Shown: one piece after another, positions 1-64,000 of the stretch
Layout of the letters: every line of letters starts with the position of its first letter
How positions within the stretch are numbered: position 1 is the first letter of the stretch
From: Streptomyces sp. NBC_01298
GTDB taxonomy: Bacteria; Actinomycetota; Actinomycetes; Streptomycetales; Streptomycetaceae
NCBI RefSeq assembly: GCF_035978755.1
Contig: NZ_CP108414.1
Coordinates: forward strand, 1,240,001-1,304,000
DNA length: 64,000 bases
Direction: 5' to 3'
Position numbers and translations under genes: made by a program
The notes under the pieces: model-generated
What the model was told of the DNA's origin: nothing
Databases searched by the model: none
Seen by the model: the letters and a program-made list of their open reading frames with translations, nothing else

Positions 1-797
1 GTCTCCCGGTACGGGAGGTGCAGCGTCTCGTACCGCACCGGGGCGGTGTCCACCGGAAGGATCCGCGGCGCTCCGGGGCCGTCGACCAGCAGCTCGGTGA
101 AGCCGCGGCCGCCGGCCTCCGCGGGACCGCGGGCGTGCGTGTTGCCCGGGTAGGCGGCGAAGGCGCCGGCTCCGGGGACCAGCCGGTGGTGGACGTGGCC
201 CAGCGCCCAGTAGTCGTAGCCGGCGCGGGCCAGCGTCCGCGGGTCGGCCGGTGCGCAGATCCGGCGGCTCCAGGCACCGTGCAGGCTGGTGTGCAGCAGC
301 CCAATGTTGACGGCGCCGGGGATCGCGCGCGGGAAGCCGGCCGCGAGGTCGCGGCGCTCGTCGGGTCCGGCCACCGACTGGCCGTGGACGGTGATGCCGA
401 GGTCGGGCCAGGTCACCGACTCGGGGGCGTCGGCGCCGAGCCAGCGCACCGAGGGCGGGAGGTTCAGTTTGTGCGGCAGCGGGGTCTCGGCGTCGTGGTT
501 GCCCGAGACCACCACCGTGCGCAGCCCCGCCTCGTGGAAGGCGCCGAGCGCGTCCTGGCAGGCGGCCAGCGCCCGGGCGTCGCAGTGGCGGCGGTCGAAG
601 ACGTCCCCGGCGATGAGCACCGCGTCGTAGCCGCCCTCGACGATGCGCCGCACGGCCGCGCGCAGGGCCTCGTACGGGGCTTCGCGCCCGTCTATCGCGG
701 GCGCCCCGGGGTAGTCCGCGAGCCCGCGCAGGGCGGAGCCTATGTGCAGGTCGGCCAGGTGGGCCACGCGTATCGGCGCGGGCGCGGAGGTGTTCAC
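1..797 (-). CDS. Metallophosphoesterase, SbcD-like DNA nuclease (partial)
   Basis: The reverse strand reads from GTG at 797 to the window edge without a stop, about 265 residues. It carries the calcineurin-like phosphoesterase motifs in order: DLHIG near the start, GDVFD, SGNHD and GHVHH, which bind the two metal ions. This fits the SbcD/Mre11 exonuclease group, or the shorter stand-alone DNA repair exonucleases common in actinomycetes. The C-terminus, and any SbcC-like ATPase that would follow, lie outside the window. The GTG start overlaps the stop of the upstream gene by four bases (GTGA), so the two are probably translationally coupled. The family is sure; the partner and exact substrate are not visible. 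Confidence 0.85.
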   Translation of the reverse strand, partial: MNTSAPAPIRVAHLADLHIGSALRGLADYPGAPAIDGREAPYEALRAAVRRIVEGGYDAVLIAGDVFDRRHCDARALAACQDALGAFHEAGLRTVVVSGNHDAETPLPHKLNLPPSVRWLGADAPESVTWPDLGITVHGQSVAGPDERRDLAAGFPRAIPGAVNIGLLHTSLHGAWSRRICAPADPRTLARAGYDYWALGHVHHRLVPGAGAFAAYPGNTHARGPAEAGGRGFTELLVDGPGAPRILPVDTAPVRYETLHLPYRE

Positions 798-1666
798 CGG
801 CCGAGGATGAGGTCGGTCTTGAAGGCGTCCCGCTCCAGCAGCCAGCCCTCGGCGCGGAGCTTGCCCATGAGGTCGGAGCGCAGCTCGACCGCGTCGCGCA
901 GGGTGCGCCCCTTGGCGGTGATCTCGGCGAACCAGGCCAGCTCGCCGGAGGCGGTCCGCAGCCGGCTAACTTGCGTCTCCATCGGGTGATCGAGCATGCG
1001 CCCAGGGTAGTTGGACTGCCTTACCGGCCCGTGGAGTCGAGATGAAGCGGTGACCGACTCCGCCCAACCGGCAGGTTTCGCAGCCCACTTGGCGAGCTTT
1101 CCGGGGAGGCGGTCCAGGACCAGGGCGCGGGAGGCGTCGAGCCCCGGAAGTTCGCCGGGCGCCAGGCCCGGGACCGGACGGCACTTCTTGTTGGTGAAGT
1201 CGAGGGTGGCGCGGGTGTGGCTGAGGTTGACCTGGACGGAGTAATTGCCGTCGCCCACACAGAAGTTGTGTCCGGAGGCCTGGTCCATCACGCGCCGGAC
1301 CTCGACCGGGTCCGTCCCGTCGCCCTCGATGTCGAAGCGGGCCTTGTAGGCGAGGCGGATCCGGTTCTCGTCGTCGTGGCGCCGCATGCGGACGATCCAG
1401 CCCTGGCCGTTCAGGCTGCGGCCGGCGTCGTCCATGTACTGGGCGACCTCGGAGCGGCCGGGCGCGCCGAGGGACAGCGCGGCGGCCGCGGCGGCCGTGG
1501 GCCGGCCGTCGGCGTCGAGCACCCGGTCCGGGTCGACCAGCAGCTTGACCTGGTAGCCCGCGCGCGCCGGAGTCACCGGCGAGATCCCGGCCCGCACGCC
1601 GGGACGAATCCGGCGACTCGTCGTTTTCGTCATTTTCCGCGTGTTGCGCATATCCCCGTCGATCAT
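794..1666 (-). CDS. Hypothetical protein, possibly CYTH-like
   Basis: This reads as a 290-aa protein. I do not recognise a named family with certainty. An opening strand YQVKLLVD, a later Arg/Lys-rich strand pair (IVRMRRHDDENRIRLAYKAR) and alternating charged strands resemble the CYTH/triphosphate tunnel fold, but the classical ExExK start motif is absent. The first 30 or so residues are basic and low in hydrophobicity, so the true start may be the internal ATG six codons in or further downstream. It is co-transcribed with, and overlaps by four bases, the following nuclease gene. The function is unknown. Confidence 0.6.
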   Translation of the reverse strand: MIDGDMRNTRKMTKTTSRRIRPGVRAGISPVTPARAGYQVKLLVDPDRVLDADGRPTAAAAAALSLGAPGRSEVAQYMDDAGRSLNGQGWIVRMRRHDDENRIRLAYKARFDIEGDGTDPVEVRRVMDQASGHNFCVGDGNYSVQVNLSHTRATLDFTNKKCRPVPGLAPGELPGLDASRALVLDRLPGKLAKWAAKPAGWAESVTASSRLHGPVRQSNYPGRMLDHPMETQVSRLRTASGELAWFAEITAKGRTLRDAVELRSDLMGKLRAEGWLLERDAFKTDLILGR

Positions 1667-1736
1667 GCCTTATACGACACCAGCCCGCCCGAAATCCTCG
1701 GAACCGCGCAGGTGAACAGGCGGTGAATCTACCCCA

Positions 1737-1748
1737 GGACCAAGGTCC
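1737..1748. promoter_or_regulatory. Inverted repeat GGACC-AA-GGTCC upstream of doxX
   Basis: A 5-2-5 inverted repeat lies about 125 bases upstream of the DoxX gene in the divergent intergenic region. It superficially resembles the GGGAC/GTCCC arms of DosR/DevR-type hypoxia operators. Only one copy is present and the arms are short, so it may be chance. Confidence 0.25.
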
Positions 1749-1820
1749 CGACCTGTAAGGTCTCGCGACCCCCGGGTTCGGGATCTTCGCCGTACGTTCA
1801 CGCCGTTCGAAGATCATAGA

Positions 1821-1838
1821 TTGTGAATGCATTCACAA
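1821..1838. promoter_or_regulatory. Perfect 18-bp palindrome TTGTGAATGCATTCACAA
   Basis: This perfect palindrome is centred 38 bases upstream of the chosen DoxX start, in an A+T-rich patch of an otherwise G+C-rich region. It contains TGTGA-N6-TCACA, the textbook CRP/FNR-family half-site arrangement. The position suits an operator over the promoter or 5' leader. The protein that binds it is not known from this sequence. Confidence 0.6.
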
Positions 1839-1867
1839 AATCCTGGCAACGGACAAAGGTGCACGTC

Positions 1868-2452
1868 ATGGCCACTCTGCTCACCCCTTCGCGCAAGATC
1901 ACCACCCCCGGCGCCACCACCGGCCGGGCCGGAGGCGAGAACGGGGGCGACAGCGGTCCCGCACTGGCCCTGCCGGCCCGCATCGCCCTCGCAGCCCTCC
2001 GCGTCCTGGTCGCCTGGACCTTCATCTGGCCCTTCCTGGACAAGCTCTTCGGGCTCGGATTCAGCACCCCGTCGGCCAAGTCCGTCATCAACGGGGGCTC
2101 GCCCACCGAGGGTTTCCTGCTGCACGGGACGAAGGGCCCCTTCGCGCACACCTTCGACTCGGTAGCCGGCGCCGGCTGGCTTGACCTGATCTTCATGACG
2201 GGCCTGCTCGGCATCGGCCTGGCGTTCCTGCTCGGCATCGGCACGCGGATCGCCGCCGTGTCCTGCGCGATGATGATGGGCTTCATGTGGCTCGTCACGA
2301 TGCTGCCCGCGACCAACCCCCTCACCGACGACCACTGGATCCTCGCGGTGGCCGGAGCCGTGGTGGCCACGACCGCTGCGGGCAACCACTTCGGGCTCGG
2401 CCGGGCCTGGCGCCGGACCGCACTGGTCCGCCGGTACCGCTTCCTCATCTGA
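1868..2452 (+). CDS. DoxX family membrane protein
   Basis: The ATG at 1868 (MATLLTPSRK) is preferred over the upstream ATG at 1823, because the latter lies inside the palindromic operator and an AAAGGT ribosome site precedes 1868. The protein is 194 aa. A polar N-terminus of about 30 residues is followed by four hydrophobic segments, the first being IALAALRVLVAWTFIWPFL, and then loops rich in Gly as in the DoxX/SURF4-like group. Members sit in the cytoplasmic membrane and are linked to redox or thiol stress, though the biochemical role is mostly unsettled. It is monocistronic, with a marked operator in front. Confidence 0.85.
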   Translation: MATLLTPSRKITTPGATTGRAGGENGGDSGPALALPARIALAALRVLVAWTFIWPFLDKLFGLGFSTPSAKSVINGGSPTEGFLLHGTKGPFAHTFDSVAGAGWLDLIFMTGLLGIGLAFLLGIGTRIAAVSCAMMMGFMWLVTMLPATNPLTDDHWILAVAGAVVATTAAGNHFGLGRAWRRTALVRRYRFLI

Positions 2453-2601
2453 GACCGCCGCCCTCCGGGACCGGCCCGCCCTCCGGGAGCATCGGGCCCG
2501 ACACGATGCGCACCGCCCCCTCCCCCGGGCGGTGCGCATCGTAGATTTGGCGTATTGTCCGGAATTCTCCATCATTCCGTCGTACGTCAGGAGCCGGCGC
2601 A

Positions 2602-3672
2602 GTGGAGCTGACCAGTACGTCGTTCCTCGTCACGCTGATCGTCGTCACCGCACTCGCGATGCTCGCCGCACTGCTCCTGTGGAACGGGATCCCCGGCCCC
2701 GGCTGGGTGCGCTGGCCGGCCCGGCTGCTGATGATCGGCCTGTGCCAGCTCACCGCCATCTGCGTGGTGGCCACCTGGATCAACGGGAGCTACGGCCTCT
2801 ACTCCTCCTGGGACGACCTGCTGGGCACCGAAGCCGGGCAGAACGACTCCGCCATGACCGGGCCGCCGCTGGGGCGGGCCAAGTTCACCCTCGGCGGCGA
2901 CGGCACCCGCACCACGTACTTCCGCGGCTCCCACTCCAAGCTCGCCGGCCAGGTGATCGTGTGGACGCCCCCGGAGTACGACGCACCGGGCGCGGAGAAG
3001 ACCCGGTTCCCCGTGCTGATGCTGCTGCACGGCTATCCGGGCTCGCCCCGCTCCTGGCTCGACATCGGTGACATGCCCGGCGCACTGGAGCAGCTCGTCC
3101 GGATCGGCGCGGCGCACCCCTTCATCCTGGTGATCCCCGACCTGTACCCCGGCGGGGTGAACACCGACTGCACGGACACCCCGCGGCGGAAGGTGGCGAG
3201 CTGGCTCGCCGAGGACGTGCCCGACCTGGTGGCCAAGAACTTCCGCACGCTCCCCGAGCCCAAGGGCTGGGGCCTGATGGGCATCTCCACCGGGGCCTTC
3301 TGCGCGGCCAAGCTGCCGCTCCAGTACCCGAAGGCCTTCCGGGCGGGCGCGGCCCTGGACCCGGATCCGCTGACCGGCGACCCCGATGTGCTGTCCGATC
3401 CGGTGCTGCGCGAGCGCAACAGCCCCATGTGGCTGGTCACCCACACGAAGAATGCCGACGTCGGGCTATTCCTGGCCACCTCGGCCCAGGACAAGGACAG
3501 CCCGCCGCAGCAGCTGACCGACTTCACGAAGGCGGCCCAGAACTCCGGGGTCCGGGTCAAGACGCTGGTCCGCCCTCAGGGCGGACACAACTTCCAGACC
3601 TGGATCGCGATGTACCCCGACGCGCTGGGGTGGCTGAGCACGGAGGTCTCACCGCCCGCCGAAGGCCCGTAG
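2602..3672 (+). CDS. Membrane-anchored alpha/beta-hydrolase (esterase)
   Basis: GTG start with AGGAG eight bases upstream; 356 aa. Two hydrophobic helices (residues about 7-27 and 38-58) anchor the protein, and a soluble alpha/beta-hydrolase domain follows. The domain has LLHGYPGSPRSW after strand 3 (oxyanion region), the nucleophile elbow GISTGAF (Ser about 229) and a terminal GGHNFQTW (His about 329). These features fit the esterase-D/antigen-85-like group of secreted or membrane-tethered esterases. Its substrate is not predictable. Its 3' end overlaps the 3' end of the convergent P450 gene by 24 bases. Confidence 0.85.
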   Translation: MELTSTSFLVTLIVVTALAMLAALLLWNGIPGPGWVRWPARLLMIGLCQLTAICVVATWINGSYGLYSSWDDLLGTEAGQNDSAMTGPPLGRAKFTLGGDGTRTTYFRGSHSKLAGQVIVWTPPEYDAPGAEKTRFPVLMLLHGYPGSPRSWLDIGDMPGALEQLVRIGAAHPFILVIPDLYPGGVNTDCTDTPRRKVASWLAEDVPDLVAKNFRTLPEPKGWGLMGISTGAFCAAKLPLQYPKAFRAGAALDPDPLTGDPDVLSDPVLRERNSPMWLVTHTKNADVGLFLATSAQDKDSPPQQLTDFTKAAQNSGVRVKTLVRPQGGHNFQTWIAMYPDALGWLSTEVSPPAEGP

Positions 3673-4953
3673 CCGGACCGGCAGCGACTCCACGCTGTTG
3701 CCTATGAAGCTCCGCTGGTGCGGGAGTTCGGCTTCGGGCACGGCCAGGTCCAGGTCCGGGAAGCGGGTGAAGAGGGCTTCCAGGGCGATGGTGGCCTCCA
3801 GCCGGGCGAGCGGGGCTCCGACGCAGTAGTGGGCGCCGTGTCCGAAGGAGAGGTTGCGGGCCGCGGTGGGGCGGGTCAGGTCGAACCGGTCGGCGTCCGG
3901 GCCGTGGAAGGCCTCGTCGCGGCCGGCCGCCGTGTAGCCGGCGAGGACCGGCGTGCCCTGCGGGATCACGGTCCCCTCGATGGTCAGATCGCGGGTCGGG
4001 TAGCGGAACGGGAACCAGCTGACCGGGGCGTCGAAGCGCAGGGTCTCGTCGACCACGTCCGACCAGGTGGCCTTCCCCTCCAGGACCAGCGCGAGCTGGT
4101 CGCGGTGGGTGCACAGGGCGCGTACGGCGTTGCTGATCAGATTGAGCGTGGTCTCGTGGCCGGCGACCAGCATCAGCCGCATGGTGCCGGTGAGTTCGGC
4201 CTCGCTGAGCCGGCCGCCGTCGTCGTCCCGGGCGGCGATCAGCGCACTGGTCAGATCCTCGCCCGGATCGGCCCGGCGGGCGGCGGCGATGGCGCCGATC
4301 AGCTCGACCAGCTCGCGCAGGGCCGCCATGACCTCGGCCGGGGTCTTGTCGGTGGCGACGATGACGGTGTTGGAGAGCTCGTGCAGCCGCCCCCGGTGTT
4401 CGGGGTCCACGCCGAGGAGCTCGCAGATCACGCTCATCGGGAGCGGGAGCGCGACGTGCGTGCGCAGGTCCGCCACCCCGTCCGGAGCGTCCCGCGCCGC
4501 CCGCTCCAGGTCCCCGAGCAGCCCGGCCGTCAGCTCCTCGATGCGGGGGCGCAGCCGCTCCACCTGGCGGACGGTGAAGGCGTTGCCCACCAGGGAGCGC
4601 AGCCGGCGGTGGTCGGCGTCGTCGGCGGTGTGCATGCCCTGGGCGTTGGCGAAGACGCGCAGCGGCCAGTCCGGAGGGATGGTGCCGTCGTGCAGGGCGG
4701 GGAAGTGCCGGGCGTCCTTGGCCACGTCGGGGTGGGCGAGGAACTCCCTCAGCGCCTCGTGACCGAGGACGACCGCGCCGGGAACACCGCCGGGAAGCAC
4801 CACCTCGGCCACCGCCCCCTGGGCGCGCAGCCGGGCGTTGAGGGCGTGCGGGCAGCCGCCGGCGGGGTCGATGACGTACGGGGCCGCGGGCTCGGACGGG
4901 GGCGCGGACGGGGGCGTCGGCTCGGATGATGCCTGCGCGGGGTCGGTGGACAA
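3649..4953 (-). CDS. Cytochrome P450
   Basis: The TTG start at 4953 is chosen because GGAG sits seven bases upstream (AGGAGACAGGT); this gives 434 aa, normal for a bacterial class I P450. The I-helix AGHETT oxygen-activation motif, the K-helix ETLR (ExxR) and the haem-binding loop FGHGAHYCVG (Cys about 377) are all present, so it should be an active monooxygenase. The general make-up is CYP105/107-like. The product and the redox partner are unknown: no ferredoxin gene is adjacent. The divergent neighbour is an SDR. Confidence 0.93.
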   Translation of the reverse strand: MSTDPAQASSEPTPPSAPPSEPAAPYVIDPAGGCPHALNARLRAQGAVAEVVLPGGVPGAVVLGHEALREFLAHPDVAKDARHFPALHDGTIPPDWPLRVFANAQGMHTADDADHRRLRSLVGNAFTVRQVERLRPRIEELTAGLLGDLERAARDAPDGVADLRTHVALPLPMSVICELLGVDPEHRGRLHELSNTVIVATDKTPAEVMAALRELVELIGAIAAARRADPGEDLTSALIAARDDDGGRLSEAELTGTMRLMLVAGHETTLNLISNAVRALCTHRDQLALVLEGKATWSDVVDETLRFDAPVSWFPFRYPTRDLTIEGTVIPQGTPVLAGYTAAGRDEAFHGPDADRFDLTRPTAARNLSFGHGAHYCVGAPLARLEATIALEALFTRFPDLDLAVPEAELPHQRSFIGNSVESLPVRLRAFGGR

Positions 4954-5098
4954 ACCTGTCTCCTGACAATACGAACGGATCTCCGCCAACAGTGCGGCCT
5001 CGGGGGCCGGTTGTTCAAGGCCGGGCCCGCCCCGTCTCAGGGATCCGCAGGCGCGCCGCGCCGCACCCGCCGCGCCCGGGCGTCGTAGGGTCGCGGTC

Positions 5099-6022
5099 AT
5101 GACGGAGGCAGAGCGGACTCTCGAAGGCAAGGTGGCCCTGGTGGCCGGGGCGACCCGCGGCGCGGGCCGGGGCATCGCGGTCGAGTTGGGGGCCCGGGGC
5201 GCGACCGTGTACGTGAGCGGGCGCAGCACCCGGGGCAGGCGCTCGGAGTACGACCGGCCCGAGACGATCGAGGAGACGGCCGAGCTGGTCACGGCCGCCG
5301 GCGGACGCGGAATCGCGGTGGTGGCGGACCACCTGGTACCCGAACAGGTGGAGGCCCTCGTCGGGCGGATCGACTCGGAGCAGGGCCGGCTCGACGTCCT
5401 GGTGAACGACATCTGGGGCGGCGAGCGGCTCTTCGAGTGGGAGAGCACGGTCTGGGAACACGACCTGGACAACGGGCTGCGGCTGCTGCGGCTGGCCGTG
5501 GAGACCCACGCGGTCACCAGCCACTACGCGCTGCCCCTGCTGCTGCGCGAGCCGGGCGGACTGGTGGTGGAGATGACGGACGGCACGGCGGAGTACAACG
5601 CGAGCCGGTACCGGGTCTCCTTCTTCTACGACATCGCCAAGTCGGCGGTGCTGCGCATGGCGTTCGCGCTCGGACACGAGGTGGGCCCGCGCGGGGCGAC
5701 GGCGGTGGCCCTGACCCCGGGCTGGCTCCGGTCGGAGATGATGCTGGACAACTTCGTTGTCACTGAGGCAAATTGGCGGGACGCACTGAAGACGGTCCCG
5801 CACTTCGCCATCTCGGAGACCCCGTTCTACGTCGGCCGCGCGGTCGCCGCGCTGGCCGCAGACCCGGAACTGTCGCGCTGGAACGGGCAGTCGCTCTCCA
5901 GCGGGCAACTGGCTCGGACCTACGGCTTCACCGACGTGGACGGCAGCCGGCCGGACGCCTGGCGGTACATGGTCGAGGTGCAGGACCCGGACCTCCCGGC
6001 GGACACCGCCGGCTACCGGTAG
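5099..6022 (+). CDS. Short-chain dehydrogenase/reductase (SDR)
   Basis: A 307-aa protein of the DHRS1-like classical SDR type. The nucleotide-binding GATRGAGRGIA is at residues 17-27, the NDIWGG segment replaces the usual NNAG, and the catalytic YxxxK is YDIAK. TAGGGT ends seven bases before the ATG and no Shine-Dalgarno sequence is visible, so the mRNA may be leaderless. It is convergent with a TetR gene and divergent from a P450. The substrate is unknown. Confidence 0.92.
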   Translation: MTEAERTLEGKVALVAGATRGAGRGIAVELGARGATVYVSGRSTRGRRSEYDRPETIEETAELVTAAGGRGIAVVADHLVPEQVEALVGRIDSEQGRLDVLVNDIWGGERLFEWESTVWEHDLDNGLRLLRLAVETHAVTSHYALPLLLREPGGLVVEMTDGTAEYNASRYRVSFFYDIAKSAVLRMAFALGHEVGPRGATAVALTPGWLRSEMMLDNFVVTEANWRDALKTVPHFAISETPFYVGRAVAALAADPELSRWNGQSLSSGQLARTYGFTDVDGSRPDAWRYMVEVQDPDLPADTAGYR

Positions 6023-6067
6023 GCGGCGCCTTCCGGATCGGGCGGCGGCGGGCCCCGCCCGCCCGGA

Positions 6068-6847
6068 TCAGGCCCGATCGGCCCGCTCCAGCAGCCGGGC
6101 GATCCCGTCGAGGACGCAGCGCAGGCCGAAGTCCCACACGGTCTCGGAACTGTACCCGCCGACCGCGCTGCCGACCCGCCCGGCGAGGGGGTAGCGCTCC
6201 GGGTCCATGGCCCGTTCCAGCAGCGGGGCGCTGAGCTCCCACCACTCCTGGTCGCCCTGGCGGGCGTTGTGCGCGGCGGTGTCGGCGGCGGCCAGGGCCT
6301 GCGCGTGGACGAAGCCGAGCAGGTGGGTCAGGGCGGCGTCCATCTCCACGTCGGTGAGGCCGATGCCCTCGAGGGCCGCGAGTTCGTACTCGTACTTGCC
6401 GATCACACCGGGCCCCAGCGGGGGGCGGGTGACGGACAGCTCGGCGGTCCACGGGTGCCGCAGGTACAGCGCGCGATTGTCCCCGGCGACGCGGGCGACC
6501 CGCTCGCGCCAGGACCCCTCCGGGTCCGGCTCGGCGCGGTCCATGGCCAGGTACGCGGCGTCCAGCATCAGGTCGAGCAGCTCGGCCTTGCCGGGGACGT
6601 AGGTGTAGAGGGTCATGGGGGTGACCCCCAGCCGCTGGGCCAGCGCCCGCATCGTCAGCGCGGCCAGCCCCGACCGCCCCTCGCTCGCCGCCTCGTCGGC
6701 CAGTGCGACGGCGGCGTCGACGACCCCGTCCACGGTCAGCCCCTGCCGGGGCCCGCGCCGCCCGCTGGGCGCCCCCTGCCCCGGCTCGCGCCACAGCAGC
6801 TCCAGCGTGCGGACGGGGTCGCCCGCGCCGCTCCGGTCCGTGGCCAC
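6068..6847 (-). CDS. TetR family transcriptional regulator
   Basis: A 259-aa protein. The HTH lies at about residues 40-85, with a LTMRALAQRLGVTPMTLYTYV recognition region, and is followed by an all-helical tetracycline-repressor-like ligand domain (TetR_C type). It is divergent from a VOC-DinB gene pair with an A+T-rich promoter region between them, the usual arrangement for local repression. No ligand can be deduced. Confidence 0.92.
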   Translation of the reverse strand: MATDRSGAGDPVRTLELLWREPGQGAPSGRRGPRQGLTVDGVVDAAVALADEAASEGRSGLAALTMRALAQRLGVTPMTLYTYVPGKAELLDLMLDAAYLAMDRAEPDPEGSWRERVARVAGDNRALYLRHPWTAELSVTRPPLGPGVIGKYEYELAALEGIGLTDVEMDAALTHLLGFVHAQALAAADTAAHNARQGDQEWWELSAPLLERAMDPERYPLAGRVGSAVGGYSSETVWDFGLRCVLDGIARLLERADRA

Positions 6848-6892
6848 TCCCGACCCCTTTCCGCCGCCTCACGGCAGCCCGGTCATTTAATC

Positions 6893-6922
6893 TTCTACGC
6901 TGTATAGAATACTATGTATAAT
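6893..6922. promoter_or_regulatory. Divergent promoter/operator between tetR and VOC genes
   Basis: The interval is strikingly A+T-rich. It holds a good -10 hexamer TATAAT (6917-6922) for the rightward gene, and an overlapping ATAG-AATA-CTAT inverted repeat with flanking TGTATA/TGTATA direct copies. A repressor bound here would block both directions, fitting TetR autoregulation. The -35 element is poor. Confidence 0.5.
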
Positions 6923-6954
6923 GAAACTCCGAGCCCACGATACCAGGAGGACCC

Positions 6955-7371
6955 ATGCGGATCACCGACACCGCCATCTGCCTCACCGTCGAGGACGCCA
7001 CCATCTCTTCCGCCTTCCTGACCAGGCATTTCGGATTCAAGGAAACGATGGCGGCCGACGGGTTCGCCTCCCTCTCCCACCCCGACGGCCCGAACGTGAT
7101 CTTCGTCCGGCGCGGCCTGGAGGTGCTCCCCGAGGACCTCCGCGAGCAGCACGCCGCCGGAGTGCTGCTCGCCTTCACCGTGGCCGACCTGCCCGCCGAG
7201 TACGAGCGCCTGCGCTCCGAGGGCGTCCCGATCGTCATGGAGCCGCGCGTGGAGCCCTGGGGCGAGCGGGTGTTCCTGGTGTCCGACCCCAACGGTGTGA
7301 TCATCGAACTGGTCGACTGGGTGGAAACCCCCACCGAGCCGGCCGCCGACGCCACCCCCACCACCGCCTAG
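6955..7371 (+). CDS. VOC family protein (glyoxalase/bleomycin-resistance fold)
   Basis: A 138-aa single-module vicinal-oxygen-chelate protein. The fold signature includes the final FLVSDPNGVIIELVDW strand, whose Glu is a typical metal ligand. AGGAGG lies four bases before the ATG. It is probably co-transcribed with the DinB gene 17 bases downstream and controlled by the divergent TetR. Members include dioxygenases, isomerases and drug-binding resistance proteins; which applies here is open. Confidence 0.88.
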   Translation: MRITDTAICLTVEDATISSAFLTRHFGFKETMAADGFASLSHPDGPNVIFVRRGLEVLPEDLREQHAAGVLLAFTVADLPAEYERLRSEGVPIVMEPRVEPWGERVFLVSDPNGVIIELVDWVETPTEPAADATPTTA

Positions 7372-7388
7372 GACAGGAGCACCCTCCA

Positions 7389-8009
7389 GTGACCCCGCCC
7401 CGTCTGATCCCCCTGCTGGCGCAGTTCGACTTCGCGCGCACCCGCCTCTCCGGCCGCATGGCCGGGCCCGTCATGGACAGCGGCGACGGATCGGACACCC
7501 CGGTCGGCGGTCCCCTGACGGACGAGGAGTACCTCTGGGAGCCGGTAGCGGACTGCTGGTCGGTGCGGCGCCGCGCGGACGGGCCCGGGCCCCGGGCCAC
7601 CGCGCTGGCCGGCGCGGGCGACTGGGGGCGCGACGCGGCGGCCTATCCGCACCCCTGGCCGCCGCCGTTCACCACGATCGCGTGGCGGCTGAGCCACCTC
7701 ACCGAGATGCTCGCTCTGCGCGCCGACCACACCGCCGGGAGCCGCTCGCTGACCCGGGCCGACCAGCGCGTCGAGGGCGGCGCCGCGGCAGCGCTCACGG
7801 GCTTCGACTCCGCCGCGGGGGCCTGGCGCGACGCGCTGCGATGCGTCGACGAGGCGGCCCTGGACACCGTGGGGTACTGCACCTACCCCCACGGGAGCGA
7901 CGCGGAGGAGCCGTTCGTCGACATCGCCTGGTGGGTCAACCAGGAACTGCTGCACCACGGGGCCGAGATCGCCCTGCTCCGCGATCTGTACCGGGCACGG
8001 CGGCCCTGA
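7389..8009 (+). CDS. DinB superfamily protein
   Basis: GTG start with AGGAG nine bases upstream; 206 aa. The four-helix DinB/YfiT-like fold is indicated by the WRLSHLTEM stretch and by the WWVNQELLHHGAEIALLRDLY helix, which provides metal-ligand histidines. DinB-like proteins are putative metal-dependent transferases, some using mycothiol or bacillithiol. It is second in the VOC-DinB pair. Confidence 0.85.
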   Translation: MTPPRLIPLLAQFDFARTRLSGRMAGPVMDSGDGSDTPVGGPLTDEEYLWEPVADCWSVRRRADGPGPRATALAGAGDWGRDAAAYPHPWPPPFTTIAWRLSHLTEMLALRADHTAGSRSLTRADQRVEGGAAAALTGFDSAAGAWRDALRCVDEAALDTVGYCTYPHGSDAEEPFVDIAWWVNQELLHHGAEIALLRDLYRARRP

Positions 8010-8039
8010 GCGGGCGCCCGCGCGCCGCCCCGTACGGGT

Positions 8040-9110
8040 TCACCCCTCGGGGGTCCACTCGGCGATCCCCTGGGGGCCCCCGGCCAGCGGGGCGAAGAAG
8101 CGGGCCACGTCGTGCTCGGTGACCTCGCCGAGGGTGGCCGGGGACCAGCGCGGGCTGCGGTCCTTGTCGACCACCTGCGCCCGGATGCCCTCCACCAGGT
8201 CGGGCGAGGTCAGCGCATTGCAGGAGACCCGGAACTCCTGTTCCAGCACCGGCTCCAGCGCGCCGAGGGCGGCGGCCCGGCGTACGGACTCCAGGGTCAC
8301 CTTCAGGGCCGTCGGGGACTTCCCGAGGATGGTCTCGGCCGCCTCCTTCGCCGCCGGGTCCCCGTATCCGAGCAGCCGGTCCACGATCTCCTCGACGGTG
8401 GCGGCGGCGTAGCAGTGGTCGATCCAGTCCCGCGCCTCGGCCAGCGTCCCCGGCCCGGGCTCGGCGGCGTACGGCTCCACCACCTCCCGGGCCGGGGCCC
8501 CGGCGAGCTCGGCGGTCAGCGCCGGCAGCCGGTCGGCGGGTACGAAGCGGTCGGCCAGCCCGCACAGCAGCGCGTCGGCGGCGCCCACCGCGGAGCCGGT
8601 GAGGGCGAGATGGGTGCCGAGCAGGCCGGGGGCGCGGGCCAGCAGGTGCGTGCCGCCGACGTCCGGGACGAAGCCGATGCCGGTCTCGGGCATGGCGACG
8701 CGGGAACGCTCGGTGACCACGCGGACGCTCCCGTGAGCGGACACGCCGACCCCGCCGCCCATCACGATGCCGTCCATGAGGGCCACGTAGGGCTTGGGGT
8801 AGCGGGCGATGTGCGCGTTGAGGCGGTACTCGTCGCGCCAGAAGGCCGCCGAGGCCCGCGTCCCGGCCTTGGCGTCGTCGTGGATGGCCCGGATGTCCCC
8901 GCCGGCGCACAGCCCCCGCTCGCCCGCGCCGCGGATGAGCACCTGCTCCACGCCCGGGTCCCGCTCCCAGCCGGTCAGGGCCCCGGCGATGCGGAGCACC
9001 ATGGGGTGGGTGAGGGCGTTGAGGGCGCGGGGGCGGTTGAGGGTGATCACCCCGGTACGGCCTTCGACGGCGCACAGGACGGTGTCGGCGCTGTCGTCGG
9101 GGGCGGCCAT
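8040..9110 (-). CDS. Enoyl-CoA hydratase/isomerase family, 3-hydroxyisobutyryl-CoA hydrolase type
   Basis: A 356-aa crotonase-fold protein. It shows the oxyanion-hole segments RGLCAGGDIRAIH and MDGIVMGGGVGVS, and the MPETGIGFVPDVGG motif. The extra C-terminal region of about 100 residues after the crotonase core is typical of 3-hydroxyisobutyryl-CoA hydrolases of valine catabolism rather than of plain hydratases. The ATG at 9110 is chosen; a GTG nine codons upstream (9137) is also possible. It is divergent from the reductase gene with little space between them. Confidence 0.88.
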   Translation of the reverse strand: MAAPDDSADTVLCAVEGRTGVITLNRPRALNALTHPMVLRIAGALTGWERDPGVEQVLIRGAGERGLCAGGDIRAIHDDAKAGTRASAAFWRDEYRLNAHIARYPKPYVALMDGIVMGGGVGVSAHGSVRVVTERSRVAMPETGIGFVPDVGGTHLLARAPGLLGTHLALTGSAVGAADALLCGLADRFVPADRLPALTAELAGAPAREVVEPYAAEPGPGTLAEARDWIDHCYAAATVEEIVDRLLGYGDPAAKEAAETILGKSPTALKVTLESVRRAAALGALEPVLEQEFRVSCNALTSPDLVEGIRAQVVDKDRSPRWSPATLGEVTEHDVARFFAPLAGGPQGIAEWTPEG

Positions 9111-9173
9111 GGATGCGGTGTCGGCTTCGCTCTTCACGCCGTCCAGTATGGACGGCGCGTAGTCTGGCTGGTC

Positions 9174-9740
9174 ATGGGAAAGATCATCCTGATGTCGCAG
9201 GTCTCCCTCGACGGCTACTACGAGGGCCCGGAGCGGCAGCTCGACTGGGGCCTCGTCGACGAAGAGCTGCACCAGCACATGAACGACGAAGTCCGTTCGG
9301 TCGGCGGCATGCTGATGGGCCGGGTCACCTACGAGCAGATGGCCGCCTACTGGCCCACCGCCGGCGCCGATCCGGCCGCGTCCGCGGTGGAGAAGGACTA
9401 CGCCGGCATCTGGCGCTCCGCGCGGAAGTACGTGTACTCGCGCACCCTGGCCGCCGAGCAGGCCGACCCCGAGGTCACCGTGCTGCGGGAGGTCGTACCG
9501 GAGGAGGTCGCCGCCCTCAAGGCCGCCGCGGACGGTGATCTGACCGTGAGCGGGGCGGACCTCGCCGCCTCGTTCCTGCGCCACGGGCTGGTGGACGAGT
9601 ACCGGATCTACGTGCACCCCGTACGCATCGGCCGCGGCCACCACCTCTTCCCGCCCTCCGACGGCACGGTTCCGCTGCGGCTGGAGGGGACGCGCACGTT
9701 CGGCACCGGGGTCGTGCTCCTGCGGTACACCGCCGCCTAG
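9174..9740 (+). CDS. Dihydrofolate reductase/RibD C-terminal-like family protein
   Basis: A 188-aa protein with the RibD_C/DHFR-like fold: an MSQVSLDGYYEG strand near the start, MLMGRVTYEQM, and a terminal ADLAASFLRHGLVDEY segment. TAGTCT lies eight bases before the ATG and no ribosome site is visible, suggesting a leaderless transcript. Its TAG stop is the left CTAG of the flanking 161-bp element. It is probably an NADPH-dependent reductase of unknown substrate. Confidence 0.87.
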   Translation: MGKIILMSQVSLDGYYEGPERQLDWGLVDEELHQHMNDEVRSVGGMLMGRVTYEQMAAYWPTAGADPAASAVEKDYAGIWRSARKYVYSRTLAAEQADPEVTVLREVVPEEVAALKAAADGDLTVSGADLAASFLRHGLVDEYRIYVHPVRIGRGHHLFPPSDGTVPLRLEGTRTFGTGVVLLRYTAA

Positions 9741-9901
9741 GTCGTCTCTTTCGGATCTTGTCGGCCGAGTCCGCGGCGTCTGGTGCCGTGCCTGGGCGTG
9801 CTGTCGGGGCGCTCGCGTGCTGGGTGTACGTGGTCGCCTCGGCAGTGCGGCCAGGCGCGGTGCCAGGCGTCGCGGGCCCGGCAAGATCCGAAAGAGACGG
9901 C
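9741..9901. mobile_element. 161-bp MITE-like element with terminal inverted repeats
   Basis: The ends are near-perfect inverted repeats: GTCGTCTCTTTCGGATCTTG on the left, and a right end whose last 20 bases read CAAGATCCGAAAGAGACGGC. An 18-bp core (9743-9760 and 9882-9899) is exact. CTAG lies directly outside both ends (9737-9740 and 9902-9905), which looks like a target duplication of the kind made by some IS5-family elements. There is no room for a transposase, so the element would be non-autonomous. It supplies nothing to the flanking coding sequences, whose TAG stops are the two CTAG copies. Confidence 0.72.
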
Positions 9902-11632
9902 CTAGGCCGGGGCAGAACCGGCCGGCGCGGACAGCGACGCGAGGTAGCCGGACAGGGCCGCCGCCGTGGCGGACAGCGGGAAGCGGGCGCCGAGGTACCC
10001 GTCCGGGCGTACGAGGAATCCGGTCGGGCCGTCGCAGCCGTACAGCCGGGCGAACTCCCCCGCGGCGTCGCGGTATCCGGGGACGGGGGCGGGGAGGCCG
10101 GCGCCCGCGTCGGGGGCGGCCTCGCGGGCGAGGACGGCCACCGTGCGCAAGTCGTCTTCACCCGCGCCGCCTTCCGCCGGCGCCGGCCCCGCCGCCCGGG
10201 CCCGCTCCGCCGCCTCGGCCAGGGCCGCGCCGTCGGCCCCGTACAGGAGCACCACGTGGCCGGCCCGGCCGCGCAGGACGTCGAGCAGCCGTGAGGGATA
10301 GGCGGCGATGGGCAGGGTCAACCCGCCGCAGTCCGGAGCCCGTTCGCCGGGCTGTGGGGCGTCGGCGGGGCCGAAGGGAGGACCGGCGAGCGGTCCGGCC
10401 GGGTAGCCGACGAGCAGTTGGGCCTCGCGGAGCAGCACGGTCCGCGGATCGTCGGGTTCGTTCTCGATGCCCTCGGTCGCGTGCCGCACGGTCCGGCCCA
10501 CGACCTCCTCGCCGACGGGGCGGCGTTCGGCGTCGTAGCTCGTGAGCAGGGCGGGCCCGGCGGTTTCCCGCAGGACCAGCGCGAGCTTCCAGGCCAGGTT
10601 GCAGGCGTCCTGGATCCCGGTGTTCATGCCCTGGGCTCCGGTCGGCGGATGGATGTGGGCGGCGTCGCCCGCGACGAAGACGCGCCCGTCGCCGTACCGG
10701 TCGACGATGCGGTGGCTGATGCGGAACACGGAGGACCAGCGCATGCCGGACACCGTGGCCGGGGCCGGCGCGAGGCGGTCGACGACGGCCTGGATGTGGG
10801 AGAGCTCGGGGACCCGGCCCCCCTCCAGCCCGTGCCGTACGCCGTCGCCCGCTCCGGGGCCGCCCGCCGATCCGCTGCCCGGTCCGCCGGGCGGCTGCGC
10901 GGAGAGTTCGGGCGGGACGAGCATCGACATGCGGTAGCGGCCCCGGCCGGGCAGCGGGATGCACACCAGCGCGTCGTCGGTGGACCCGTCGGCGCCCTGG
11001 TGCATGGACCGCAGGCCGTACCCGTCGGGCAGATCCCAGTCGCTCACGACGTCGGCCAGCATGTACTCCTCGGCGAAGGCCCCGCCCTCGTAGGACAGCC
11101 CCAGACCCTTGCGCACGGTGCTGTGCGCTCCGTCGCAGCCGATGAGGTAGCGGGTGCGCAGCTCCTCCTCGCCGCCGGACGCGGTCCGCAGCAGGCTGGT
11201 GACGCCGCCCGCGGAGCCGTCCCCGTCCTGGGTGAACGACAGCAGTTCGGTGCCGCGTTCGATGACGGTGCCCAGCCCCGCGAGGTGCTCTTCGAGGATC
11301 CGCTCCGTCTCGTACTGGGGCAACGCGGCGAAGCGGTACGGGACTTCGGGAGGCAGCATGAGCTCGATCCGGGCCCGCTCGGCGCCGTTGACGTAGATCA
11401 GCTGGCCGCGCAGGGGGACGGCGCTCTCCATCACGGTGCGGGCCAGGCCCATCCGGTCCCAGATCTCCAGCGTGCGCGGCTGGATGCCGACCGCCTTCGC
11501 GTAGGGGAGGCGGGCGGGCAGCCGGTCGACGAGGCGGCAGCTCACGCCGTGGCGGCGCAGTTCCGCCGCCGCGCTGAGGCCTACCGGACCCGCGCCCGCG
11601 ATCAGCACGTCGGTCGTCGGGGTGTGCGTCAT
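9902..11632 (-). CDS. FAD-dependent aromatic monooxygenase
   Basis: The ATG at 11632 is chosen for its strong GGGAGGAA ribosome site; 576 aa. It has an N-terminal dinucleotide fold GAGPVGLSAA, a central DG-type motif, and the FAD ribityl-binding GDAAHIHPPTGAQGMNTGIQ, followed by a thioredoxin-like C-terminal domain. This is the architecture of PheA/TetX/rifampicin-monooxygenase-type group A flavin hydroxylases. It may act on a drug-like aromatic or phenol. It lies 82 bases downstream of an AraC gene on the same strand. Its stop coincides with the right CTAG of the MITE-like element. Confidence 0.9.
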   Translation of the reverse strand: MTHTPTTDVLIAGAGPVGLSAAAELRRHGVSCRLVDRLPARLPYAKAVGIQPRTLEIWDRMGLARTVMESAVPLRGQLIYVNGAERARIELMLPPEVPYRFAALPQYETERILEEHLAGLGTVIERGTELLSFTQDGDGSAGGVTSLLRTASGGEEELRTRYLIGCDGAHSTVRKGLGLSYEGGAFAEEYMLADVVSDWDLPDGYGLRSMHQGADGSTDDALVCIPLPGRGRYRMSMLVPPELSAQPPGGPGSGSAGGPGAGDGVRHGLEGGRVPELSHIQAVVDRLAPAPATVSGMRWSSVFRISHRIVDRYGDGRVFVAGDAAHIHPPTGAQGMNTGIQDACNLAWKLALVLRETAGPALLTSYDAERRPVGEEVVGRTVRHATEGIENEPDDPRTVLLREAQLLVGYPAGPLAGPPFGPADAPQPGERAPDCGGLTLPIAAYPSRLLDVLRGRAGHVVLLYGADGAALAEAAERARAAGPAPAEGGAGEDDLRTVAVLAREAAPDAGAGLPAPVPGYRDAAGEFARLYGCDGPTGFLVRPDGYLGARFPLSATAAALSGYLASLSAPAGSAPA

Positions 11633-11714
11633 GGGTTCCTCCCGATCGCCCGGCCCCGAACCGGTCCCTCCCTCCATGCTGGCCCGGTGCGGAGCGGACG
11701 GCCAGACGAACCGG

Positions 11715-12467
11715 TCAGCCCGCCTTGGCGTGCGCCCCCGGGGTGTGGCCGAAGGCCCGGCGGAACACGTCGATGAACGCGCTCGCCGAGGACCAGCCGC
11801 AGCGGTGCGCGACCGCCGTCACGGGGGTGTCGACCGCCAGCAGCCGCAGCGCGTGGTGCAGGCGCAGCTGGGTCCGCCACTGGGGGAAGGTCATGCCCAG
11901 CTCGGCGCGGAAGAGCCTGCTCAGGGTCCGCTCCCCCGCCCCGGCCCCGGCCTGCGCGGAGAGTTCCGCCAGGCCGCGCGCATCCGCCGGGTCGGCGTGC
12001 AGCAGCGCGCACACCGCGGCCAGCCGGGGGTCGGAGGGAGCGGGCAGGTGCAGCGGCTGGAGCGGCGAGGCCTTCAGCTGGTCGAGCAGCACCGCCAGCA
12101 TCCGCCGCCGCTCGGCGCTGTCGTCCTGCGGGGCCCGGGTGTAGGCCAGGATCAGCTCGCGCAGCAGGGGGCCGACGGCGAGCACGGCGGGCGCGGAGAG
12201 GGAGAGCGGGTTGAGGCGGGTGGGGAGGCCGACGCAGTGCAGGTCGACGCGGCCGAAGGCCCGGTGCTCGTGCACGGTCCCGGCGGGGATCCACAGGGCG
12301 CGGGTGGTCGGGGCCACCCAGGTCCCGGCGTCGGTGGTGACGGAGAGCACCCCGGAGCCCGCGTAGCAGATCTGGTGGTCGTCGTGGCGGTGCGGATCGA
12401 TGCCGAGGTGGGTGTCGAGCTCGCGGATGCTCGTCGCGGCGCGCGGAGTGTGGCGGATTTTCTGCAT
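11715..12467 (-). CDS. AraC family regulator with cupin sensor domain
   Basis: A 250-aa protein. An N-terminal cupin barrel (HRHDDHQICYAGSG, then WIPAGTVHEH) is followed by the two-helix-turn-helix AraC domain ending in CGWSSASAFIDVFRRAFGHTP. This type often controls a neighbouring transporter; here an MFS gene is divergent with about 60 bases between starts, and an FAD monooxygenase lies downstream. Confidence 0.9.
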   Translation of the reverse strand: MQKIRHTPRAATSIRELDTHLGIDPHRHDDHQICYAGSGVLSVTTDAGTWVAPTTRALWIPAGTVHEHRAFGRVDLHCVGLPTRLNPLSLSAPAVLAVGPLLRELILAYTRAPQDDSAERRRMLAVLLDQLKASPLQPLHLPAPSDPRLAAVCALLHADPADARGLAELSAQAGAGAGERTLSRLFRAELGMTFPQWRTQLRLHHALRLLAVDTPVTAVAHRCGWSSASAFIDVFRRAFGHTPGAHAKAG

Positions 12468-12530
12468 CACCCGGCAATTTATCGGAAGCGGGCCGCCCCC
12501 GGCGCGAGCGATTCTCGATCGGTGACCTCC

Positions 12531-13808
12531 ATGAGACCCACCCCGTCCCCGCCACCGTCCCCGAACCCGTCCCCGAACCCGTCCCCGATGCCGATGCCGA
12601 TGCCGATGCCGATGCCGACTCCGGCGGCAGCCTCCGGACCGGCGCCCGGACCGGCCAAGCTCCGTACGGCCGCCTTCTCCGCGGGCCACTCCTGCGTGGA
12701 CGTCTACCAGGGCGCCGTCGCCGCGCTCGTGCCCTTCCTCGTCTCCGAGCGCTCGTACGGCTACGCCGCCGCCTCCGGCATCGTGCTGGCCGCCTCGCTG
12801 CTCTCCTCCGTGGTCCAGCCGCTGTTCGGAGCGCTCACCGACCGGTGGCCGATGCCCTGGCTGATCCCGCTGGCCACCGCCGCCGCGGGACTGGGCGTGG
12901 CGCTGGTCGGACTCGACGCCGGCTACGCGGCCACCCTCGCCGCCGTCGCCCTGTCCGGGCTGGGCGTCGCCGCCTATCACCCGGCGGCCGCCCGGCTGGT
13001 CCGTACGGTGGGCGGGCCCGGGCACGGGGCGATGAGCTGGTTCGCGCTCGGCGGCAACATCGGCTTCGCGTGCGCGCCGCTGCTGGTCGTCGGCGCGCTC
13101 GCGCTGCCGGGCCCGGCGGGGTGGTGGCTGCTGGCCGCCCCGGCGGCCCTGGGCGTGTTCCTCAACCGGCCGCCGTCCGCGAAGCGTTCGGCCGCGAACC
13201 CGCGAGCGGCGATCCCGGCCCCGGCCCGGGGCCCCCGCGACGACTGGCGGGCCTTCCTGCGGCTGTCCCTGGTGGTCGTGGTGCGCTCGGTCGTCTTCAC
13301 CGGCCTGAGCACCTTCATCGGGCTGTACGTCCGGGAGCGCGGCGGTGGTGAAACCGCCGGCGCCGTGGCCCTGTTCACCCTCTTCGCCGGGAGCGCCGGC
13401 GGCACCCTCCTCGGAGGCCGGCTGGCCGCCCGCTGGGGGCGCGTCACCACCGTCCACCGCGCCTACGCGGCCGTGGTGCCGGCCGTCGCGGGCATCCTCT
13501 TCCTGCCGCTGCCGCTGGTGTACGTCTGCTCGGCGCTGGCCGCCACCGCCCTGTACGTGCCGTTCTCCCTCCAGGTCACCCTGGGCCAGGACTACTTGCC
13601 GAGCCGCATGGGCACGGCGAGCGGGGTCACCCTGGGCCTGACCGTCAGCATCGGGGGCCTCGCGAGCCCCGTGATCGGCGCGGCGGCCGACGCGGCCTCC
13701 CTGCGGACGGCCCTGCTCCCGCTGGCGGCGCTGCCGCTGCTGGCCTGGGCCCTGGCCCGGCGCCTGCCGGAGCCCGCGGAGCCGGAGCTCACTCCCGCTC
13801 GGGGGTGA
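12531..13808 (+). CDS. MFS transporter, fosmidomycin-resistance-like
   Basis: From the ATG at 12531 this is a 425-aa protein (a GTG at 12522 is an alternative). A proline-rich N-terminal tail with Pro-Asn-Pro-Ser and five Met-Pro repeats is followed by about twelve membrane segments, the first beginning AGHSCVDVYQGAVAALVPFLV. The conserved GALTDRW loop and this N-terminal pattern match the Fsr group of drug exporters. No good ribosome site precedes either start, and the true start may lie within or after the repeat. Divergent AraC control is likely. Confidence 0.87.
   Translation: MRPTPSPPPSPNPSPNPSPMPMPMPMPMPTPAAASGPAPGPAKLRTAAFSAGHSCVDVYQGAVAALVPFLVSERSYGYAAASGIVLAASLLSSVVQPLFGALTDRWPMPWLIPLATAAAGLGVALVGLDAGYAATLAAVALSGLGVAAYHPAAARLVRTVGGPGHGAMSWFALGGNIGFACAPLLVVGALALPGPAGWWLLAAPAALGVFLNRPPSAKRSAANPRAAIPAPARGPRDDWRAFLRLSLVVVVRSVVFTGLSTFIGLYVRERGGGETAGAVALFTLFAGSAGGTLLGGRLAARWGRVTTVHRAYAAVVPAVAGILFLPLPLVYVCSALAATALYVPFSLQVTLGQDYLPSRMGTASGVTLGLTVSIGGLASPVIGAAADAASLRTALLPLAALPLLAWALARRLPEPAEPELTPARG
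12561..12614 (+). repeat. Short tandem repeats in MFS 5' coding region
   Basis: Two copies of CCGAACCCGTCC are followed by five copies of CCGATG. They encode Pro-Asn-Pro-Ser and Met-Pro repeats before the first membrane helix. Copy number is likely variable through replication slippage, and because the units are multiples of three the frame is kept. Confidence 0.85.
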
Positions 13809-14397
13809 GGGCGGCCTCCCGCGGCCGGGAGCGGTGGGCCCGCCAGGCGGCCAGGGCCTGCGCGCGGGTGCCCTCGGGATGGCCGGCGTGCCAGTCGCGG
13901 AGGAACCGGTTCAGCTCGAACTGGGCCCCGATCTCCCGGGGTTCGGCCGCCGCCGCCCGGGTGGCGTGCCAGTGGGCGACCGCCTCGGCGAGGGTGTGTC
14001 CCGCGCCCTGGGCGACGTAATCCCGCATGAAGGCGTCGAAGTGGAAGCCGGGCCCGATCTCCCGGAGGAAGTAGGCCCGCAGCACCTGGCCGCACCGCTG
14101 CCCCGGCGGGATCACGCTGGCCCCGTCCACGGGCGCCGCCAGCTGCCGGCCCGCACCACGGACGGGCCGGCCGCCGGACCGGGCCGGAGCCGGGTCCGCG
14201 GCCGGGGCCGGCGCCGGAAACCCGTCCAGCGCGGCGGCGATCCGCGCCGTGACCGCCGCCTTCCCGCCTCCGGACGGGAGGCCCATCGCCCGGGCCAGGG
14301 CGCTGAGTTCGGCCAGCGTCCAGTACCAGCGGGCCAGCTCCGCCCCGCTCAGTTCCGGGCTCGGAGCAGGCCGCACTTCACCGTCATTCGTACGCAC
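13789..14397 (-). CDS. DUF6434/SAP-like domain protein
   Basis: GTG start, 202 aa. The N-terminal part (LSALARAMGLPSGGGKAAVTARI) looks like a SAP-type helix-extension-helix. The C-terminal part contains IPPGQRCGQVLR, PGFHFDAFMRDYV and HWHATR, which match the DUF6434 family as I remember it. The SAP resemblance suggests nucleic-acid binding, but no function is established. Its end overlaps the end of the convergent MFS gene by 20 bases. Confidence 0.8.
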   Translation of the reverse strand: MRTNDGEVRPAPSPELSGAELARWYWTLAELSALARAMGLPSGGGKAAVTARIAAALDGFPAPAPAADPAPARSGGRPVRGAGRQLAAPVDGASVIPPGQRCGQVLRAYFLREIGPGFHFDAFMRDYVAQGAGHTLAEAVAHWHATRAAAAEPREIGAQFELNRFLRDWHAGHPEGTRAQALAAWRAHRSRPREAALTPERE

Positions 14398-14451
14398 GTT
14401 CCCATTCTAGACGCCTCTTCCGGAGTCCTCGGCTCCCTCGGTCACCCTCGG

Positions 14452-15783
14452 TCAACGAGCCGCGGCCGCACGCCGTTCACGGCCCCGCAGGACGTCCAGG
14501 GCGAAGAACCTCGGGACGGCCGCGCCCAGCCCGTCGGGGCCGGTGAACCCGCGCCGGGCCATCTCGACCTCCGGCGAGGTGCCGCGCCCCTGCCAGTGGC
14601 GCAGGAAGAGCTTCGCGCACATCGGCGGCGGCGGGACCACGAGCCGCGGACGGGTCTCCACCGCGGCCTCGTCGGCCCGGACCACCAGGGCGCACCACTC
14701 CTCCCAGCGCTCGGAGTCCCGCAGGCGCGCCAGGACCGTCGGCCGCCAGTCCACCGACTGCCACACCGGCCACACCCGCACCATGAGGAGCCGGATCCGC
14801 TCGGCGGCGGGGAGCTCGTCCCGTTCCCGCTCCGTGAACCAGCGCGCGAGGGAGTCCGGCAGCGGCGACCGTCCGTCGAGCCCGAGCTTGTCCCGTGCGT
14901 ACGTCGCGAGGGTCATGCCCCGGGCGCCGGCGAGCTCCTCCAACAAGCCGGTCAGCACCTCCTCGTGCAGCGCCGGGTAGCCCTCGTCGAACAGCCGGGC
15001 GGCGTCCAGTACGTCGAGGTCCGACATCCACCGGCCGGGGGCGTGCTCCCGCCGGGTCCGGCGGACCAGGGACTGGGTCCGGCTGATGCCGGTGACGGGC
15101 ACCTCGGGCGCCACCGGACCGGGGGGCACCGCGCCCCGGCCCGCGATCGCGCGCAGCGCCGCCATGGCGTCGAGCCGTTTCAGGTCCCAGACGCCCGAGG
15201 CGATCATCTCCTCCAGCGTCCACAGGGCGTCGTGGTCCTCCTCGTCCAGCGCCCCCTCGATGTCCTTCCAGCCGCGGTGGGTGAAGGGCAGCGCCGCGGC
15301 CGCCGCCACGATCCGCCGTCCGGCGTCGGGCGCGATCAGGTCGCTCTCGGCGCCCTCCTTGCAGCCGTAGCGGAGGTTCACCAGGGCCACGGTCTGGGGC
15401 GGGTACCCCATCTCGGCCGGGCCGTGCAGGACCCCCACCTCGTCGTCCCCGTCGATCTCGCCCGAGGCGTACATCGTGAAGACGGTGCCCAGGCCCCGCA
15501 TGCCGCAAGGAGCGAGCTCCGCGGCCCGCAGCGCCCCCATGCTCGCGGCGCCGATCACCTCCGCGCCCTCGGTGAGGACCTGGAGGATCTCCTTGTGGCC
15601 GACCGAGCGGCGTTCCCGGAAGTAGCCGTCGACGACCACGACCACGTCTCCCGGGTCCCACCGGTCCGCGAGGAGGTCGCCCCGGCCCGCCGGCGGCCGC
15701 ACCTCCGCGTCCGGGAGCACCGCGTGGACGTCGGCGGCCGAGATGGTCGGCCCCGCGTAGACGATCACCCTGGACCCGTTCAA
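14452..15783 (-). CDS. TfuA-like protein (YcaO partner)
   Basis: The TTG start immediately follows the YcaO stop, with GGAGGTG six bases upstream; 443 aa. The N-terminal half has the TfuA signature, IGAASMGALRAAEL, followed by GMRGLGTVFTMYASGEIDGDDEV. TfuA proteins work with YcaO ATPases to thioamidate peptide backbones, as in thioamitides and methyl-CoM reductase, probably by helping deliver sulfur. The C-terminal 200 residues are longer than in minimal TfuA proteins and may be a separate domain. It is the last gene of the ABC-YcaO-TfuA transcription unit. Confidence 0.88.
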   Translation of the reverse strand: MNGSRVIVYAGPTISAADVHAVLPDAEVRPPAGRGDLLADRWDPGDVVVVVDGYFRERRSVGHKEILQVLTEGAEVIGAASMGALRAAELAPCGMRGLGTVFTMYASGEIDGDDEVGVLHGPAEMGYPPQTVALVNLRYGCKEGAESDLIAPDAGRRIVAAAAALPFTHRGWKDIEGALDEEDHDALWTLEEMIASGVWDLKRLDAMAALRAIAGRGAVPPGPVAPEVPVTGISRTQSLVRRTRREHAPGRWMSDLDVLDAARLFDEGYPALHEEVLTGLLEELAGARGMTLATYARDKLGLDGRSPLPDSLARWFTERERDELPAAERIRLLMVRVWPVWQSVDWRPTVLARLRDSERWEEWCALVVRADEAAVETRPRLVVPPPPMCAKLFLRHWQGRGTSPEVEMARRGFTGPDGLGAAVPRFFALDVLRGRERRAAAAR

Positions 15784-16980
15784 CTACAGCACCTCCGGGC
15801 ATACGCGGCTCCCCGGAGCCACGACCTTGACGACCGGGACCCCGATCTCCTCGCGCGTCAGGTCGACGAGGAGGGGCGGGTGGGAGAAGGCGGCGGCCGC
15901 CCGGCCCACCACGTGGGCGAGGGCGCCGGCCAGACTGTCGTGCGGGACGGGGTCCTCCACGAGGCCCCTGATGTCGGCTGCCGCCGGGCCCGAGCGTGCG
16001 CCGCGCAGCCGGTCGGCGTCCACGTGGCCGAAGTCCTCCCGGAGGTCGTCCCGGGCCCCCGAGATGTACGCGAGCCTGGCCTGGGCCGCCTCGGAGACGG
16101 CCCGGGTGAGGGCGATCTCCGGGCTGAGGTGGCAGCCGAAGCCGAACATCGGCGCCGGGTACTCGTCGTCGGCGACCCAGGAGAGGAAGCACGGCAGGCC
16201 GGTGGGCGAGGGGACGAGGCGGACCTCCAGGGTGACGCCGGCCCGTTCGATCAGGGTGCACAGCTCGTCGGCCACCGGGGACCCGAGGGAGCGCGGGTCG
16301 ACGCGTACGCCCATCTCCCCGCCCCCGGTGACCGCGGCGGTCATCGCGTCGCGCTCGATGACCTCGCAGAGCGCGTGCAGGGCGGCTTCGATCCGGGTGT
16401 TCCCGCCGGCCAGGCCGTTCGTCGACTCGAAGAACACCGGCGGGTTCCAGTCGGTGTGCTCCTCCAGCGTCAGCCGGACGACGTTCACGGGAACGAGGGT
16501 GCGCGCTCCGTCGACCAGGGACCTGGCCGCCACCCATTCCAATGGCAGCCCGTCGTGCAGAAGGTTCGGCGCGGAGGGTGCCAACGCGGCTACGTCGTAG
16601 CCCAGTTGCGTACGGAGCTTACGGGGGGAGGCAGTCAGCGCGGGCAGGGCCGGCTGTTCGACGTGCCAGGTCTCGACCGACTCCATCACCGCCGAGAGCC
16701 TGGCCAGTTCGGGGGTCATCCCCTTGCCCTGGGAGACGGCGAGCGTTCTGGACAGCGGCCGGATCGCCTGGAAGGTCGGGATGCCGATGGAGTCGAGCCG
16801 GGTGATGTCGGCGACCCGGGTGACACCCACCTGGGCCGCGGCGCGGGTCACCATCTCCCAGGTGGCCTTCGGTGGTTGGGCCCGGTCCGTGCCCGGGAGG
16901 CGGTGCACGGAGCGGTCCTGCGGCGTGGCGAGCCAGGCCAGGGGCGCATCGTCGGTCTGCGCAGTGTCACGGGTCTGCAC
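15784..16980 (-). CDS. YcaO domain ATP-dependent peptide-backbone modifying enzyme
   Basis: GTG start with GGAG nine bases upstream; 398 aa. YcaO ATP-binding elements are present in order: SAVMESVETWH, then NGLAGGNTRIEAALHALCE with VIERDA, and later SEAAQAR. The C-terminus ends RVCPEVL and lacks the PxPxP tail of azoline-forming cyclodehydratases. That, together with the adjacent TfuA, suggests thioamide formation rather than heterocyclisation. It lies 19 bases after the permease gene and abuts the TfuA start, so it is in one operon. Its substrate is presumably a peptide made from this locus, but none is encoded directly beside it. Confidence 0.93.
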   Translation of the reverse strand: MQTRDTAQTDDAPLAWLATPQDRSVHRLPGTDRAQPPKATWEMVTRAAAQVGVTRVADITRLDSIGIPTFQAIRPLSRTLAVSQGKGMTPELARLSAVMESVETWHVEQPALPALTASPRKLRTQLGYDVAALAPSAPNLLHDGLPLEWVAARSLVDGARTLVPVNVVRLTLEEHTDWNPPVFFESTNGLAGGNTRIEAALHALCEVIERDAMTAAVTGGGEMGVRVDPRSLGSPVADELCTLIERAGVTLEVRLVPSPTGLPCFLSWVADDEYPAPMFGFGCHLSPEIALTRAVSEAAQARLAYISGARDDLREDFGHVDADRLRGARSGPAAADIRGLVEDPVPHDSLAGALAHVVGRAAAAFSHPPLLVDLTREEIGVPVVKVVAPGSRVCPEVL

Positions 16981-16999
16981 GGTGGGGAGCTCCTGCGGG

Positions 17000-17809
17000 T
17001 CAGAGGTTCCGGGTGCGCCGCAACAGCGCCCGGCCGGCGATGAAGTTGGCGACGATCGCGACGACGGCGAGCACCACCAGGGAGGGCCAGGCCTTGCCCA
17101 GGCCGAAGATCGCGGCGTCGCGCATGCCGGTGACGGCGTACGACACCGGGTTCACCGTCGAGATCCACCGCAGCACGGTGGGCAGTTGCTGCGAAGTGGA
17201 CAGCGACGGCGCGGCGAAGACGAGGACGGGCACCGACACGCTGGTGAGCACCATGAAGGTGCGGTAGTCGCTGATGAGGACGGCCGCGGCGAGGTACAGC
17301 CCGTTGAACGCCACCGACGAGAGCACCAGCGCAAGCAGCAGCCAGATCCAGTGGGACGCGTGGAAGGGGTAGTCGAAGATGACCGCGGCGACGGCCAGGG
17401 CCAGCAGGCTCTGGGCCAGCACGAGCGAGACCCCGGCCAGCAGTTTGCCGGCCAGGAAGCGCGAGCGGCGCAGCGGCCAGCTCCAGAGCTGGGTCGACAC
17501 CCCGCTCATCTCCTCCTGGAACATCGCCATGCCCGTCGTCCCGGAGGCGCTGACCACCGACATGGCCAGCACCATGGGGAGGAGGAAGACCGCGAAGGGG
17601 AGGGTCTCGCCCCGGTAGGTGATGTTCCCCACGACGTTGCCCAGCGAGGTGTTCACCAGGAGCAGGTACACGAGCATGGGGGTCAGGCCGAGGATGAGGT
17701 TGACCCTGTTGCGGGCGAGGAGCGCGTACTCGCGGTAGAACACGGCGATGAAGTCCGCCGGTTTGCCCGAGGCGACCGGCGGCGTGGTCTTGAATCCCAG
17801 GTCGGCCAC
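17000..17809 (-). CDS. ABC-2 type transporter permease
   Basis: GTG start, 269 aa, six predicted membrane helices (for example LILGLTPMLVYLLLV and WLLLALVLSSVAFNGLYLAAA), with an EEMSGVSTQLWSWPLRRSRF cytoplasmic loop typical of ABC-2 permeases such as those for drug or peptide export. It starts four bases after the ATPase stop and forms the transporter with it. In this context it probably exports the modified peptide or gives self-immunity. Confidence 0.9.
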   Translation of the reverse strand: MADLGFKTTPPVASGKPADFIAVFYREYALLARNRVNLILGLTPMLVYLLLVNTSLGNVVGNITYRGETLPFAVFLLPMVLAMSVVSASGTTGMAMFQEEMSGVSTQLWSWPLRRSRFLAGKLLAGVSLVLAQSLLALAVAAVIFDYPFHASHWIWLLLALVLSSVAFNGLYLAAAVLISDYRTFMVLTSVSVPVLVFAAPSLSTSQQLPTVLRWISTVNPVSYAVTGMRDAAIFGLGKAWPSLVVLAVVAIVANFIAGRALLRRTRNL

Positions 17810-17813
17810 GGTG

Positions 17814-18755
17814 TCAGCCCTCGTTCCCGGTCATGCGCAGGAAGACCTGCTCCAGCGAGTCGGTGACGGTGGAGATTCCGGAGATCGCGACTCCGGAGTC
17901 GTGGCAGTGCCGGGACAGTTGCGGCAGTACGTCCCGGACCTGCGCGTTGTCGATGCGCACCTCGGCGTCCTGGACCGTGGCGGCCAGTCCGGCCGCGGCC
18001 GCCCACTCCTTGACGACCTTGGCGCCGACCGCGTCGTCGACGCTGACCAGCAGATGCGCTCCGCCGAACTCGCGGACGAGTTCGCTCGGTTGGGCGAAGC
18101 GGACCACCTTGCCCTGGTTGATGACCAGGACCCGCTGGGCGTTGCGCTCCAGCTCCTGGATGATGTGGCTGGTCCAGATGACGGTCATGCCGTACTCCTC
18201 GCGGAGCCACCGGACGAAGCGCTCGATCTGGTGCCGGCCGGCCACGTCCAGTCCGGCCGAGGGCTCGTCGAGGATGAGCAGTTCGGGGATGGTCAGCAGG
18301 GCCCGTACGAGCTGCAGCCGCTGGCGCTGCCCGCCGGACAGCTGGAAGACGAGCCGGGACAGGTGGTCGGCCAGGCCCAGGTATTCGGCCACCTCCATCG
18401 CCCAGGGGCGGGTGGTGCGCCAGGACAGGCCCTTGAAGCGGGTGGCGATCAGCAGGTTGTCCAGGGCCGAGAGCATCTCGTCGTAGGGGGCGGACTGGTG
18501 CATCGCGCCGATGCCGGTCTTGGCGGCGACCGGGTCGCGGGCCGGGTCCACGCCGAACACCCGGATCCGGCCGGTGGTGGGAGGGGTGACGCCGCAGATC
18601 ATCTTCATCAGGGTGGTCTTTCCGGCACCGTTGGGTCCCAGCAGCCCGATGGTCTCGCCTTTGGCGATGTCGAATGAAATACGGTCGACTGCCGGCGTCT
18701 CTTTCCCGCGGTATCGCTTGGTCAGTTCCTCGGCGTTCACCACACCATTCGCCAC
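17814..18755 (-). CDS. ABC transporter ATP-binding protein
   Basis: The GTG at 18755 is chosen because GGAGGGCGGACC precedes it; 313 aa. Walker A GPNGAGKT, the Q-loop, signature LSGGQRQR and Walker B LLILDEPSAGLD are intact, followed by the C-terminal extension of about 80 residues seen in drug or natural-product exporter ATPases (DrrA/CcmA type). It is first in the leftward ABC-YcaO-TfuA unit and divergent from the ATP-grasp gene. Confidence 0.93.
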   Translation of the reverse strand: MANGVVNAEELTKRYRGKETPAVDRISFDIAKGETIGLLGPNGAGKTTLMKMICGVTPPTTGRIRVFGVDPARDPVAAKTGIGAMHQSAPYDEMLSALDNLLIATRFKGLSWRTTRPWAMEVAEYLGLADHLSRLVFQLSGGQRQRLQLVRALLTIPELLILDEPSAGLDVAGRHQIERFVRWLREEYGMTVIWTSHIIQELERNAQRVLVINQGKVVRFAQPSELVREFGGAHLLVSVDDAVGAKVVKEWAAAAGLAATVQDAEVRIDNAQVRDVLPQLSRHCHDSGVAISGISTVTDSLEQVFLRMTGNEG

Positions 18756-18951
18756 GGTCCGCCCTCCAGAATGTGATCGGTGGTCCTCGGGGAATTTCTC
18801 CGGTCGGCGTTTGTCCGGCACCGCCGATCGGGCTTGCTGCGGCTGGACGTTACGCCCGCGGGGCGGCACGGGAGCGGCCGCCGTCCAAGCTGCCGCGCAA
18901 CTGCCTCCGTTCTTCCTCCTGCCGTACGGAACCGTTGGCTAGCATGCGCAG

Positions 18952-19938
18952 ATGAGCCGTTCAGTACAGACGGAAGACCGTGACGGCCGATCCGTTGTGG
19001 TTCTGGTGAATTGCGCGGGCGGCCGTGAATTGGAGGTCGTACGGAATGCTTTGACGGGTCCTCTGGAAACTCCGGCGATACTGATCCGGCAGGACGAACT
19101 CATGTCGACCTCGATGACTCTGGATGTGGACACCGGTCTGCTGGACGTCGCCGGGCGCCGGGTCCGGCCGGCCGTGGTGTGGGTGCGGCACGGTTCGGCC
19201 TGCGCGCTGATGGCGCAGGCGAGGCCCGCCGGTTCGATGACTCCGCTGCGGGCGGAGTCCTGGTCCGGTTTCCTGCGGCAGGTGGCGGCCACGGCGGACA
19301 CCGCACTGCCCGGCGGCGCGGTCGTCGGGCCGGGCCAGCTGGCTCAGGCGCGCCGGCTGGGCGTGCGCACACCCCGTACGGTCGTCACCAATGACGTGCC
19401 GACGGGGGCGGGCGCGGTGGGTGCGCCCACCCTCGTGGTCAAGACTCCGGACTTCCGGCTGTTCGAGCCGGACCGGTCGGCCTGGAAGACCTGCCTGCCG
19501 CGGGTCGCCGGCCGGGAAGCGGTGGAGCGGGACCCGGGACCGACGGTGCCGGGCGGCGCGGGAGAGCGCCCGGTCGTGGTCCAGGAGTACGTGCCGCACA
19601 CGCGAGAACTGCGCGTCTACCAACTCGACGGCGGGATCTGCGCCTTCGAGGTCCAGAAGCCCGATCCGTCGAGCCCGATGACGGATCCCGACAGCGTCAC
19701 CGTGACGCGCGTCGACTGCCCCCACCCCGCGGCCGAGGCGGTGCGCACCCTGTGCGCGGCGTGGAACCTGCGCTACGGGGCGTTCGACCTGCTCGTGTCC
19801 GACACCGGGGACGTGGTGTTCCTGGAGGCCAACCCGGACGGGGACTGGCTCTGGTTCGAACGCAAGGCGCGCTGGCACGGCGTCTCGTTCATGGCCGCCG
19901 TCATGGTCCGTGAGCTGTTCGTACGCAGTACGTCGTGA
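18952..19938 (+). CDS. ATP-grasp ligase, graspetide-synthetase/RimK-like
   Basis: A 328-aa protein. The N-terminal pre-ATP-grasp domain runs to about residue 125. The ATP-grasp core has VVKTPDFRLFEPD, VVQEYVPHTRELRVY and the metal-binding FLEANPDGDWLWFE, a tail resembling the MvdD/graspetide maturases. Such enzymes join carboxylates to hydroxyl or amino groups in peptides, or add amino acids to a peptide end. TAGCAT lies seven bases before the ATG, hinting at a leaderless transcript. It is first in the rightward arm and divergent from the ABC-YcaO-TfuA unit. Confidence 0.85.
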   Translation: MSRSVQTEDRDGRSVVVLVNCAGGRELEVVRNALTGPLETPAILIRQDELMSTSMTLDVDTGLLDVAGRRVRPAVVWVRHGSACALMAQARPAGSMTPLRAESWSGFLRQVAATADTALPGGAVVGPGQLAQARRLGVRTPRTVVTNDVPTGAGAVGAPTLVVKTPDFRLFEPDRSAWKTCLPRVAGREAVERDPGPTVPGGAGERPVVVQEYVPHTRELRVYQLDGGICAFEVQKPDPSSPMTDPDSVTVTRVDCPHPAAEAVRTLCAAWNLRYGAFDLLVSDTGDVVFLEANPDGDWLWFERKARWHGVSFMAAVMVRELFVRSTS

Positions 19939-19953
19939 ATGGTGCGCCGTGAG

Positions 19954-20009
19954 GCGTCGTGAGGAGTGCGTCGTGAGGAGTACGTCGTCAGGAGTGCGTC
20001 GTGAGGAAC
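19954..20009 (+). repeat. Four tandem copies of a 14-bp unit GCGTCGTGAGGAGT
   Basis: Four direct copies, two exact and two with small changes, fill the gap between the ATP-grasp stop and the next start. Each unit includes a GAGGAG-like ribosome-binding core, so the repeat presents several candidate Shine-Dalgarno sites before the regulator gene. A degenerate further copy lies upstream at about 19930. Confidence 0.8.
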
Positions 20010-20017
20010 TCGCGCCG

Positions 20018-20467
20018 GTGACGGCGTTACGGGGTGCCGAGATCTCCAGCCGGGGCCTGGTGCTCGTGGCCCTGGTGGCACGGGGGCACACGACCGACCG
20101 CGTGGCCCGTGCGCTGCGCCTGAGCAGGCACACGGTGGGCGAGGAGATCAGTGTCCTGCTCGACCGGTTCAACTGCAGGAACAGGGCGGAACTGGTGGCG
20201 TACTGCTACGTCCACCGGCTCCTGCCGATCGATGTCTGGCCGCCGCCGTGCGGCCCCGTGAAAGGAGTGGGTGACGTGTTCGACCCTCTGACCGCTCTGC
20301 GCGAGGCCGGGCTTCCGGTCGACCAGTTGAGCACCGCGCAGCGCGAGGTGCTGGCGGGCCTGACCGAGGAGGAGACGTCGGTCGTCGTATCGGTGCAGCT
20401 GCGGCTGGTCGAGGCGGATTCCGGTGCGGATGCCGAGGTGTGGGCGCACGACCTGAAGCTGCTCTGA
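20018..20467 (+). CDS. Small LuxR-type HTH protein fused to a RiPP-leader-like domain
   Basis: From GTG 20018 the protein has 149 aa; a start at 19994 is also possible. Residues about 5-70 form a LuxR-type helix-turn-helix (RGHTTDRVARALRLSRHTVG). Residues 87-149 align without gaps to the N-terminal leader of the precursor encoded at 31654-31920, with about 40% identity, sharing the F-L-LR-AG start and the LTxEET core. Codon 4 (20027-20029) is TTA, so translation may need the bldA tRNA. It lies six bases before the cyclase gene. The fusion suggests a regulator that mimics, or competes with, the leader for its recognition protein. Confidence 0.7.
   Translation: MTALRGAEISSRGLVLVALVARGHTTDRVARALRLSRHTVGEEISVLLDRFNCRNRAELVAYCYVHRLLPIDVWPPPCGPVKGVGDVFDPLTALREAGLPVDQLSTAQREVLAGLTEEETSVVVSVQLRLVEADSGADAEVWAHDLKLL
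20276..20467 (+). other. Leader-like domain with its own in-frame start site
   Basis: Within the HTH gene, GTG 20276 is preceded by AAGGAG at nine bases, a better ribosome site than that of the full gene. Initiation here would give a 63-aa free peptide homologous to the precursor leader but with no Cys core, ending AHDLKLL. As I recall it resembles the leader domain that NCBI families call aroma-sacti. It could be a second precursor whose core lacks Cys, or a decoy leader. No stop codon separates it from the HTH part. Confidence 0.55.
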
Positions 20468-20473
20468 GCCCGC

Positions 20474-23400
20474 GTGAGCCGGAGACTGGTGGTCGTCCTC
20501 TTCCTCGATCTGGTCGGGTGGACCCGGCTCGCCGAGCGCGTGGACCCGGAGTCGCTGCAAGGGCTGCTCGACGAGTACTACGAGATCTGCTCGGCCGCGG
20601 TGGAGGAACACGGCGGTGTCGTCGAGAAGTTCATCGGTGACGCCGTCATGGCGGTCTTCGGAGCCGACACCTCCCAGGAGGACGACGCCCCGCGGGCACT
20701 GCGCGCGGCCACGCGGATCCGCGCCGAGGTCCGCGACCTGCGCACGCCCGCCACCGACGCGGCTCCGGTCGAGGTCCATTGCGGGATCGCGGCCGGGGAG
20801 GCGCTGGTGACGCGTTCGGCCCGGGCCGGCATCCGGGTCGTCGGCGACGTGGTCAACCTGGCCGCGCGCCTGCAGTCCCTGGCCGTCGCCGGGGAGATCA
20901 TCGTCAACGAGACCGTGGCGCACCTGGCCCGCCCGCACTACACGATGGTCCCGGTGCCGCCGGTGGCGCTGAAGGGCAAGTCCGAACCGGTACCCGTCCT
21001 CGTGGTCACCGGGGAGGCGGCCGCGGACGGCGCGGGCGAGCACTCCCTCATGGTGGACCGCGGCGCCGAACGCCACCGGCTGCGCGGGATCTACCACCGG
21101 GTGGCCCGGGAGCGGCGCGCGGAACTGGTGACCGTGCTCGGGCCGCCCGGCATCGGCAAGACCCGCCTGGTGCGGGAGGCCGTGGACGACCTCCTGGCGG
21201 CCGGGGCCGGGCCCGTCGCCGTGTTCGGCAGCTGCCAGTCGTACGGAACCGCCGGGAACTACGGGGCGCTCGTCGAAATGCTGGACGCGCTGATCCGGCG
21301 GGCGCCGTCCTGCGCGGAATTGCTGCGGTCGGACGAACGGATCGCCGGCGTCCTCGCGGCCCTGCGCGACGCCTCGCTCCCCCGGCGGGCCGGCGCGGTC
21401 CCGGGCCCGGGCGTGGAGGAGGTGTCCTGGGCGACCCGCGAACTGCTCACCGCCGCGGCCCACGGCCCGCTCGTGGTGGTGTGGGACAACCTCGCGTGGG
21501 CCGGCCAGTCGCTCCTGGGGCTGATCGGCGAGCTGATGGACGGGCTGCGCGACCTTCCGCTCCTGATGGTCTGCGTGTCCCGACCGGAGTTCGCGGGGCG
21601 GGAGGATCCCGGGCGGCCGGGAGAGGCGGACGTGATCGAGGTCGGGGCGCTGGTCCCGGCCGACAGCGCGCGGCTGGCGTTCTCGCTGGCCGGGCGCGGG
21701 AGCGGCGACGAGGTGGAACTGCACGGGCTCGACCTGGCCGAGCAGGTGGACCGGGTCGCCGTGTACAGCGCGGGCAATCCGCTGTACATCCGGCTGATGA
21801 TGGACTGGCTGCGCAGCGGCCGGACCGTCGAGGAGGTGCCGCCGAGCATCACGGCCATGGTGGGGGCGATGATCGACCGGCTGCCCGCGCCGGGCCGCCG
21901 GCTGCTGGGCGCGGCTTCGGTGATCGGCCCCTCGTTCACCCTGGAGCAGCTCGCGCTGCTGGGCGAGCCGGCTCCGGAGGCGGCGGCCCTGGAGCTCGCG
22001 GGCCGGCACCTGTTCCGGGCCACGGAGGAAGCGGGCGGCTACCGCTTCGTCCAGCAGCCGGTGCACGAAGTGGCGTACGGCCGGCTGGAGAAGGAGCAGC
22101 GGGTCACCTGGCACCGGCGGCTGGCCGAGCACGGTTTCAGTCCGGGCTTCCACCTCGAAGCCGCCACCCGGCTCCTCGCCGGGCTGCGCCCCGACGACGC
22201 GCAGCTGCCCGAGCTGGCGCGGGAGGCGGCCGGGGCCCTGCTGGGCGAGGGCACCGTGGCGCTGCGGCAGCGTGACGTGCCGACGGCGATCGGGCTGCTC
22301 GAGCGGGCGCTCGTACTGGCGCGGGGCGGGCCGGACCGGTGCCGGTCGGTCGCCGCCGTCCGGCTCAGTGACGCCCGCATGCTCTCCGGGGACACCCGGG
22401 GCGCCCTGGAGGCGGTGGAGGAGGGCACGTGGCGCGACACCGGGCCCGGCGCCCACACCGGCACCGCGCCCGCGCCCGCCCTGGTACGGGTGCAGCGGCT
22501 GCTGCTGGCCGCCCGCCTCGGGAAGGTCTCGGCGGCGGACGTGGAGGGGCTGCGGGCCGCGCTCGACGGAGAGGAGCCCGACCGGTCGGCCCGGTGCCGG
22601 TTCGAGCAGCTGCGGATGCTGATCCACCTGGACCACGGCCGGTTCGGGGCCGCGGAGGAGGCGGCGTGCGCCGCGCTCGCCCACGCCCGGGACACCGCCG
22701 ACGCGTACGAGGAGGACCGGCTGCTGGTGGCCCTGTGCGAGATCCGGCAGTGGTCGCCGAGTCCGATGGCGCAGAAGCTCGCGGGGTGCGCGGAGCTCCT
22801 GGAACGGTTCGCCGCCGACCGGTTCCTGGCCCTGCCCGCGCTCGCCGCCCGCGCGCGCTGCCTGGCGCTGACCGGGGACCGCGGCGGTGCCCGAGCGGCG
22901 CTGACCGAGGCCGAGTCCGTCGTCGTACAGCTCCGGCTGACCCTGGGGCGGGTCCTGGTCGATCAGGTGGCCGCGCTGGCCGCCTCCCTGGACGGTGAGC
23001 ACGCGGAGGCCGAGCGGCGCTTCGGCCGCGCGGCGGACGCTCTCGAACAGGCGGGCTACGTACCGGTGGCGCTGACCATGCGGGTGCAGGCGGCCCGCGA
23101 GTGCGCCCGCCGGGACCGGGCGGAGGAGGCGGCCCGCAGGATCGCCGAACTGCTCGCGCGGCGCGCGGAGATGGACGTCCGGGGCCGGATCCTGTGCCTG
23201 TCGGCCGCCGTACTGGGCGCGGCGGCGCAGGGCCGCGCCGAGCCGGCGCAAGCCGAGCCGGCGCAAGCCGAGCCGGTACGCGCCGAGCCGGTACGCGCCG
23301 AAGTGCTGCGCGCCGAGGTGCTGCGGCTGCTCCGGGACCTCGACGACCCGTGTCTGCGGGGCGAGGTCTACTTCGATCTGGCCCGGGCCCACCGCCTCCT

Positions 23401-23503
23401 GGGCGAGCGGGACGAGGCCCTGGCCATGGCCGCACTCGCCGCCGACAGCTACGCCGCCGTCGGCGCGGTGAAACCGCTGGAGGCGGTACGGGCATGGACG
23501 TGA
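20474..23503 (+). CDS. Class III nucleotidyl cyclase fused to AAA/STAND ATPase
   Basis: A 1009-aa protein. Residues 1-165 form a class III adenylate/guanylate cyclase catalytic domain: FLDLVGWT and GDAVMAVFG supply the two metal-binding aspartates, EKFIGD and VVGDVVNLAARLQ follow. A P-loop GPPGIGKT at about 225 and Walker B LVVVWDN at about 333 start an AAA_16/STAND ATPase. A long helical repeat (TPR-like) region fills the rest, interrupted at about 921-950 by six AEPAQ/AEPVR/AEVLR pentapeptides. It is soluble. It overlaps the protease gene by ten bases, so the two are coupled. This architecture is common in actinomycete signalling ATPases; the signal is unknown. Confidence 0.88.
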   Translation: MSRRLVVVLFLDLVGWTRLAERVDPESLQGLLDEYYEICSAAVEEHGGVVEKFIGDAVMAVFGADTSQEDDAPRALRAATRIRAEVRDLRTPATDAAPVEVHCGIAAGEALVTRSARAGIRVVGDVVNLAARLQSLAVAGEIIVNETVAHLARPHYTMVPVPPVALKGKSEPVPVLVVTGEAAADGAGEHSLMVDRGAERHRLRGIYHRVARERRAELVTVLGPPGIGKTRLVREAVDDLLAAGAGPVAVFGSCQSYGTAGNYGALVEMLDALIRRAPSCAELLRSDERIAGVLAALRDASLPRRAGAVPGPGVEEVSWATRELLTAAAHGPLVVVWDNLAWAGQSLLGLIGELMDGLRDLPLLMVCVSRPEFAGREDPGRPGEADVIEVGALVPADSARLAFSLAGRGSGDEVELHGLDLAEQVDRVAVYSAGNPLYIRLMMDWLRSGRTVEEVPPSITAMVGAMIDRLPAPGRRLLGAASVIGPSFTLEQLALLGEPAPEAAALELAGRHLFRATEEAGGYRFVQQPVHEVAYGRLEKEQRVTWHRRLAEHGFSPGFHLEAATRLLAGLRPDDAQLPELAREAAGALLGEGTVALRQRDVPTAIGLLERALVLARGGPDRCRSVAAVRLSDARMLSGDTRGALEAVEEGTWRDTGPGAHTGTAPAPALVRVQRLLLAARLGKVSAADVEGLRAALDGEEPDRSARCRFEQLRMLIHLDHGRFGAAEEAACAALAHARDTADAYEEDRLLVALCEIRQWSPSPMAQKLAGCAELLERFAADRFLALPALAARARCLALTGDRGGARAALTEAESVVVQLRLTLGRVLVDQVAALAASLDGEHAEAERRFGRAADALEQAGYVPVALTMRVQAARECARRDRAEEAARRIAELLARRAEMDVRGRILCLSAAVLGAAAQGRAEPAQAEPAQAEPVRAEPVRAEVLRAEVLRLLRDLDDPCLRGEVYFDLARAHRLLGERDEALAMAALAADSYAAVGAVKPLEAVRAWT
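23237..23326 (+). repeat. Six 15-bp tandem repeats inside the cyclase-ATPase gene
   Basis: Units begin GCCGAG and drift from GCCGAGCCGGCGCAA to GCCGAGGTGCTGCGG. They encode AEPAQ, AEPAQ, AEPVR, AEPVR, AEVLR and AEVLR. The neighbouring pairs are near identical, which points to recent slippage. Confidence 0.85.
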
Positions 23504-24363
23504 ACGGCGCGCCCTGGCGGCGCGAGCGGCGGCCGCACGCGTCGGGGATGCCCGCGTGGAGCATGCCGGCCGGCGGGGACCCCGGCGATCCGCTGCCCAC
23601 GGCCCTGTTCGCGGGGATCGGCCCGCGCTGGGCGTGGGAGGGCGCGAGCGGAGAGGGCGTACGGGTCTGCGTGCTCGACAGCGGCGTCCAGGCGGAGCAC
23701 CCGCTCGTCGGCGCGGTCGAGCGGGCCTGGCAGGTGGTGAGCGCCGAGGGCCGGGCTCCGCGCGTCGAGGAGTGCGAGCCGCACGACAGCGCCGGGCACG
23801 GGACCGCCTGCGCGGGGATCATCCGCTCCCTCGCGCCCCGGGCCTCGCTCAGTTCGCTCAAGGTGCTCGGGGACGGGAGGGCCGGCAGCGCCTCCGCGCT
23901 GATCGCCGGACTGGCCTTCGCGATCGAGGAGGGGTTCGACGTCATCAGCATGAGCCTGTCGACGACCCGGGTCGAATTCCGCGACCGGCTGGCCGAGTTG
24001 TGCGACCGCGCCTACTTCCGGCGGACCGCGGTGGTGGCGGCGGCGCACAACCTGCCCATCGAGAGCTTCCCCTGGAACTTCGCCTCGGTGATCTCCGTCG
24101 CGAGCCACGCCGAGCCGGACGGCATGCGCTTCTACTACAACGCCGCTCCCCCGGTGGAGTTCCGTGCCCGGGGAGTGCGCGTGCCGGTGGCGAGCCTGGG
24201 CGGCGGCACGGTCCGCAACACCGGCAACAGCTTCGCGGCGCCGCACATGGCCGGGATCGCGGCCCTCGTCCTGAGCAAGCATCCGTGGCTCACGCCGTTC
24301 CAGCTCAAGAGCGTCCTGTACCACTGCGCAGCGAACGTCCACGGAGAAGGAGACGGAGCATGA
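23494..24363 (+). CDS. S8 family serine peptidase (subtilase), intracellular
   Basis: A 289-aa protein without a signal peptide or propeptide. The catalytic triad is complete: Asp62 in VLDSGVQ, His102 in GHGTACAG, Ser246 in GNSFAAPHMAG, with Asn186 as the likely oxyanion residue. The start overlaps the cyclase stop by ten bases and its own stop overlaps the GAF gene start by four, so all three are coupled. It could cleave the leader of the nearby precursor, or act as the effector of the cyclase-ATPase signalling module. Confidence 0.9.
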   Translation: MDVNGAPWRRERRPHASGMPAWSMPAGGDPGDPLPTALFAGIGPRWAWEGASGEGVRVCVLDSGVQAEHPLVGAVERAWQVVSAEGRAPRVEECEPHDSAGHGTACAGIIRSLAPRASLSSLKVLGDGRAGSASALIAGLAFAIEEGFDVISMSLSTTRVEFRDRLAELCDRAYFRRTAVVAAAHNLPIESFPWNFASVISVASHAEPDGMRFYYNAAPPVEFRARGVRVPVASLGGGTVRNTGNSFAAPHMAGIAALVLSKHPWLTPFQLKSVLYHCAANVHGEGDGA

Positions 24364-24998
24364 AACCCTGGCCGCACGATCTGATGGCCACCGAACGTCA
24401 ACTCCTGCAGTCTGTCGTCACGGTGGCCCGGTACATCTACGGGGCGGCCGCCTCCTCGGTCTTCATGGTGAGCCCCGACACCGGTGAGCTGATCTTCGCG
24501 GCGGTGGCGGGCGAGGGCGAACAGGGCCTGGTCGGCCGGCGCTTCGAGCCCGGCACCGGCATCGCCGGCTGGGTGGCGGCCAGCGGACAGCCGCTGATCA
24601 CGGACGACGTGGGCGCCACGGACCGGTTCGCCCGCGACGCGGCGGCCTCCACCGGGTACGTTCCCGCGAGCATCATGGCCGCCCCGCTCATCGCGGACGG
24701 GGAGTGCATCGGCGTGATCGAGGTACTGGACCGCCACGTGCACGACGAGCACGCTCCCGGCCGGGAGCTCGACGACATCGAACTGCTGGGCCTGCTGGCC
24801 ACGCAGGCCGCCCTGAGCCTCGCCCTGCTGCGGCGCAGCGAGCAGGCCGCGAGCGGGGCGCCGCGCATGGGCGAGCTGGTGGCCAGGCTGTCCCAGCACG
24901 CGGTCATGGACGCCTCCGACCCGCTGGCCGTCTCCCTGCTGAGCATCTCGCTGGACCTGCTGGACCGGGGTTCGCACCCCGGTTCGAAGGTGGTCTGA
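24360..24998 (+). CDS. GAF domain protein
   Basis: A 212-aa protein that is essentially one GAF sensor domain (residues about 15-160: FMVSPDTGELIFAAVAGEG, GTGIAGWVAASGQPLITDD, MAAPLIADGECIGVIEVLD), followed by a helical tail. There is no HTH or kinase domain, so it probably binds a small molecule and acts by protein contact. It is translationally coupled (ATGA) to the S8 protease, suggesting a cyclase-protease-GAF functional unit in which the GAF domain could bind a cyclic nucleotide. Confidence 0.85.
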   Translation: MKPWPHDLMATERQLLQSVVTVARYIYGAAASSVFMVSPDTGELIFAAVAGEGEQGLVGRRFEPGTGIAGWVAASGQPLITDDVGATDRFARDAAASTGYVPASIMAAPLIADGECIGVIEVLDRHVHDEHAPGRELDDIELLGLLATQAALSLALLRRSEQAASGAPRMGELVARLSQHAVMDASDPLAVSLLSISLDLLDRGSHPGSKVV

Positions 24999-25009
24999 CG
25001 GCCGAGGGA

Positions 25010-25075
25010 GACGGAACGCAGACGGAGCGCAGACGAATCGCAGACGCACCGGCGACGCGGCGGAGACGCGGACGG
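25010..25075 (+). promoter_or_regulatory. Six 11-bp direct repeats (GACG-N7) before the XRE-STAND gene
   Basis: The units gacggaacgca, gacggagcgca, gacgaatcgca, gacgcaccggc, gacgcggcgga and gacgcggacgg follow each other exactly every 11 bases, one helical turn. Direct repeats of this period are how SARP activators bind near -35 regions. Alternatively this is a simple drifted tandem repeat. Confidence 0.45.
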
Positions 25076-25102
25076 AACGGGCCCCTCCTACCCTCCTGGC
25101 CT

Positions 25103-26392
25103 ATGGTCCACAGTGTCGAGGCCGAGACTCCGTCGTTTCCCGAACTCCTCCGCTTCAAGCGCGTCCAGGCCGGGCTCACGCAGCGGACGCTCGCCGACAT
25201 GTCGACGATCAGCCCGCGCACGATCCGCGCCCTGGAGTCGGGCCGGGTGAACGCGCGGATGCAGACCGTCCGGCTGCTCGCCGACGCCTTGGGGCTGGAC
25301 GGCCTGGCGCGGGAGCTCTTCGTCACCGCCGGCCTGGGCGGCGGGGGGCCGGCTCCGGTCGGGGCCGGGCCCTGCCCGGCGGTGCCCAGGTCCGTCAACG
25401 CCCTCCTCGGACGGGACGTCGAGGTCCGGTCGATGGTGGGCGCCCTGGAATCGGACCACCGCCGGATGATCTCGCTCTCGGGCCTCGCCGGCGTGGGAAA
25501 GTCGCGGGTCGCGGCGGAGACGGCGGCCCGGCTGAGCTCCCGGCGCGGCTGGCCGGTGCTGTGGATCGGGTCGGGAACGACGGCCCCGGCCGGTCCCGGC
25601 ACGGCCTTCGGCCCCTTGCTGCGGTCCTTGCGCCTGCTCGTCGAATCGGGTGCTCAGGACGTGTCCGCGGTCTGCCGGCTGATCGGCCGGCACGAGCTGC
25701 TGCTCGTGCTCGACGGGGTCGCGGACGCGCGGGACCCGGTTGGCGTGGAGGAGCTGCTGGCGTACTGCCCGGGCATCCGGGTGGTCAGCACGTCACGGGC
25801 GCCGTGGACCGTGGCGGGCGTCCAGGGGACGGTGCTCGCGCCCCTGGCCCTCCCCGGGCCGGACGGGGAGGGGACGGCGGCGGGATCCCTGGACGTCTTG
25901 ACCGCCGTGCCGTCGGTGCGGCTGCTTGTGGAACGGCTCGCCGAGGTCCGGCCGGGGTTCGTACTGGGCCGGGCGGACGCGGTGGCCGCGGTAAGGCTGT
26001 GCCGGACCCTGGACGGTCTGCCGGCCGCGCTGGAAGCGGCGGCCGCGGGGTGCGGGGTACTGAGCCTGCGGCGCCTCGCGGACATGCCGGCGACGGAGCT
26101 GCTCGAACTGCCGGCGGCCGCCCGGCCGGTCGGCGTCCCCGGGACGATCGGCTGCCCGATCCGGTCGGGGGTCGAGCGGCTGGACCCCGTACCGCGCAAG
26201 CTCCTTGGCGAACTGGCCGGTTTCGACATGGCCTTGACGGCCTGCGAGGCCGCCGAAGCGCTGGGCCTGCCGATGAACCAGGTGGTCGGCGGACTCGGTG
26301 CGCTGACGGGCGGCGGGTTCGTCCGGGCCGCGCACGGGGAGGCGGAGACCCGCCTGCACCTGCCGAACCTGGTGCGGGCGGCCCTTGGCTGA
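25103..26392 (+). CDS. XRE HTH-STAND (NB-ARC-like) ATPase regulator
   Basis: A 429-aa protein. An XRE helix-turn-helix occupies residues 10-70 (RVQAGLTQRTLADMSTISPR). A linker leads to a P-loop GLAGVGKSR at about 133-141, then Walker B LLLVLDGVAD and a winged-helix-like tail ending the nucleotide-binding module. There are no C-terminal sensor repeats, so it is shorter than AfsR- or LuxR-type STAND regulators. It follows the GAF gene by about 100 bases and converges on the S9 peptidase gene. It is likely a cluster regulator. Confidence 0.88.
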   Translation: MVHSVEAETPSFPELLRFKRVQAGLTQRTLADMSTISPRTIRALESGRVNARMQTVRLLADALGLDGLARELFVTAGLGGGGPAPVGAGPCPAVPRSVNALLGRDVEVRSMVGALESDHRRMISLSGLAGVGKSRVAAETAARLSSRRGWPVLWIGSGTTAPAGPGTAFGPLLRSLRLLVESGAQDVSAVCRLIGRHELLLVLDGVADARDPVGVEELLAYCPGIRVVSTSRAPWTVAGVQGTVLAPLALPGPDGEGTAAGSLDVLTAVPSVRLLVERLAEVRPGFVLGRADAVAAVRLCRTLDGLPAALEAAAAGCGVLSLRRLADMPATELLELPAAARPVGVPGTIGCPIRSGVERLDPVPRKLLGELAGFDMALTACEAAEALGLPMNQVVGGLGALTGGGFVRAAHGEAETRLHLPNLVRAALG

Positions 26393-26399
26393 TAGAGGA

Positions 26400-28265
26400 T
26401 CAGCCCAGGTGTTCCGCGAGGAACCGCTCCACGGCCGCGTAGTAGGCCTGCCGGTTCGCGGGCCGGGACAGCCCGTGCCCCTCGTCCGGGAACAGCAGGT
26501 ACTCGTACGGGAGTTGCTTGGCCTCCAGCGCCGCGACGATCTGCTCCGCCTCCGCCCGGGGCACGCGGACGTCGTTGGCGCCCTGGACGATCAGGAGCGG
26601 GATGCGGATCTCGTCGACCCGGGACAGCGGTGAGCGTTCCCACAGCATGGCGCGCTCCGTTTCCGGGTCCCCCACCTGGGCGTGCATGAACGAGCGCAGC
26701 ACGGTGCGGTAGGGCGCCCCGGCCGCGAGCAGCGTCAGCAGGTTCGACGGACCGCAGAGGTCGATCGCGCAGGTGAACACCTCGGGGGTGAAGGCCGCGC
26801 CGACCAGCGCGGCGTACCCCCCGTACGAGCAGCCCATGATCGCGATCCGGGCGGGGTCGATGCCGCCGTCCGCGACGAGGTGCGCGACCGCGTCGAGCAG
26901 ATCGGTCTGCATCGCGGCACCCCACTGCTTGGCGCCCAGGTTGCGGAAGTGCTTGCCGTAGCCCGTCGAACCGCGGAAGTTGACCTGGACGCAGGCGTAG
27001 CCGCGGTTGGCCAGGAGCTGCGCCTCCTCGTCGAACGCGAAGGTGTGGCGGGCCCAGGGCCCGCCGTGCACGTTCACCACCGCGGGCAGGCCCGTGCGTT
27101 CGGCGCCGGGCGGCCAGGTGACGTAGCCGTGGACGGTGACCCCGTCGCGCGCGGAGAACGCGAAGGGCTCCATCCGGGCCAGCGTGTACGCCTCGAGCTC
27201 CCGCTGGTGGCTGAAGAGGTGGCGCAGCGTCCCGGCCGGCCGGTCGTAGACGTAGTAGAGGACGGGGCCGGCTCCGGTCACCACCGAGACCGTCCACAGC
27301 CGGTCGCCGCGGTCGGTGCGGTCCACGTAGACCTCGCCGTCGACCGACAGGAGGGCGAGCTCGCCGCGGATCCGGCCGATGTCCTTGCCGAACTCCTCGT
27401 CCAGGAAGACCCATTCGTCGCGGTCCTTCGCGAACAGCGCCGCTTGCGGCCTGCGGGTCACCGGGTCGAACTCGACCTGTTTGACGTCGTACACCGGGTC
27501 ATGCGCGAGCAGCGTCCGCCGGCCGGTGGCGAGTTCGACGGCGAACAGGCGGCCGGCGTTGGCCCCGATGGAGGACAGGAGGTGGCAGGTGGCGCCGTCG
27601 CGGGAGAAGCCGAGCACGCGCGTCCCCATGGCGTCGTCGTAGGGCACGTCGAGCCAGGGCGTGGCACCGTCCGGTCCGCCCGGAGCCCCCGAATCCTCCG
27701 GCGGGTCGAGGAACACGGACAGGCCGCCGTCCGGCTTCACCACCGTGCCGCCGCGCACCCGCAGGTCGGTGTCCACGATCCAGCTCAGGTACCCGGGGTT
27801 CTCCGCGACCTTGGTGAGCCGGTCCGTCAGCAGGTCCAGGGCGTAGACGTCGTGCAGCGCGGGCCGGTCCTTGTTCAGTCCGATCAGCAGGGTCGTCGGG
27901 TGCCACCGGTTGTGCGCCAGCACCCGTGCCTGGACTCCGTCGAAGGGGGTGGCGCAGCGCTCCCGGCCGGTGATCAGGTCGACGAGGTGGACCCGCCAGC
28001 TCTCGTCGCCGTCCCGGTCGCGCAGGTAGAACAGGGTGCGGTCGTCGTGGCACAGGCCGTACGTGCGGATGCCGCGGCCCCGGTCGTGCGTGACGGGCCT
28101 CGCCTCCCCGGGCCGGTCCACGGGCGCCGTCCACACGTTCAGGACGCCGTCGTCCGGGGCCAGGTAGACGAGACGGGTCCCGTCCGGGGAGATCTCGGGC
28201 ACGAGGTACGACGGGTTGCCGAACAGGACGGAGTGCGGGATCAGCGGTACGGCCGGCTTGGTCAC
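26400..28265 (-). CDS. S9 family peptidase (acylaminoacyl/prolyl oligopeptidase type)
   Basis: GTG start with GGGAAGGGAA upstream; 621 aa. The N-terminal beta-propeller spans about residues 10-350, and the C-terminal alpha/beta-hydrolase domain holds the triad: Ser in GCSYGGYAA, Asp in QGANDVRVP, His in FPDEGHGLS. There is no signal peptide. Such oligopeptidases act on short peptides that fit through the propeller, so it is a good candidate for trimming a RiPP leader remnant or a resistance hydrolase. Its start overlaps the FAD gene stop by four bases, placing it in the precursor-SAM-PqqD-FAD operon. Confidence 0.92.
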   Translation of the reverse strand: MTKPAVPLIPHSVLFGNPSYLVPEISPDGTRLVYLAPDDGVLNVWTAPVDRPGEARPVTHDRGRGIRTYGLCHDDRTLFYLRDRDGDESWRVHLVDLITGRERCATPFDGVQARVLAHNRWHPTTLLIGLNKDRPALHDVYALDLLTDRLTKVAENPGYLSWIVDTDLRVRGGTVVKPDGGLSVFLDPPEDSGAPGGPDGATPWLDVPYDDAMGTRVLGFSRDGATCHLLSSIGANAGRLFAVELATGRRTLLAHDPVYDVKQVEFDPVTRRPQAALFAKDRDEWVFLDEEFGKDIGRIRGELALLSVDGEVYVDRTDRGDRLWTVSVVTGAGPVLYYVYDRPAGTLRHLFSHQRELEAYTLARMEPFAFSARDGVTVHGYVTWPPGAERTGLPAVVNVHGGPWARHTFAFDEEAQLLANRGYACVQVNFRGSTGYGKHFRNLGAKQWGAAMQTDLLDAVAHLVADGGIDPARIAIMGCSYGGYAALVGAAFTPEVFTCAIDLCGPSNLLTLLAAGAPYRTVLRSFMHAQVGDPETERAMLWERSPLSRVDEIRIPLLIVQGANDVRVPRAEAEQIVAALEAKQLPYEYLLFPDEGHGLSRPANRQAYYAAVERFLAEHLG

Positions 28266-29773
28266 GGTTCCCTTCCCGGGTCGGGTGGTTGGACGCCGCG
28301 CTCCGAGAACCACCAGTCGCGGAGTTCGGGGAACTGCGCGACCGCCTCGTCGGTGTCGAGCGGCGGGGCCGCGGGGCGGCCGGCGGAGGGTGCGGGGAGG
28401 GCCGGCCCGGAAGGGACCGGCGTCCGGGCGGGGACCGGTTCCTGGGCGGGGAACGGCGTCTGGACGGGGACCAGCGTCTGGGCGCGGAACAGCCGGGTCA
28501 TCAGCACCGGGCTGCCGAGCACCGCTCGGGACACCTTGGCCCGCATCCGCTGCCCGGCGGCGGACAGGGGAGCCGACCCGGGGCCTGACCCGGGACCTGC
28601 CGCTGGGCCTGCTCCTGAGCCTTCGCCTGAGCCGGAGCCCTCCGCGACGGCCCGCGCCCGGTCCTGTTCGGTCGCCATCCGCCAGGATTCCGCGGCCACT
28701 GCGGCCATCGCGGCCTGGATCGCGGGCAGCGCGCGGGGCCGGGCGCCGCGTTCGCTCAGCTCCCGGTCCAGCCGCAGCGCGCCGAGCAGTGCGACGGACA
28801 TCCCGTGCGAGTAGACGGGGTTCACGGCCGTCAGCGCGTCGCCGACGACCAGGAAGCCCTCGGGCAGCGGCAGCCGCTCGAAGAACCTCCGGCGGTTCGC
28901 GGTGGCACGGAACGGTCTTACTCCGCCGAGGGGTTCGGCCGCCGCCAGTAGTTCCGCCGCGAGGGGCGAGCGCAGCGAGCGGGCGCAGTCCGTGAATCCC
29001 GGCTCGTCCGACGGCGGTCTGGCCGCGCGCGTGCCGGTCAGCGTGAAGATCCACCGGCCGTCCTCGATGGGGAACAGCGTGGCTCCGTACCCCGGGCGGC
29101 CGCGCTCGGGCCGCGGGTGCACCATGACCGCCGGGAGGTCGGCGGCGAGGGCGGGGGGCGCCCGGTAGATCCGGGTGGAGTACGCCAGTCCCGGGTCGAG
29201 CACCTCCTCCTCGACTCCGGGTCCGCCGATCGCGGTCAGCCAGCGTCCGGCCCGCGAACGCCGGCCCGTCGCGTCCACCACCAGGTCGGCGCCGAGCGTC
29301 TCGCGGGAGCCGTCCTCGTGCGCGACCAGGACACCGGTCACGCGGGTCGCGTCCCCCGCGAGTCCCAGGACCCGGGTGCGCTCCCGTACGGTGACCGCCC
29401 CGTCGGCCAGGGCCCGCTGCCGGATGACGTCGTCCATCAGCCAGCGGCTGCACGAGACCATGAAGGCCCCGGTCTCGTGGCGGCGGAACCAGCCGTCCGC
29501 GCTCAGGATCAGCGCGCCGTCCGGCAGGCCCCTGCGGTGCGCTCCCCGGGCGAGGAGCGCCTCCAGCGTTCCGGGGAGCAGCGTGTCCAGGGCCTCGGCG
29601 CCGGCGGTCACCAGGACGTGGCTGTGGTACGCCTGCGGCAGCTCCGGCCGGACCCCCGGCCCGTCCGGGTACCGGCCGCCCTCGACGACGGTGACCTCGT
29701 CGGCGTGCCGGGAGAGCACCTTGGCCACCAGCACCCCCGCGAAGCCTCCGCCGAGGACGACGGCCCTGGTCAT
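28262..29773 (-). CDS. FAD-dependent oxidoreductase (tryptophan-halogenase-like fold)
   Basis: A 503-aa protein. The N-terminal LGGGFAGVLVAK binds the FAD dinucleotide, and GDALTAVNPVYSHGMSVALLGA is the second flavin motif of the PHBH/geranylgeranyl-reductase/halogenase superfamily. The WxWxIP motif of true flavin halogenases is not seen (the segment reads DGRWIFTLTGT), so hydroxylation or dehydrogenation is as likely as halogenation. Residues about 390-470 are a low-complexity Gly/Ser/Pro/Val linker. It overlaps the PqqD-like gene by four bases and is presumably a tailoring enzyme of the same peptide. Confidence 0.87.
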   Translation of the reverse strand: MTRAVVLGGGFAGVLVAKVLSRHADEVTVVEGGRYPDGPGVRPELPQAYHSHVLVTAGAEALDTLLPGTLEALLARGAHRRGLPDGALILSADGWFRRHETGAFMVSCSRWLMDDVIRQRALADGAVTVRERTRVLGLAGDATRVTGVLVAHEDGSRETLGADLVVDATGRRSRAGRWLTAIGGPGVEEEVLDPGLAYSTRIYRAPPALAADLPAVMVHPRPERGRPGYGATLFPIEDGRWIFTLTGTRAARPPSDEPGFTDCARSLRSPLAAELLAAAEPLGGVRPFRATANRRRFFERLPLPEGFLVVGDALTAVNPVYSHGMSVALLGALRLDRELSERGARPRALPAIQAAMAAVAAESWRMATEQDRARAVAEGSGSGEGSGAGPAAGPGSGPGSAPLSAAGQRMRAKVSRAVLGSPVLMTRLFRAQTLVPVQTPFPAQEPVPARTPVPSGPALPAPSAGRPAAPPLDTDEAVAQFPELRDWWFSERGVQPPDPGREP

Positions 29774-30102
29774 GACCGTGCAGCCGGCTCGCTCCGTACG
29801 GCCTGCGTTCCGGCTTCCTTCTGCTCGGCGTCCGTCTCCTCGATGAGGTCGGCTTCGATCATGGAGGTGATGAAGGCGTCCACCTCCGCGCGGATGCGGG
29901 CCGTCATCACCGGGTTGTGCCCCGCGAACAGCAGGGACAGGTTCGTGATGACCGTCTCCCGGTCCCCGTCGCTCTCCACGAGCGCCCAGATCTGGGCGGC
30001 CGTCGCGTTCAGGGTGCGGAAGTCGCCGGACTCGCTGTGGTACAGCGAGATGCCGTCCCCGGTCTCCTGCCAGATCACCGCGTCACTGATGTGCAGGGAC
30101 AT
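29770..30102 (-). CDS. PqqD-like peptide chaperone (RiPP recognition element)
   Basis: A 110-aa protein of the PqqD/RRE fold: an N-terminal beta-hairpin (VIWQETGDGISLYHSESGDF), then the helical part beginning TLNATAAQIWALVE. PqqD-like domains bind the leader of a precursor and present it to a radical SAM maturase. Here it is encoded directly after one, with a 20-base overlap, so it most likely pairs with the enzyme at 30083-31582 and the precursor at 31654-31920. Confidence 0.88.
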   Translation of the reverse strand: MSLHISDAVIWQETGDGISLYHSESGDFRTLNATAAQIWALVESDGDRETVITNLSLLFAGHNPVMTARIRAEVDAFITSMIEADLIEETDAEQKEAGTQAVRSEPAARS

Positions 30103-31582
30103 CTCCCAGCCTCCTGTTCACCGGCATGATCGGAATCAGTTCGCCCACCTTGATCGCGGGCACGGGCGCCGGCGGGCGGACGTAGGTCTTCCACTGCTCG
30201 TGGGCCTCGTGCACCTCCCCGGTGGCTACCAGCCGGGGAATGGTCATCTCGGTGCCGTCCAGGGCGAGTTCGGCGCGGGTCACGCCGGTCTCCTGCCACA
30301 GCTGCGTGGTCACTCCGTGCCGCAGGATCCGGCACAGGTGGCGGCTGTTGCGCCGCAGGTCGCCGGACTCCGACATGTGCGCGGCCCGGCAGCCGCCGCC
30401 GCAGTTCGCCTTGATGTAGCACTTCTCGCAGTCGGCGTGGAACTCCCCGCCGTACACGGTGCTCCGGCGCATCGAGGTCAGGACCGGGCTGGCGAAGATC
30501 TCCGACAGCCGCTGCTTCCTGATGTTTCCGGCGAACTCCCCCTTGCCCGTGACGAGTTTGCACGGGTAGACGTCGCCGAGGGAGTTGACGTAGATCTCGT
30601 GCCCGCCCATGCCGCAGTTGCCCTTGACCGAGCACGCGGTGACCGGCCTCGGGCCGTCCGGCTTGAGCTTGCCGGCGACCGGCGAGGTCCAGACGAGCTG
30701 CTGCACGTCCAGGTGGTCCTGCCACCCGAAGTCGTAGGTGTCGTCCGCGCCCCTGCCCAGGTCGTTGTGGTTCATCAGGCGGACGCTGTGGATCTCGATC
30801 CCGTCGAGGAAGGAGGCGAAGTCCTCCAGCTCGTGGATGTTGTCCGAGGTGACGATGTGGTTGATGGCCGGCGCCACCCCGGCCTCGTTGAGGAGCTGGA
30901 TCGCCCGGTGGGTCTTGGCGAACGCGCCCTTGCCGCGGGTGCGGTCGTGGGTCTCGGCCGTGCCTCCGTCGAGGCTCACGGTGACGGCGTCGAAGAGCTC
31001 GGCGAACCGCCGGGCCTTCTCCGCGGTCCGGATCATCGTCGCGTTGGTGATGATGTTGGCCTTCAGGCCGCTGTTCTTGGCGTGCTCGACGACCTGGAAG
31101 AGATCCTTGCGGAGCATCGGCTCGCCGCCGGTGAAGATGATGGTCCCGGCGCCGAAGTCGGCGATCTGCGAGACCAGGTCCAGGGACTCGGCGGTGTCGA
31201 GCTCGCCCGGCAGGCACTTCTCCGAGGAGGCGTAGCAGTACGGGCAGCGCAGGTTGCAGCCGTCGGTGATGGCGTAGTACGCGACGCCCAGGGGCGGTTC
31301 GCTCAGCCTGACCTTGGGTTTGTTGCCGTTGAAGTACACGATCCAGCTCAGGATGAGCTTGGCGAGGACGCGTTCCGTCTCGTCGTTCTGCTCCAGCCCC
31401 GGCTGCTCCCCGCGGGCCCGGGCGGCCGCCAGGGTCTCGAGGACCCGAAACTCACGTCCGGAGAGGACGCACCGGGCGGCCACCTCCGGGTTGACCACGA
31501 GGTGGTCCTCGCCGTGCACGAAGTACGTCAGGTCGTTGGGCACCTCGAACAACGACAGGTTCCGAACCAGGTTTCCGCGCAT
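30083..31582 (-). CDS. Radical SAM/SPASM peptide maturase
   Basis: The ATG at 31582 follows GAGGAGGCGGG; 499 aa. Residues 1-95 are a divergent N-terminal domain that could itself be an RRE. The radical SAM CNLRCPYC motif has Cys109, Cys113 and Cys116 for the [4Fe-4S] cluster. A Cys-rich SPASM domain follows (CSVKGNCGMGG, YPCKL, then CEKCYIKANCGGGC and a late HLC), able to hold two auxiliary clusters. SPASM enzymes make sactionine thioethers, C-C or ether crosslinks, or epimerise residues. The Cys-Ala-Cys tail of the adjacent precursor favours thioether chemistry. It lies 71 bases after the precursor gene. Confidence 0.93.
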   Translation of the reverse strand: MRGNLVRNLSLFEVPNDLTYFVHGEDHLVVNPEVAARCVLSGREFRVLETLAAARARGEQPGLEQNDETERVLAKLILSWIVYFNGNKPKVRLSEPPLGVAYYAITDGCNLRCPYCYASSEKCLPGELDTAESLDLVSQIADFGAGTIIFTGGEPMLRKDLFQVVEHAKNSGLKANIITNATMIRTAEKARRFAELFDAVTVSLDGGTAETHDRTRGKGAFAKTHRAIQLLNEAGVAPAINHIVTSDNIHELEDFASFLDGIEIHSVRLMNHNDLGRGADDTYDFGWQDHLDVQQLVWTSPVAGKLKPDGPRPVTACSVKGNCGMGGHEIYVNSLGDVYPCKLVTGKGEFAGNIRKQRLSEIFASPVLTSMRRSTVYGGEFHADCEKCYIKANCGGGCRAAHMSESGDLRRNSRHLCRILRHGVTTQLWQETGVTRAELALDGTEMTIPRLVATGEVHEAHEQWKTYVRPPAPVPAIKVGELIPIMPVNRRLGDVPAHQ

Positions 31583-31653
31583 CCCGCCTCCTCTCTGGAC
31601 TGGCACAGGCGCGGCCCGACGCGAACCGCCGCCGGACCCCGCCTGTGGAACGG

Positions 31654-31920
31654 TCAGTTCTCGGCCTGGCCCGATCCCGACCAGAGGCCGCAGGCACACA
31701 GCATCGCGGCGTCGAAGCCCTCCTTCGTGGCCTCCGGGGAGGTCCAGTCCTGGGAGTGCGCCACCACGTCGGGCAGGATCGCCGCGAGGCGGGTCTTCGT
31801 CGAGATGAGGACCTTGGTCTCCTCGGGGGTCAGGCTGGCGTAGAACTCTTCGAGGGCGGGCGCCATCGTGCCGCCGATGACACCGGCCGCACGCAGGGAC
31901 TCCAGGGCGTTGAAGGACAT
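31654..31920 (-). CDS. Putative RiPP precursor peptide with Cys-Ala-Cys core
   Basis: The ATG follows AAAGGTGG at a good distance; 88 aa. Residues 1-58 form an acidic, helical leader with LTPEETKVLIS. The tail is AAMLCACGLWSGSGQAEN, with the only two cysteines (75 and 77) two residues apart and followed by Gly-Leu-Trp. There is no signal peptide or membrane segment. It is immediately upstream of the radical SAM/SPASM gene and a PqqD-like chaperone. A 63-residue homologue of its leader occurs inside the HTH gene at 20018-20467. The cleavage site and modifications are inference. Confidence 0.75.
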   Translation of the reverse strand: MSFNALESLRAAGVIGGTMAPALEEFYASLTPEETKVLISTKTRLAAILPDVVAHSQDWTSPEATKEGFDAAMLCACGLWSGSGQAEN

Positions 31921-31987
31921 GCTTCCACCTTTCGCTGTCGCGTTCGATCGGGGACGCAACCGAGACTGCGCGCGGCGGACCCGTGAA

Positions 31988-32010
31988 ACAACCCCACGAA
32001 TGTGGGTTGT
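31988..32010. promoter_or_regulatory. Inverted repeat upstream of the precursor gene
   Basis: ACAACCC and GGGTTGT arms enclose CAC-GAAT-GTG with one extra C on the left. It lies between the divergent precursor and SARP genes, 68 bases upstream of the precursor start, so it may be an operator for either. No regulator is assigned. Confidence 0.4.
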
Positions 32011-32141
32011 GCGGGAGCGGCGAAGGGGACATACGCAGCGCGGGCGGGGCGTCTTGCGCCAGTGGCCCGGGACGGCCGGAACGCGCCGCGCACGGGTGTT
32101 GACGATCTCCAGACCGTGCCTCACGCTCAGACCACAGCCGT

Positions 32142-32170
32142 TGTGAAGCTCATGTGAAGCGAACGTGGAA
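32142..32170 (+). promoter_or_regulatory. SARP-type 11-bp direct repeats (TGTGAAG)
   Basis: TGTGAAG at 32142 and 32153 and the related CGTGGAA at 32164 recur every 11 bases. This is the heptamer-plus-four-base layout recognised by SARP activators near the -35 position. They lie 63-91 bases upstream of the SARP-like gene on its own strand, so autoregulation is plausible. Confidence 0.6.
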
Positions 32171-32232
32171 ATCGGGATCAATGGAGCGCCCACCCGGCGG
32201 CCGGCGGCCCGTCGGACGACCCGAGAGGTGCG

Positions 32233-33003
32233 ATGAATCCCACCGGCTTAGGCATCGTGCACATATCGCTGTTGCCAGGCTTCGTCTGCCGCACCGACCA
32301 ACGGATCACCGACCTCAGCGACACCCAGCAACGGCTCGTCGCGGCCCTGGTGCTCGCAGACCGTCCGCTCAGGCGCGTCGACCTGGCCTCCCGACTGTGG
32401 CCCGACGCCCCGCCCGACCGGGCGGGTGCCCGGTTGAGACAGACCCTGTGGCGGCTAAATCAAGCCACGACCGGAGGCCTGTTGCGGGCCTCGCACACCA
32501 CCGTCACCCTCACCGATCGCGTCGAGGTGGACTACCGGGCTGCGGCCAGGCTGATCGCGGCGGTGTCCGGAGCGGTCGGGGCCGTCGCGACGCTCGGCGC
32601 GGTCGCGGGCGGGGACCGGCTGCCGCAGGCGTGGAGCGTACTGCGCCACCCGCTGCTGAACGACTGGGACGACGACTGGCTCGTACCGTTCCAGGAGAAG
32701 TGGAAGGTCCAGCGCGTCCAGACGCTGGAGCGCCTCGCCGAGAAGTTCCTCCAGCGCCGGCAGCACGCTGCGGTGCTCGAACTGGCCGACGCCGCCACCC
32801 AGGCCGACCCGCTGCGGGAGGGGCCCCGGCGGATCGCCGTGCAGTCGTGCCTGTTCGCCGGCGAGGTGGCCGACGCGCACCGCCGCTACCGCGGCTACCA
32901 GGAACTGCTCGCCGCCGAGTTGGGCGTGGCGCCGAGCGGGGCCATCCCGCGGCTGCTCAGACAGGACCGCGAGCGCCAGCTCGCCCTCGCGGCGGAGTAC
33001 TGA
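32233..33003 (+). CDS. SARP-like (BTAD domain) transcriptional activator
   Basis: A 256-aa protein with GAGAGGTG ribosome site. An N-terminal winged-helix part (LSDTQQRLVAALVLADRPLR, then ASRLWPD and LRQTLWRLN) is followed by the bacterial transcriptional activation domain with its helical repeats (HPLLNDWDDDWLVPFQEKW, ELLAAELGVAPS). It lacks an ATPase domain, as in small pathway-specific SARPs. Codon 6 (32248-32250) is TTA, so expression probably depends on the bldA tRNA. It is divergent from the precursor operon. Confidence 0.9.
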   Translation: MNPTGLGIVHISLLPGFVCRTDQRITDLSDTQQRLVAALVLADRPLRRVDLASRLWPDAPPDRAGARLRQTLWRLNQATTGGLLRASHTTVTLTDRVEVDYRAAARLIAAVSGAVGAVATLGAVAGGDRLPQAWSVLRHPLLNDWDDDWLVPFQEKWKVQRVQTLERLAEKFLQRRQHAAVLELADAATQADPLREGPRRIAVQSCLFAGEVADAHRRYRGYQELLAAELGVAPSGAIPRLLRQDRERQLALAAEY

Positions 33004-33164
33004 CCGGCGGGCACTGATCGGGGAGTACCGACCCGGGAGCACTGACCGGGTGCCGTCGTACCGCCCCGTACGGCCCGGGAACCGCACCACGGCGGCCCGT
33101 CGGGCGCCCTGCCCTGGAGATGACCGCCCGGAGGCGGCGGACCAGGAGGGGGCGCAGGGCGGGC

Positions 33165-33200
33165 GGGTCCGGGAGCGGGTCCGGGAGCGGGTCCGGGAGC
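33165..33200 (+). repeat. Three tandem copies of GGGTCCGGGAGC
   Basis: Perfect 12-bp repeats in the 229-bp stretch between the SARP gene and the stop of the damaged ligase gene. This stretch holds no credible gene; it is purine-rich on the plus strand (GGAGG, GGAGGATGAGGAGG) and otherwise featureless. Confidence 0.8.
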
Positions 33201-33232
33201 GGGCGGGGTCAGGGTCTGGAGGATGAGGAGGT

Positions 33233-35281
<2,049 letters not shown>

Positions 35282-35344
35282 GATGTTCCACCTTGCGCTC
35301 ATCGGAACAGCCCCGACCCGAAGGGGCCTGGCTGTTTCCAGATA

Positions 35345-35362
35345 GTGGCAAGAATTTGCCAA
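35345..35362. promoter_or_regulatory. Operator-like inverted repeat GTGGCAA-GAAT-TTGCCAA
   Basis: Arms of six to seven bases with a four-base spacer, matching the TTGGCAA-N4-TTGCCAA sites upstream of the XRE-TPR gene 2.9 kb away. It lies in the 147-bp region between the divergent ligase (start 35281) and MFS (start 35429) genes, so it could control both. Confidence 0.7.
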
Positions 35363-35366
35363 TATG

Positions 35367-35383
35367 ATTGCCGGTCTGGCAAT
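35367..35383. promoter_or_regulatory. Second inverted repeat ATTGCC-GGTCT-GGCAAT
   Basis: The same half-sites in opposite order with a five-base spacer, 46-62 bases before the MFS start. Together with the preceding site it forms a cluster of four half-sites on roughly one face of the helix. Confidence 0.55.
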
Positions 35384-35428
35384 ATCGGTGGGGCAGCATC
35401 CACCGATCCGTACGCGGAGGCCAGGCCC

Positions 35429-36628
35429 ATGACCGTCACTGCACCCGTACTGCCGCCCCCACCGGGCTTGAGCCGTGGCACCGCGCTCGCACTGGCGGTC
35501 GCCGGCGCCCTCACGGTCTCGAACATCTACTTCCCGCAGCCGCTGCTCGACGCCATCGCCTCCGGCCTCGGCATCAGCGGCTCGGCGGCGGGCCTGGTCG
35601 CCACCGCGGCGCAGGTCGGCTACGCCCTCGGCATCAGCCTCGTCGTCCCCCTCGCGGACACGGCCCGGCTGCGCCGGCTCACGAGCGTGCTGCTCCTGCT
35701 GACCACGGCGGGGCTGCTGGTCGCCGCCTTCTCCCCCGACCTGGTCACGCTCACGGTGGCCACGGTCGCGCTGTCCACCACGACGGTGCTGCCGCAGGTG
35801 ATCATGCCGACCGCGGCGTCGATGGCCGGGCCGGGCCGCAGCGGCAGCGCCCTGGGCCTGATCGGCATCGGACTGACGCTCGGCTCCACGCTCTCGCGCA
35901 CCCTCTCCGGCGCGGTCGTGGGCCTCAGCGGCGACTGGCGCACGGCCTACCTGGTGGCGGCGGCGCTCACCGGCGGCCTGCTCCTGTTCCTGCCCAGGCT
36001 GTTGCCCGAACGGGCCCCCGGGGGCCCGGCGTTGCCCTACCGCGCCTTGATCGCCTCCATGCCGCGGCTGGTCGCGGCCCATCCCGAGCTGCGCCTGTCG
36101 GCGTACCTGGGGGCGACGGTGTTCGCCGCCTTCAGCGCGTTCTGGGCGACCCTGGCCTTCCACCTGGCCGGCCCGCCGTTCGGTCTGGGGGTCGCCTGGG
36201 CGGGCCTGTTCGGGCTGTTCAGCCTGCCGGCCGCGCTGTTGTCGTACTCTGCGGGCCGGCTCAGCGACCAGCACCGGCCGCGCTACGTCAACAACCTGGC
36301 CTTCGCGTGCGTGAGCGCCGCCTTCCTGCTCCTCGGCACGCTCGGCGACCGGTCCCTGATCGCACTGGTCGTGGGCTGCAACCTGCTGGTGTACGGCGGC
36401 AGCTGCTGGCAGATCGCCAACCAGGTCCGCGTCTTCCGGCTGGCGGCGGGAATCCGCGCCCGCCTCAACACGGTGTTCATGCTGGCCAGTTTCGCCGGCG
36501 GCTCGGTGGGCTCGTTCGCGGGGGCCGCGCTCTACCAGGCCTACGGATGGCAGGGCATGATCCTGGGCTGCGGAGGCTTCCTGGCCCTGGCCGCCCTGGG
36601 CATGGTGGCGGGACGCCGGATGGACTGA
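35429..36628 (+). CDS. MFS transporter
   Basis: The ATG at 35429 has CGGAGG eight bases before it; 399 aa with about twelve hydrophobic helices. An N-terminal GALTVSNIYFPQPLLDAIA and the PLADTARLRR loop resemble the YnfM/arabinose-efflux-like group of MFS exporters. The shared operator region with the divergent ligase gene suggests export of, or resistance to, the ligase product or uptake/export of the neighbouring peptide. The substrate is unknown. A strong terminator follows. Confidence 0.9.
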   Translation: MTVTAPVLPPPPGLSRGTALALAVAGALTVSNIYFPQPLLDAIASGLGISGSAAGLVATAAQVGYALGISLVVPLADTARLRRLTSVLLLLTTAGLLVAAFSPDLVTLTVATVALSTTTVLPQVIMPTAASMAGPGRSGSALGLIGIGLTLGSTLSRTLSGAVVGLSGDWRTAYLVAAALTGGLLLFLPRLLPERAPGGPALPYRALIASMPRLVAAHPELRLSAYLGATVFAAFSAFWATLAFHLAGPPFGLGVAWAGLFGLFSLPAALLSYSAGRLSDQHRPRYVNNLAFACVSAAFLLLGTLGDRSLIALVVGCNLLVYGGSCWQIANQVRVFRLAAGIRARLNTVFMLASFAGGSVGSFAGAALYQAYGWQGMILGCGGFLALAALGMVAGRRMD

Positions 36629-36654
36629 CCGGACGGGCCCGGCCCGACCGGACG

Positions 36655-36705
36655 CGCGAAGGGGGTGGTGCGGGAGCCGGAAGCTCCCGCACCACCCCCT
36701 TCGCG
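36655..36705. terminator. Strong hairpin terminator between MFS and XRE genes
   Basis: A 23-bp perfect stem (36655-36677 with 36683-36705) and a five-base loop, directly downstream of the MFS stop. There is no T-run, as is usual in Streptomyces; it can serve both strands. Confidence 0.85.
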
Positions 36706-36772
36706 TCGGTCGGGCCGCCCCTCCCGGATCCGGCCCGGCGCACACCGCCCGGCGCTTCGCCTCCCCGCGCCG

Positions 36773-36817
36773 CGCGCGGCGAGACGCACGCCTCTCCCCC
36801 GCGCGTCTCGCCGCGCG
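36773..36817. terminator. Hairpin at the end of the XRE-TPR gene
   Basis: A 15-bp perfect stem (CGCGCGGCGAGACGC with its complement) around a 15-base loop begins right after the XRE stop codon on the minus strand. Confidence 0.7.
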
Positions 36818-38047
36818 TCAGGCCCTGGGACCGGCTGCCCCGCGCGCCTGCGCGAGGGCTTCGGCCAGCGTCCGCCAGATGTCCGCGGCCAGGTCGATGC
36901 TGGCCGCCGCCTGGGCCTCCTCCGCGAGTTCGCGCATCCGCGCCAGGCCCTCGTCCTCCCGGCCCTCGACGATGAGGAGCCGACTGTCCAGCATGTCCAG
37001 CCGGACCCGGTCGCGGTACGTGGTCTTCGCGTCGGCGCCGCGCACCCGGTCCAGCAGCGTGCGGGCGTCGGCGAAACGCCCGCCCAGGAAGGCGATTTCC
37101 GCCTTCAGGGCCGTCACCTCGTGGCCCAGGGCGGGGATGTCCACGTAGACCAGGCTCGCCTCGGCCTGCTCGGCGTACTGCTCCGCCCGGTCCAGTTCCG
37201 GCGGCGCCTTGCGGACGTGGAGCCGGGCGGCGGCGACCCTGAGCCTGACCCACAGCAACAGGTTCTCCGCGCTGCTGAAGCGCTCCAGCGCCTGCGCCAA
37301 GAGGCCCTGGGCGCTGTCCAGGTCGCCCTGGCGGACCCGCACGGCGGCGGCGGTCCACAGCGACTCGGCCCACAGGGTGTCGGTGCGGCCCTGCGTGAGG
37401 GCGGTCAGCTCGTCGGCGTGCGCGCGGGCCTCCCCGAGCCGGCCCGCCTCGGTCTCCACGGAGACCAGCGCGAGCAGGCTGGCGGCCACGTCGGCCACCG
37501 GGAGCCCGTTCTCCCGGGCCAGCCGGTACGCCGCCGCGCCGGCCTCGCCGGCGGGGCCGATCTCGCCGCAGGCCCGCAGGCAGCGCGCCAACTGGGTCTG
37601 GCCCCGGGCGCTCAGCTCGGGCAGGCCCAGCTCGTCGCCGAGCCGGACGAGCTCCAGCAGCAGCTCCCGCTCCTTGGCGTGCTCCCCCCTGCGGCGCCGC
37701 CACTGGGCGACCAGCCACAGACCCTGCCAGCGCAGCAGCGGGTCCTGGTCCCCCTCCCCGCCCAGGGCGCTCTCGACCGCCACGGCGGTCTCGTCGGTGC
37801 CCGCGGACGCGGCGACGGCGAGGGCCCGGGCCAACGAGTTGGCGGCGGCCTCTTCGAACGCGGAGGCGGGTACGCCGAGTTGCGCGGCCAGATGCTCTAC
37901 GGCCCGCGCGGTGGGCTGCCGGGCGCCGGACTCCAGCCGGGACAGATAGCCGGTGGACATGCCCTCGCCGGCAAGGGCGGCCTGCGAGAGCCCTCGCTCG
38001 GTGCGGAGCTGCTTGAGCCGGCGCCCGAACAGCGGTTGTTCCAACAC
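36818..38047 (-). CDS. XRE HTH-TPR regulator (RRNPP-like architecture)
   Basis: The GTG start at 38047 gives 409 aa beginning VLEQPLFGRRLKQLR. The XRE helix-turn-helix is at about residues 8-62 (ERGLSQAALAGEGMSTGYLS, then RLESGARQPT). The remaining 340 residues are helical TPR-type repeats (ELLLELVRLGDELGLPELSA, ESLWTAAAVRVRQGDLDSAQ and similar). HTH plus TPR is the build of peptide-sensing regulators such as PlcR, NprR and Rgg. It is divergent from the DIGWP peptide gene, with two operator-like sites between. It probably regulates itself, the peptide and the ligase/MFS promoters. Confidence 0.88.
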   Translation of the reverse strand: MLEQPLFGRRLKQLRTERGLSQAALAGEGMSTGYLSRLESGARQPTARAVEHLAAQLGVPASAFEEAAANSLARALAVAASAGTDETAVAVESALGGEGDQDPLLRWQGLWLVAQWRRRRGEHAKERELLLELVRLGDELGLPELSARGQTQLARCLRACGEIGPAGEAGAAAYRLARENGLPVADVAASLLALVSVETEAGRLGEARAHADELTALTQGRTDTLWAESLWTAAAVRVRQGDLDSAQGLLAQALERFSSAENLLLWVRLRVAAARLHVRKAPPELDRAEQYAEQAEASLVYVDIPALGHEVTALKAEIAFLGGRFADARTLLDRVRGADAKTTYRDRVRLDMLDSRLLIVEGREDEGLARMRELAEEAQAAASIDLAADIWRTLAEALAQARGAAGPRA

Positions 38048-38173
38048 GTGATCAACCCCATGGATTCGGAGGCGGTGACAGGGGTGGCAGGGCCGGACGA
38101 CTTCCGTGACATGCGCGTACCCACGGAAACACTCCGCCCCAGGCGGACCAGAGGCTAGCCCGGAAGCCCACAG

Positions 38174-38193
38174 TTGGGCAAATTCTTGCCCAA
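38174..38193. promoter_or_regulatory. Operator-like inverted repeat TTGGGCAA-ATTC-TTGCCCAA
   Basis: A perfect 8-4-8 inverted repeat in the divergent region, 127 bases upstream of the XRE start and 167 before the peptide start. It has the same core and spacer as the site at 35345. Confidence 0.75.
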
Positions 38194-38241
38194 AGCGCGC
38201 GAGCGCCAAACAGGGATCTCGAACTTCTGGCACTACAGGCC

Positions 38242-38270
38242 TTGCCAATTGGTTGGCAATACCTTGCCAA
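38242..38270. promoter_or_regulatory. Overlapping operator repeats TTGCCAA-TTGG-TTGGCAA-TACC-TTGCCAA
   Basis: Three 7-bp half-sites in alternating orientation. The right pair, TTGGCAATACCTTGCCAA, is a perfect 7-4-7 inverted repeat about 90 bases before the secreted peptide gene. It is the best copy of the motif. Confidence 0.78.
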
Positions 38271-38359
38271 AGTGCTGGGACCTGCACTAGCTTTCTCGGC
38301 AACGCGGTGGTCACGACGATTCCGCGGATCTCGCCTTCCCATCTCGCTCAGGAGTTCCA

Positions 38360-38584
38360 GTGCGTTCCTTCCTCCGTGCCACCCGTGTCCGCGTCGCAGC
38401 GGGCGCCATCGCCTTCGTCGCCCTGTTCGCCGTCGTCGGTGCGTCCGGAAGCCCCGCCGGGGACATCGGCTGGCCGGTTCCGCCGAAGGGCGCCACGGTC
38501 GCCGGGGACATCGGCTGGCCCTCGCCGGTGGCTCCCGCCACCGCCGCCCGCACCGACATCGGCTGGCCGGTCAAGGGCGCGTAA
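38360..38584 (+). CDS. Secreted small peptide with three DIGWP repeats
   Basis: GTG start with AGGAG five bases upstream; 74 aa, TAA stop. Residues 1-32 form a Sec signal peptide: basic MRSFLRATRVR, a hydrophobic core AAGAIAFVALFAVVGASG and a likely cleavage after Ala-Ser-Gly or nearby. The mature part of about 43 residues contains Asp-Ile-Gly-Trp-Pro three times, with Val-Pro-Pro, Ser-Pro-Val and Val-Lys-Gly after each copy. It has no Cys. It could be a peptide pheromone precursor read by the adjacent XRE-TPR regulator, or a multi-core substrate for the ATP-grasp ligases. I know no named family. Confidence 0.8.
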   Translation: MRSFLRATRVRVAAGAIAFVALFAVVGASGSPAGDIGWPVPPKGATVAGDIGWPSPVAPATAARTDIGWPVKGA

Positions 38585-38681
38585 CGCCGACGGCGCCCGG
38601 CCGGCACCCCGGCCCCTCCTTCTCCACCCCCACACAGAGAGTGATCGACCCGGCGGCTTCGACTCGCCCCCGGCCCGCCCG

Positions 38682-39720
38682 GTCAAGACCGCCGTAATCG
38701 TGGACGGGTACTCGACCGGCACGCTCCTCCCCCCGGCCTCCCCCCGGCCTTCGCCCGTCTCGGCCTCGACGTGGTGCACGTGTACAGCTCCGCGGAACCG
38801 ATGGCGACGATGCTCCCGCCGGATCCGGACGCCTACCGGGACCAGTTCCACTGCCCCGACGAGGCCGCCTTCGAAGCAACGGTCTCGGCGCTCGCGGAGC
38901 TCGGCCCGGTGGCCGTCCTGGCGGGCCAGGAGCCCGGCGTGCCCCTCGCCGACGCGCTCAGCGAGGCCCTGCGCCGCGCCGGGGTGAGGTGCGCCGACCA
39001 GTTCAAGAGCGGCGATCCGCAGGCCGTCGCCGACTGGGCCGAGCGTTCGGCCGGGTACCCCGTAATCGTCAAGCCGCTCAGCTCGGCCTCCACCGACCGC
39101 GTCTACCGGTGCCACGACGCCGCCGAGGTCCTGACGGCCGCCCGCGCGGTGCTCGGCTCCACCGACATCTTCGAGCGCGGGAACACCGAAGCCCTGGCGC
39201 AGTCCTTCCTGGAGGGCACCGAGTACATCGTGGACACGGTCAGCGTGGCGGGCGAGCGGTACGTGTGCGGGGTGTGGAAGTACGAGAAGGAAATCCTGCC
39301 GAACGGCAAGAACATCTACGACCTCGACGTCCTGCTCGCCCCGGACGCCGCACCGGTGCCCGCGCTGATCGCCTACGTCGACACGGTGCTGGAAGCCCTC
39401 GGCATCCAGCACGGCCCTGGCCTACGCACGGCCCGAGGAGTTCGCCCGCCGGTACGCCGGCCAGGTCTACTCTCCCCGCACCGCGGCCGCCGTCCACAGC
39501 ACCCGCACCACCTTCGGCGGACTGGTCGCATCGGTGGACCAGGAGGCGGTGGACCGGATCGAGGCCCTGCCGGGCGTCCACCTCGTGGGCGTCAAACTCG
39601 GTCCGGGCAAGCGCCTGACCCCGACCGCCGACCTGCTGACCAGCCCGCTGCGCATCTTCATGACGGCCGACGACATGGAGCGGATCCGCACGGACCGGGA
39701 CACCATCCAGACCCCACGAC
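38682..39720 (+). pseudogene. Decayed paralogue of the ATP-grasp dipeptide ligase
   Basis: Frame-corrected, this matches the ligase at 33233-35281 over its ATP-grasp part (KTAVIVDGYSTGTLLPP, LAGQEPGVPLADALSEAL, YPVIVKPLSSAST, ALAYARPEEFARRYAGQ, LTPTADLLTSP). An exact tandem duplication of TCCCCCCGGCC near 38731-38752 shifts the frame. At about 39413-39417 roughly 40 codons are missing, including the VEIGARLSGG metal-binding segment, with a second shift. No in-frame stop closes it before the phospholipase gene. No clean start codon is seen. Catalysis should be lost. Confidence 0.75.
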
Positions 39721-39935
39721 CGAACGCCCGTTGGGCATCGGCGGGGCCCGACCAGTCCCCGGCGGACGGTCCGCGGTGGTACGCGATGGTCCAGAACCGG
39801 CCGACCCGCGCACCGAACCCGGCCGCCGTTCGCCTGGTGTACGCGCCGCCGTCACGCCAGGCTCTCTCACCGGAACCCCGGACCCGCTGTGCTGGGGCAC
39901 TCAGCCACCCCTCGACCACGGAGGTCGTTCGCGCC

Positions 39936-42002
39936 ATGGACCAACTCAATCGTCGGCGTTTCCTGCAGCTCGCGGGCGGAACCACCGCCCTGACGATGCT
40001 GGGCGAGAGCATCGCCCGTGCCGCCGCGATCCCCGCACAGGGGACCACCGGCTCCATCGCGGACGTCGAGCACATCGTCGTGCTCATGCAGGAGAACCGT
40101 TCCTTCGACCACTACTTCGGTGCGCTGCGCGGTGTCCGCGGCTTCGGCGACCCGCGCCCGGTGACCCTGCCCAGCGGCAAGTCCGTCTGGCACCAGTCCG
40201 ACGGCACGAAGGAGACGCTGCCCTTCCGGCCGCCGTCCGAGGACCTGGGCATGGAATTCCTCCAGGGCCTCAACCACGACTGGGCGGGCGGCCAGAGCGC
40301 CTTCAACAAGGGCAGGTACGACAACTGGGTCCCCGCCAAGACGGCCACCACGATGGCCCACCTGACCCGCCAGGACATCCCCTTCCACTACGCCCTCGCG
40401 GACGCGTTCACCATCTGCGACGCCTACCACTGCTCGTTCATCGGCTCCACCGACCCCAACCGCTACTACCTCTGGTCGGGCCACACCGGCAACGACGGCA
40501 AGGGCGGCGGCCCGGTCCTCAACAACGCCGAAGCCGGGTACGGCTGGACCACCTACCCGGAACGACTGGAGGCGGCCGGAGTCTCCTGGAAGGTCTACCA
40601 GGACATCGGCGACGGCCTCGACGCCGCCGGCTCCTGGGGCTGGATCGACGATGCCTACCGCGGGAACTACGGCGACAACTCGCTGCTGTACTTCAACACC
40701 TACCGGGACGCCCAACCCGGCAGCGCCCTGCACGAGAAGGCCCGTACGGGCACCAACGCGGCCGCCGGCGAAGGCTACTTCGACAAGCTGCGCGCGGACG
40801 TCGTCGGCGGCACCCTCCCGCAGATCTCCTGGATAGCCGCTCCCGAAGCCTTCAGCGAGCACTCCAACTGGCCCTCCAACTACGGCGCCTGGTACATCTC
40901 CCAGGTCCTGGACGCGCTCACCGCCGACCCCGATGTGTGGGCGAAGACGGCCCTCTTCATCACCTACGACGAGAACGACGGCTTCTTCGACCACGTCGTC
41001 CCGCCGTACGCCCCCGCCAGCGCGGCCCAGGGCCTGTCGACCACGCCCACCGCCCTGGACGTCTTCCCCGGCAAGGCTGGTTACGTGGCCGGACCCTACG
41101 GCCTGGGCCCGCGCGTGCCGATGCTCGTCGTCTCCCCCTGGAGCACCGGCGGCTACGCCTGCTCCGAGACCTTCGACCACACCTCGGTCATCCGCTTCAT
41201 GGAGCAGCGCTTCGGCGTCCACGAGCCCAACATCTCGCCCTGGCGCCGCGCCGTCTGCGGCGACCTCACCTCCGCCTTCGACTTCGCCCGCAAGGACACC
41301 GCCCAGGCCCCGCTGCCCGACACCGACGGCTGGTACCCGCCGGACCGCGAGCGCCACCCCGACTTCCGGGCCACCCCGCCGTCCCAAGGGGTCATGCCGC
41401 GCCAGGAGAAGGGCCCGCGCCGCACGCGCGCGCTCAAGTACGCCCCGTACGTGGACGGCTCCGCGCTCGTCTCCGAGGGCAAGTTCCGGCTGACCTTCAG
41501 CGGCGGCCCGGAGCTGGGCGCGCAGTTCTACGTCACCTCCGGCAACCGCACCGACGCGCCCTGGACCTACACCACCGAGGCCGGCAAGTCGATCGCGGAC
41601 ACCTGGAACACCGCCTACTCGGCCGGGTCCACCGACCTAACCGTGCACGGCCCGAACGGCTTCCTGCGCGCCTTCCGCAACCCCGGCACCACCCCCGGCC
41701 CCGAGGTCACCGCCCGCCATGACGCCGCGACGGGGAACCTGGACCTCGCCTTGACCAACGCCGGCGCCACCACCGTCACCCTGACGCTCACCAACGCCTA
41801 CGGCGGCGGCCCGAAGCGCCTCAAGGTCCCCAAGGGCGCCACCGTCAGGCACACGGTCTCCCTGAAGAACACCCGTCGCTGGTACGACGTGACCGTCACC
41901 GCGTCCGGCACCCCGGGCTTCCTGCGCCGCTTCGCCGGCACGGTGGAAACCGGCCGCACGGGCCTGTCCGACCCGGCGATCCTGACGGAACGCTCCTCCT
42001 GA
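39936..42002 (+). CDS. Phosphocholine-specific phospholipase C, Tat-exported
   Basis: The ATG at 39936 has GGAGG upstream; 688 aa. The Tat signal NRRRFLQLAGGTTALTML is at residues 5-22. The acid-phosphatase/phosphoesterase core follows: EHIVVLMQENRSFDHYFG with the metal-binding Glu-Asn and Asp, later FITYDENDGFFDHVVPP and RVPMLVVSPWSTGG. Two C-terminal beta domains of the bacterial PLC type close the protein. It hydrolyses phospholipids outside the cell, probably to release phosphate. No PHO box was confirmed in the upstream region. Confidence 0.93.
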   Translation: MDQLNRRRFLQLAGGTTALTMLGESIARAAAIPAQGTTGSIADVEHIVVLMQENRSFDHYFGALRGVRGFGDPRPVTLPSGKSVWHQSDGTKETLPFRPPSEDLGMEFLQGLNHDWAGGQSAFNKGRYDNWVPAKTATTMAHLTRQDIPFHYALADAFTICDAYHCSFIGSTDPNRYYLWSGHTGNDGKGGGPVLNNAEAGYGWTTYPERLEAAGVSWKVYQDIGDGLDAAGSWGWIDDAYRGNYGDNSLLYFNTYRDAQPGSALHEKARTGTNAAAGEGYFDKLRADVVGGTLPQISWIAAPEAFSEHSNWPSNYGAWYISQVLDALTADPDVWAKTALFITYDENDGFFDHVVPPYAPASAAQGLSTTPTALDVFPGKAGYVAGPYGLGPRVPMLVVSPWSTGGYACSETFDHTSVIRFMEQRFGVHEPNISPWRRAVCGDLTSAFDFARKDTAQAPLPDTDGWYPPDRERHPDFRATPPSQGVMPRQEKGPRRTRALKYAPYVDGSALVSEGKFRLTFSGGPELGAQFYVTSGNRTDAPWTYTTEAGKSIADTWNTAYSAGSTDLTVHGPNGFLRAFRNPGTTPGPEVTARHDAATGNLDLALTNAGATTVTLTLTNAYGGGPKRLKVPKGATVRHTVSLKNTRRWYDVTVTASGTPGFLRRFAGTVETGRTGLSDPAILTERSS

Positions 42003-42039
42003 CGGCACCAGCCCCGCGAATGCCCGTGAGATACCCGTG

Positions 42040-42083
42040 ACGTGCCCGCGGAGTCGCCCTTTCGGGTGGCTCCGCGGGCACGT
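42040..42083 (+). terminator. Terminator after phospholipase gene
   Basis: A 14-bp perfect stem (ACGTGCCCGCGGAG with its complement), extended by three G-C pairs and wobble pairs, closes on a TTTC loop 38 bases after the stop. Confidence 0.85.
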
Positions 42084-42088
42084 CGCCC

Positions 42089-42130
42089 GTCAGCCGTCAG
42101 CCGTCAGCCGTCAGCCGTCAGCCGTCAGCC
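42089..42130. repeat. Six tandem copies of GTCAGCC
   Basis: An exact heptamer repeat fills the gap after the terminator and runs into the stop codon of the HxlR gene, whose last codons and TGA lie in its final unit and just beyond. The copy number is probably unstable. Confidence 0.9.
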
Positions 42131-42502
42131 GTCGAACCGCTGACGGGAGGCCTCGATGTGGCCGAGGTACCGGTGGGTCCAGTCGCACAGTCCGGCGATC
42201 GTCACCCGCAGGTCCCGGCCCGGGTCGGTGAGGGCGTACTCGACGCGCGGCGGCACGACGGGGTGGACCGTGCGCTCGATCAAGCCGTAGCGCTCGAGCA
42301 TGCGCAGGTTCTGGGTGAGCATCTTGTGGCTGATGCCCTCGATCTCGCCCCGCACCTCGGTGAAGCGCAGGGTGCGCTCCCCCAGCGCCTCGATGATCAG
42401 GAGCGCCCATTTGTTGGCGACGTCCGAGAAGATCTCCCGCGCCAGGGAGTCCACGCGCCTGAGGTCGGCGTCCTCGGGCGAGCCGCTGTAGCTGGTCTTC
42501 AT
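42125..42502 (-). CDS. HxlR family regulator
   Basis: The ATG at 42502 gives 125 aa. The winged helix-turn-helix is typical: FSDVANKWALLIIEALGE, LRFTEVRGEIEGISHKMLTQ and ERTVHPVVPPRVEYALTDPG. HxlR proteins lack a ligand domain and often sense reactive aldehydes, quinones or redox change. Normally such genes are divergent from the gene they control; here the start overlaps a beheaded RidA gene on the other strand, suggesting a deletion has fused the two. Confidence 0.9.
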   Translation of the reverse strand: MKTSYSGSPEDADLRRVDSLAREIFSDVANKWALLIIEALGERTLRFTEVRGEIEGISHKMLTQNLRMLERYGLIERTVHPVVPPRVEYALTDPGRDLRVTIAGLCDWTHRYLGHIEASRQRFDG

Positions 42503-42818
42503 CGCCGGCCAGGTCGCCTGGGGCCCCGACGGCATCACCGTCGGCAAGGACGACCTCGCCGCTCAGGTCGAGCGGTGCTACGTCAACATCGCCACCGCCC
42601 TGGCGGCGGTCGGCGCCTCCTTCGACGACGTGGCGAAACTGACCGTCTACGTCGTCGACTGGACCCCCGCCAAGATGCCCCTGCTCATGGAGGGCATCAT
42701 CCGGGCGGCCGCGGCCCTGGGGAGCGCCCCGGTCCCACCGGCCAGCCTGCTGGGCGTCGCGGCACTGGACGTACCCGAGCACCTGGTCGAGATCGAAGCC
42801 ACGGCGGTCATCGGCTGA
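42492..42818 (+). pseudogene. RidA family protein, 5'-truncated
   Basis: The frame from 42495 reads VFIAGQVAWGPDG, then DVAKLTVYVVDWTPAKMPLL and PPASLLGVAALDVPEHLVEIEA, a clear RidA/YjgF core. The usual first 30 or so residues are absent: TAG lies two codons before the homology at 42489, and no start codon is available until ATG 42630, which would remove half the trimer-forming fold. The break point coincides with the 5' end of the HxlR gene. Confidence 0.75.
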
Positions 42819-42927
42819 ACACCGCGACCCGTCCGCCGCCAACCGCCAGGTTGACCGCCGCGAGCCGGACGGGCTGATGAAATGCCTTCGACGGCAAAGG
42901 GCGGCGGGTCGCGGGCGGAGGAGGCAC

Positions 42928-44112
42928 GTGTCGGAACAGGGCGGACCGGGCGGTCCGGAGGCGCGGCTGCGCTCCATGGAGGAGGCCCTGGAGCAGATCG
43001 GAACCTCCCCCGACGAGCGGCAGACATGCCGGGAACTGGCCGGATTCCTGCTCCGCACCCTGTCCGACGCCGCGGCGGTGGACCTGATCCGCCCCGGCGC
43101 CCGTACCGAGCGCGTGGCCGTGGCCGGCGCGACGGCCCTCCTGGACGGTTCCGCCGCCGACGGCGCGCCGCTGGTCCGGGCCCTGGACCGGGACCATCCC
43201 CTGGAAACGTGGACCGCCGGAACCGGGGCCGCCCGCACCTACGCCGCCTCGGTCCCCCTGATGGCCCGGGGCGAGCTGTACGGCAGGATCCTGACCGTCC
43301 GCGCGCGGGCGCACTACGGGGACCACGAGCTGGCGACCCTGCACTTCGCCGCGCGCCTGACCGCCATCCACCTCGGTCACGCCCGGCGCCTCGCGGCGAC
43401 CGAGAGGACCGCACTGGACCTGCAACGCGCCCTGGTCGCGGAACCCGGCCGGCCCCACCCCAACCTGGAGATCGCCAGCCGCTACCTGCCCGTCGGGGCC
43501 CGCGCGCTGGTCGGCGGCGACTGGTTCGAGACGATCCGCCTGCACTTCGGCCGTACCCTCCTCGCCGTCGGGGACGTGATGGGGCACGGCCTGGAGGCCG
43601 CGGTCGACATGAACGCGTACCGCTCCGTGCTGCGCGAGGTCGCCTCCACCGACCTCGCCCCGCACCGGGTGCTGCGCCAACTCGACTCCCTGTCCGCGTC
43701 GGACGACACCCGCAGGCCCGCGACCTGCCTGCTCGTCCGCATCGACCCGGCCCGGGGCATGGCCCTCTACGCCAGCGCGGGGCACCTGCCGCCCGCCCTC
43801 TTCACCGGCGACGGCACGGGCGAACTCCTGGATGTCCCGGTCGGCCCGCCCCTGGGCACCGGCGCCGGCGGCTACGAGGCCCTGGCCCGGCCGTTCACGG
43901 CCGACCAGACCCTGCTCCTGTACACGGACGGCCTGGTGGAACGGCGCAGCGAGGACATCGACACCTCCCTGGCCCGGCTAGCGGCCCTGCGCCTGGCCTC
44001 CTGGACGCCCCTCCCGGAGGTGGTCGACGCGGTCTGCGCCGGCCTGGACGCTCAACACGCCGAGGACGACGTAGCCGTACTGGCCGCACGCCTGCGCCAT
44101 CGACCCGCCTAG
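42928..44112 (+). CDS. PP2C/SpoIIE-type protein phosphatase with GAF-like sensor
   Basis: The GTG at 42928 is chosen, directly after GGAGGAGG; 394 aa. Residues about 20-170 look like a GAF sensor. The SpoIIE phosphatase domain follows, with VGGDWFETIRL, VGDVMGHGLEAA, LLLYTDGLVERR and the terminal EDDVAVLAARL, which provide the metal-binding aspartates. Such proteins usually dephosphorylate anti-sigma-factor antagonists. No anti-sigma gene is adjacent. Confidence 0.9.
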   Translation: MSEQGGPGGPEARLRSMEEALEQIGTSPDERQTCRELAGFLLRTLSDAAAVDLIRPGARTERVAVAGATALLDGSAADGAPLVRALDRDHPLETWTAGTGAARTYAASVPLMARGELYGRILTVRARAHYGDHELATLHFAARLTAIHLGHARRLAATERTALDLQRALVAEPGRPHPNLEIASRYLPVGARALVGGDWFETIRLHFGRTLLAVGDVMGHGLEAAVDMNAYRSVLREVASTDLAPHRVLRQLDSLSASDDTRRPATCLLVRIDPARGMALYASAGHLPPALFTGDGTGELLDVPVGPPLGTGAGGYEALARPFTADQTLLLYTDGLVERRSEDIDTSLARLAALRLASWTPLPEVVDAVCAGLDAQHAEDDVAVLAARLRHRPA

Positions 44113-44128
44113 CCTGTCGGATCTTGCC

Positions 44129-44293
44129 TCAGCGGCGCCTCCGCACCGTCATCAGAATCTGGCTCAGCACGGCCGCCGCAGCACGGCGGCGGGCCGGGCT
44201 CGAAGACCACACGGCCGGGAGGACCACGCCGGCGAACAGCGCCGTGAACATCAGGGCCGGCAGCACGATCGTGGGTGAGGTAAGCCAGCGCAC
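44129..44293 (-). CDS. Small membrane protein, hypothetical
   Basis: The GTG at 44293 follows GGAAGGAA at six bases and gives 54 aa, with one membrane helix (TIVLPALMFTALFAGVVLPAVW cut by a Ser-rich end) and a basic C-terminus ending VRRRR. A longer reading from 44398 is possible but has no ribosome site. It is divergent from the HTH-NACHT gene. The function is unknown. Confidence 0.5.
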   Translation of the reverse strand: MRWLTSPTIVLPALMFTALFAGVVLPAVWSSSPARRRAAAAVLSQILMTVRRRR

Positions 44294-44425
44294 GCGGGTT
44301 CCTTCCTCTCGGACGGCCGCACGTTGCGGCCGGTTCGAGTCTGAGACCACGGCGCCCTCGTGGGACCGGCCGCTGAAGAAGACCGAAGAGGCTGACATAG
44401 GCGCAGGTCACGACATACGCTGACG

Positions 44426-44445
44426 GCGGTTTTCCTGAAAACCGC
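44426..44445. promoter_or_regulatory. Palindrome GCGGTTTT-CCTG-AAAACCGC before the HTH-NACHT gene
   Basis: A perfect 8-4-8 inverted repeat ending 18 bases before the ATG. It may be an operator for the HTH domain of the protein itself, or a hairpin in the leader. Its central TTTCCTGAAAA also occurs upstream of the STAND gene at 59343. Confidence 0.55.
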
Positions 44446-44463
44446 GGAACCGGGGGGTGCCGG

Positions 44464-47400
44464 ATGGGGGATTCGACGGGCGCCGTGGCGGACTTCTGCG
44501 CCACGCTCCGCCGAATGGTGCGCGGTTGTGGTGTGTCGCAGACGGAGCTCGCGCGGGTACTGAACCGGAGCGACTCGGCGGTCTCCATGCTCCTGAACGG
44601 TCAGCGCGCCAAAGCACCCCAACCGGACGAGATCCTGCCGATCGTGCACCACTGCCGCAGCAGGGCGGGCGCCCATCCCCCGCCCGGCCTCATCCTGGAC
44701 ACGGCGTGGTGGCGCGCACGCCTCGCCGAACTGCAGGAGACGACAGAGGGGCACCGGCGCCGGCAGCCGAGGCATGCCCAGGAGCAGTTACCCATCGAGC
44801 TGCCCGAGGCCGTCCCGTTCGACTTCGAATCCGCCTTCGCGGTCTTGGCTGGCCGACGTGACGGTTTCGAGAGCATGGAAGCGGACATCCTGGAACCACT
44901 CAGCCTGCTCGGTGCACGACCCGGCGCACTGCTGCGGCTCTTCGAGGGGTTCGGGGTCCGGGTCCGTGCCTGCAACGGCATCGCAAGGACGGCGCTGCTG
45001 TGCGCGGCGGACATCGTCCTCCTGGTGAGCGCCTTCTGCGACGCGGTCGGGCGCCTCGGGGCCGAACGCGACCCCGAGGCGATGGCACAGGCAGACCTGC
45101 GGACCCAAGTACTCGAAGAGCTGGGACGGGTGGCGCTCGGCTCCACCCGCGTCCGGTACCCCTCCGAGCTTCGTGCCGAGATCGCGGCGGCCTACACGGC
45201 CTGCGCCGACCTCATGGCCTTCGGCGGTTTCAGTGGGGCGTCCCACGAGGAACTCGCACATCTGGCCCTGCGCCGCTACGAGACCTTGCACGCCTCGGTC
45301 ACATGGGACTGCCCGGAGCTGCGCCTCACCTCCGAGACGTACGATCCCGACGAGGAGGCGGAGGGGCAGCAGGTGACAGCGGATCGGGTCGGCCTCATGG
45401 AACTGGGGCTGCTCCTGTCGGAGTTCACACCAACCGCTCCGCCCACCGCCCGCCAACGGGAACTGCTCCGGGCCCCGATCTCCGCCGCCGACGGGTCGGG
45501 GCCGGTGATCCCCTCCCTGGCGGCCGGCTATGTGAACCCGGCCTTCCGCGTGGCCGGACACCCGGCCGACTGGCAGCTGGCCGTCGATACCTGGTGGGAA
45601 GGCCGACCCCTCAGAGAGGACATCGCGGGATTCCTCGCCGCACACCTCCTCAGCCACCAGGCCACGCAGACACCCCTATTGGTCCTCGGCCACCCGGGTT
45701 CGGGCAAGTCACTGCTCATGAAGCTCGTGGCGGCCCGCTTGCCGCAATCGGAGTTCGCCTGTCTGCACGTCGAGCTCCGGCACGTTCGCGCCGAGCTCGA
45801 CCTTCAGGAACAACTCGAAGGGGCCCTGTTCAGGTCGACAGGGCAGCGGGCCCCCTGGCCGGACGCGATGCCCTCCGGGCTCGCCCTCCGAGTCGTCCTG
45901 CTGGACGGACTGGACGAGCTGATCCAGGCGGGCGCGGACAGGCTCGACATGAGCAGCCAATGGCGCTACTTGAAGCGCATCGAGCAACTCCAGCAGCGCG
46001 AATACGAGCTGGGCCGGCCGGTCGTCTTCATCGTGACGAGCCGAACCGTGGTAGCCGATCAGGTACTGACCCCCACAGCCTCCACCGTCCTGCGCATCGA
46101 ACCCTTCGACGACGCCCGCATCGTCTGCTGGCTGGAGGTCTGGCAGGCAACGAACCGGAGGTACTTCGCCGCGCACGACCTACAGCCACTCACGTGGGAC
46201 GTCGTGCGCCCGTACCGGGAACTCGCACGCCATTCTCTGCTCCTGCTCATGCTCGCGCTGTACGACGCGACCGGCAATCCGTTGCGAGGACTGGGCGGCC
46301 GGGACATCCGCCGCGTCGATCTGTACGAGCGGCTCCTGAAGGAGTTCGTCCGGCGCCAAGTCGTCAAACACGACGGCCCTCTGCCTCCTTCCGCCGAGAC
46401 GGAGGCGGTCAAGACCGAGCTCCGGCGTCTGGGGGTGATCGCCATCGGAATGTTCAACCGCCGCAAACAGAGCCTGAGCGCGGACGAGGCGGACAGCGAC
46501 CTCGGCGGTCTGCTCGGAGAAGCCGGCTCCGCCCTGCTGTTCGGCCGGTTCTTCTTCGTGCACGAGGCACAGGCGCTGGTCTCGGAGGAACGCCTTCGCT
46601 CATACGAGTTCCTGCACGCAACCTTCGGTGAGTACCTGGTCGCCCGGCTGGTCTGCGACGAGCTGGAACGGACACGTGCGGCGGCTGAACCGGACGTGGC
46701 GGCGGTGTGCCACGACGCGGTTCTGAGATCCCTCCTGTCGTTCGTCCCGCTCAGCGACCGCGCTCAGGTCCTCGACAATCTGCGCGAGCTGGCCGGACCG
46801 GCGGGACCTCGTCGGCACAGCGGCCTGGCAGGACTCCTGCGGACCCTGTTCCACAAGGACGACCGGACCGGTGACGGGCCGGCTGACCTCGCCTACCGCC
46901 CAGCCGATCGCAGGCGCACCGAGAGGGACGCGGTCTACGAGGCGAATCTCCTCCTGCTCGCTCTCGTCGTCGAAGACGGAGTCCGGGCCTCGGAGTTCCT
47001 GGTCGTCACGGATCCCGTCGACCGGTGGTGGCGCTGCGCGCAGTTCTGGCGTTCCCAGTTGAGCGAGGCGTCCTGGGAGTCGTTCGCCCGTTCCGTGTCC
47101 GTGGACACGACGGCCACCACCGGGGCCGCCGGAACGGACACGGGAGACCTGCGGCTCTCCCTTCGAGGGACCACCGGGCTCGCGGACGACGTGCCTTTGA
47201 TCCTGCGCAGCACGGTGATCGGGCCGGCCGCGTTCCACGATGCGCGAGGGGTGGACGCCGGTGATCTCACCAGGCGGCTGTCCCCCCTCGTCGACACGGA
47301 CGTGCAGCACGTACTCCACGCTCTGGCTCCTCTCCTGCGGAGCTTGCCGAGCACCCTGAACACCTACCGGGTCGACAAGGAGCAACGGCCCGTGTCGGCT

Positions 47401-48147
47401 GCGCATGCCCTCATGGGTCTCCTGTGCGGGAAACCGGGGCAGCCGCTCGCCGCACACTATGCGGACGTCCTGGAAGTACTGCGTCACCTGCCCGAGCCCG
47501 AGCGCCCGCCCGTCGCGGGTCTCCTCGTGCGGCACCTGGTCCACGACGCCGACCGGCTGCCCGACGACATCGTTCGGCCCCTCCTCGTAGAGGTGATCCG
47601 GTCAGGCGCAGGCGACGACGCTCCTCTGTGGGGAGGCCTCTGGCCCGTGCTCGAGGAGTACGTGCTCCGCATGTCGGCCGTGCCGGCCACGAAGAACCCG
47701 AAGCAGGAGGAAGCCGAGCGCAAGGCACTGGTCGGCCATCTCCGCGGTTACGGGGCGCTGTTCCACGGACCGCGGGAACGCCTGGAGCAGATCCTGAGGG
47801 AGGCGGGGAGCACCCCGATCTGGGCGGTGGGGGCATGGGGGCCGGGGAACGCGGCGCTGGAGCACGGGCGGGCGCTGTTCGAGGCGCTGCCCTCGGACCA
47901 GCAGGAGCCGAGGCTGCTCATCGGGCTGCTACGGCTGGCTCACGAACTGGGTCAACAGGACTGGCTCTCCACGCATACCGAGCCCCTCCTGCTGGCGCTA
48001 CGGCCGGCGGACGTTCTGCGCATGCGCGCCAGCGACGCCGACGTTCTGCTCCCCTTCGTACAGGACGCCGGGCTGCTGGGGTCGTTCGAGAGGATTCGGG
48101 AAATCTGGCGTGGTCCCGCCGCGGGCGGCAGGGCGGTCCTGGACTAG
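44464..48147 (+). CDS. HTH-NACHT STAND ATPase
   Basis: A 1227-aa protein. Residues 1-55 form an XRE-like helix-turn-helix (GVSQTELARVLNRSDSAVSM). A helical region follows to about 390. The NACHT module has a P-loop LGHPGSGKSLLMKL at about 405 and Walker B VVLLDGLDELIQ at about 476, then EFLHATFGEYLVARLV, typical of NACHT winged-helix ends. About 500 residues of helical repeats make up the presumed sensor. Bacterial NACHT proteins include antiphage defence proteins and developmental regulators; no separate effector is encoded beside it, and the HTH suggests DNA binding as output. Confidence 0.88.
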   Translation: MGDSTGAVADFCATLRRMVRGCGVSQTELARVLNRSDSAVSMLLNGQRAKAPQPDEILPIVHHCRSRAGAHPPPGLILDTAWWRARLAELQETTEGHRRRQPRHAQEQLPIELPEAVPFDFESAFAVLAGRRDGFESMEADILEPLSLLGARPGALLRLFEGFGVRVRACNGIARTALLCAADIVLLVSAFCDAVGRLGAERDPEAMAQADLRTQVLEELGRVALGSTRVRYPSELRAEIAAAYTACADLMAFGGFSGASHEELAHLALRRYETLHASVTWDCPELRLTSETYDPDEEAEGQQVTADRVGLMELGLLLSEFTPTAPPTARQRELLRAPISAADGSGPVIPSLAAGYVNPAFRVAGHPADWQLAVDTWWEGRPLREDIAGFLAAHLLSHQATQTPLLVLGHPGSGKSLLMKLVAARLPQSEFACLHVELRHVRAELDLQEQLEGALFRSTGQRAPWPDAMPSGLALRVVLLDGLDELIQAGADRLDMSSQWRYLKRIEQLQQREYELGRPVVFIVTSRTVVADQVLTPTASTVLRIEPFDDARIVCWLEVWQATNRRYFAAHDLQPLTWDVVRPYRELARHSLLLLMLALYDATGNPLRGLGGRDIRRVDLYERLLKEFVRRQVVKHDGPLPPSAETEAVKTELRRLGVIAIGMFNRRKQSLSADEADSDLGGLLGEAGSALLFGRFFFVHEAQALVSEERLRSYEFLHATFGEYLVARLVCDELERTRAAAEPDVAAVCHDAVLRSLLSFVPLSDRAQVLDNLRELAGPAGPRRHSGLAGLLRTLFHKDDRTGDGPADLAYRPADRRRTERDAVYEANLLLLALVVEDGVRASEFLVVTDPVDRWWRCAQFWRSQLSEASWESFARSVSVDTTATTGAAGTDTGDLRLSLRGTTGLADDVPLILRSTVIGPAAFHDARGVDAGDLTRRLSPLVDTDVQHVLHALAPLLRSLPSTLNTYRVDKEQRPVSAAHALMGLLCGKPGQPLAAHYADVLEVLRHLPEPERPPVAGLLVRHLVHDADRLPDDIVRPLLVEVIRSGAGDDAPLWGGLWPVLEEYVLRMSAVPATKNPKQEEAERKALVGHLRGYGALFHGPRERLEQILREAGSTPIWAVGAWGPGNAALEHGRALFEALPSDQQEPRLLIGLLRLAHELGQQDWLSTHTEPLLLALRPADVLRMRASDADVLLPFVQDAGLLGSFERIREIWRGPAAGGRAVLD

Positions 48148-48198
48148 CCGACTCCCCGGAGGTTGTGGCTTCCGCCCCCGGTTCGTTCCCAAAAAACT

Positions 48199-48234
48199 CA
48201 GAGGCCGTATCGGATTTCTCCGATACGGCCTCTG
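48199..48234 (-). terminator. Rho-independent terminator of tRNA-Pro
   Basis: A 16-bp perfect stem (CAGAGGCCGTATCGGA with its complement) with a TTTC loop, followed on the minus strand by six T. It lies 19 bases downstream of the tRNA. It can also stop transcription arriving from the HTH-NACHT gene. Confidence 0.9.
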
Positions 48235-48252
48235 AACTGCGACTTCGAAAAG

Positions 48253-48326
<74 letters not shown>

Positions 48327-48444
48327 ATGTGCTTCTGATCTGGGGTTTCCCCCGTCTCGGCGGCACATGCAGAACATTACCCCACACCGAGGGGTGTCCA
48401 TGCACCGGTTATCGGCGAGAGGGGGATGCGGCGAGGATGGAAGG

Positions 48445-48978
48445 GTGAACGCACGGGATCGGGACGATGAGGGGCGGGCGCGGAACGCCCGTCCCCGGGA
48501 CGGGCTGGGGCGGCCGCTGCCCTACGGGGCCCAAGGCGTGGAGCGGCAGCCCGAGGGAGTGGTGCGCTCGCCCGGGGAGACGGTGGCGCAGGCGCAGCGG
48601 CTGCTGGACGCCGGGATGCCCTTCCACGCGCACGAGGTGTTCGAGGACGCCTGGAAGTCGGGGCCCGGGGCCGAAGCGCCGCTGTGGCGGGCGCTGGCGC
48701 AGCTGGCGGTCGGGCTGACGCACTCCGCGCGCGGGAACGCGGTCGGCGGGGCCCGGCTGCTGCGCCGCGGAGCGGATGCGCTGGCCCTGGCCGGGCGGGA
48801 GACGGCCAGGGACTCGGCCGCAGCCGGGGCCGGGACAGTGCCCGGGACCCCTTACGGGATGGACCTCCCCGGGTTGGCCGGCTGGGCCCGGGAGCTGGCG
48901 GGGCGGGTGGAGGCCGGAGCGGTCGTCGACGCCGCCGCCGAGGCTCCGCACCTCACGGGCGACCCCGGCCCGGTCTGA
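48445..48978 (+). CDS. DUF309 domain protein
   Basis: GTG start after GGATGGAAGG; 177 aa. The DUF309 signature FHAHEVFEDAWK is at about residues 58-69, followed by WRALAQLAVGLTHSARGN in a helical bundle. The family is widespread, and its conserved His/Glu residues suggest a metal or catalytic site, but the function is unproven. Confidence 0.87.
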   Translation: MNARDRDDEGRARNARPRDGLGRPLPYGAQGVERQPEGVVRSPGETVAQAQRLLDAGMPFHAHEVFEDAWKSGPGAEAPLWRALAQLAVGLTHSARGNAVGGARLLRRGADALALAGRETARDSAAAGAGTVPGTPYGMDLPGLAGWARELAGRVEAGAVVDAAAEAPHLTGDPGPV

Positions 48979-49134
48979 CCCCGGAGCGAGTCCGGGGCGA
49001 GGCCGGCGGACGGCGCGGCCCGGCCCGGCCCGGTCGGCGCGGCGGGGCCCGGCCCGTGCGGCGGCCCGGGCCCGTGCCCGCGCGGTCGGGGTCTCGGGCT
49101 GCTGCGGTGGTGTCCGGGTCCGCGCCCGACGGGG

Positions 49135-49524
49135 CTACGCCGGCTGGAGGAGGTCCCAGCGGTTGCCGTAGAGGTCCTGGAAGACGGCGACCGAGCCGTA
49201 CGGCTCGTGGCGCGGCTCCTCCAGGAAGCGGACGCCCTCCGCGGTCATCCGGGCGTGGTCGGCGGCGAAGTCGTCGGTGTACAGGAAGAAGCCGACCCGG
49301 CCGCCCGTCTGGTCGCCGACGCGGGAGCGCTGGGCGTCGTCCTTGGCGCGGGCCAGCAGCAGGGCCGACTCCTTGGCGCCCGGCGGGCGCACCACGACCC
49401 AGCGGGAGCCGTCCGGGCGCGCGGTGTCCTCGGCGAGGTCGAAGCCGAGCGCGCGGGTGTAGAAGTCGATGGCCTCGTCGTAGTCGTGGACCACGAGGGC
49501 GGTGAGGGCGAGGTGGGAGGACAT
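49135..49524 (-). CDS. VOC family protein
   Basis: A 129-aa vicinal-oxygen-chelate protein: an initial LALTALVVHDYDEAIDFYT strand-helix, and a final VAVFQDLYGNRWDLLQ strand with the usual NxWxL-type ending. It is the last of several leftward genes but is separated from lutC by only a few bases, so it may be co-transcribed. No function can be assigned. Confidence 0.88.
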   Translation of the reverse strand: MSSHLALTALVVHDYDEAIDFYTRALGFDLAEDTARPDGSRWVVVRPPGAKESALLLARAKDDAQRSRVGDQTGGRVGFFLYTDDFAADHARMTAEGVRFLEEPRHEPYGSVAVFQDLYGNRWDLLQPA

Positions 49525-49528
49525 GCCC

Positions 49529-50161
49529 TCATTGTGCTCCGAGGAGGACCACTTCCAGGGTGCGGGGCCCGTGCACGCCCTCCACCCGGTCCAGCTCGAT
49601 GTCGCTGGTGGCGGAGGGTCCCGAGATCCAGGTCAGGGCGCGGGTGGGGTCCAGCAGCGGCAGCGCGCGGGGGACCGAGTCGACCACCTGGCCGGGGACG
49701 CGGACCACGCAGATGTGGTGGTCGGGGACGAGGGTGATCCGCCGCCGTCCCTGCTCGGGCCCGCCGTCGAGGACGATCGTGCCGGTCTCGGCGATCGCCA
49801 GGGCGCAGCCGGTCACCACGCTGTCGACCGCGTCCAGTTGGTACGGGGTGGAGTCCGCCCGGTCGTGGATCAGGGTCGGGTCGGCGGCCGCCAGCCAGTA
49901 CGGGGGCAGCCCGGGCGGTACCAGGACCGAGGCCGCGCCCCGCTCGGCCAGGAGGCGGGCCAGCAGCGCGGCGATGCCGTCCTCGCCGACCCGGTGCACC
50001 TTCGCCCGGTACTCCGTGAGGTTCGCCGCGAGCAGGTCGACGGTCTCGGCCGGGGTGCGGGCTCCGTGCACCGGGAGGTAGTCCCGGGGGATCGCGGTGT
50101 CCGGGCGCGGCTCGGGCAGGGCCCGGCGGATGCGGGCCAGGATCTGCTCCCTGGCGCTCAT
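49529..50161 (-). CDS. lutC: Lactate utilization protein C (LUD domain)
   Basis: The ATG at 50161 overlaps the lutB stop (ATGA); 210 aa. The LUD domain covers most of the protein, with CALAIAETGTIVLDGG and the late LDRVEGVHGPRTLEVVLLG. With LutA and LutB it forms the iron-sulfur L-lactate oxidation complex. It is third gene of lutABC. Confidence 0.92.
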   Translation of the reverse strand: MSAREQILARIRRALPEPRPDTAIPRDYLPVHGARTPAETVDLLAANLTEYRAKVHRVGEDGIAALLARLLAERGAASVLVPPGLPPYWLAAADPTLIHDRADSTPYQLDAVDSVVTGCALAIAETGTIVLDGGPEQGRRRITLVPDHHICVVRVPGQVVDSVPRALPLLDPTRALTWISGPSATSDIELDRVEGVHGPRTLEVVLLGAQ

Positions 50162-51630
50162 GGGCGTGCCTCCTTCTCGCGCGCCGCCCACCAGTCTCGG
50201 AACGGGCGCTCGGGGAGCTCCGGCAGCTCCCGGCTGTCGGTCCAGGCCCGCCCCGGCCCCGGCAGCCGGCGCGGTCGCAGCCGTCGGGCCCGGGCCAGCA
50301 GCCGCTCCCCCGCGCGCAGCGCGCCCGGGCGGTCGAGGAGGATCCGGGCGGCCCGCATGGCGGCCCGTTCGGCGGTGTGGCCGTCGGCGGGGCGCAGGCG
50401 CACGCGGATCCCCTCGCGGGTCACCGGGCCGCCCTGGGCGATGCGTTCGCGCAGGTGGAGCAGTACCTCGGGGATGTCGATGGCGACCGGACAGACCTCG
50501 TAGCAGGCCCCGCACAGGGTGGAGGCGTAGGGCAGGGTGGCGTCGATCTCGCTTCCGGTGCCCCGGAGCTGGGGGCTGAGGATGGCGCCGATCGGGCCGG
50601 GGTAGACGGAGCCGTAGGCGTGGCCGCCGGCGCGCTCGTACACCGGGCAGACGTTGAGGCAGGCCGAGCAGCGGATGCAGCGCAGGGCCTGACGGCCCAC
50701 CTCGTCGGCGAGGGTGTCGGTGCGGCCGTTGTCGAGGAGGACGAGGTGGAAGGCGGAGGGGCCGTCGCCGTCGACGACCCCGGTCCACATGGTCGTGTAC
50801 GGGTTCATCCGCTCGGCCGTCGAGGAGCGGGGCAGGGTCTGGAGGAAGATCTCCAGGTCGCGGAAGGTGGGGACCACCTTCTCGATCCCGACCACGGAGA
50901 TCAGCGTCTCGGGAAGGGTCAGGCACATCCTGCCGTTGCCCTCGGACTCCAGCACGACCATCGTGCCGGTCTCGGCGACCATGAAGTTGGCTCCGGACAC
51001 GGCGACTTTGGCGCGCAGGAACTTCTCGCGCAGGTGCAGCCGGGCGGCCTCGGCGAGTTCGCGCGGGTCGTCGCCCAGCCCCTCGGGGGCCGGACGGCCC
51101 CAGCCGCCCATCTCCGCGGCGAAGATCTCGCGGATCTCGCCGCGGTTGCGGTGGATGGCCGGGACCAGGATGTGGGAGGGCCGGTCGTGGCCGAGCTGGA
51201 CGATGAGCTCGGCGAGGTCGGTCTCGTACGCGGCGATCCCGGCCGCCTCCAGGGCCTCGTTCAGGCCGATCTCCTGGGTGGCCATGGACTTGACCTTGAC
51301 CACTTCCGTCTCCCCGGTGGCCCGGACCAGGTCCGTCACGACGCGGTTGGCCTCCTCCGCGTCGGCCGCCCAGTGGACGGTGCCGCCCGCGGCGGTGACG
51401 GCGGCCTCCAGCTGGAGCAGGTACCGGTCCAGGTGCGCCAGCGTGTGGTCCTTGACTGCCTTGCCGGCCGCGCGCAGCCGGTCCCAGTCCTCCAGTTCGG
51501 CGACGGCCCGGGCCCGCTTGTCGCGGATGGTGTGCGTGGCGTGGCGCAGGTTGGCCCGCAGCACCTCGTCCCGTACGGCTTCGCGGGCCGCGTCGGGGAA
51601 GGCCGGCATGCCGAGGTACGTGCCCGTCAT
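50158..51630 (-). CDS. lutB: Lactate utilization iron-sulfur protein B
   Basis: A 490-aa protein with an N-terminal LUD domain (VVKVKSMATQEIGLNEALE, NFMVAETGTMVVLESEGN), followed by two [4Fe-4S] ferredoxin motifs, CIRCSACLNVCPVY and CGACYEVCPVAI. It is the central electron-transfer subunit of the L-lactate oxidation complex. It overlaps lutA by four bases and lutC by four. Confidence 0.95.
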   Translation of the reverse strand: MTGTYLGMPAFPDAAREAVRDEVLRANLRHATHTIRDKRARAVAELEDWDRLRAAGKAVKDHTLAHLDRYLLQLEAAVTAAGGTVHWAADAEEANRVVTDLVRATGETEVVKVKSMATQEIGLNEALEAAGIAAYETDLAELIVQLGHDRPSHILVPAIHRNRGEIREIFAAEMGGWGRPAPEGLGDDPRELAEAARLHLREKFLRAKVAVSGANFMVAETGTMVVLESEGNGRMCLTLPETLISVVGIEKVVPTFRDLEIFLQTLPRSSTAERMNPYTTMWTGVVDGDGPSAFHLVLLDNGRTDTLADEVGRQALRCIRCSACLNVCPVYERAGGHAYGSVYPGPIGAILSPQLRGTGSEIDATLPYASTLCGACYEVCPVAIDIPEVLLHLRERIAQGGPVTREGIRVRLRPADGHTAERAAMRAARILLDRPGALRAGERLLARARRLRPRRLPGPGRAWTDSRELPELPERPFRDWWAAREKEARP

Positions 51631-52400
51631 ACGAGTCCTCCGAGCCCTTGGACGGGCTCCTCTTCCGTCGCGGCCAGGATCTCGGCGAGGTGCAGGGCCC
51701 GCAGCGGGGCGCCCCGGCGCCGCAGGATGCCGTCGAGGTGGGCGAGGCAGGAGTTGTCGGCCCCGCAGAGCACCTCGGCGCCCGTGGAGAGGGCGTGGGC
51801 GGTCTTGTCGGTGCCCATGGCCGCCGATACGTCCGGGTTCTTGACGGCGAAGGTCCCGCCGAAGCCGCAGCACTCCTCGGCGCCGGGCAGTTCGCGCAGT
51901 TCCAGACCGCGTACGGCCTCCAGCAGCCGGCGGGGCCGGTCGCCGAGGCCCAGAGTCCGCAGGCCGTGGCAGGACGGGTGGTAGGTGACGGTGTGCGGGA
52001 AGTGGGCGCCGACGTCGGTCACGCCGAGGACGTCGACCAGGAACTCGGTGAGCTCGTACACGCGCGGTACGAGGTCCTCGGCCAGCGCGGCCAGCCCCGG
52101 TCCCCGGCCCTCGGCCTCGGCCGCGCGCCCGATCCGGGGGTAGTGGGCGCGGACCATGGCGGCGCAGGAACCGGACGGGGTGACCACGTACTCGTACCCC
52201 GCGAAGGCCTCGGCGGTACGCCGGACCAGTGGTTCCGCCTCGCGCCGGTAGCCGGTGTTGTACTGCGGCTGCCCGCAGCAGCTCTGCGCGGCGGGGAAGT
52301 CCACGGTGACCCCGAGCCGCTCCAGGAGGCGGACCACGGCGATGCCCGTGCGCGGGTAGAGCGCGTCGTTGACGCAGGTGACGAACAGGGCGGCGCGCAT
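51627..52400 (-). CDS. lutA: Lactate utilization protein A
   Basis: A 257-aa protein with the two CCG-type Cys-rich motifs of the GlpC/HdrB family (SCCGQPQYNTGYR and EECCGFGGTFAV), which bind an iron-sulfur cluster. It is the first gene of lutABC. No lactate regulator (LutR) gene is adjacent in the window. Confidence 0.95.
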   Translation of the reverse strand: MRAALFVTCVNDALYPRTGIAVVRLLERLGVTVDFPAAQSCCGQPQYNTGYRREAEPLVRRTAEAFAGYEYVVTPSGSCAAMVRAHYPRIGRAAEAEGRGPGLAALAEDLVPRVYELTEFLVDVLGVTDVGAHFPHTVTYHPSCHGLRTLGLGDRPRRLLEAVRGLELRELPGAEECCGFGGTFAVKNPDVSAAMGTDKTAHALSTGAEVLCGADNSCLAHLDGILRRRGAPLRALHLAEILAATEEEPVQGLGGLV

Positions 52401-52418
52401 GACGGGCAGAATAGCCCG

Positions 52419-53171
52419 GTGAAGAAGTTCTCAGTGATCGGCATAGGCGCGGGCGACCCGGACCACCTGACCCTCCAGGCGGTCAGGGCGATCGGCGCGG
52501 CGGACGCATTCCTCATCCTGGAGAAGGGCGAGGAGAAGGCGGATCTGACCGGGCTGCGGCGGGCGATGCTCGACGCGCACGCACGCCCCGGACACCGGCT
52601 GGTGGAGGGCCGCGATCCCGACCGGGACCGGACGCCCTCCGACTACACCCCCACGGTGGACGGCTGGCGCAGCGCGCGGGCCGAGCTCTTCGAGCGGTTC
52701 GTCGCGGAGGACCTGGCGGAGGGCGAGACGGGCGCGTTCCTGGTGTGGGGCGACCCCTCGCTCTACGACTCCACGCTCGCGATCCTCGACGAGGTGCTGG
52801 AGAAGGGCCGGGTCGCCTTCGAGCACGAGGTGGTGCCCGGCATCAGCAGCATCTCCTCGCTGCTGGCCCGCCACCGCACCACCCTCAACCGGGTGGGCCG
52901 CCCGGTCCAGATCACCACCGGGCGCCGGCTCGCGGAGGGCTGGCCGGACGGGGTGGACGACGTGGTGGTGATGCTGGACGCCCGGCACGCCTTCACCGCC
53001 CACCTCGACCAGGACCTGTACATCTACTGGGGTGCGTACGTCGGCACCCCCGACGAGATCCTGGTCTCGGGGAAGCTGGCGGAGGTCGCCGGCCGGATCG
53101 AGGAACTGCGCACCGAGGCCCGTGCCCGCAAGGGCTGGATCATGGACACGTACCTGCTCCGGCGCGACTGA
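52419..53171 (+). CDS. cobF: Precorrin-6A synthase (deacetylating)
   Basis: GTG start, 250 aa. A tetrapyrrole C-methyltransferase: the SAM/substrate loop GIGAGDPDHLTLQAVRAI is at the N-terminus, and VVPGISSISSLLARHRTTLN is the second conserved block. CobF methylates C1 of precorrin-5 in the aerobic cobalamin pathway and releases acetate. It stands apart from other cob genes here. It is relevant to the cobalamin riboswitch 4 kb downstream. Confidence 0.93.
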   Translation: MKKFSVIGIGAGDPDHLTLQAVRAIGAADAFLILEKGEEKADLTGLRRAMLDAHARPGHRLVEGRDPDRDRTPSDYTPTVDGWRSARAELFERFVAEDLAEGETGAFLVWGDPSLYDSTLAILDEVLEKGRVAFEHEVVPGISSISSLLARHRTTLNRVGRPVQITTGRRLAEGWPDGVDDVVVMLDARHAFTAHLDQDLYIYWGAYVGTPDEILVSGKLAEVAGRIEELRTEARARKGWIMDTYLLRRD

Positions 53172-53180
53172 GGCCCCGCC

Positions 53181-54380
53181 TCAGACCAGGTAGGCGGGCA
53201 GCACCTCGGCGAGCCGTTCGTACTCCTCGGCCCGGTTGTAGATCTGGCCGCTCACCCGGATGCCGCCGCCGCCCGGCCAGGGCCAGATGAGTACCCGGAT
53301 CCGCTGCTCGGCCGCGATCCGCTCGCGCAGCGCGGCGGCGGCCGCAGGGGTTTCGGCCACCCCCGGCGGCAGGCGCAGCGTGCGCAGGGCGAGGCCTTCG
53401 GTGTACGGGAGCGGGGCGATTCCCGGGATCTCGGCGAGCAGGGCCGCGCCGTGGGCGGCCAGCGCGCTGTTGTGGGCGCGCACCTTGGCCGCGTCGAGCT
53501 CCTCCAGCAGGTCGAGCCCCTCCGGGGCGGCGAGCCAGCCGGTGTAGTCGAAGGTGGCGCGGTTCTCCACGGAGCGCGGGTAGCCGTGGTGGTCCTCCCA
53601 GGAGGGCACCGGCGGCCGGACCCGGGCACGGTGCCGCGGGGCGACGGACAGGATCGCGGTGCCGGACGGGGCGTAGGCCCATTTGTGGAGGTTGCCGAAC
53701 CAGAAGTCGGCGCCCCCGCCCAGCGGGTCCGGGATCATGCCGGGCGCGTGCGCGCCGTCCACGATGGTGGTGACGCCGCGCTCGGCGAGCTCGGCGAGAA
53801 GCCGGGGCGAGGCGATGAGCCGGGCGGTGGGCGAGCTGATGTGGTCGAGCACGGCGACCCGGGTCCGCGGGGTGACCCCGGCCAGCACGGTTTCCCGTAC
53901 GGCGTCCTCGTCGGGGAGGTCGGTCCCCAGGGCCACGGTGGTGAGCGGGGCGCGCCGCGCGGCGGCCGCGACGACGGTGCCGTAGCCGTGGTCGGTGACC
54001 AGGATCTCGTCGCCGGCGGCGAACTCCACGGCGTCGAGGGCCACGTTGGCGGCCTCGGTGGCGTTGGAAACGAAGGCGAGCGCGTCCGGCTCGGCGCCGA
54101 GCCGGGCGGCGATCCGGGTCCGGGCCCCGACGAGCCGGTCGGGGGCGCCGATGAAGAAGGCGTCGGGGTCCGCGTGCGCCTCGGCCCGCAGGGCGGCCTG
54201 TGCTTCCTGGACGGGGATCGGAACCGCTCCGAACGACCCGTGGTTCAGGTGGGCGATGTCATCGGAGAGCCGGAACAGCTCGCGGCCGCCCGGGAATTCG
54301 GCGGGGCGGCGTACGGACCCGGTGCGATCGGCACGGCCGGTCGGCTCGGGGCGTTCGGGCGGCTCGGGGAGCTGGGTCAC
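53181..54380 (-). CDS. Class V aminotransferase (cysteine desulfurase-like/isopenicillin epimerase-like)
   Basis: The GTG at 54380 is chosen for GGAGG six bases upstream; 399 aa. PLP fold type I with LNHGSFGAVP at the start, the cofactor Asp in VDGAHAPG and Lys in FGNLHKWAYAPSG. This belongs to the isopenicillin-N epimerase-like branch of class V. The substrate is unknown. Confidence 0.9.
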   Translation of the reverse strand: MTQLPEPPERPEPTGRADRTGSVRRPAEFPGGRELFRLSDDIAHLNHGSFGAVPIPVQEAQAALRAEAHADPDAFFIGAPDRLVGARTRIAARLGAEPDALAFVSNATEAANVALDAVEFAAGDEILVTDHGYGTVVAAAARRAPLTTVALGTDLPDEDAVRETVLAGVTPRTRVAVLDHISSPTARLIASPRLLAELAERGVTTIVDGAHAPGMIPDPLGGGADFWFGNLHKWAYAPSGTAILSVAPRHRARVRPPVPSWEDHHGYPRSVENRATFDYTGWLAAPEGLDLLEELDAAKVRAHNSALAAHGAALLAEIPGIAPLPYTEGLALRTLRLPPGVAETPAAAAALRERIAAEQRIRVLIWPWPGGGGIRVSGQIYNRAEEYERLAEVLPAYLV

Positions 54381-54452
54381 GTGGGACCTCCGTGGGTGCG
54401 GCGCGGCTGTCGAGCCGATCATGCCCCGCCGCCCGCCCGGAGCGACAGACCT

Positions 54453-54477
54453 CTCCCCGGCCATCGCGGCCGGGGAG
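54453..54477 (-). terminator. Hairpin downstream of nrdG
   Basis: A 10-bp perfect G+C stem (CTCCCCGGCC with its complement) with an ATCGC loop, beginning 23 bases after the nrdG stop. Confidence 0.7.
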
Positions 54478-54499
54478 GGGGACCTCGGCCGCCGGGCCC

Positions 54500-55141
54500 T
54501 CAGGCCGCCGGCGGGCGCGCGGTCTGGCGGAGCGTGGGGCCCGCGCCCAGTTCCGCGAGCCAGGCGTCCAGGTCGGCCACGGCGGGCGGGTCCAGCAGGG
54601 CCGGGTCCACCGTGGTGCGGAGCTGGTGGGGCACCCCCGAGGCGAGCAGCAGGCGCAGGCCGCGCTCCGCGGAGGCGGCCGCGTGGCCGATGCCGGTGAC
54701 CCGTTCGTAGCGGCCGGGCGGGGCCTTGACGTCGAAGCCGACCCAGTCCAGCAGGCCCGCGTCCAGCAGCCGGGCGAGGCGCCGGGGGAAGGCTCCCCCG
54801 GTGTGGAGCCCGACCTCCAGGCCGAGCGCACGGGCCTCCCGGACGGCCCGGGGCAGGCCGCGCTGGAGGAGCGGTTCCCCGCCCGAGAACACGATCCCGT
54901 CGAGCAGCCCCGTACGGCGGGCCAGGTGGCCGAGCACCTCGTCCCAGGAGACGGCGGCGGGGGTTCGGGCGGGCAGCAGGCCGGGGTTGTGGCAGTAGCC
55001 GCAGCGCCAGGGGCAGCCCTGGCAGAAGACGGTGGTGACCAGCCGGCCGGGCCAGTCGCAGGTGGACAGCCGGGACCAGCCGCCGATGCGGATGACCTCG
55101 TCCGGCTGCGCGCCGGACGCGGCCGGCACGGCGGGGCTCAC
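54500..55141 (-). CDS. nrdG: Anaerobic ribonucleotide reductase activating protein
   Basis: The GTG at 55141 overlaps the nrdD stop (GTGA); 213 aa. The radical SAM cluster motif is CPWRCGYC, and FSGGEPLLQ is the SAM-binding GGE motif. NrdG generates the glycyl radical on NrdD. It is in a two-gene operon, nrdDG, under the same cobalamin/NrdR control. Confidence 0.93.
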   Translation of the reverse strand: MSPAVPAASGAQPDEVIRIGGWSRLSTCDWPGRLVTTVFCQGCPWRCGYCHNPGLLPARTPAAVSWDEVLGHLARRTGLLDGIVFSGGEPLLQRGLPRAVREARALGLEVGLHTGGAFPRRLARLLDAGLLDWVGFDVKAPPGRYERVTGIGHAAASAERGLRLLLASGVPHQLRTTVDPALLDPPAVADLDAWLAELGAGPTLRQTARPPAA

Positions 55142-56915
55142 ACGGCCGCCTTGAAGTGGACGCGCTCGGCGTGTTCGCCCTTCTTGCCGATGTTGAAGGA
55201 GGACACCGGGCGGTGGTAGCCCATGACCCGGGTCCAGACCTCGCACACCGCCCCGCAGGTGGGGCAGTGGGGCTGCTCCCCCGCCAGGTAGCCGTGGTCC
55301 GCGCAGATGGAGAAGGTCGGGGTCACCGTCAGGTACGGGAGCCGGAAGGTCTCCAGCGCGCGCCGGACCAGTTTGCGGCAGGCCTCGGCCGTCGGGATCC
55401 GCTCGGGGGTGTACAGGTGCAGGACGGTGCCGCCCGTGCACTTGCCCTGCAGCTCGTCCTGGCGCTCCAGCGCCTCGAAGGGGTCGTCGGTCCAGCCGAC
55501 GGGCAGCTGCGAGGAGTTGGTGTAGTACGGGTTGGCGTCGGTGCCGGCCTGGAGGATGCGGGGAAGCGGGCCCGGTCCTCCTTCGCGAAGCGGTACGTCG
55601 TCCCCTCGGCGGGGGTGGCCTCCAGGTTGTAGAGGTGGCCGGTGGTCTCCTGGAAGTCGACCATCCGGGCCCGGACCCGGTCCAGGAGGCGGACGGCGAG
55701 GGCGTGGCCCTCGGGCGCGGTGATGTCGTACGCGTCGCCGCTGAAGTTGCGCACCATCTCGTTGACCCCGTTGACCCCGATGGTGGAGAAGTGGTTGCGC
55801 AGGGTGCCCAAGTACCGCTTGGTGTAGGGGAAGAGGCCCCCGTCGATCAGGTCCTGGACGGTGATCCGCTTGAGTTCGAGGCTGTCCTTGGCGAGCTCGC
55901 ACAGCCGGTCCACCTCGACCAGCAGCCCCGCCTCGTCGCCCGCGCAAAGGTGCCCGAGCCGGGCGCAGTTGAGGGTGACCACGCCGAGCGAACCGGTCTG
56001 TTCGGCGCTGCCGAAGAGCCCGTTGCCGCGCTTGAGGAGCTCGGTCAGGTCGAGCTGGAGGCGGCAGCACATGGAGCGGATCATGTTCGGTTCGAGCTCG
56101 GAGTTGATGAAGTTCTGGAAGTACGGGAGCCCGTACTTGGCGGTCATCGTGAAGAGCAGCTCGGCGTTCTCGCTCTCCCAGGGGAAGTCCCGGGTGATGT
56201 TGTAGGTCGGGATGGGGAAGGTGAACACCCGCCCGGTGGCGTCTCCTTCCGTCATCACCTCGATGTACGCCCGGTTGATCATGTCCATCTCGGCCTGGAG
56301 CTCGCCGTAGGTGAAGCCGGTCTCCTCCCCCGCGACCACCGGGACCTGCTCGCGCAGGTCCTCGGGGCAGGTCCAGTCGAAGGTGAGGTTGGTGAAGGGG
56401 GTCTGGGTGCCCCAGCGCGAGGGCACGTTGAGGTTGTGCACGAGCTCCTGGACGCACTGCCTGACCTGGTCGTACGTCATCGAGTCGAGGCGGACGTAGG
56501 GCGCGAGGCAGGTGTCGAAGGAGGAGAAGGCCTGGGCTCCCGCCCATTCGTTCTGCAGGGTGCCGAGGAAGTTCACGATCTGGCCCACGGCCGAGGACAG
56601 GTGCCGGGGCGGGGCGGAGTCGATCTGTCCGGGGACCCCGTTGAAGCCCTCGGTCAGCAGGGTGCGCAGGGACCAGCCGGCGCAGTAGCCGGAGAGCATG
56701 TCCAGGTCGTGGATGTGGAGGCCGCCCTCGCGGTGCGCGCGGGCCACGGCGGCGGGATAGACCTGTTCCAGCCAGTAGTTCGCCGTGACCTTGCCGGCGG
56801 CGTTGAGGATGAGGCCGCCGAGCGAATAGCCCTGGTTGGCGTTGGCGTTCACCCGCCAGTCCCGGCGGTCCAGGTATTCGGTCACGGTCTCTACGGCGTC
56901 GACGACAGCAGTCAC
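55138..56915 (-). pseudogene. nrdD: Anaerobic (class III) ribonucleoside-triphosphate reductase, one-base frameshift
   Basis: GTG start at 56915 with GGGAGGG upstream; about 592 aa when corrected. The N-terminal part reads normally to DRARFP, and the other frame continues RILQAGTDANPYYTNSSQLP. The break lies in a G run at 55560-55563 that should have five bases. The C-terminus is complete, with the zinc site CPTCGAVC and the glycyl radical region RVMGYHRP. The otherwise perfect reading makes a sequencing error more likely than true loss. NrdD makes dNTPs from NTPs without oxygen, unusual in a mostly aerobic streptomycete. Confidence 0.85.
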
Positions 56916-56964
56916 GGCAGCCCTCCCACGAGGCTCGGCACGGAAGAATGGCGGGCTTCGAAGC

Positions 56965-57086
56965 CCATGCCGGCAGGGGTCGGACTCGTCCGCCGTGGCG
57001 GACTCACCGTTGCGGGGCAGTCCCGGATTCCCACCGGGTTCCCTGTTGCCTCGGTCGGGGAGAGGCCCCGCCGAACCGGCAGAGCC
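56965..57086 (-). promoter_or_regulatory. Cobalamin riboswitch upstream of nrdDG
   Basis: On the minus strand the leader contains the conserved cobalamin aptamer elements: GAGGCAACAGGGAA, then GGTGGGAATCCGGGACTG, CCCCGCAACGGTGAG, and the B12 box AGTCCGACCCCTGCCG. A perfect GGGCTTCGAAGCCC hairpin (56953-56966) sits at its 3' end, before the nrdD ribosome site, as a likely expression platform. Vitamin B12 should switch nrdDG off, since a B12-dependent class II enzyme then suffices. Confidence 0.9.
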
Positions 57087-57087
57087 A

Positions 57088-57135
57088 ACACTACATATAG
57101 ATGTGATGGCAGATCACCACCACTACATATGGGGT
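57088..57135 (-). promoter_or_regulatory. Pair of NrdR boxes
   Basis: acaCtAcATaTaGatg (57088-57103) and ccaCtAcATaTgGggt (57120-57135) match the NrdR consensus acaCwAtATaTwGtgt at nearly all conserved positions. Their 32-bp spacing, three helical turns, is typical. They lie just upstream of the riboswitch, over the expected nrdDG promoter. Confidence 0.82.
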
Positions 57136-57175
57136 GACGAAGGTCCCGGAGCAAGGGACTTCAGGCCCTGCGGGC

Positions 57176-59038
57176 TCAACTCCGACCGCTGGTGGCGGCG
57201 TAGTACTGGAGGTCCTGGACCTCTACCGTGCGGTCCACCCGGTACGGCAGCTCCACCCGGGCCCCGGCCTTGCCGTCGCGCACCACGGCCGCCGAGCCCG
57301 TGCCCGGCCCCAGGGGCAGCAGCTCGCAGTGGACACCGGCCGGAGCGGCGTGCGCGTCCCCGGCCGCTCCCACGGCCGTACGGATGCTCGCGGGCGCGGT
57401 CAGGAAGCTCAGCACCTCCACCGTGTCCCGGGCCGCGGCGCTGCCGCCCCGCAGCGACATCACCAGGGACTGGCCGCCGCTCGGGTCGGCGGCGGCGAAC
57501 TGGGTGCGCGAGCTCAGGTACAGCGTGTCGCGGGCGATCTTCGGCCAGCCGCCCGTCTTGAACCGGGTGAGGTAGTACGAGGAAAGGTCCAGGTAGGCAT
57601 GGCCGTTGTGCAGGGAGGGCGCGAACTGGCTGCCCTCGCTGTAGTCGTTCCAGGTGGTGAGCTGGACCCAGTCGGCCCCGTCCTCGATGGCGCGGTTCCA
57701 TGTGGCGCGCAGGGTCGCGGTGTTGCCGGCCTCGTCGTAGATGCCCTGGTTGGGCCGGGCGTCCTGGACCGATACGGGCTGCATCCAGATCTTGCCCGCG
57801 CCGTGGGCGCGCCGGACGTCGCGGGTGGAGCTCTCCTGGCCGACGTAACTGCGGCTGCCCCACTCGGAGAATCCGTAGCTGATGGGCTCGAATTCACCGC
57901 TGTGCGCGCCGAAGTCGAGAAAGAGCGGAACGAAGGCGGTGCGGATGCCGTGCCGGGACTTCAGGACGTCCATGACCCGGGTCCACCAGGCGGCGCTCTT
58001 CTCCTCGGCCTTGAACGGCGAGACGACCAGCCGGCCGTCGGGCAGCCGGTGGGCCGCCGGGGCCTTGCCGAGGTCCGCGAGGAGGTCGGCGAGCACGGCC
58101 GGGTCGTCGGTGCCCAGGGAGGTCATGTCCGGCATCAGCATGACCTTGAAGGCCGGGTCCACCGAGCGGGCGGCCTCCATCAGGAGCGCGCAGCGCTCCC
58201 GGTTCTTCCCGGCCAGGGAGAGCAGGTCGAGGGTGAATCCGTCGAGGCCCGCGGCGCGGGCCGTACGGACCTCCTGCTGGAGGTTGGCGAGCTCCCAGTT
58301 CCCGGCCTTGGGCGGGACGGGCAGCGGCCGGTCGCGCAGCAGGCCCCCGTAGCGCTCGTGCTTGCCGTTCTCGCCGTCCGGCTTCAGGTAGTTGCGGGTG
58401 TAGTAGTCGGCGTCGGCGTTCGCGTTGTCGAGGGAGAGCGGGTACGGGGTGAAGTAGTGGGCGAAGACCAGCTTCTTGCCGGCGGCGCCGGAGCGCAGGG
58501 CGGCCGGCTGCGGCATGTCGAAGGGCAGCGGGCCGGACGGGCGGACTCCGTCGTCGCCACCGGACTCCGGGTCCTCGGGTTCCGGGGACGGCGCGGGCGT
58601 GCTCTGCGGGGCGGTGGCGGCCGGGCCTCCGGTGGCGGCGGGGCCGGTGGCCGTGGGCGCGGGGCCGTCGCCGGGGCCCGCGGGCAGCGTGGCGCCCGGG
58701 ACCGCTCCCGGACGGCCCTGCGCTCCGGCGACCGTGCGGGTGTCCCAGGCGAGGCCCGTCGCTGCGCAGACGCCCACGAGGAGGAAGGCGGTCAGGAAGA
58801 GGCTCAGCACGGGTCTTCGGCTGCGGAAGCCCGGGCGACCGCGGAAGCCCGGGCGGCCGCGGAAGCCCGGGCGGCCGCGGAAGCCCGGACCGCCCTGGAG
58901 GCCCGCACGGCGCCTGAAGCCCGCACGGCCGCGCAAGCCCGCACGGCCGCCCAAGCCCGTACGGCCCCGCAAGCCCGCACGGCGCCGGTGCGACGCGGGT
59001 CTCGCGCCCCGCCCTGCCCGACGCCGGTCCGCACTCAT
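57176..59038 (-). CDS. GH71-like (alpha-1,3-glucanase type) glycoside hydrolase, membrane-anchored
   Basis: The ATG at 59038 follows GGGGAGGG; 620 aa. Residues 1-75 are an Arg/Gly-rich tail with FRGRPG hexapeptide repeats, predicted cytoplasmic. One membrane helix (LSLFLTAFLLVGVCAATGLAW) is followed by a Pro/Ala/Thr linker and an extracellular catalytic domain from about 175 (KLVFAHYFTPYPLSLDN, GLDGFTLDLLSL, FVPLFLDFG, WVQLTTWNDYSEGS). The domain resembles GH71 endo-1,3-alpha-glucanases and the related GH99 group. The family is likely; the substrate is inference. Confidence 0.8.
   Translation of the reverse strand: MSADRRRAGRGARPASHRRRAGLRGRTGLGGRAGLRGRAGFRRRAGLQGGPGFRGRPGFRGRPGFRGRPGFRSRRPVLSLFLTAFLLVGVCAATGLAWDTRTVAGAQGRPGAVPGATLPAGPGDGPAPTATGPAATGGPAATAPQSTPAPSPEPEDPESGGDDGVRPSGPLPFDMPQPAALRSGAAGKKLVFAHYFTPYPLSLDNANADADYYTRNYLKPDGENGKHERYGGLLRDRPLPVPPKAGNWELANLQQEVRTARAAGLDGFTLDLLSLAGKNRERCALLMEAARSVDPAFKVMLMPDMTSLGTDDPAVLADLLADLGKAPAAHRLPDGRLVVSPFKAEEKSAAWWTRVMDVLKSRHGIRTAFVPLFLDFGAHSGEFEPISYGFSEWGSRSYVGQESSTRDVRRAHGAGKIWMQPVSVQDARPNQGIYDEAGNTATLRATWNRAIEDGADWVQLTTWNDYSEGSQFAPSLHNGHAYLDLSSYYLTRFKTGGWPKIARDTLYLSSRTQFAAADPSGGQSLVMSLRGGSAAARDTVEVLSFLTAPASIRTAVGAAGDAHAAPAGVHCELLPLGPGTGSAAVVRDGKAGARVELPYRVDRTVEVQDLQYYAATSGRS
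58820..58985 (-). repeat. 18-bp tandem repeats coding for (FRGRPG)n/(LRGRAG)n
   Basis: About nine units; the four at the left (AAGCCCGGGCGGCCGCGG type) are nearly identical and the rest drift. They encode an Arg-Gly-rich cytoplasmic tail of the GH71-like protein. Confidence 0.85.
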
Positions 59039-59342
59039 CCTGGCCCTCCCCAGAGCATTCCCGCGCCGCGCCCGGACATCGGGCCGCACCGCAGCAGTAC
59101 AGCGGATTCCGGGCCCCCGGACAACCGTTGCCGGAAACGGCCGCGAACGACGGGGGTCGCGCCTCTTCGTACGGGGGTGGACAAAGCCATGTGACCTGTA
59201 CAACTCCGGCGATCATCGGACGCCACGGTCCTTTCAGCGGAATAGGGAATTCCACTGGCCTTTCCTGAAAAGTGGCGCATAATCGTCTTCATGCGGCTTG
59301 AAACAACCCTCTTGCCGCAGGTCACGCATGCAGGGGGGCATC
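59039..59342. other. Divergent intergenic region, no gene seen
   Basis: 304 bases separate the GH71-like and truncated STAND genes. A CATAAT -10-like hexamer (59278-59283) faces right. CTTTCCTGAAAAG is at 59260-59272. I see no small gene, RNA or strong hairpin. Confidence 0.6.
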
Positions 59343-59801
59343 GTGTCGATGAGGGATTCCAGAGGAGCCGGTACTTTCCCGGCGACCTCCGCGGAGCTGT
59401 CCCGTCTATTCACCGCCGTGCGGCGGGGCAAGGTGCTGACCGTCACCGGTCGGTTCCGTGAGCCCCGGAGCCAATTGGTGCGGGAGATCGGGCAACGGCT
59501 CTCGTCCAATTTCTACGACGGAGTGGCCGTCGTGTCCATGGACCGGCGGTTCGGGATCCGCGACCTGACCGCCGCGCTGGGCAGTCTGCCCGGCATGCCG
59601 TTCCTGCCGTACGGGACGTCGAACGCGGCGTCGTGGCTGGCGGAGCGCGACATGCTGCTCGTGCTCGACGGCTGCGAGCACCTCGCGTCCGAGACCCTGG
59701 ACTGGCTGCGCGAGCTGCTCGCCGTGGCTCCCGGGCTGCGGATCCTGGCCGCCGGGCGCGACCCGCTGGCCTTCTCGCCGGATCAGGTGCACCGACTCTG
59801 A
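59343..59801 (+). CDS. Short STAND/NB-ARC-like protein, truncated
   Basis: GTG start after AGGGGGG; 152 aa. It matches only the nucleotide-binding part of LuxR/AfsR-type STAND regulators: a VRRGKVLTVTGRF region where the P-loop should be (but without GxGKT), Walker B LLVLDGCEHL, and LRILAAGRDPL (sensor). No HTH or repeat domain is present. With the P-loop lost it should not hydrolyse ATP. It is either a remnant or a small adaptor. A strong hairpin follows. Confidence 0.7.
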   Translation: MSMRDSRGAGTFPATSAELSRLFTAVRRGKVLTVTGRFREPRSQLVREIGQRLSSNFYDGVAVVSMDRRFGIRDLTAALGSLPGMPFLPYGTSNAASWLAERDMLLVLDGCEHLASETLDWLRELLAVAPGLRILAAGRDPLAFSPDQVHRL

Positions 59802-59815
59802 GCGGGTGCGGAAAC

Positions 59816-59855
59816 GGGTCCGCCCCGGTCGGCGATTGCCGACCGGGGCGGACCC
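59816..59855. terminator. Terminator after the truncated STAND gene
   Basis: An 18-bp perfect stem (GGGTCCGCCCCGGTCGGC with its complement) and a GATT loop, 14 bases after the stop. There is no T-run. Confidence 0.88.
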
Positions 59856-59867
59856 GTGGAAGCGGTG

Positions 59868-59951
59868 GACCTCAGTCCCGATGAACCTCAGTCCTGATGA
59901 ATCTCAGTCCCGATGAATCTCGGTCCCGATGGACCCCGATCCCGATGAACC

Positions 59952-59953
<2 letters not shown>
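59868..59953. repeat. Five tandem copies of a 16-bp unit ending CTCAGTCCCG
   Basis: Units of the form ATGAAYCTCAGTCCYG, with one or two changes each, lie between the terminator and the icd stop codon and run into the last bases of icd. Confidence 0.8.
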
Positions 59954-62233
<2,280 letters not shown>

Positions 62234-62387
62234 CGTGATCGGGCCGGTCTGGACAGCCCCCCGGCGCAAGGTCGGAGGAGACGCGCGTCACGCGGGGCGC
62301 CGGGGGAGGCCCCGAACGCCGAAAACGCCGCCACCGGCTGTTTCCAGCCAGGGGCGGCGCTCGGGCGCTACGGATTCACGGACCCGC

Positions 62388-62741
62388 TCAGGCGTGGACG
62401 GCCTTCGGGCTCGGGCCGTACTGGTTCGGGCCGGGGGTCCCCTCGGTGGCCATGAGCACGATGGCCCAGATCCAGCCGACGAAGGGGATGATGCCGACCA
62501 GGATCCACCAACCGGACTTGCCCTGGTCGTGGAGGCGGCGCACGCCCACCCCGAGCGTGGGGAGGAAGAGGCCGAGAGCGAGCAGCGAGTACAGCAGCGG
62601 GTAGGTGCCGAGCGCGAAGTCGACGACGATGGCGACGATCAGCAGCGCCACGTAGATCAGCGTGTACATCCAGTATTCCTGGCGCCGGGCGCGACCGTTG
62701 AAGTCGACGTACCGCTTGACGACATCGGTGAAGTAGTGCAT
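62388..62741 (-). CDS. DUF805 family membrane protein
   Basis: The ATG at 62741 is preceded by GGGGGGACCC; 117 aa. It has the DUF805 signature YVDFNGRARRQEYWMYTL, three or four membrane helices, and GVGVRRLHDQGKSGWW before the last helix. The function is not established. Confidence 0.92.
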   Translation of the reverse strand: MHYFTDVVKRYVDFNGRARRQEYWMYTLIYVALLIVAIVVDFALGTYPLLYSLLALGLFLPTLGVGVRRLHDQGKSGWWILVGIIPFVGWIWAIVLMATEGTPGPNQYGPSPKAVHA

Positions 62742-63012
62742 GGGTCCCCCCAGAGGACGACGTTCCGGCCCACCCGGACGGAGCAAGCCGGGGCAGAACT
62801 TATGCCCCGCTTACGTCGCGGTCAAGCCATTTGGCGAGGCACCAAAAAGGTTACTTTTCGCCGCTCGGCGGCTCAAACACACCAGTACCGGACGCAACTT
62901 GGGACCCCTTGCCCCCACGCGCTCACCGCCCGTGACGAAATGACCTGACGGAAGTCTTACGGCGGGGCGTGGGAGCCCCCGGCCCGCCCCGGCGGTCCGT
63001 AACGTCCCGGTC

Positions 63013-64000
63013 ATGCGCGTACTCGTCACCGGCGGATCCGGGTTCATCGGCTCCCACATCGTTACCACTCTGCGCCTCCACGGCCACGACCCCCTCGTCC
63101 TGGACCTCGTCCCCCCGCCGAACGGTGGCGAGTTCGTACGGGCCGACGTCCGCGAACCCGAGGCGGTGCGCAGGGCCCTGCGCGGGGTGGACTCCGTCTG
63201 CCACCAGGCCGCGATGGTCGGCCTCGGCAAGGACTTCGCGGACGCCCCGGCGTACGTCTCCCACAACGACCTCGGCACGGCGGTGCTGCTCGCCGCCATG
63301 GCGGACGGCGGGGTCCGGGACCTGGTCCTCGCCGGCTCGATGGTGGTCTACGGGGAGGGCCGCTACGAGTGCCCCCGCCACGGGGTGGTCCGCCCGGGCC
63401 CGCGCCGCGCCGCCGACCTGGCCGCGGGCCGCTTCGAACCGCACTGCCCCACCTGCGACTCGGAGCTGGCGCCGGGGCTGGTGGCCGAGGACGCCCCGAC
63501 GGATCCGCGCAACGTGTACGCGACCACGAAGCTGGCCCAGGAACACCTGGCGGCCTCCTGGGCCCGGTGCGTGGACGGCCGGGCGGTGTCGCTGCGCTAC
63601 CACAACGTGTACGGCCCGGGAATGCCGCGCGACACCCCGTACGCGGGCGTGGCCTCCTTCTTCCGCTCCTCGCTGGCGCGGGGCGAGGCCCCGCAGGTGT
63701 ACGAGGACGGCGGCCAGCGGCGGGACTTCGTCCACGTGACGGACGTCGCGGAGGCCAACGCCCTGGCCCTGGAGGCCTCGACACCGCCCGGCGTGTGCAC
63801 CGCGTACAACGCCGGCAGCGGAACCCCGCACACGGTCGGCGAGATGGCCACCGCCCTGGCCGCGGCCCACGGTGGCCCCGCGCCCGTCGTCACCGGCGAA
63901 TTCCGCCTCGGCGACGTCCGCCACATCACGGCCGACTCCCACCGCCTGCGCACGGACCTGGGCTGGCGGCCGGAGACGGACTTCGCCACGGGCATGCGGG
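63013..64000 (+). CDS. NAD-dependent epimerase/dehydratase (partial at the window end)
   Basis: It opens at ATG 63013 and runs off the window, with at least 329 residues. Extended SDR: the Rossmann motif TGGSGFIGSHIV is at residues 6-17, a catalytic Ser in LAGSMVVYGEG, and YxxxK in YATTKLAQEH. An insertion with CPRHG and HCPTCDSEL could bind zinc, a feature of some sugar-nucleotide or sterol-like epimerases. It is probably a nucleotide-sugar enzyme; the substrate is unknown. Confidence 0.9.
   Translation, partial: MRVLVTGGSGFIGSHIVTTLRLHGHDPLVLDLVPPPNGGEFVRADVREPEAVRRALRGVDSVCHQAAMVGLGKDFADAPAYVSHNDLGTAVLLAAMADGGVRDLVLAGSMVVYGEGRYECPRHGVVRPGPRRAADLAAGRFEPHCPTCDSELAPGLVAEDAPTDPRNVYATTKLAQEHLAASWARCVDGRAVSLRYHNVYGPGMPRDTPYAGVASFFRSSLARGEAPQVYEDGGQRRDFVHVTDVAEANALALEASTPPGVCTAYNAGSGTPHTVGEMATALAAAHGGPAPVVTGEFRLGDVRHITADSHRLRTDLGWRPETDFATGMR

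Follow-up and report, generated by a model that had tools for sequence, protein, structure and literature searches.

A tryptophan-proline repeat peptide divergent from an HTH-TPR regulator suggests an undescribed peptide signalling system in Streptomyces

Organization of the regulator-peptide locus

The window analyzed here is a stretch of 64,000 nucleotides from Streptomyces sp. NBC_01298, and its relevant genes and sites are collected in Table 1 (below, L numbers denote fetched loci, G numbers genomes and C a contig). An earlier note had described a 409-aa HTH-TPR protein divergent from a 74-aa protein with a Sec signal and three DIGWP copies, separated by operator-like repeats. We found the regulator at its claimed position with its Pfam domains, the peptide ORF with all three motif copies, and two repeats in the intergenic region; the signal sequence is Sec-like as judged by hydropathy. 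The regulator ORF is open from 36818 to 38314 on the minus strand and yields 409 aa from the GTG at 38047, where CACGTGATCAACCCCA is common to five divergent loci (window, L002, L031, L034 and L048). The peptide ORF also starts with GTG, immediately preceded by AGGAG, and contains a 21-nt DNA repeat with two identical copies and a third that is 76% similar. No Pfam family matched the 74-aa peptide at E 0.001.

Over residues 1-397 of 398, the MFS protein shares 84% identity with its homologue in L002. Both ATP-grasp genes of the window are broken, by evolution or sequencing error, and the regulator, peptide and MFS frames are open. The first changes frame at a tract of 34 C residues (34615-34648), which may reflect genuine slippage or an artefact of sequencing, and again near 34067; the second retains parts of residues 4-417 of an 866-aa ATP-grasp homologue. 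Elsewhere in the window (30083-31923) a radical SAM/SPASM protein and an upstream 89-aa ORF with a Cys-containing end form a RiPP-like pair.

Table 1. Genes and sites at the regulator-peptide locus, with positions in the window.
Feature	Position	Strand	Basis or remark
ATP-grasp ligase gene, broken	34004..35281	-	frame changes at 34-C tract and near 34067
Operator GTGGCAAGAATTTGCCAA between divergent ATP-grasp (-) and MFS (+) genes	35345..35362		window and genome site scans
MFS transporter, open frame, probable target	35429..36628	+	Pfam MFS_1; L002 homologue
XRE-HTH and TPR regulator, 409 aa	36818..38047	-	Pfam, AlphaFold2 model, structure matches; proposed intracellular peptide receptor
Second inverted repeat TGGGCAAATTCTTGCCCA, nearer regulator gene	38175..38192		in 5 divergent loci
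Operator, three half-sites TTGCCAA-N4-TTGGCAA-N4-TTGCCAA	38242..38270	+	common to 5 loci; rare in genome
Putative peptide promoter TTGCCA, 18 nt, TAGCTT	38264..38293	+	sequence; promoter function inferred
74-aa precursor, Sec-like N-terminus then three DIGWP	38360..38584	+	ORF; 22-protein family
DIGWP copy 1	38462..38476	+	sequence
DIGWP copy 2	38507..38521	+	sequence
DIGWP copy 3	38555..38569	+	sequence
ATP-grasp ligase remnant 3' of peptide	38661..39713	+	3 pieces, different frames

The regulator resembles RRNPP receptors in predicted architecture

PlcR-PapR, NprR-NprX, Rap-Phr, ComR-ComS and Rgg-SHP are the RRNPP systems of Bacillota, whose receptors share a TPR fold and have a small peptide gene alongside; PlcR, NprR, ComR and Rgg also carry an XRE-type HTH. 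In the Streptomyces regulator HTH_31, HTH_3 and HTH_19 exceeded their Pfam cut-offs, with TPR_MalT (E 1.2e-9) and TPR_12 falling under theirs. Its AlphaFold2 model (mean pLDDT 92.7) has an HTH followed by helical repeats. Structure comparison showed similarity of the model to a range of TPR proteins, PlcR, Rap and NprR among them; TPR proteins with other functions match it equally well or better, and the match to PlcR is loose (TMq 0.42, rmsd 13). Domain matches, model and structure matches together give the RRNPP arrangement of an N-terminal XRE-type HTH and a C-terminal TPR superhelix. Profile matches to ComR and PlcR span only positions ∼3-109 of 410. Conserved polar and aromatic residues lie in the regulator's first helices, and conserved residues of any kind favour these helices too (32/151 vs 9/122). 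The receptor columns split the peptide motif types uncleanly, and covariation of receptor residues with motif type was dropped because it is confounded by phylogeny.

DIGWP belongs to a wider family of Trp-Pro peptides

A protein search returned 22 proteins including the window's own peptide, all with 2-5 IGWP copies and, by eye, a hydrophobic N-terminus before the repeats. The near-invariant columns of this family are the motif and a few others, the linkers having diverged; the precursor in L037 reaches 13 IGWP copies. When 295 genomes of the genus were scanned for the peptide, 20 gave matches, which by our own reading comprise six with IGWP repeats (the host included), one with DIDWP, eleven with other W motifs (DVGWGN, VIGWD, DIGWD, DIGW-x, DIGWG, DIAWP/DISWV and EDNGWPV) and two that are chance-like. 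Among minus-strand matches, L013, L020 and L025 carry W-motif peptides and L018 and L024 do not.

DIGWP is one variant beside IDWP, IEWP and VEWP, and the peptides take three forms. Form A is signal-bearing and multi-copy, as in the window. Form B is signal-bearing and single-copy, ends exactly in I[DE]WP and adjoins more distant regulators (L114, L117-L129). Form C consists of short ORFs without a signal-like N-terminus that end in or near DDDIGWPKR, DDDIDWP, GEIEWP, ENVEWP and similar sequences, the motif lying mostly ∼260-450 bp and sometimes 0.9-2.5 kb from the regulator start. Leaderless WP-motif ORFs of this kind lie near the regulator, mostly divergent from its gene, in L003 (2585, minus strand), L004 (12050), L035 (6766), L036 (9263), L081 (7398, minus strand), L083 (9574), L085 (3541), L093 (10484), L106 (7433), L107 (9633) and L109 (9564). 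Our leaderless-ORF pattern found no form C ORF in the window. Forms A and C occur in one region with the same motif in L035, L036 and L081 with L134, and with different motifs in L083, L086 and L091.

Relatives that lack a signal-like N-terminus are at odds with a simple loop of export and re-import. Such ORFs lie close to many regulators, in some cases in a region with a signal-bearing version as well, and favour a peptide that works unexported, as a cytosolic ligand or antagonist tuning the regulator directly, the exported forms serving another purpose. Against this stands the signal-like N-terminus of the window's peptide and, by eye, of its relatives in the protein search, and we regard this explanation as distinctly improbable. 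Detector 1 below gives no independent support for export because its members were selected by a hydropathy filter.

Regulator and peptide genes are paired across genomes

Regulator relatives were sought with a profile built from 8 regulators at a threshold of E 1e-70, the best 6 candidates per genome being scored. At least 49 of 295 genomes of the genus contain them, with at least 60 matches that reach this threshold. The host genome itself encodes two more such regulators, one with a signal-bearing peptide ending IEWP and one with a short ORF ending RIDWP. For the neighbourhood study 56 regulators were fetched besides the window's; an identical second copy in G199 and two partial G001 genes are also outside this count. 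Some rows repeat one place: L032, L048 and G001:C529 represent a single contig, and L005 is nearly identical to L004.

Two detectors were applied. Detector 1 called ORFs of 35-300 aa with a hydrophobic N-terminus that either end in [IVL][GDEN]W[PDG] or hold at least two copies of [IV][GDE]WP, and found 37 in the 1,833,767 bases of fetched loci. Thirty lie within 3.1 kb of a regulator (four of them in loci chosen by peptide), none at 3.1-14 kb, three at 14.3, 18.7 and 29.2 kb, and four in loci without a family regulator. Detector 2, which dropped the signal filter and accepted 15-170 aa with [IVL][GDE]WP either present at least twice or placed at the C-terminal end or close to it, found 43 ORFs within 2 kb of regulators (300,547 bases) versus 10 elsewhere (1,533,220 bases); those 10 comprise five WP-family members, one (L042) of a related family and four that are chance-like. 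When the motif had to be exactly C-terminal, 34 ORFs were found near regulators (0.30 Mb) versus three elsewhere (1.53 Mb), all three multi-copy family members (L039, L083 and L086). The far flanks serve as the control for these counts because the detector motif was fixed after part of the same data had been viewed.

Overall, 42 of the 56 regulators have a short WP-motif ORF within 2 kb (39 of 53 when only loci picked by regulator are counted). The remaining 14 have none within that distance, and for some of these the ORF is farther off or of a form that the detector misses. As in RRNPP systems, a small and presumably cognate peptide gene beside the receptor gene is thus conserved across genomes, and the co-occurrence in other genomes that the earlier note had set beforehand as a check was observed.

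In a tree of 63 regulators, with peptide labels as known when it was made, the peptide motif broadly tracks regulator clade. The window's regulator groups with that of L002 (100/97) inside a group of five regulators with IGWP partners (100/100). Regulators paired with VEWP, multi-copy IDWP or single-copy IDWP peptides mostly form separate clades, and IGWP appears in more than one place; the IGWP regulator of L036 and the IDWP regulator of L081 are an exception, placed as neighbours (91/50). When 246 genomes from across the class were scanned at E 1e-50, six had matches, five of them Streptomyces and one from another family (G476). The latter has two tandem family regulators at G476:C3:4575290-4580529, within ∼1.5 kb of which no convincing peptide was found when a hydrophobic N-terminus was required.

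A shared operator precedes peptide genes and a neighbouring promoter

The three-half-site operator before the peptide gene is common to the window, L002, L031, L034 and L048, with a difference of one base in L048. The second repeat has the form GGGCAAAT..TTGCCC in the five divergent loci, its spacing being one base shorter in L034; the pattern GGGCAAATNTTGCCC, whose spacing is one base under that of the window's copy, was unenriched in the window (2 found vs 2.65 expected). TTGGCAA-N4-TTGCCAA with up to three mismatches matched five times in the window, versus 0.42 times expected from shuffles. With at most one mismatch it occurs at three places in the whole 9.7-Mb genome and its reversed pattern at none: at 38253-38270 before the peptide gene, between the ATP-grasp and MFS genes, and at G000:C1:4624642, ∼108 bp upstream of a paralogous peptide whose last residues are YEIEWP. 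The ATP-grasp/MFS operator has counterparts at the corresponding place in L002 (7082), L031 (7005) and L034 (12496).

Genomes whose regulators are closest had this site in 17 of 20 cases, versus none of 20 for genomes without a regulator at E 1e-70; the reversed-pattern control gave 7/20 and 3/20 in the same genomes. In G024, G059 and G276 operator sites are on contigs other than that of the regulator. TTGGCAA-N4-TTGCCAA precedes many peptide genes, including three located 14-29 kb from their regulator, and the looser TTGSCAAN4TTGSCAA has 49 sites in the fetched loci. At one mismatch or fewer no site was found upstream of many distant-clade peptides (e.g., L094, L097, L099, L101, L104, L112, L118, L120-L122 and L124-L129). 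The best upstream score for 38 peptides was at least 11 of 12 in 23, 10 in two, 9 in eleven and 8 in two; among random windows drawn from these loci, with true sites left in, a score of 11 is reached by 2% and a score of 9 by 5%, and four peptides of other families scored 7-8. By eye, the operator also precedes other genes, e.g., that of an adenylation-domain-like protein (L132) and carrier-protein-like genes (L089 and L090). Operator tracking in G205 led to a precursor in which GDPGLP is repeated. In L091 a signal-bearing precursor with such repeats lies behind an operator (13570-13995, minus strand), and the short ORF divergent from the L091 regulator ends DDDLDWP.

The putative -35 element TTGCCA coincides with the third operator half-site, and the TAGCTT of the putative promoter is kept in four aligned loci and reads TAACTT in L034. 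The operator comprises two overlapping palindromes that share the central half-site, and if the transcript starts near 38300, as we infer, one would be centred near -49 and the other would lie over the -35. Given this common half-site, a peptide-driven change of occupancy could switch the promoter between activation and repression.

The repeated upstream site points to control of the peptide gene by the regulator. This much would also suit exported peptides of unrelated function (antimicrobial or surface) that are regulated, not sensed, by the HTH-TPR protein. Peptide motif and regulator clade vary together, however, the motif is kept while the linkers diverge, and the receptor model resembles pheromone receptors, all of which leaves that explanation scarcely credible beside a sensed pheromone.

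Adjoining ATP-grasp genes and the RiPP alternative

In L002, L031 and L034 the regulator-peptide pair lies within an ATP-grasp/MFS cluster, and an ATP-grasp gene or remnant lies directly 3' of the peptide in the window, L002, L031, L033, L034 and L048. A prolyl oligopeptidase is annotated in L002; homology to it is strong in L031 and L034 and weaker in the window (26403-29858) and L099. The peptide could on these grounds be a RiPP precursor whose DIGWP cores are ligated or modified by the ATP-grasp enzymes, with the regulator merely that of the cluster. A RiPP precursor should always stand beside its modifying enzyme, but a search at E 1e-8 detected no homologue of the L002 ATP-grasp proteins in the sequence fetched for L003, L004, L035, L036, L083, L096, L099, L100, L112, L114, L117-L122 and L126-L128, all of which have peptide and regulator. 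Because the fetched stretches of so many peptide loci are without the homologue, the RiPP reading is weakened. Single-copy members retain only the C-terminal motif, and the window keeps an open peptide frame next to two broken ATP-grasp genes, which also argues against it. We rejected this explanation as improbable in favour of a peptide pheromone.

ATP-grasp-like genes recur in the stretches fetched around otherwise distant regulators (L090, L093, L097, L098, L101, L104, L113, L123-L125 and L129) and possibly mark a shared type of target cluster. On annotated plasmid records the family HTH gene adjoins the peptide gene in L002, L004 and L005 and is ∼6 kb away from it in L003; one of these records has ATP-grasp, NRPS and ketosynthase genes nearby and the rest have SARP and other genes.

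A proposed peptide-pheromone circuit

The sequences themselves show the pairing of the two genes, a family of motifs and a recurring DNA site with its adjoining genes, and they yield a predicted receptor fold. From these we consider it very probable that the regulator and peptide form a pheromone circuit working like PlcR-PapR or NprR-NprX. The small gene would yield a Sec-exported precursor, from which extracellular proteolysis would release a short DIGWP-bearing peptide. The ligand probably ends in Trp-Pro-COOH, since single-copy members finish exactly in I[DE]WP. Its return to the cytoplasm would be through an oligopeptide ABC importer (PF00496 binding proteins are encoded in the host genome, with no link to the DIGWP peptide), and there the peptide would bind the groove of the regulator's TPR domain. 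The regulator is proposed to occupy the TTGGCAA-N4-TTGCCAA half-sites over the -35 region before the peptide gene and in the promoter region between the divergent ATP-grasp and MFS genes. Binding of the peptide would alter this occupancy, giving autoregulation and density-dependent control of the neighbours.

RRNPP-like sensing with a DIGWP peptide, as the earlier note had envisaged, gains support from the 42/56 pairing, the shared operator and the RRNPP-like receptor model. Its proposal that DIGWP or a slightly longer peptide is the signal holds up in refined form, DIGWP being one variant of an [IV][GDE]WP family in which some relatives have no signal-like N-terminus.

Like RRNPP systems, the pair combines a modelled TPR receptor fold, an XRE-type HTH and a small peptide gene next to that of the receptor. 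It differs from them in that sequence similarity to solved receptors was detected only over the HTH and the first helices following, the peptides carry Trp-Pro motifs, often in several copies and in some relatives without a signal-like N-terminus, and the hosts are Streptomyces, with several loci near specialised-metabolite genes. Gamma-butyrolactones are density signals that control specialised metabolism, enzyme-made small molecules with TetR-type receptors. The circuit proposed here would likewise be a density signal controlling specialised metabolism, but with a gene-encoded peptide. Gamma-butyrolactone signalling of Streptomyces is named in a passage of PMC4748050, and a passage of PMC10075063 describes Actinomycetota signals as typically enzyme-made small molecules and its own RRNPP survey as covering only Firmicutes and viruses. 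The XRE-DUF397 pairs of Streptomyces, in which an XRE regulator has a small DUF397 partner (PMC10364602), are alike in combining an XRE regulator with a small partner gene; the window's 74-aa partner, with no Pfam match at E 0.001, differs in having no DUF397 assignment. No such Streptomyces peptide-sensing system was found among the matches listed in open-licence PMC papers. In the same papers DIGWP had no match, and the titles among the matches listed for IDWP were all unrelated.

Relatives of the regulator-peptide pair elsewhere in Streptomyces point to an as yet undescribed system of bacterial signalling. We think it likely, with somewhat less confidence than for the circuit itself, that Streptomyces has its own large pheromone class, defined by [IV][GDE]WP peptides (C-terminal in single-copy forms), XRE-TPR receptors and the TTGGCAA-N4-TTGCCAA operator. 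Its specificity would have diversified (IDWP, IEWP, VEWP, IGWP and GDPGLP) by motif change and copy multiplication, with exported and leaderless versions in some regions. Exported DIGW-type peptides adjoining regulators of other kinds would then amount to a second receptor class for similar signals. If this is true, a linear gene-encoded pheromone family in several loci adjoining specialised-metabolite genes would supply inexpensive synthetic compounds with which to induce silent clusters, and the operator offers a genome-wide route to the search for targets.

Related W-motif peptides beside other regulators

Exported-looking peptides with the motifs DVGWGN, DIGW-x, DIGWD and DIAWP/DISWV (L038, 8240-8515; L042, 7788-8189, minus strand; L025; and L013, minus strand) are divergent from proteins of one common type, which are possibly a second receptor class. 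The L038 and L042 partners have only a weak DUF7436 Pfam match, under the cut-off, and the L025 partner has a LuxR-like C-terminus by eye. The DIGWG peptide of L047 (8921-9161) has no TrmB-like or GerE-type regulator adjoining. VIGWD peptides (L040, 11675-11872; L041, 8228-8426) lie beside a 329-aa protein, TrmB-like with GerE in L040, and an EDNGWPV peptide (L043, 8058-8390) lies beside two GerE proteins, the other EDNGWPV loci being L020-L022.
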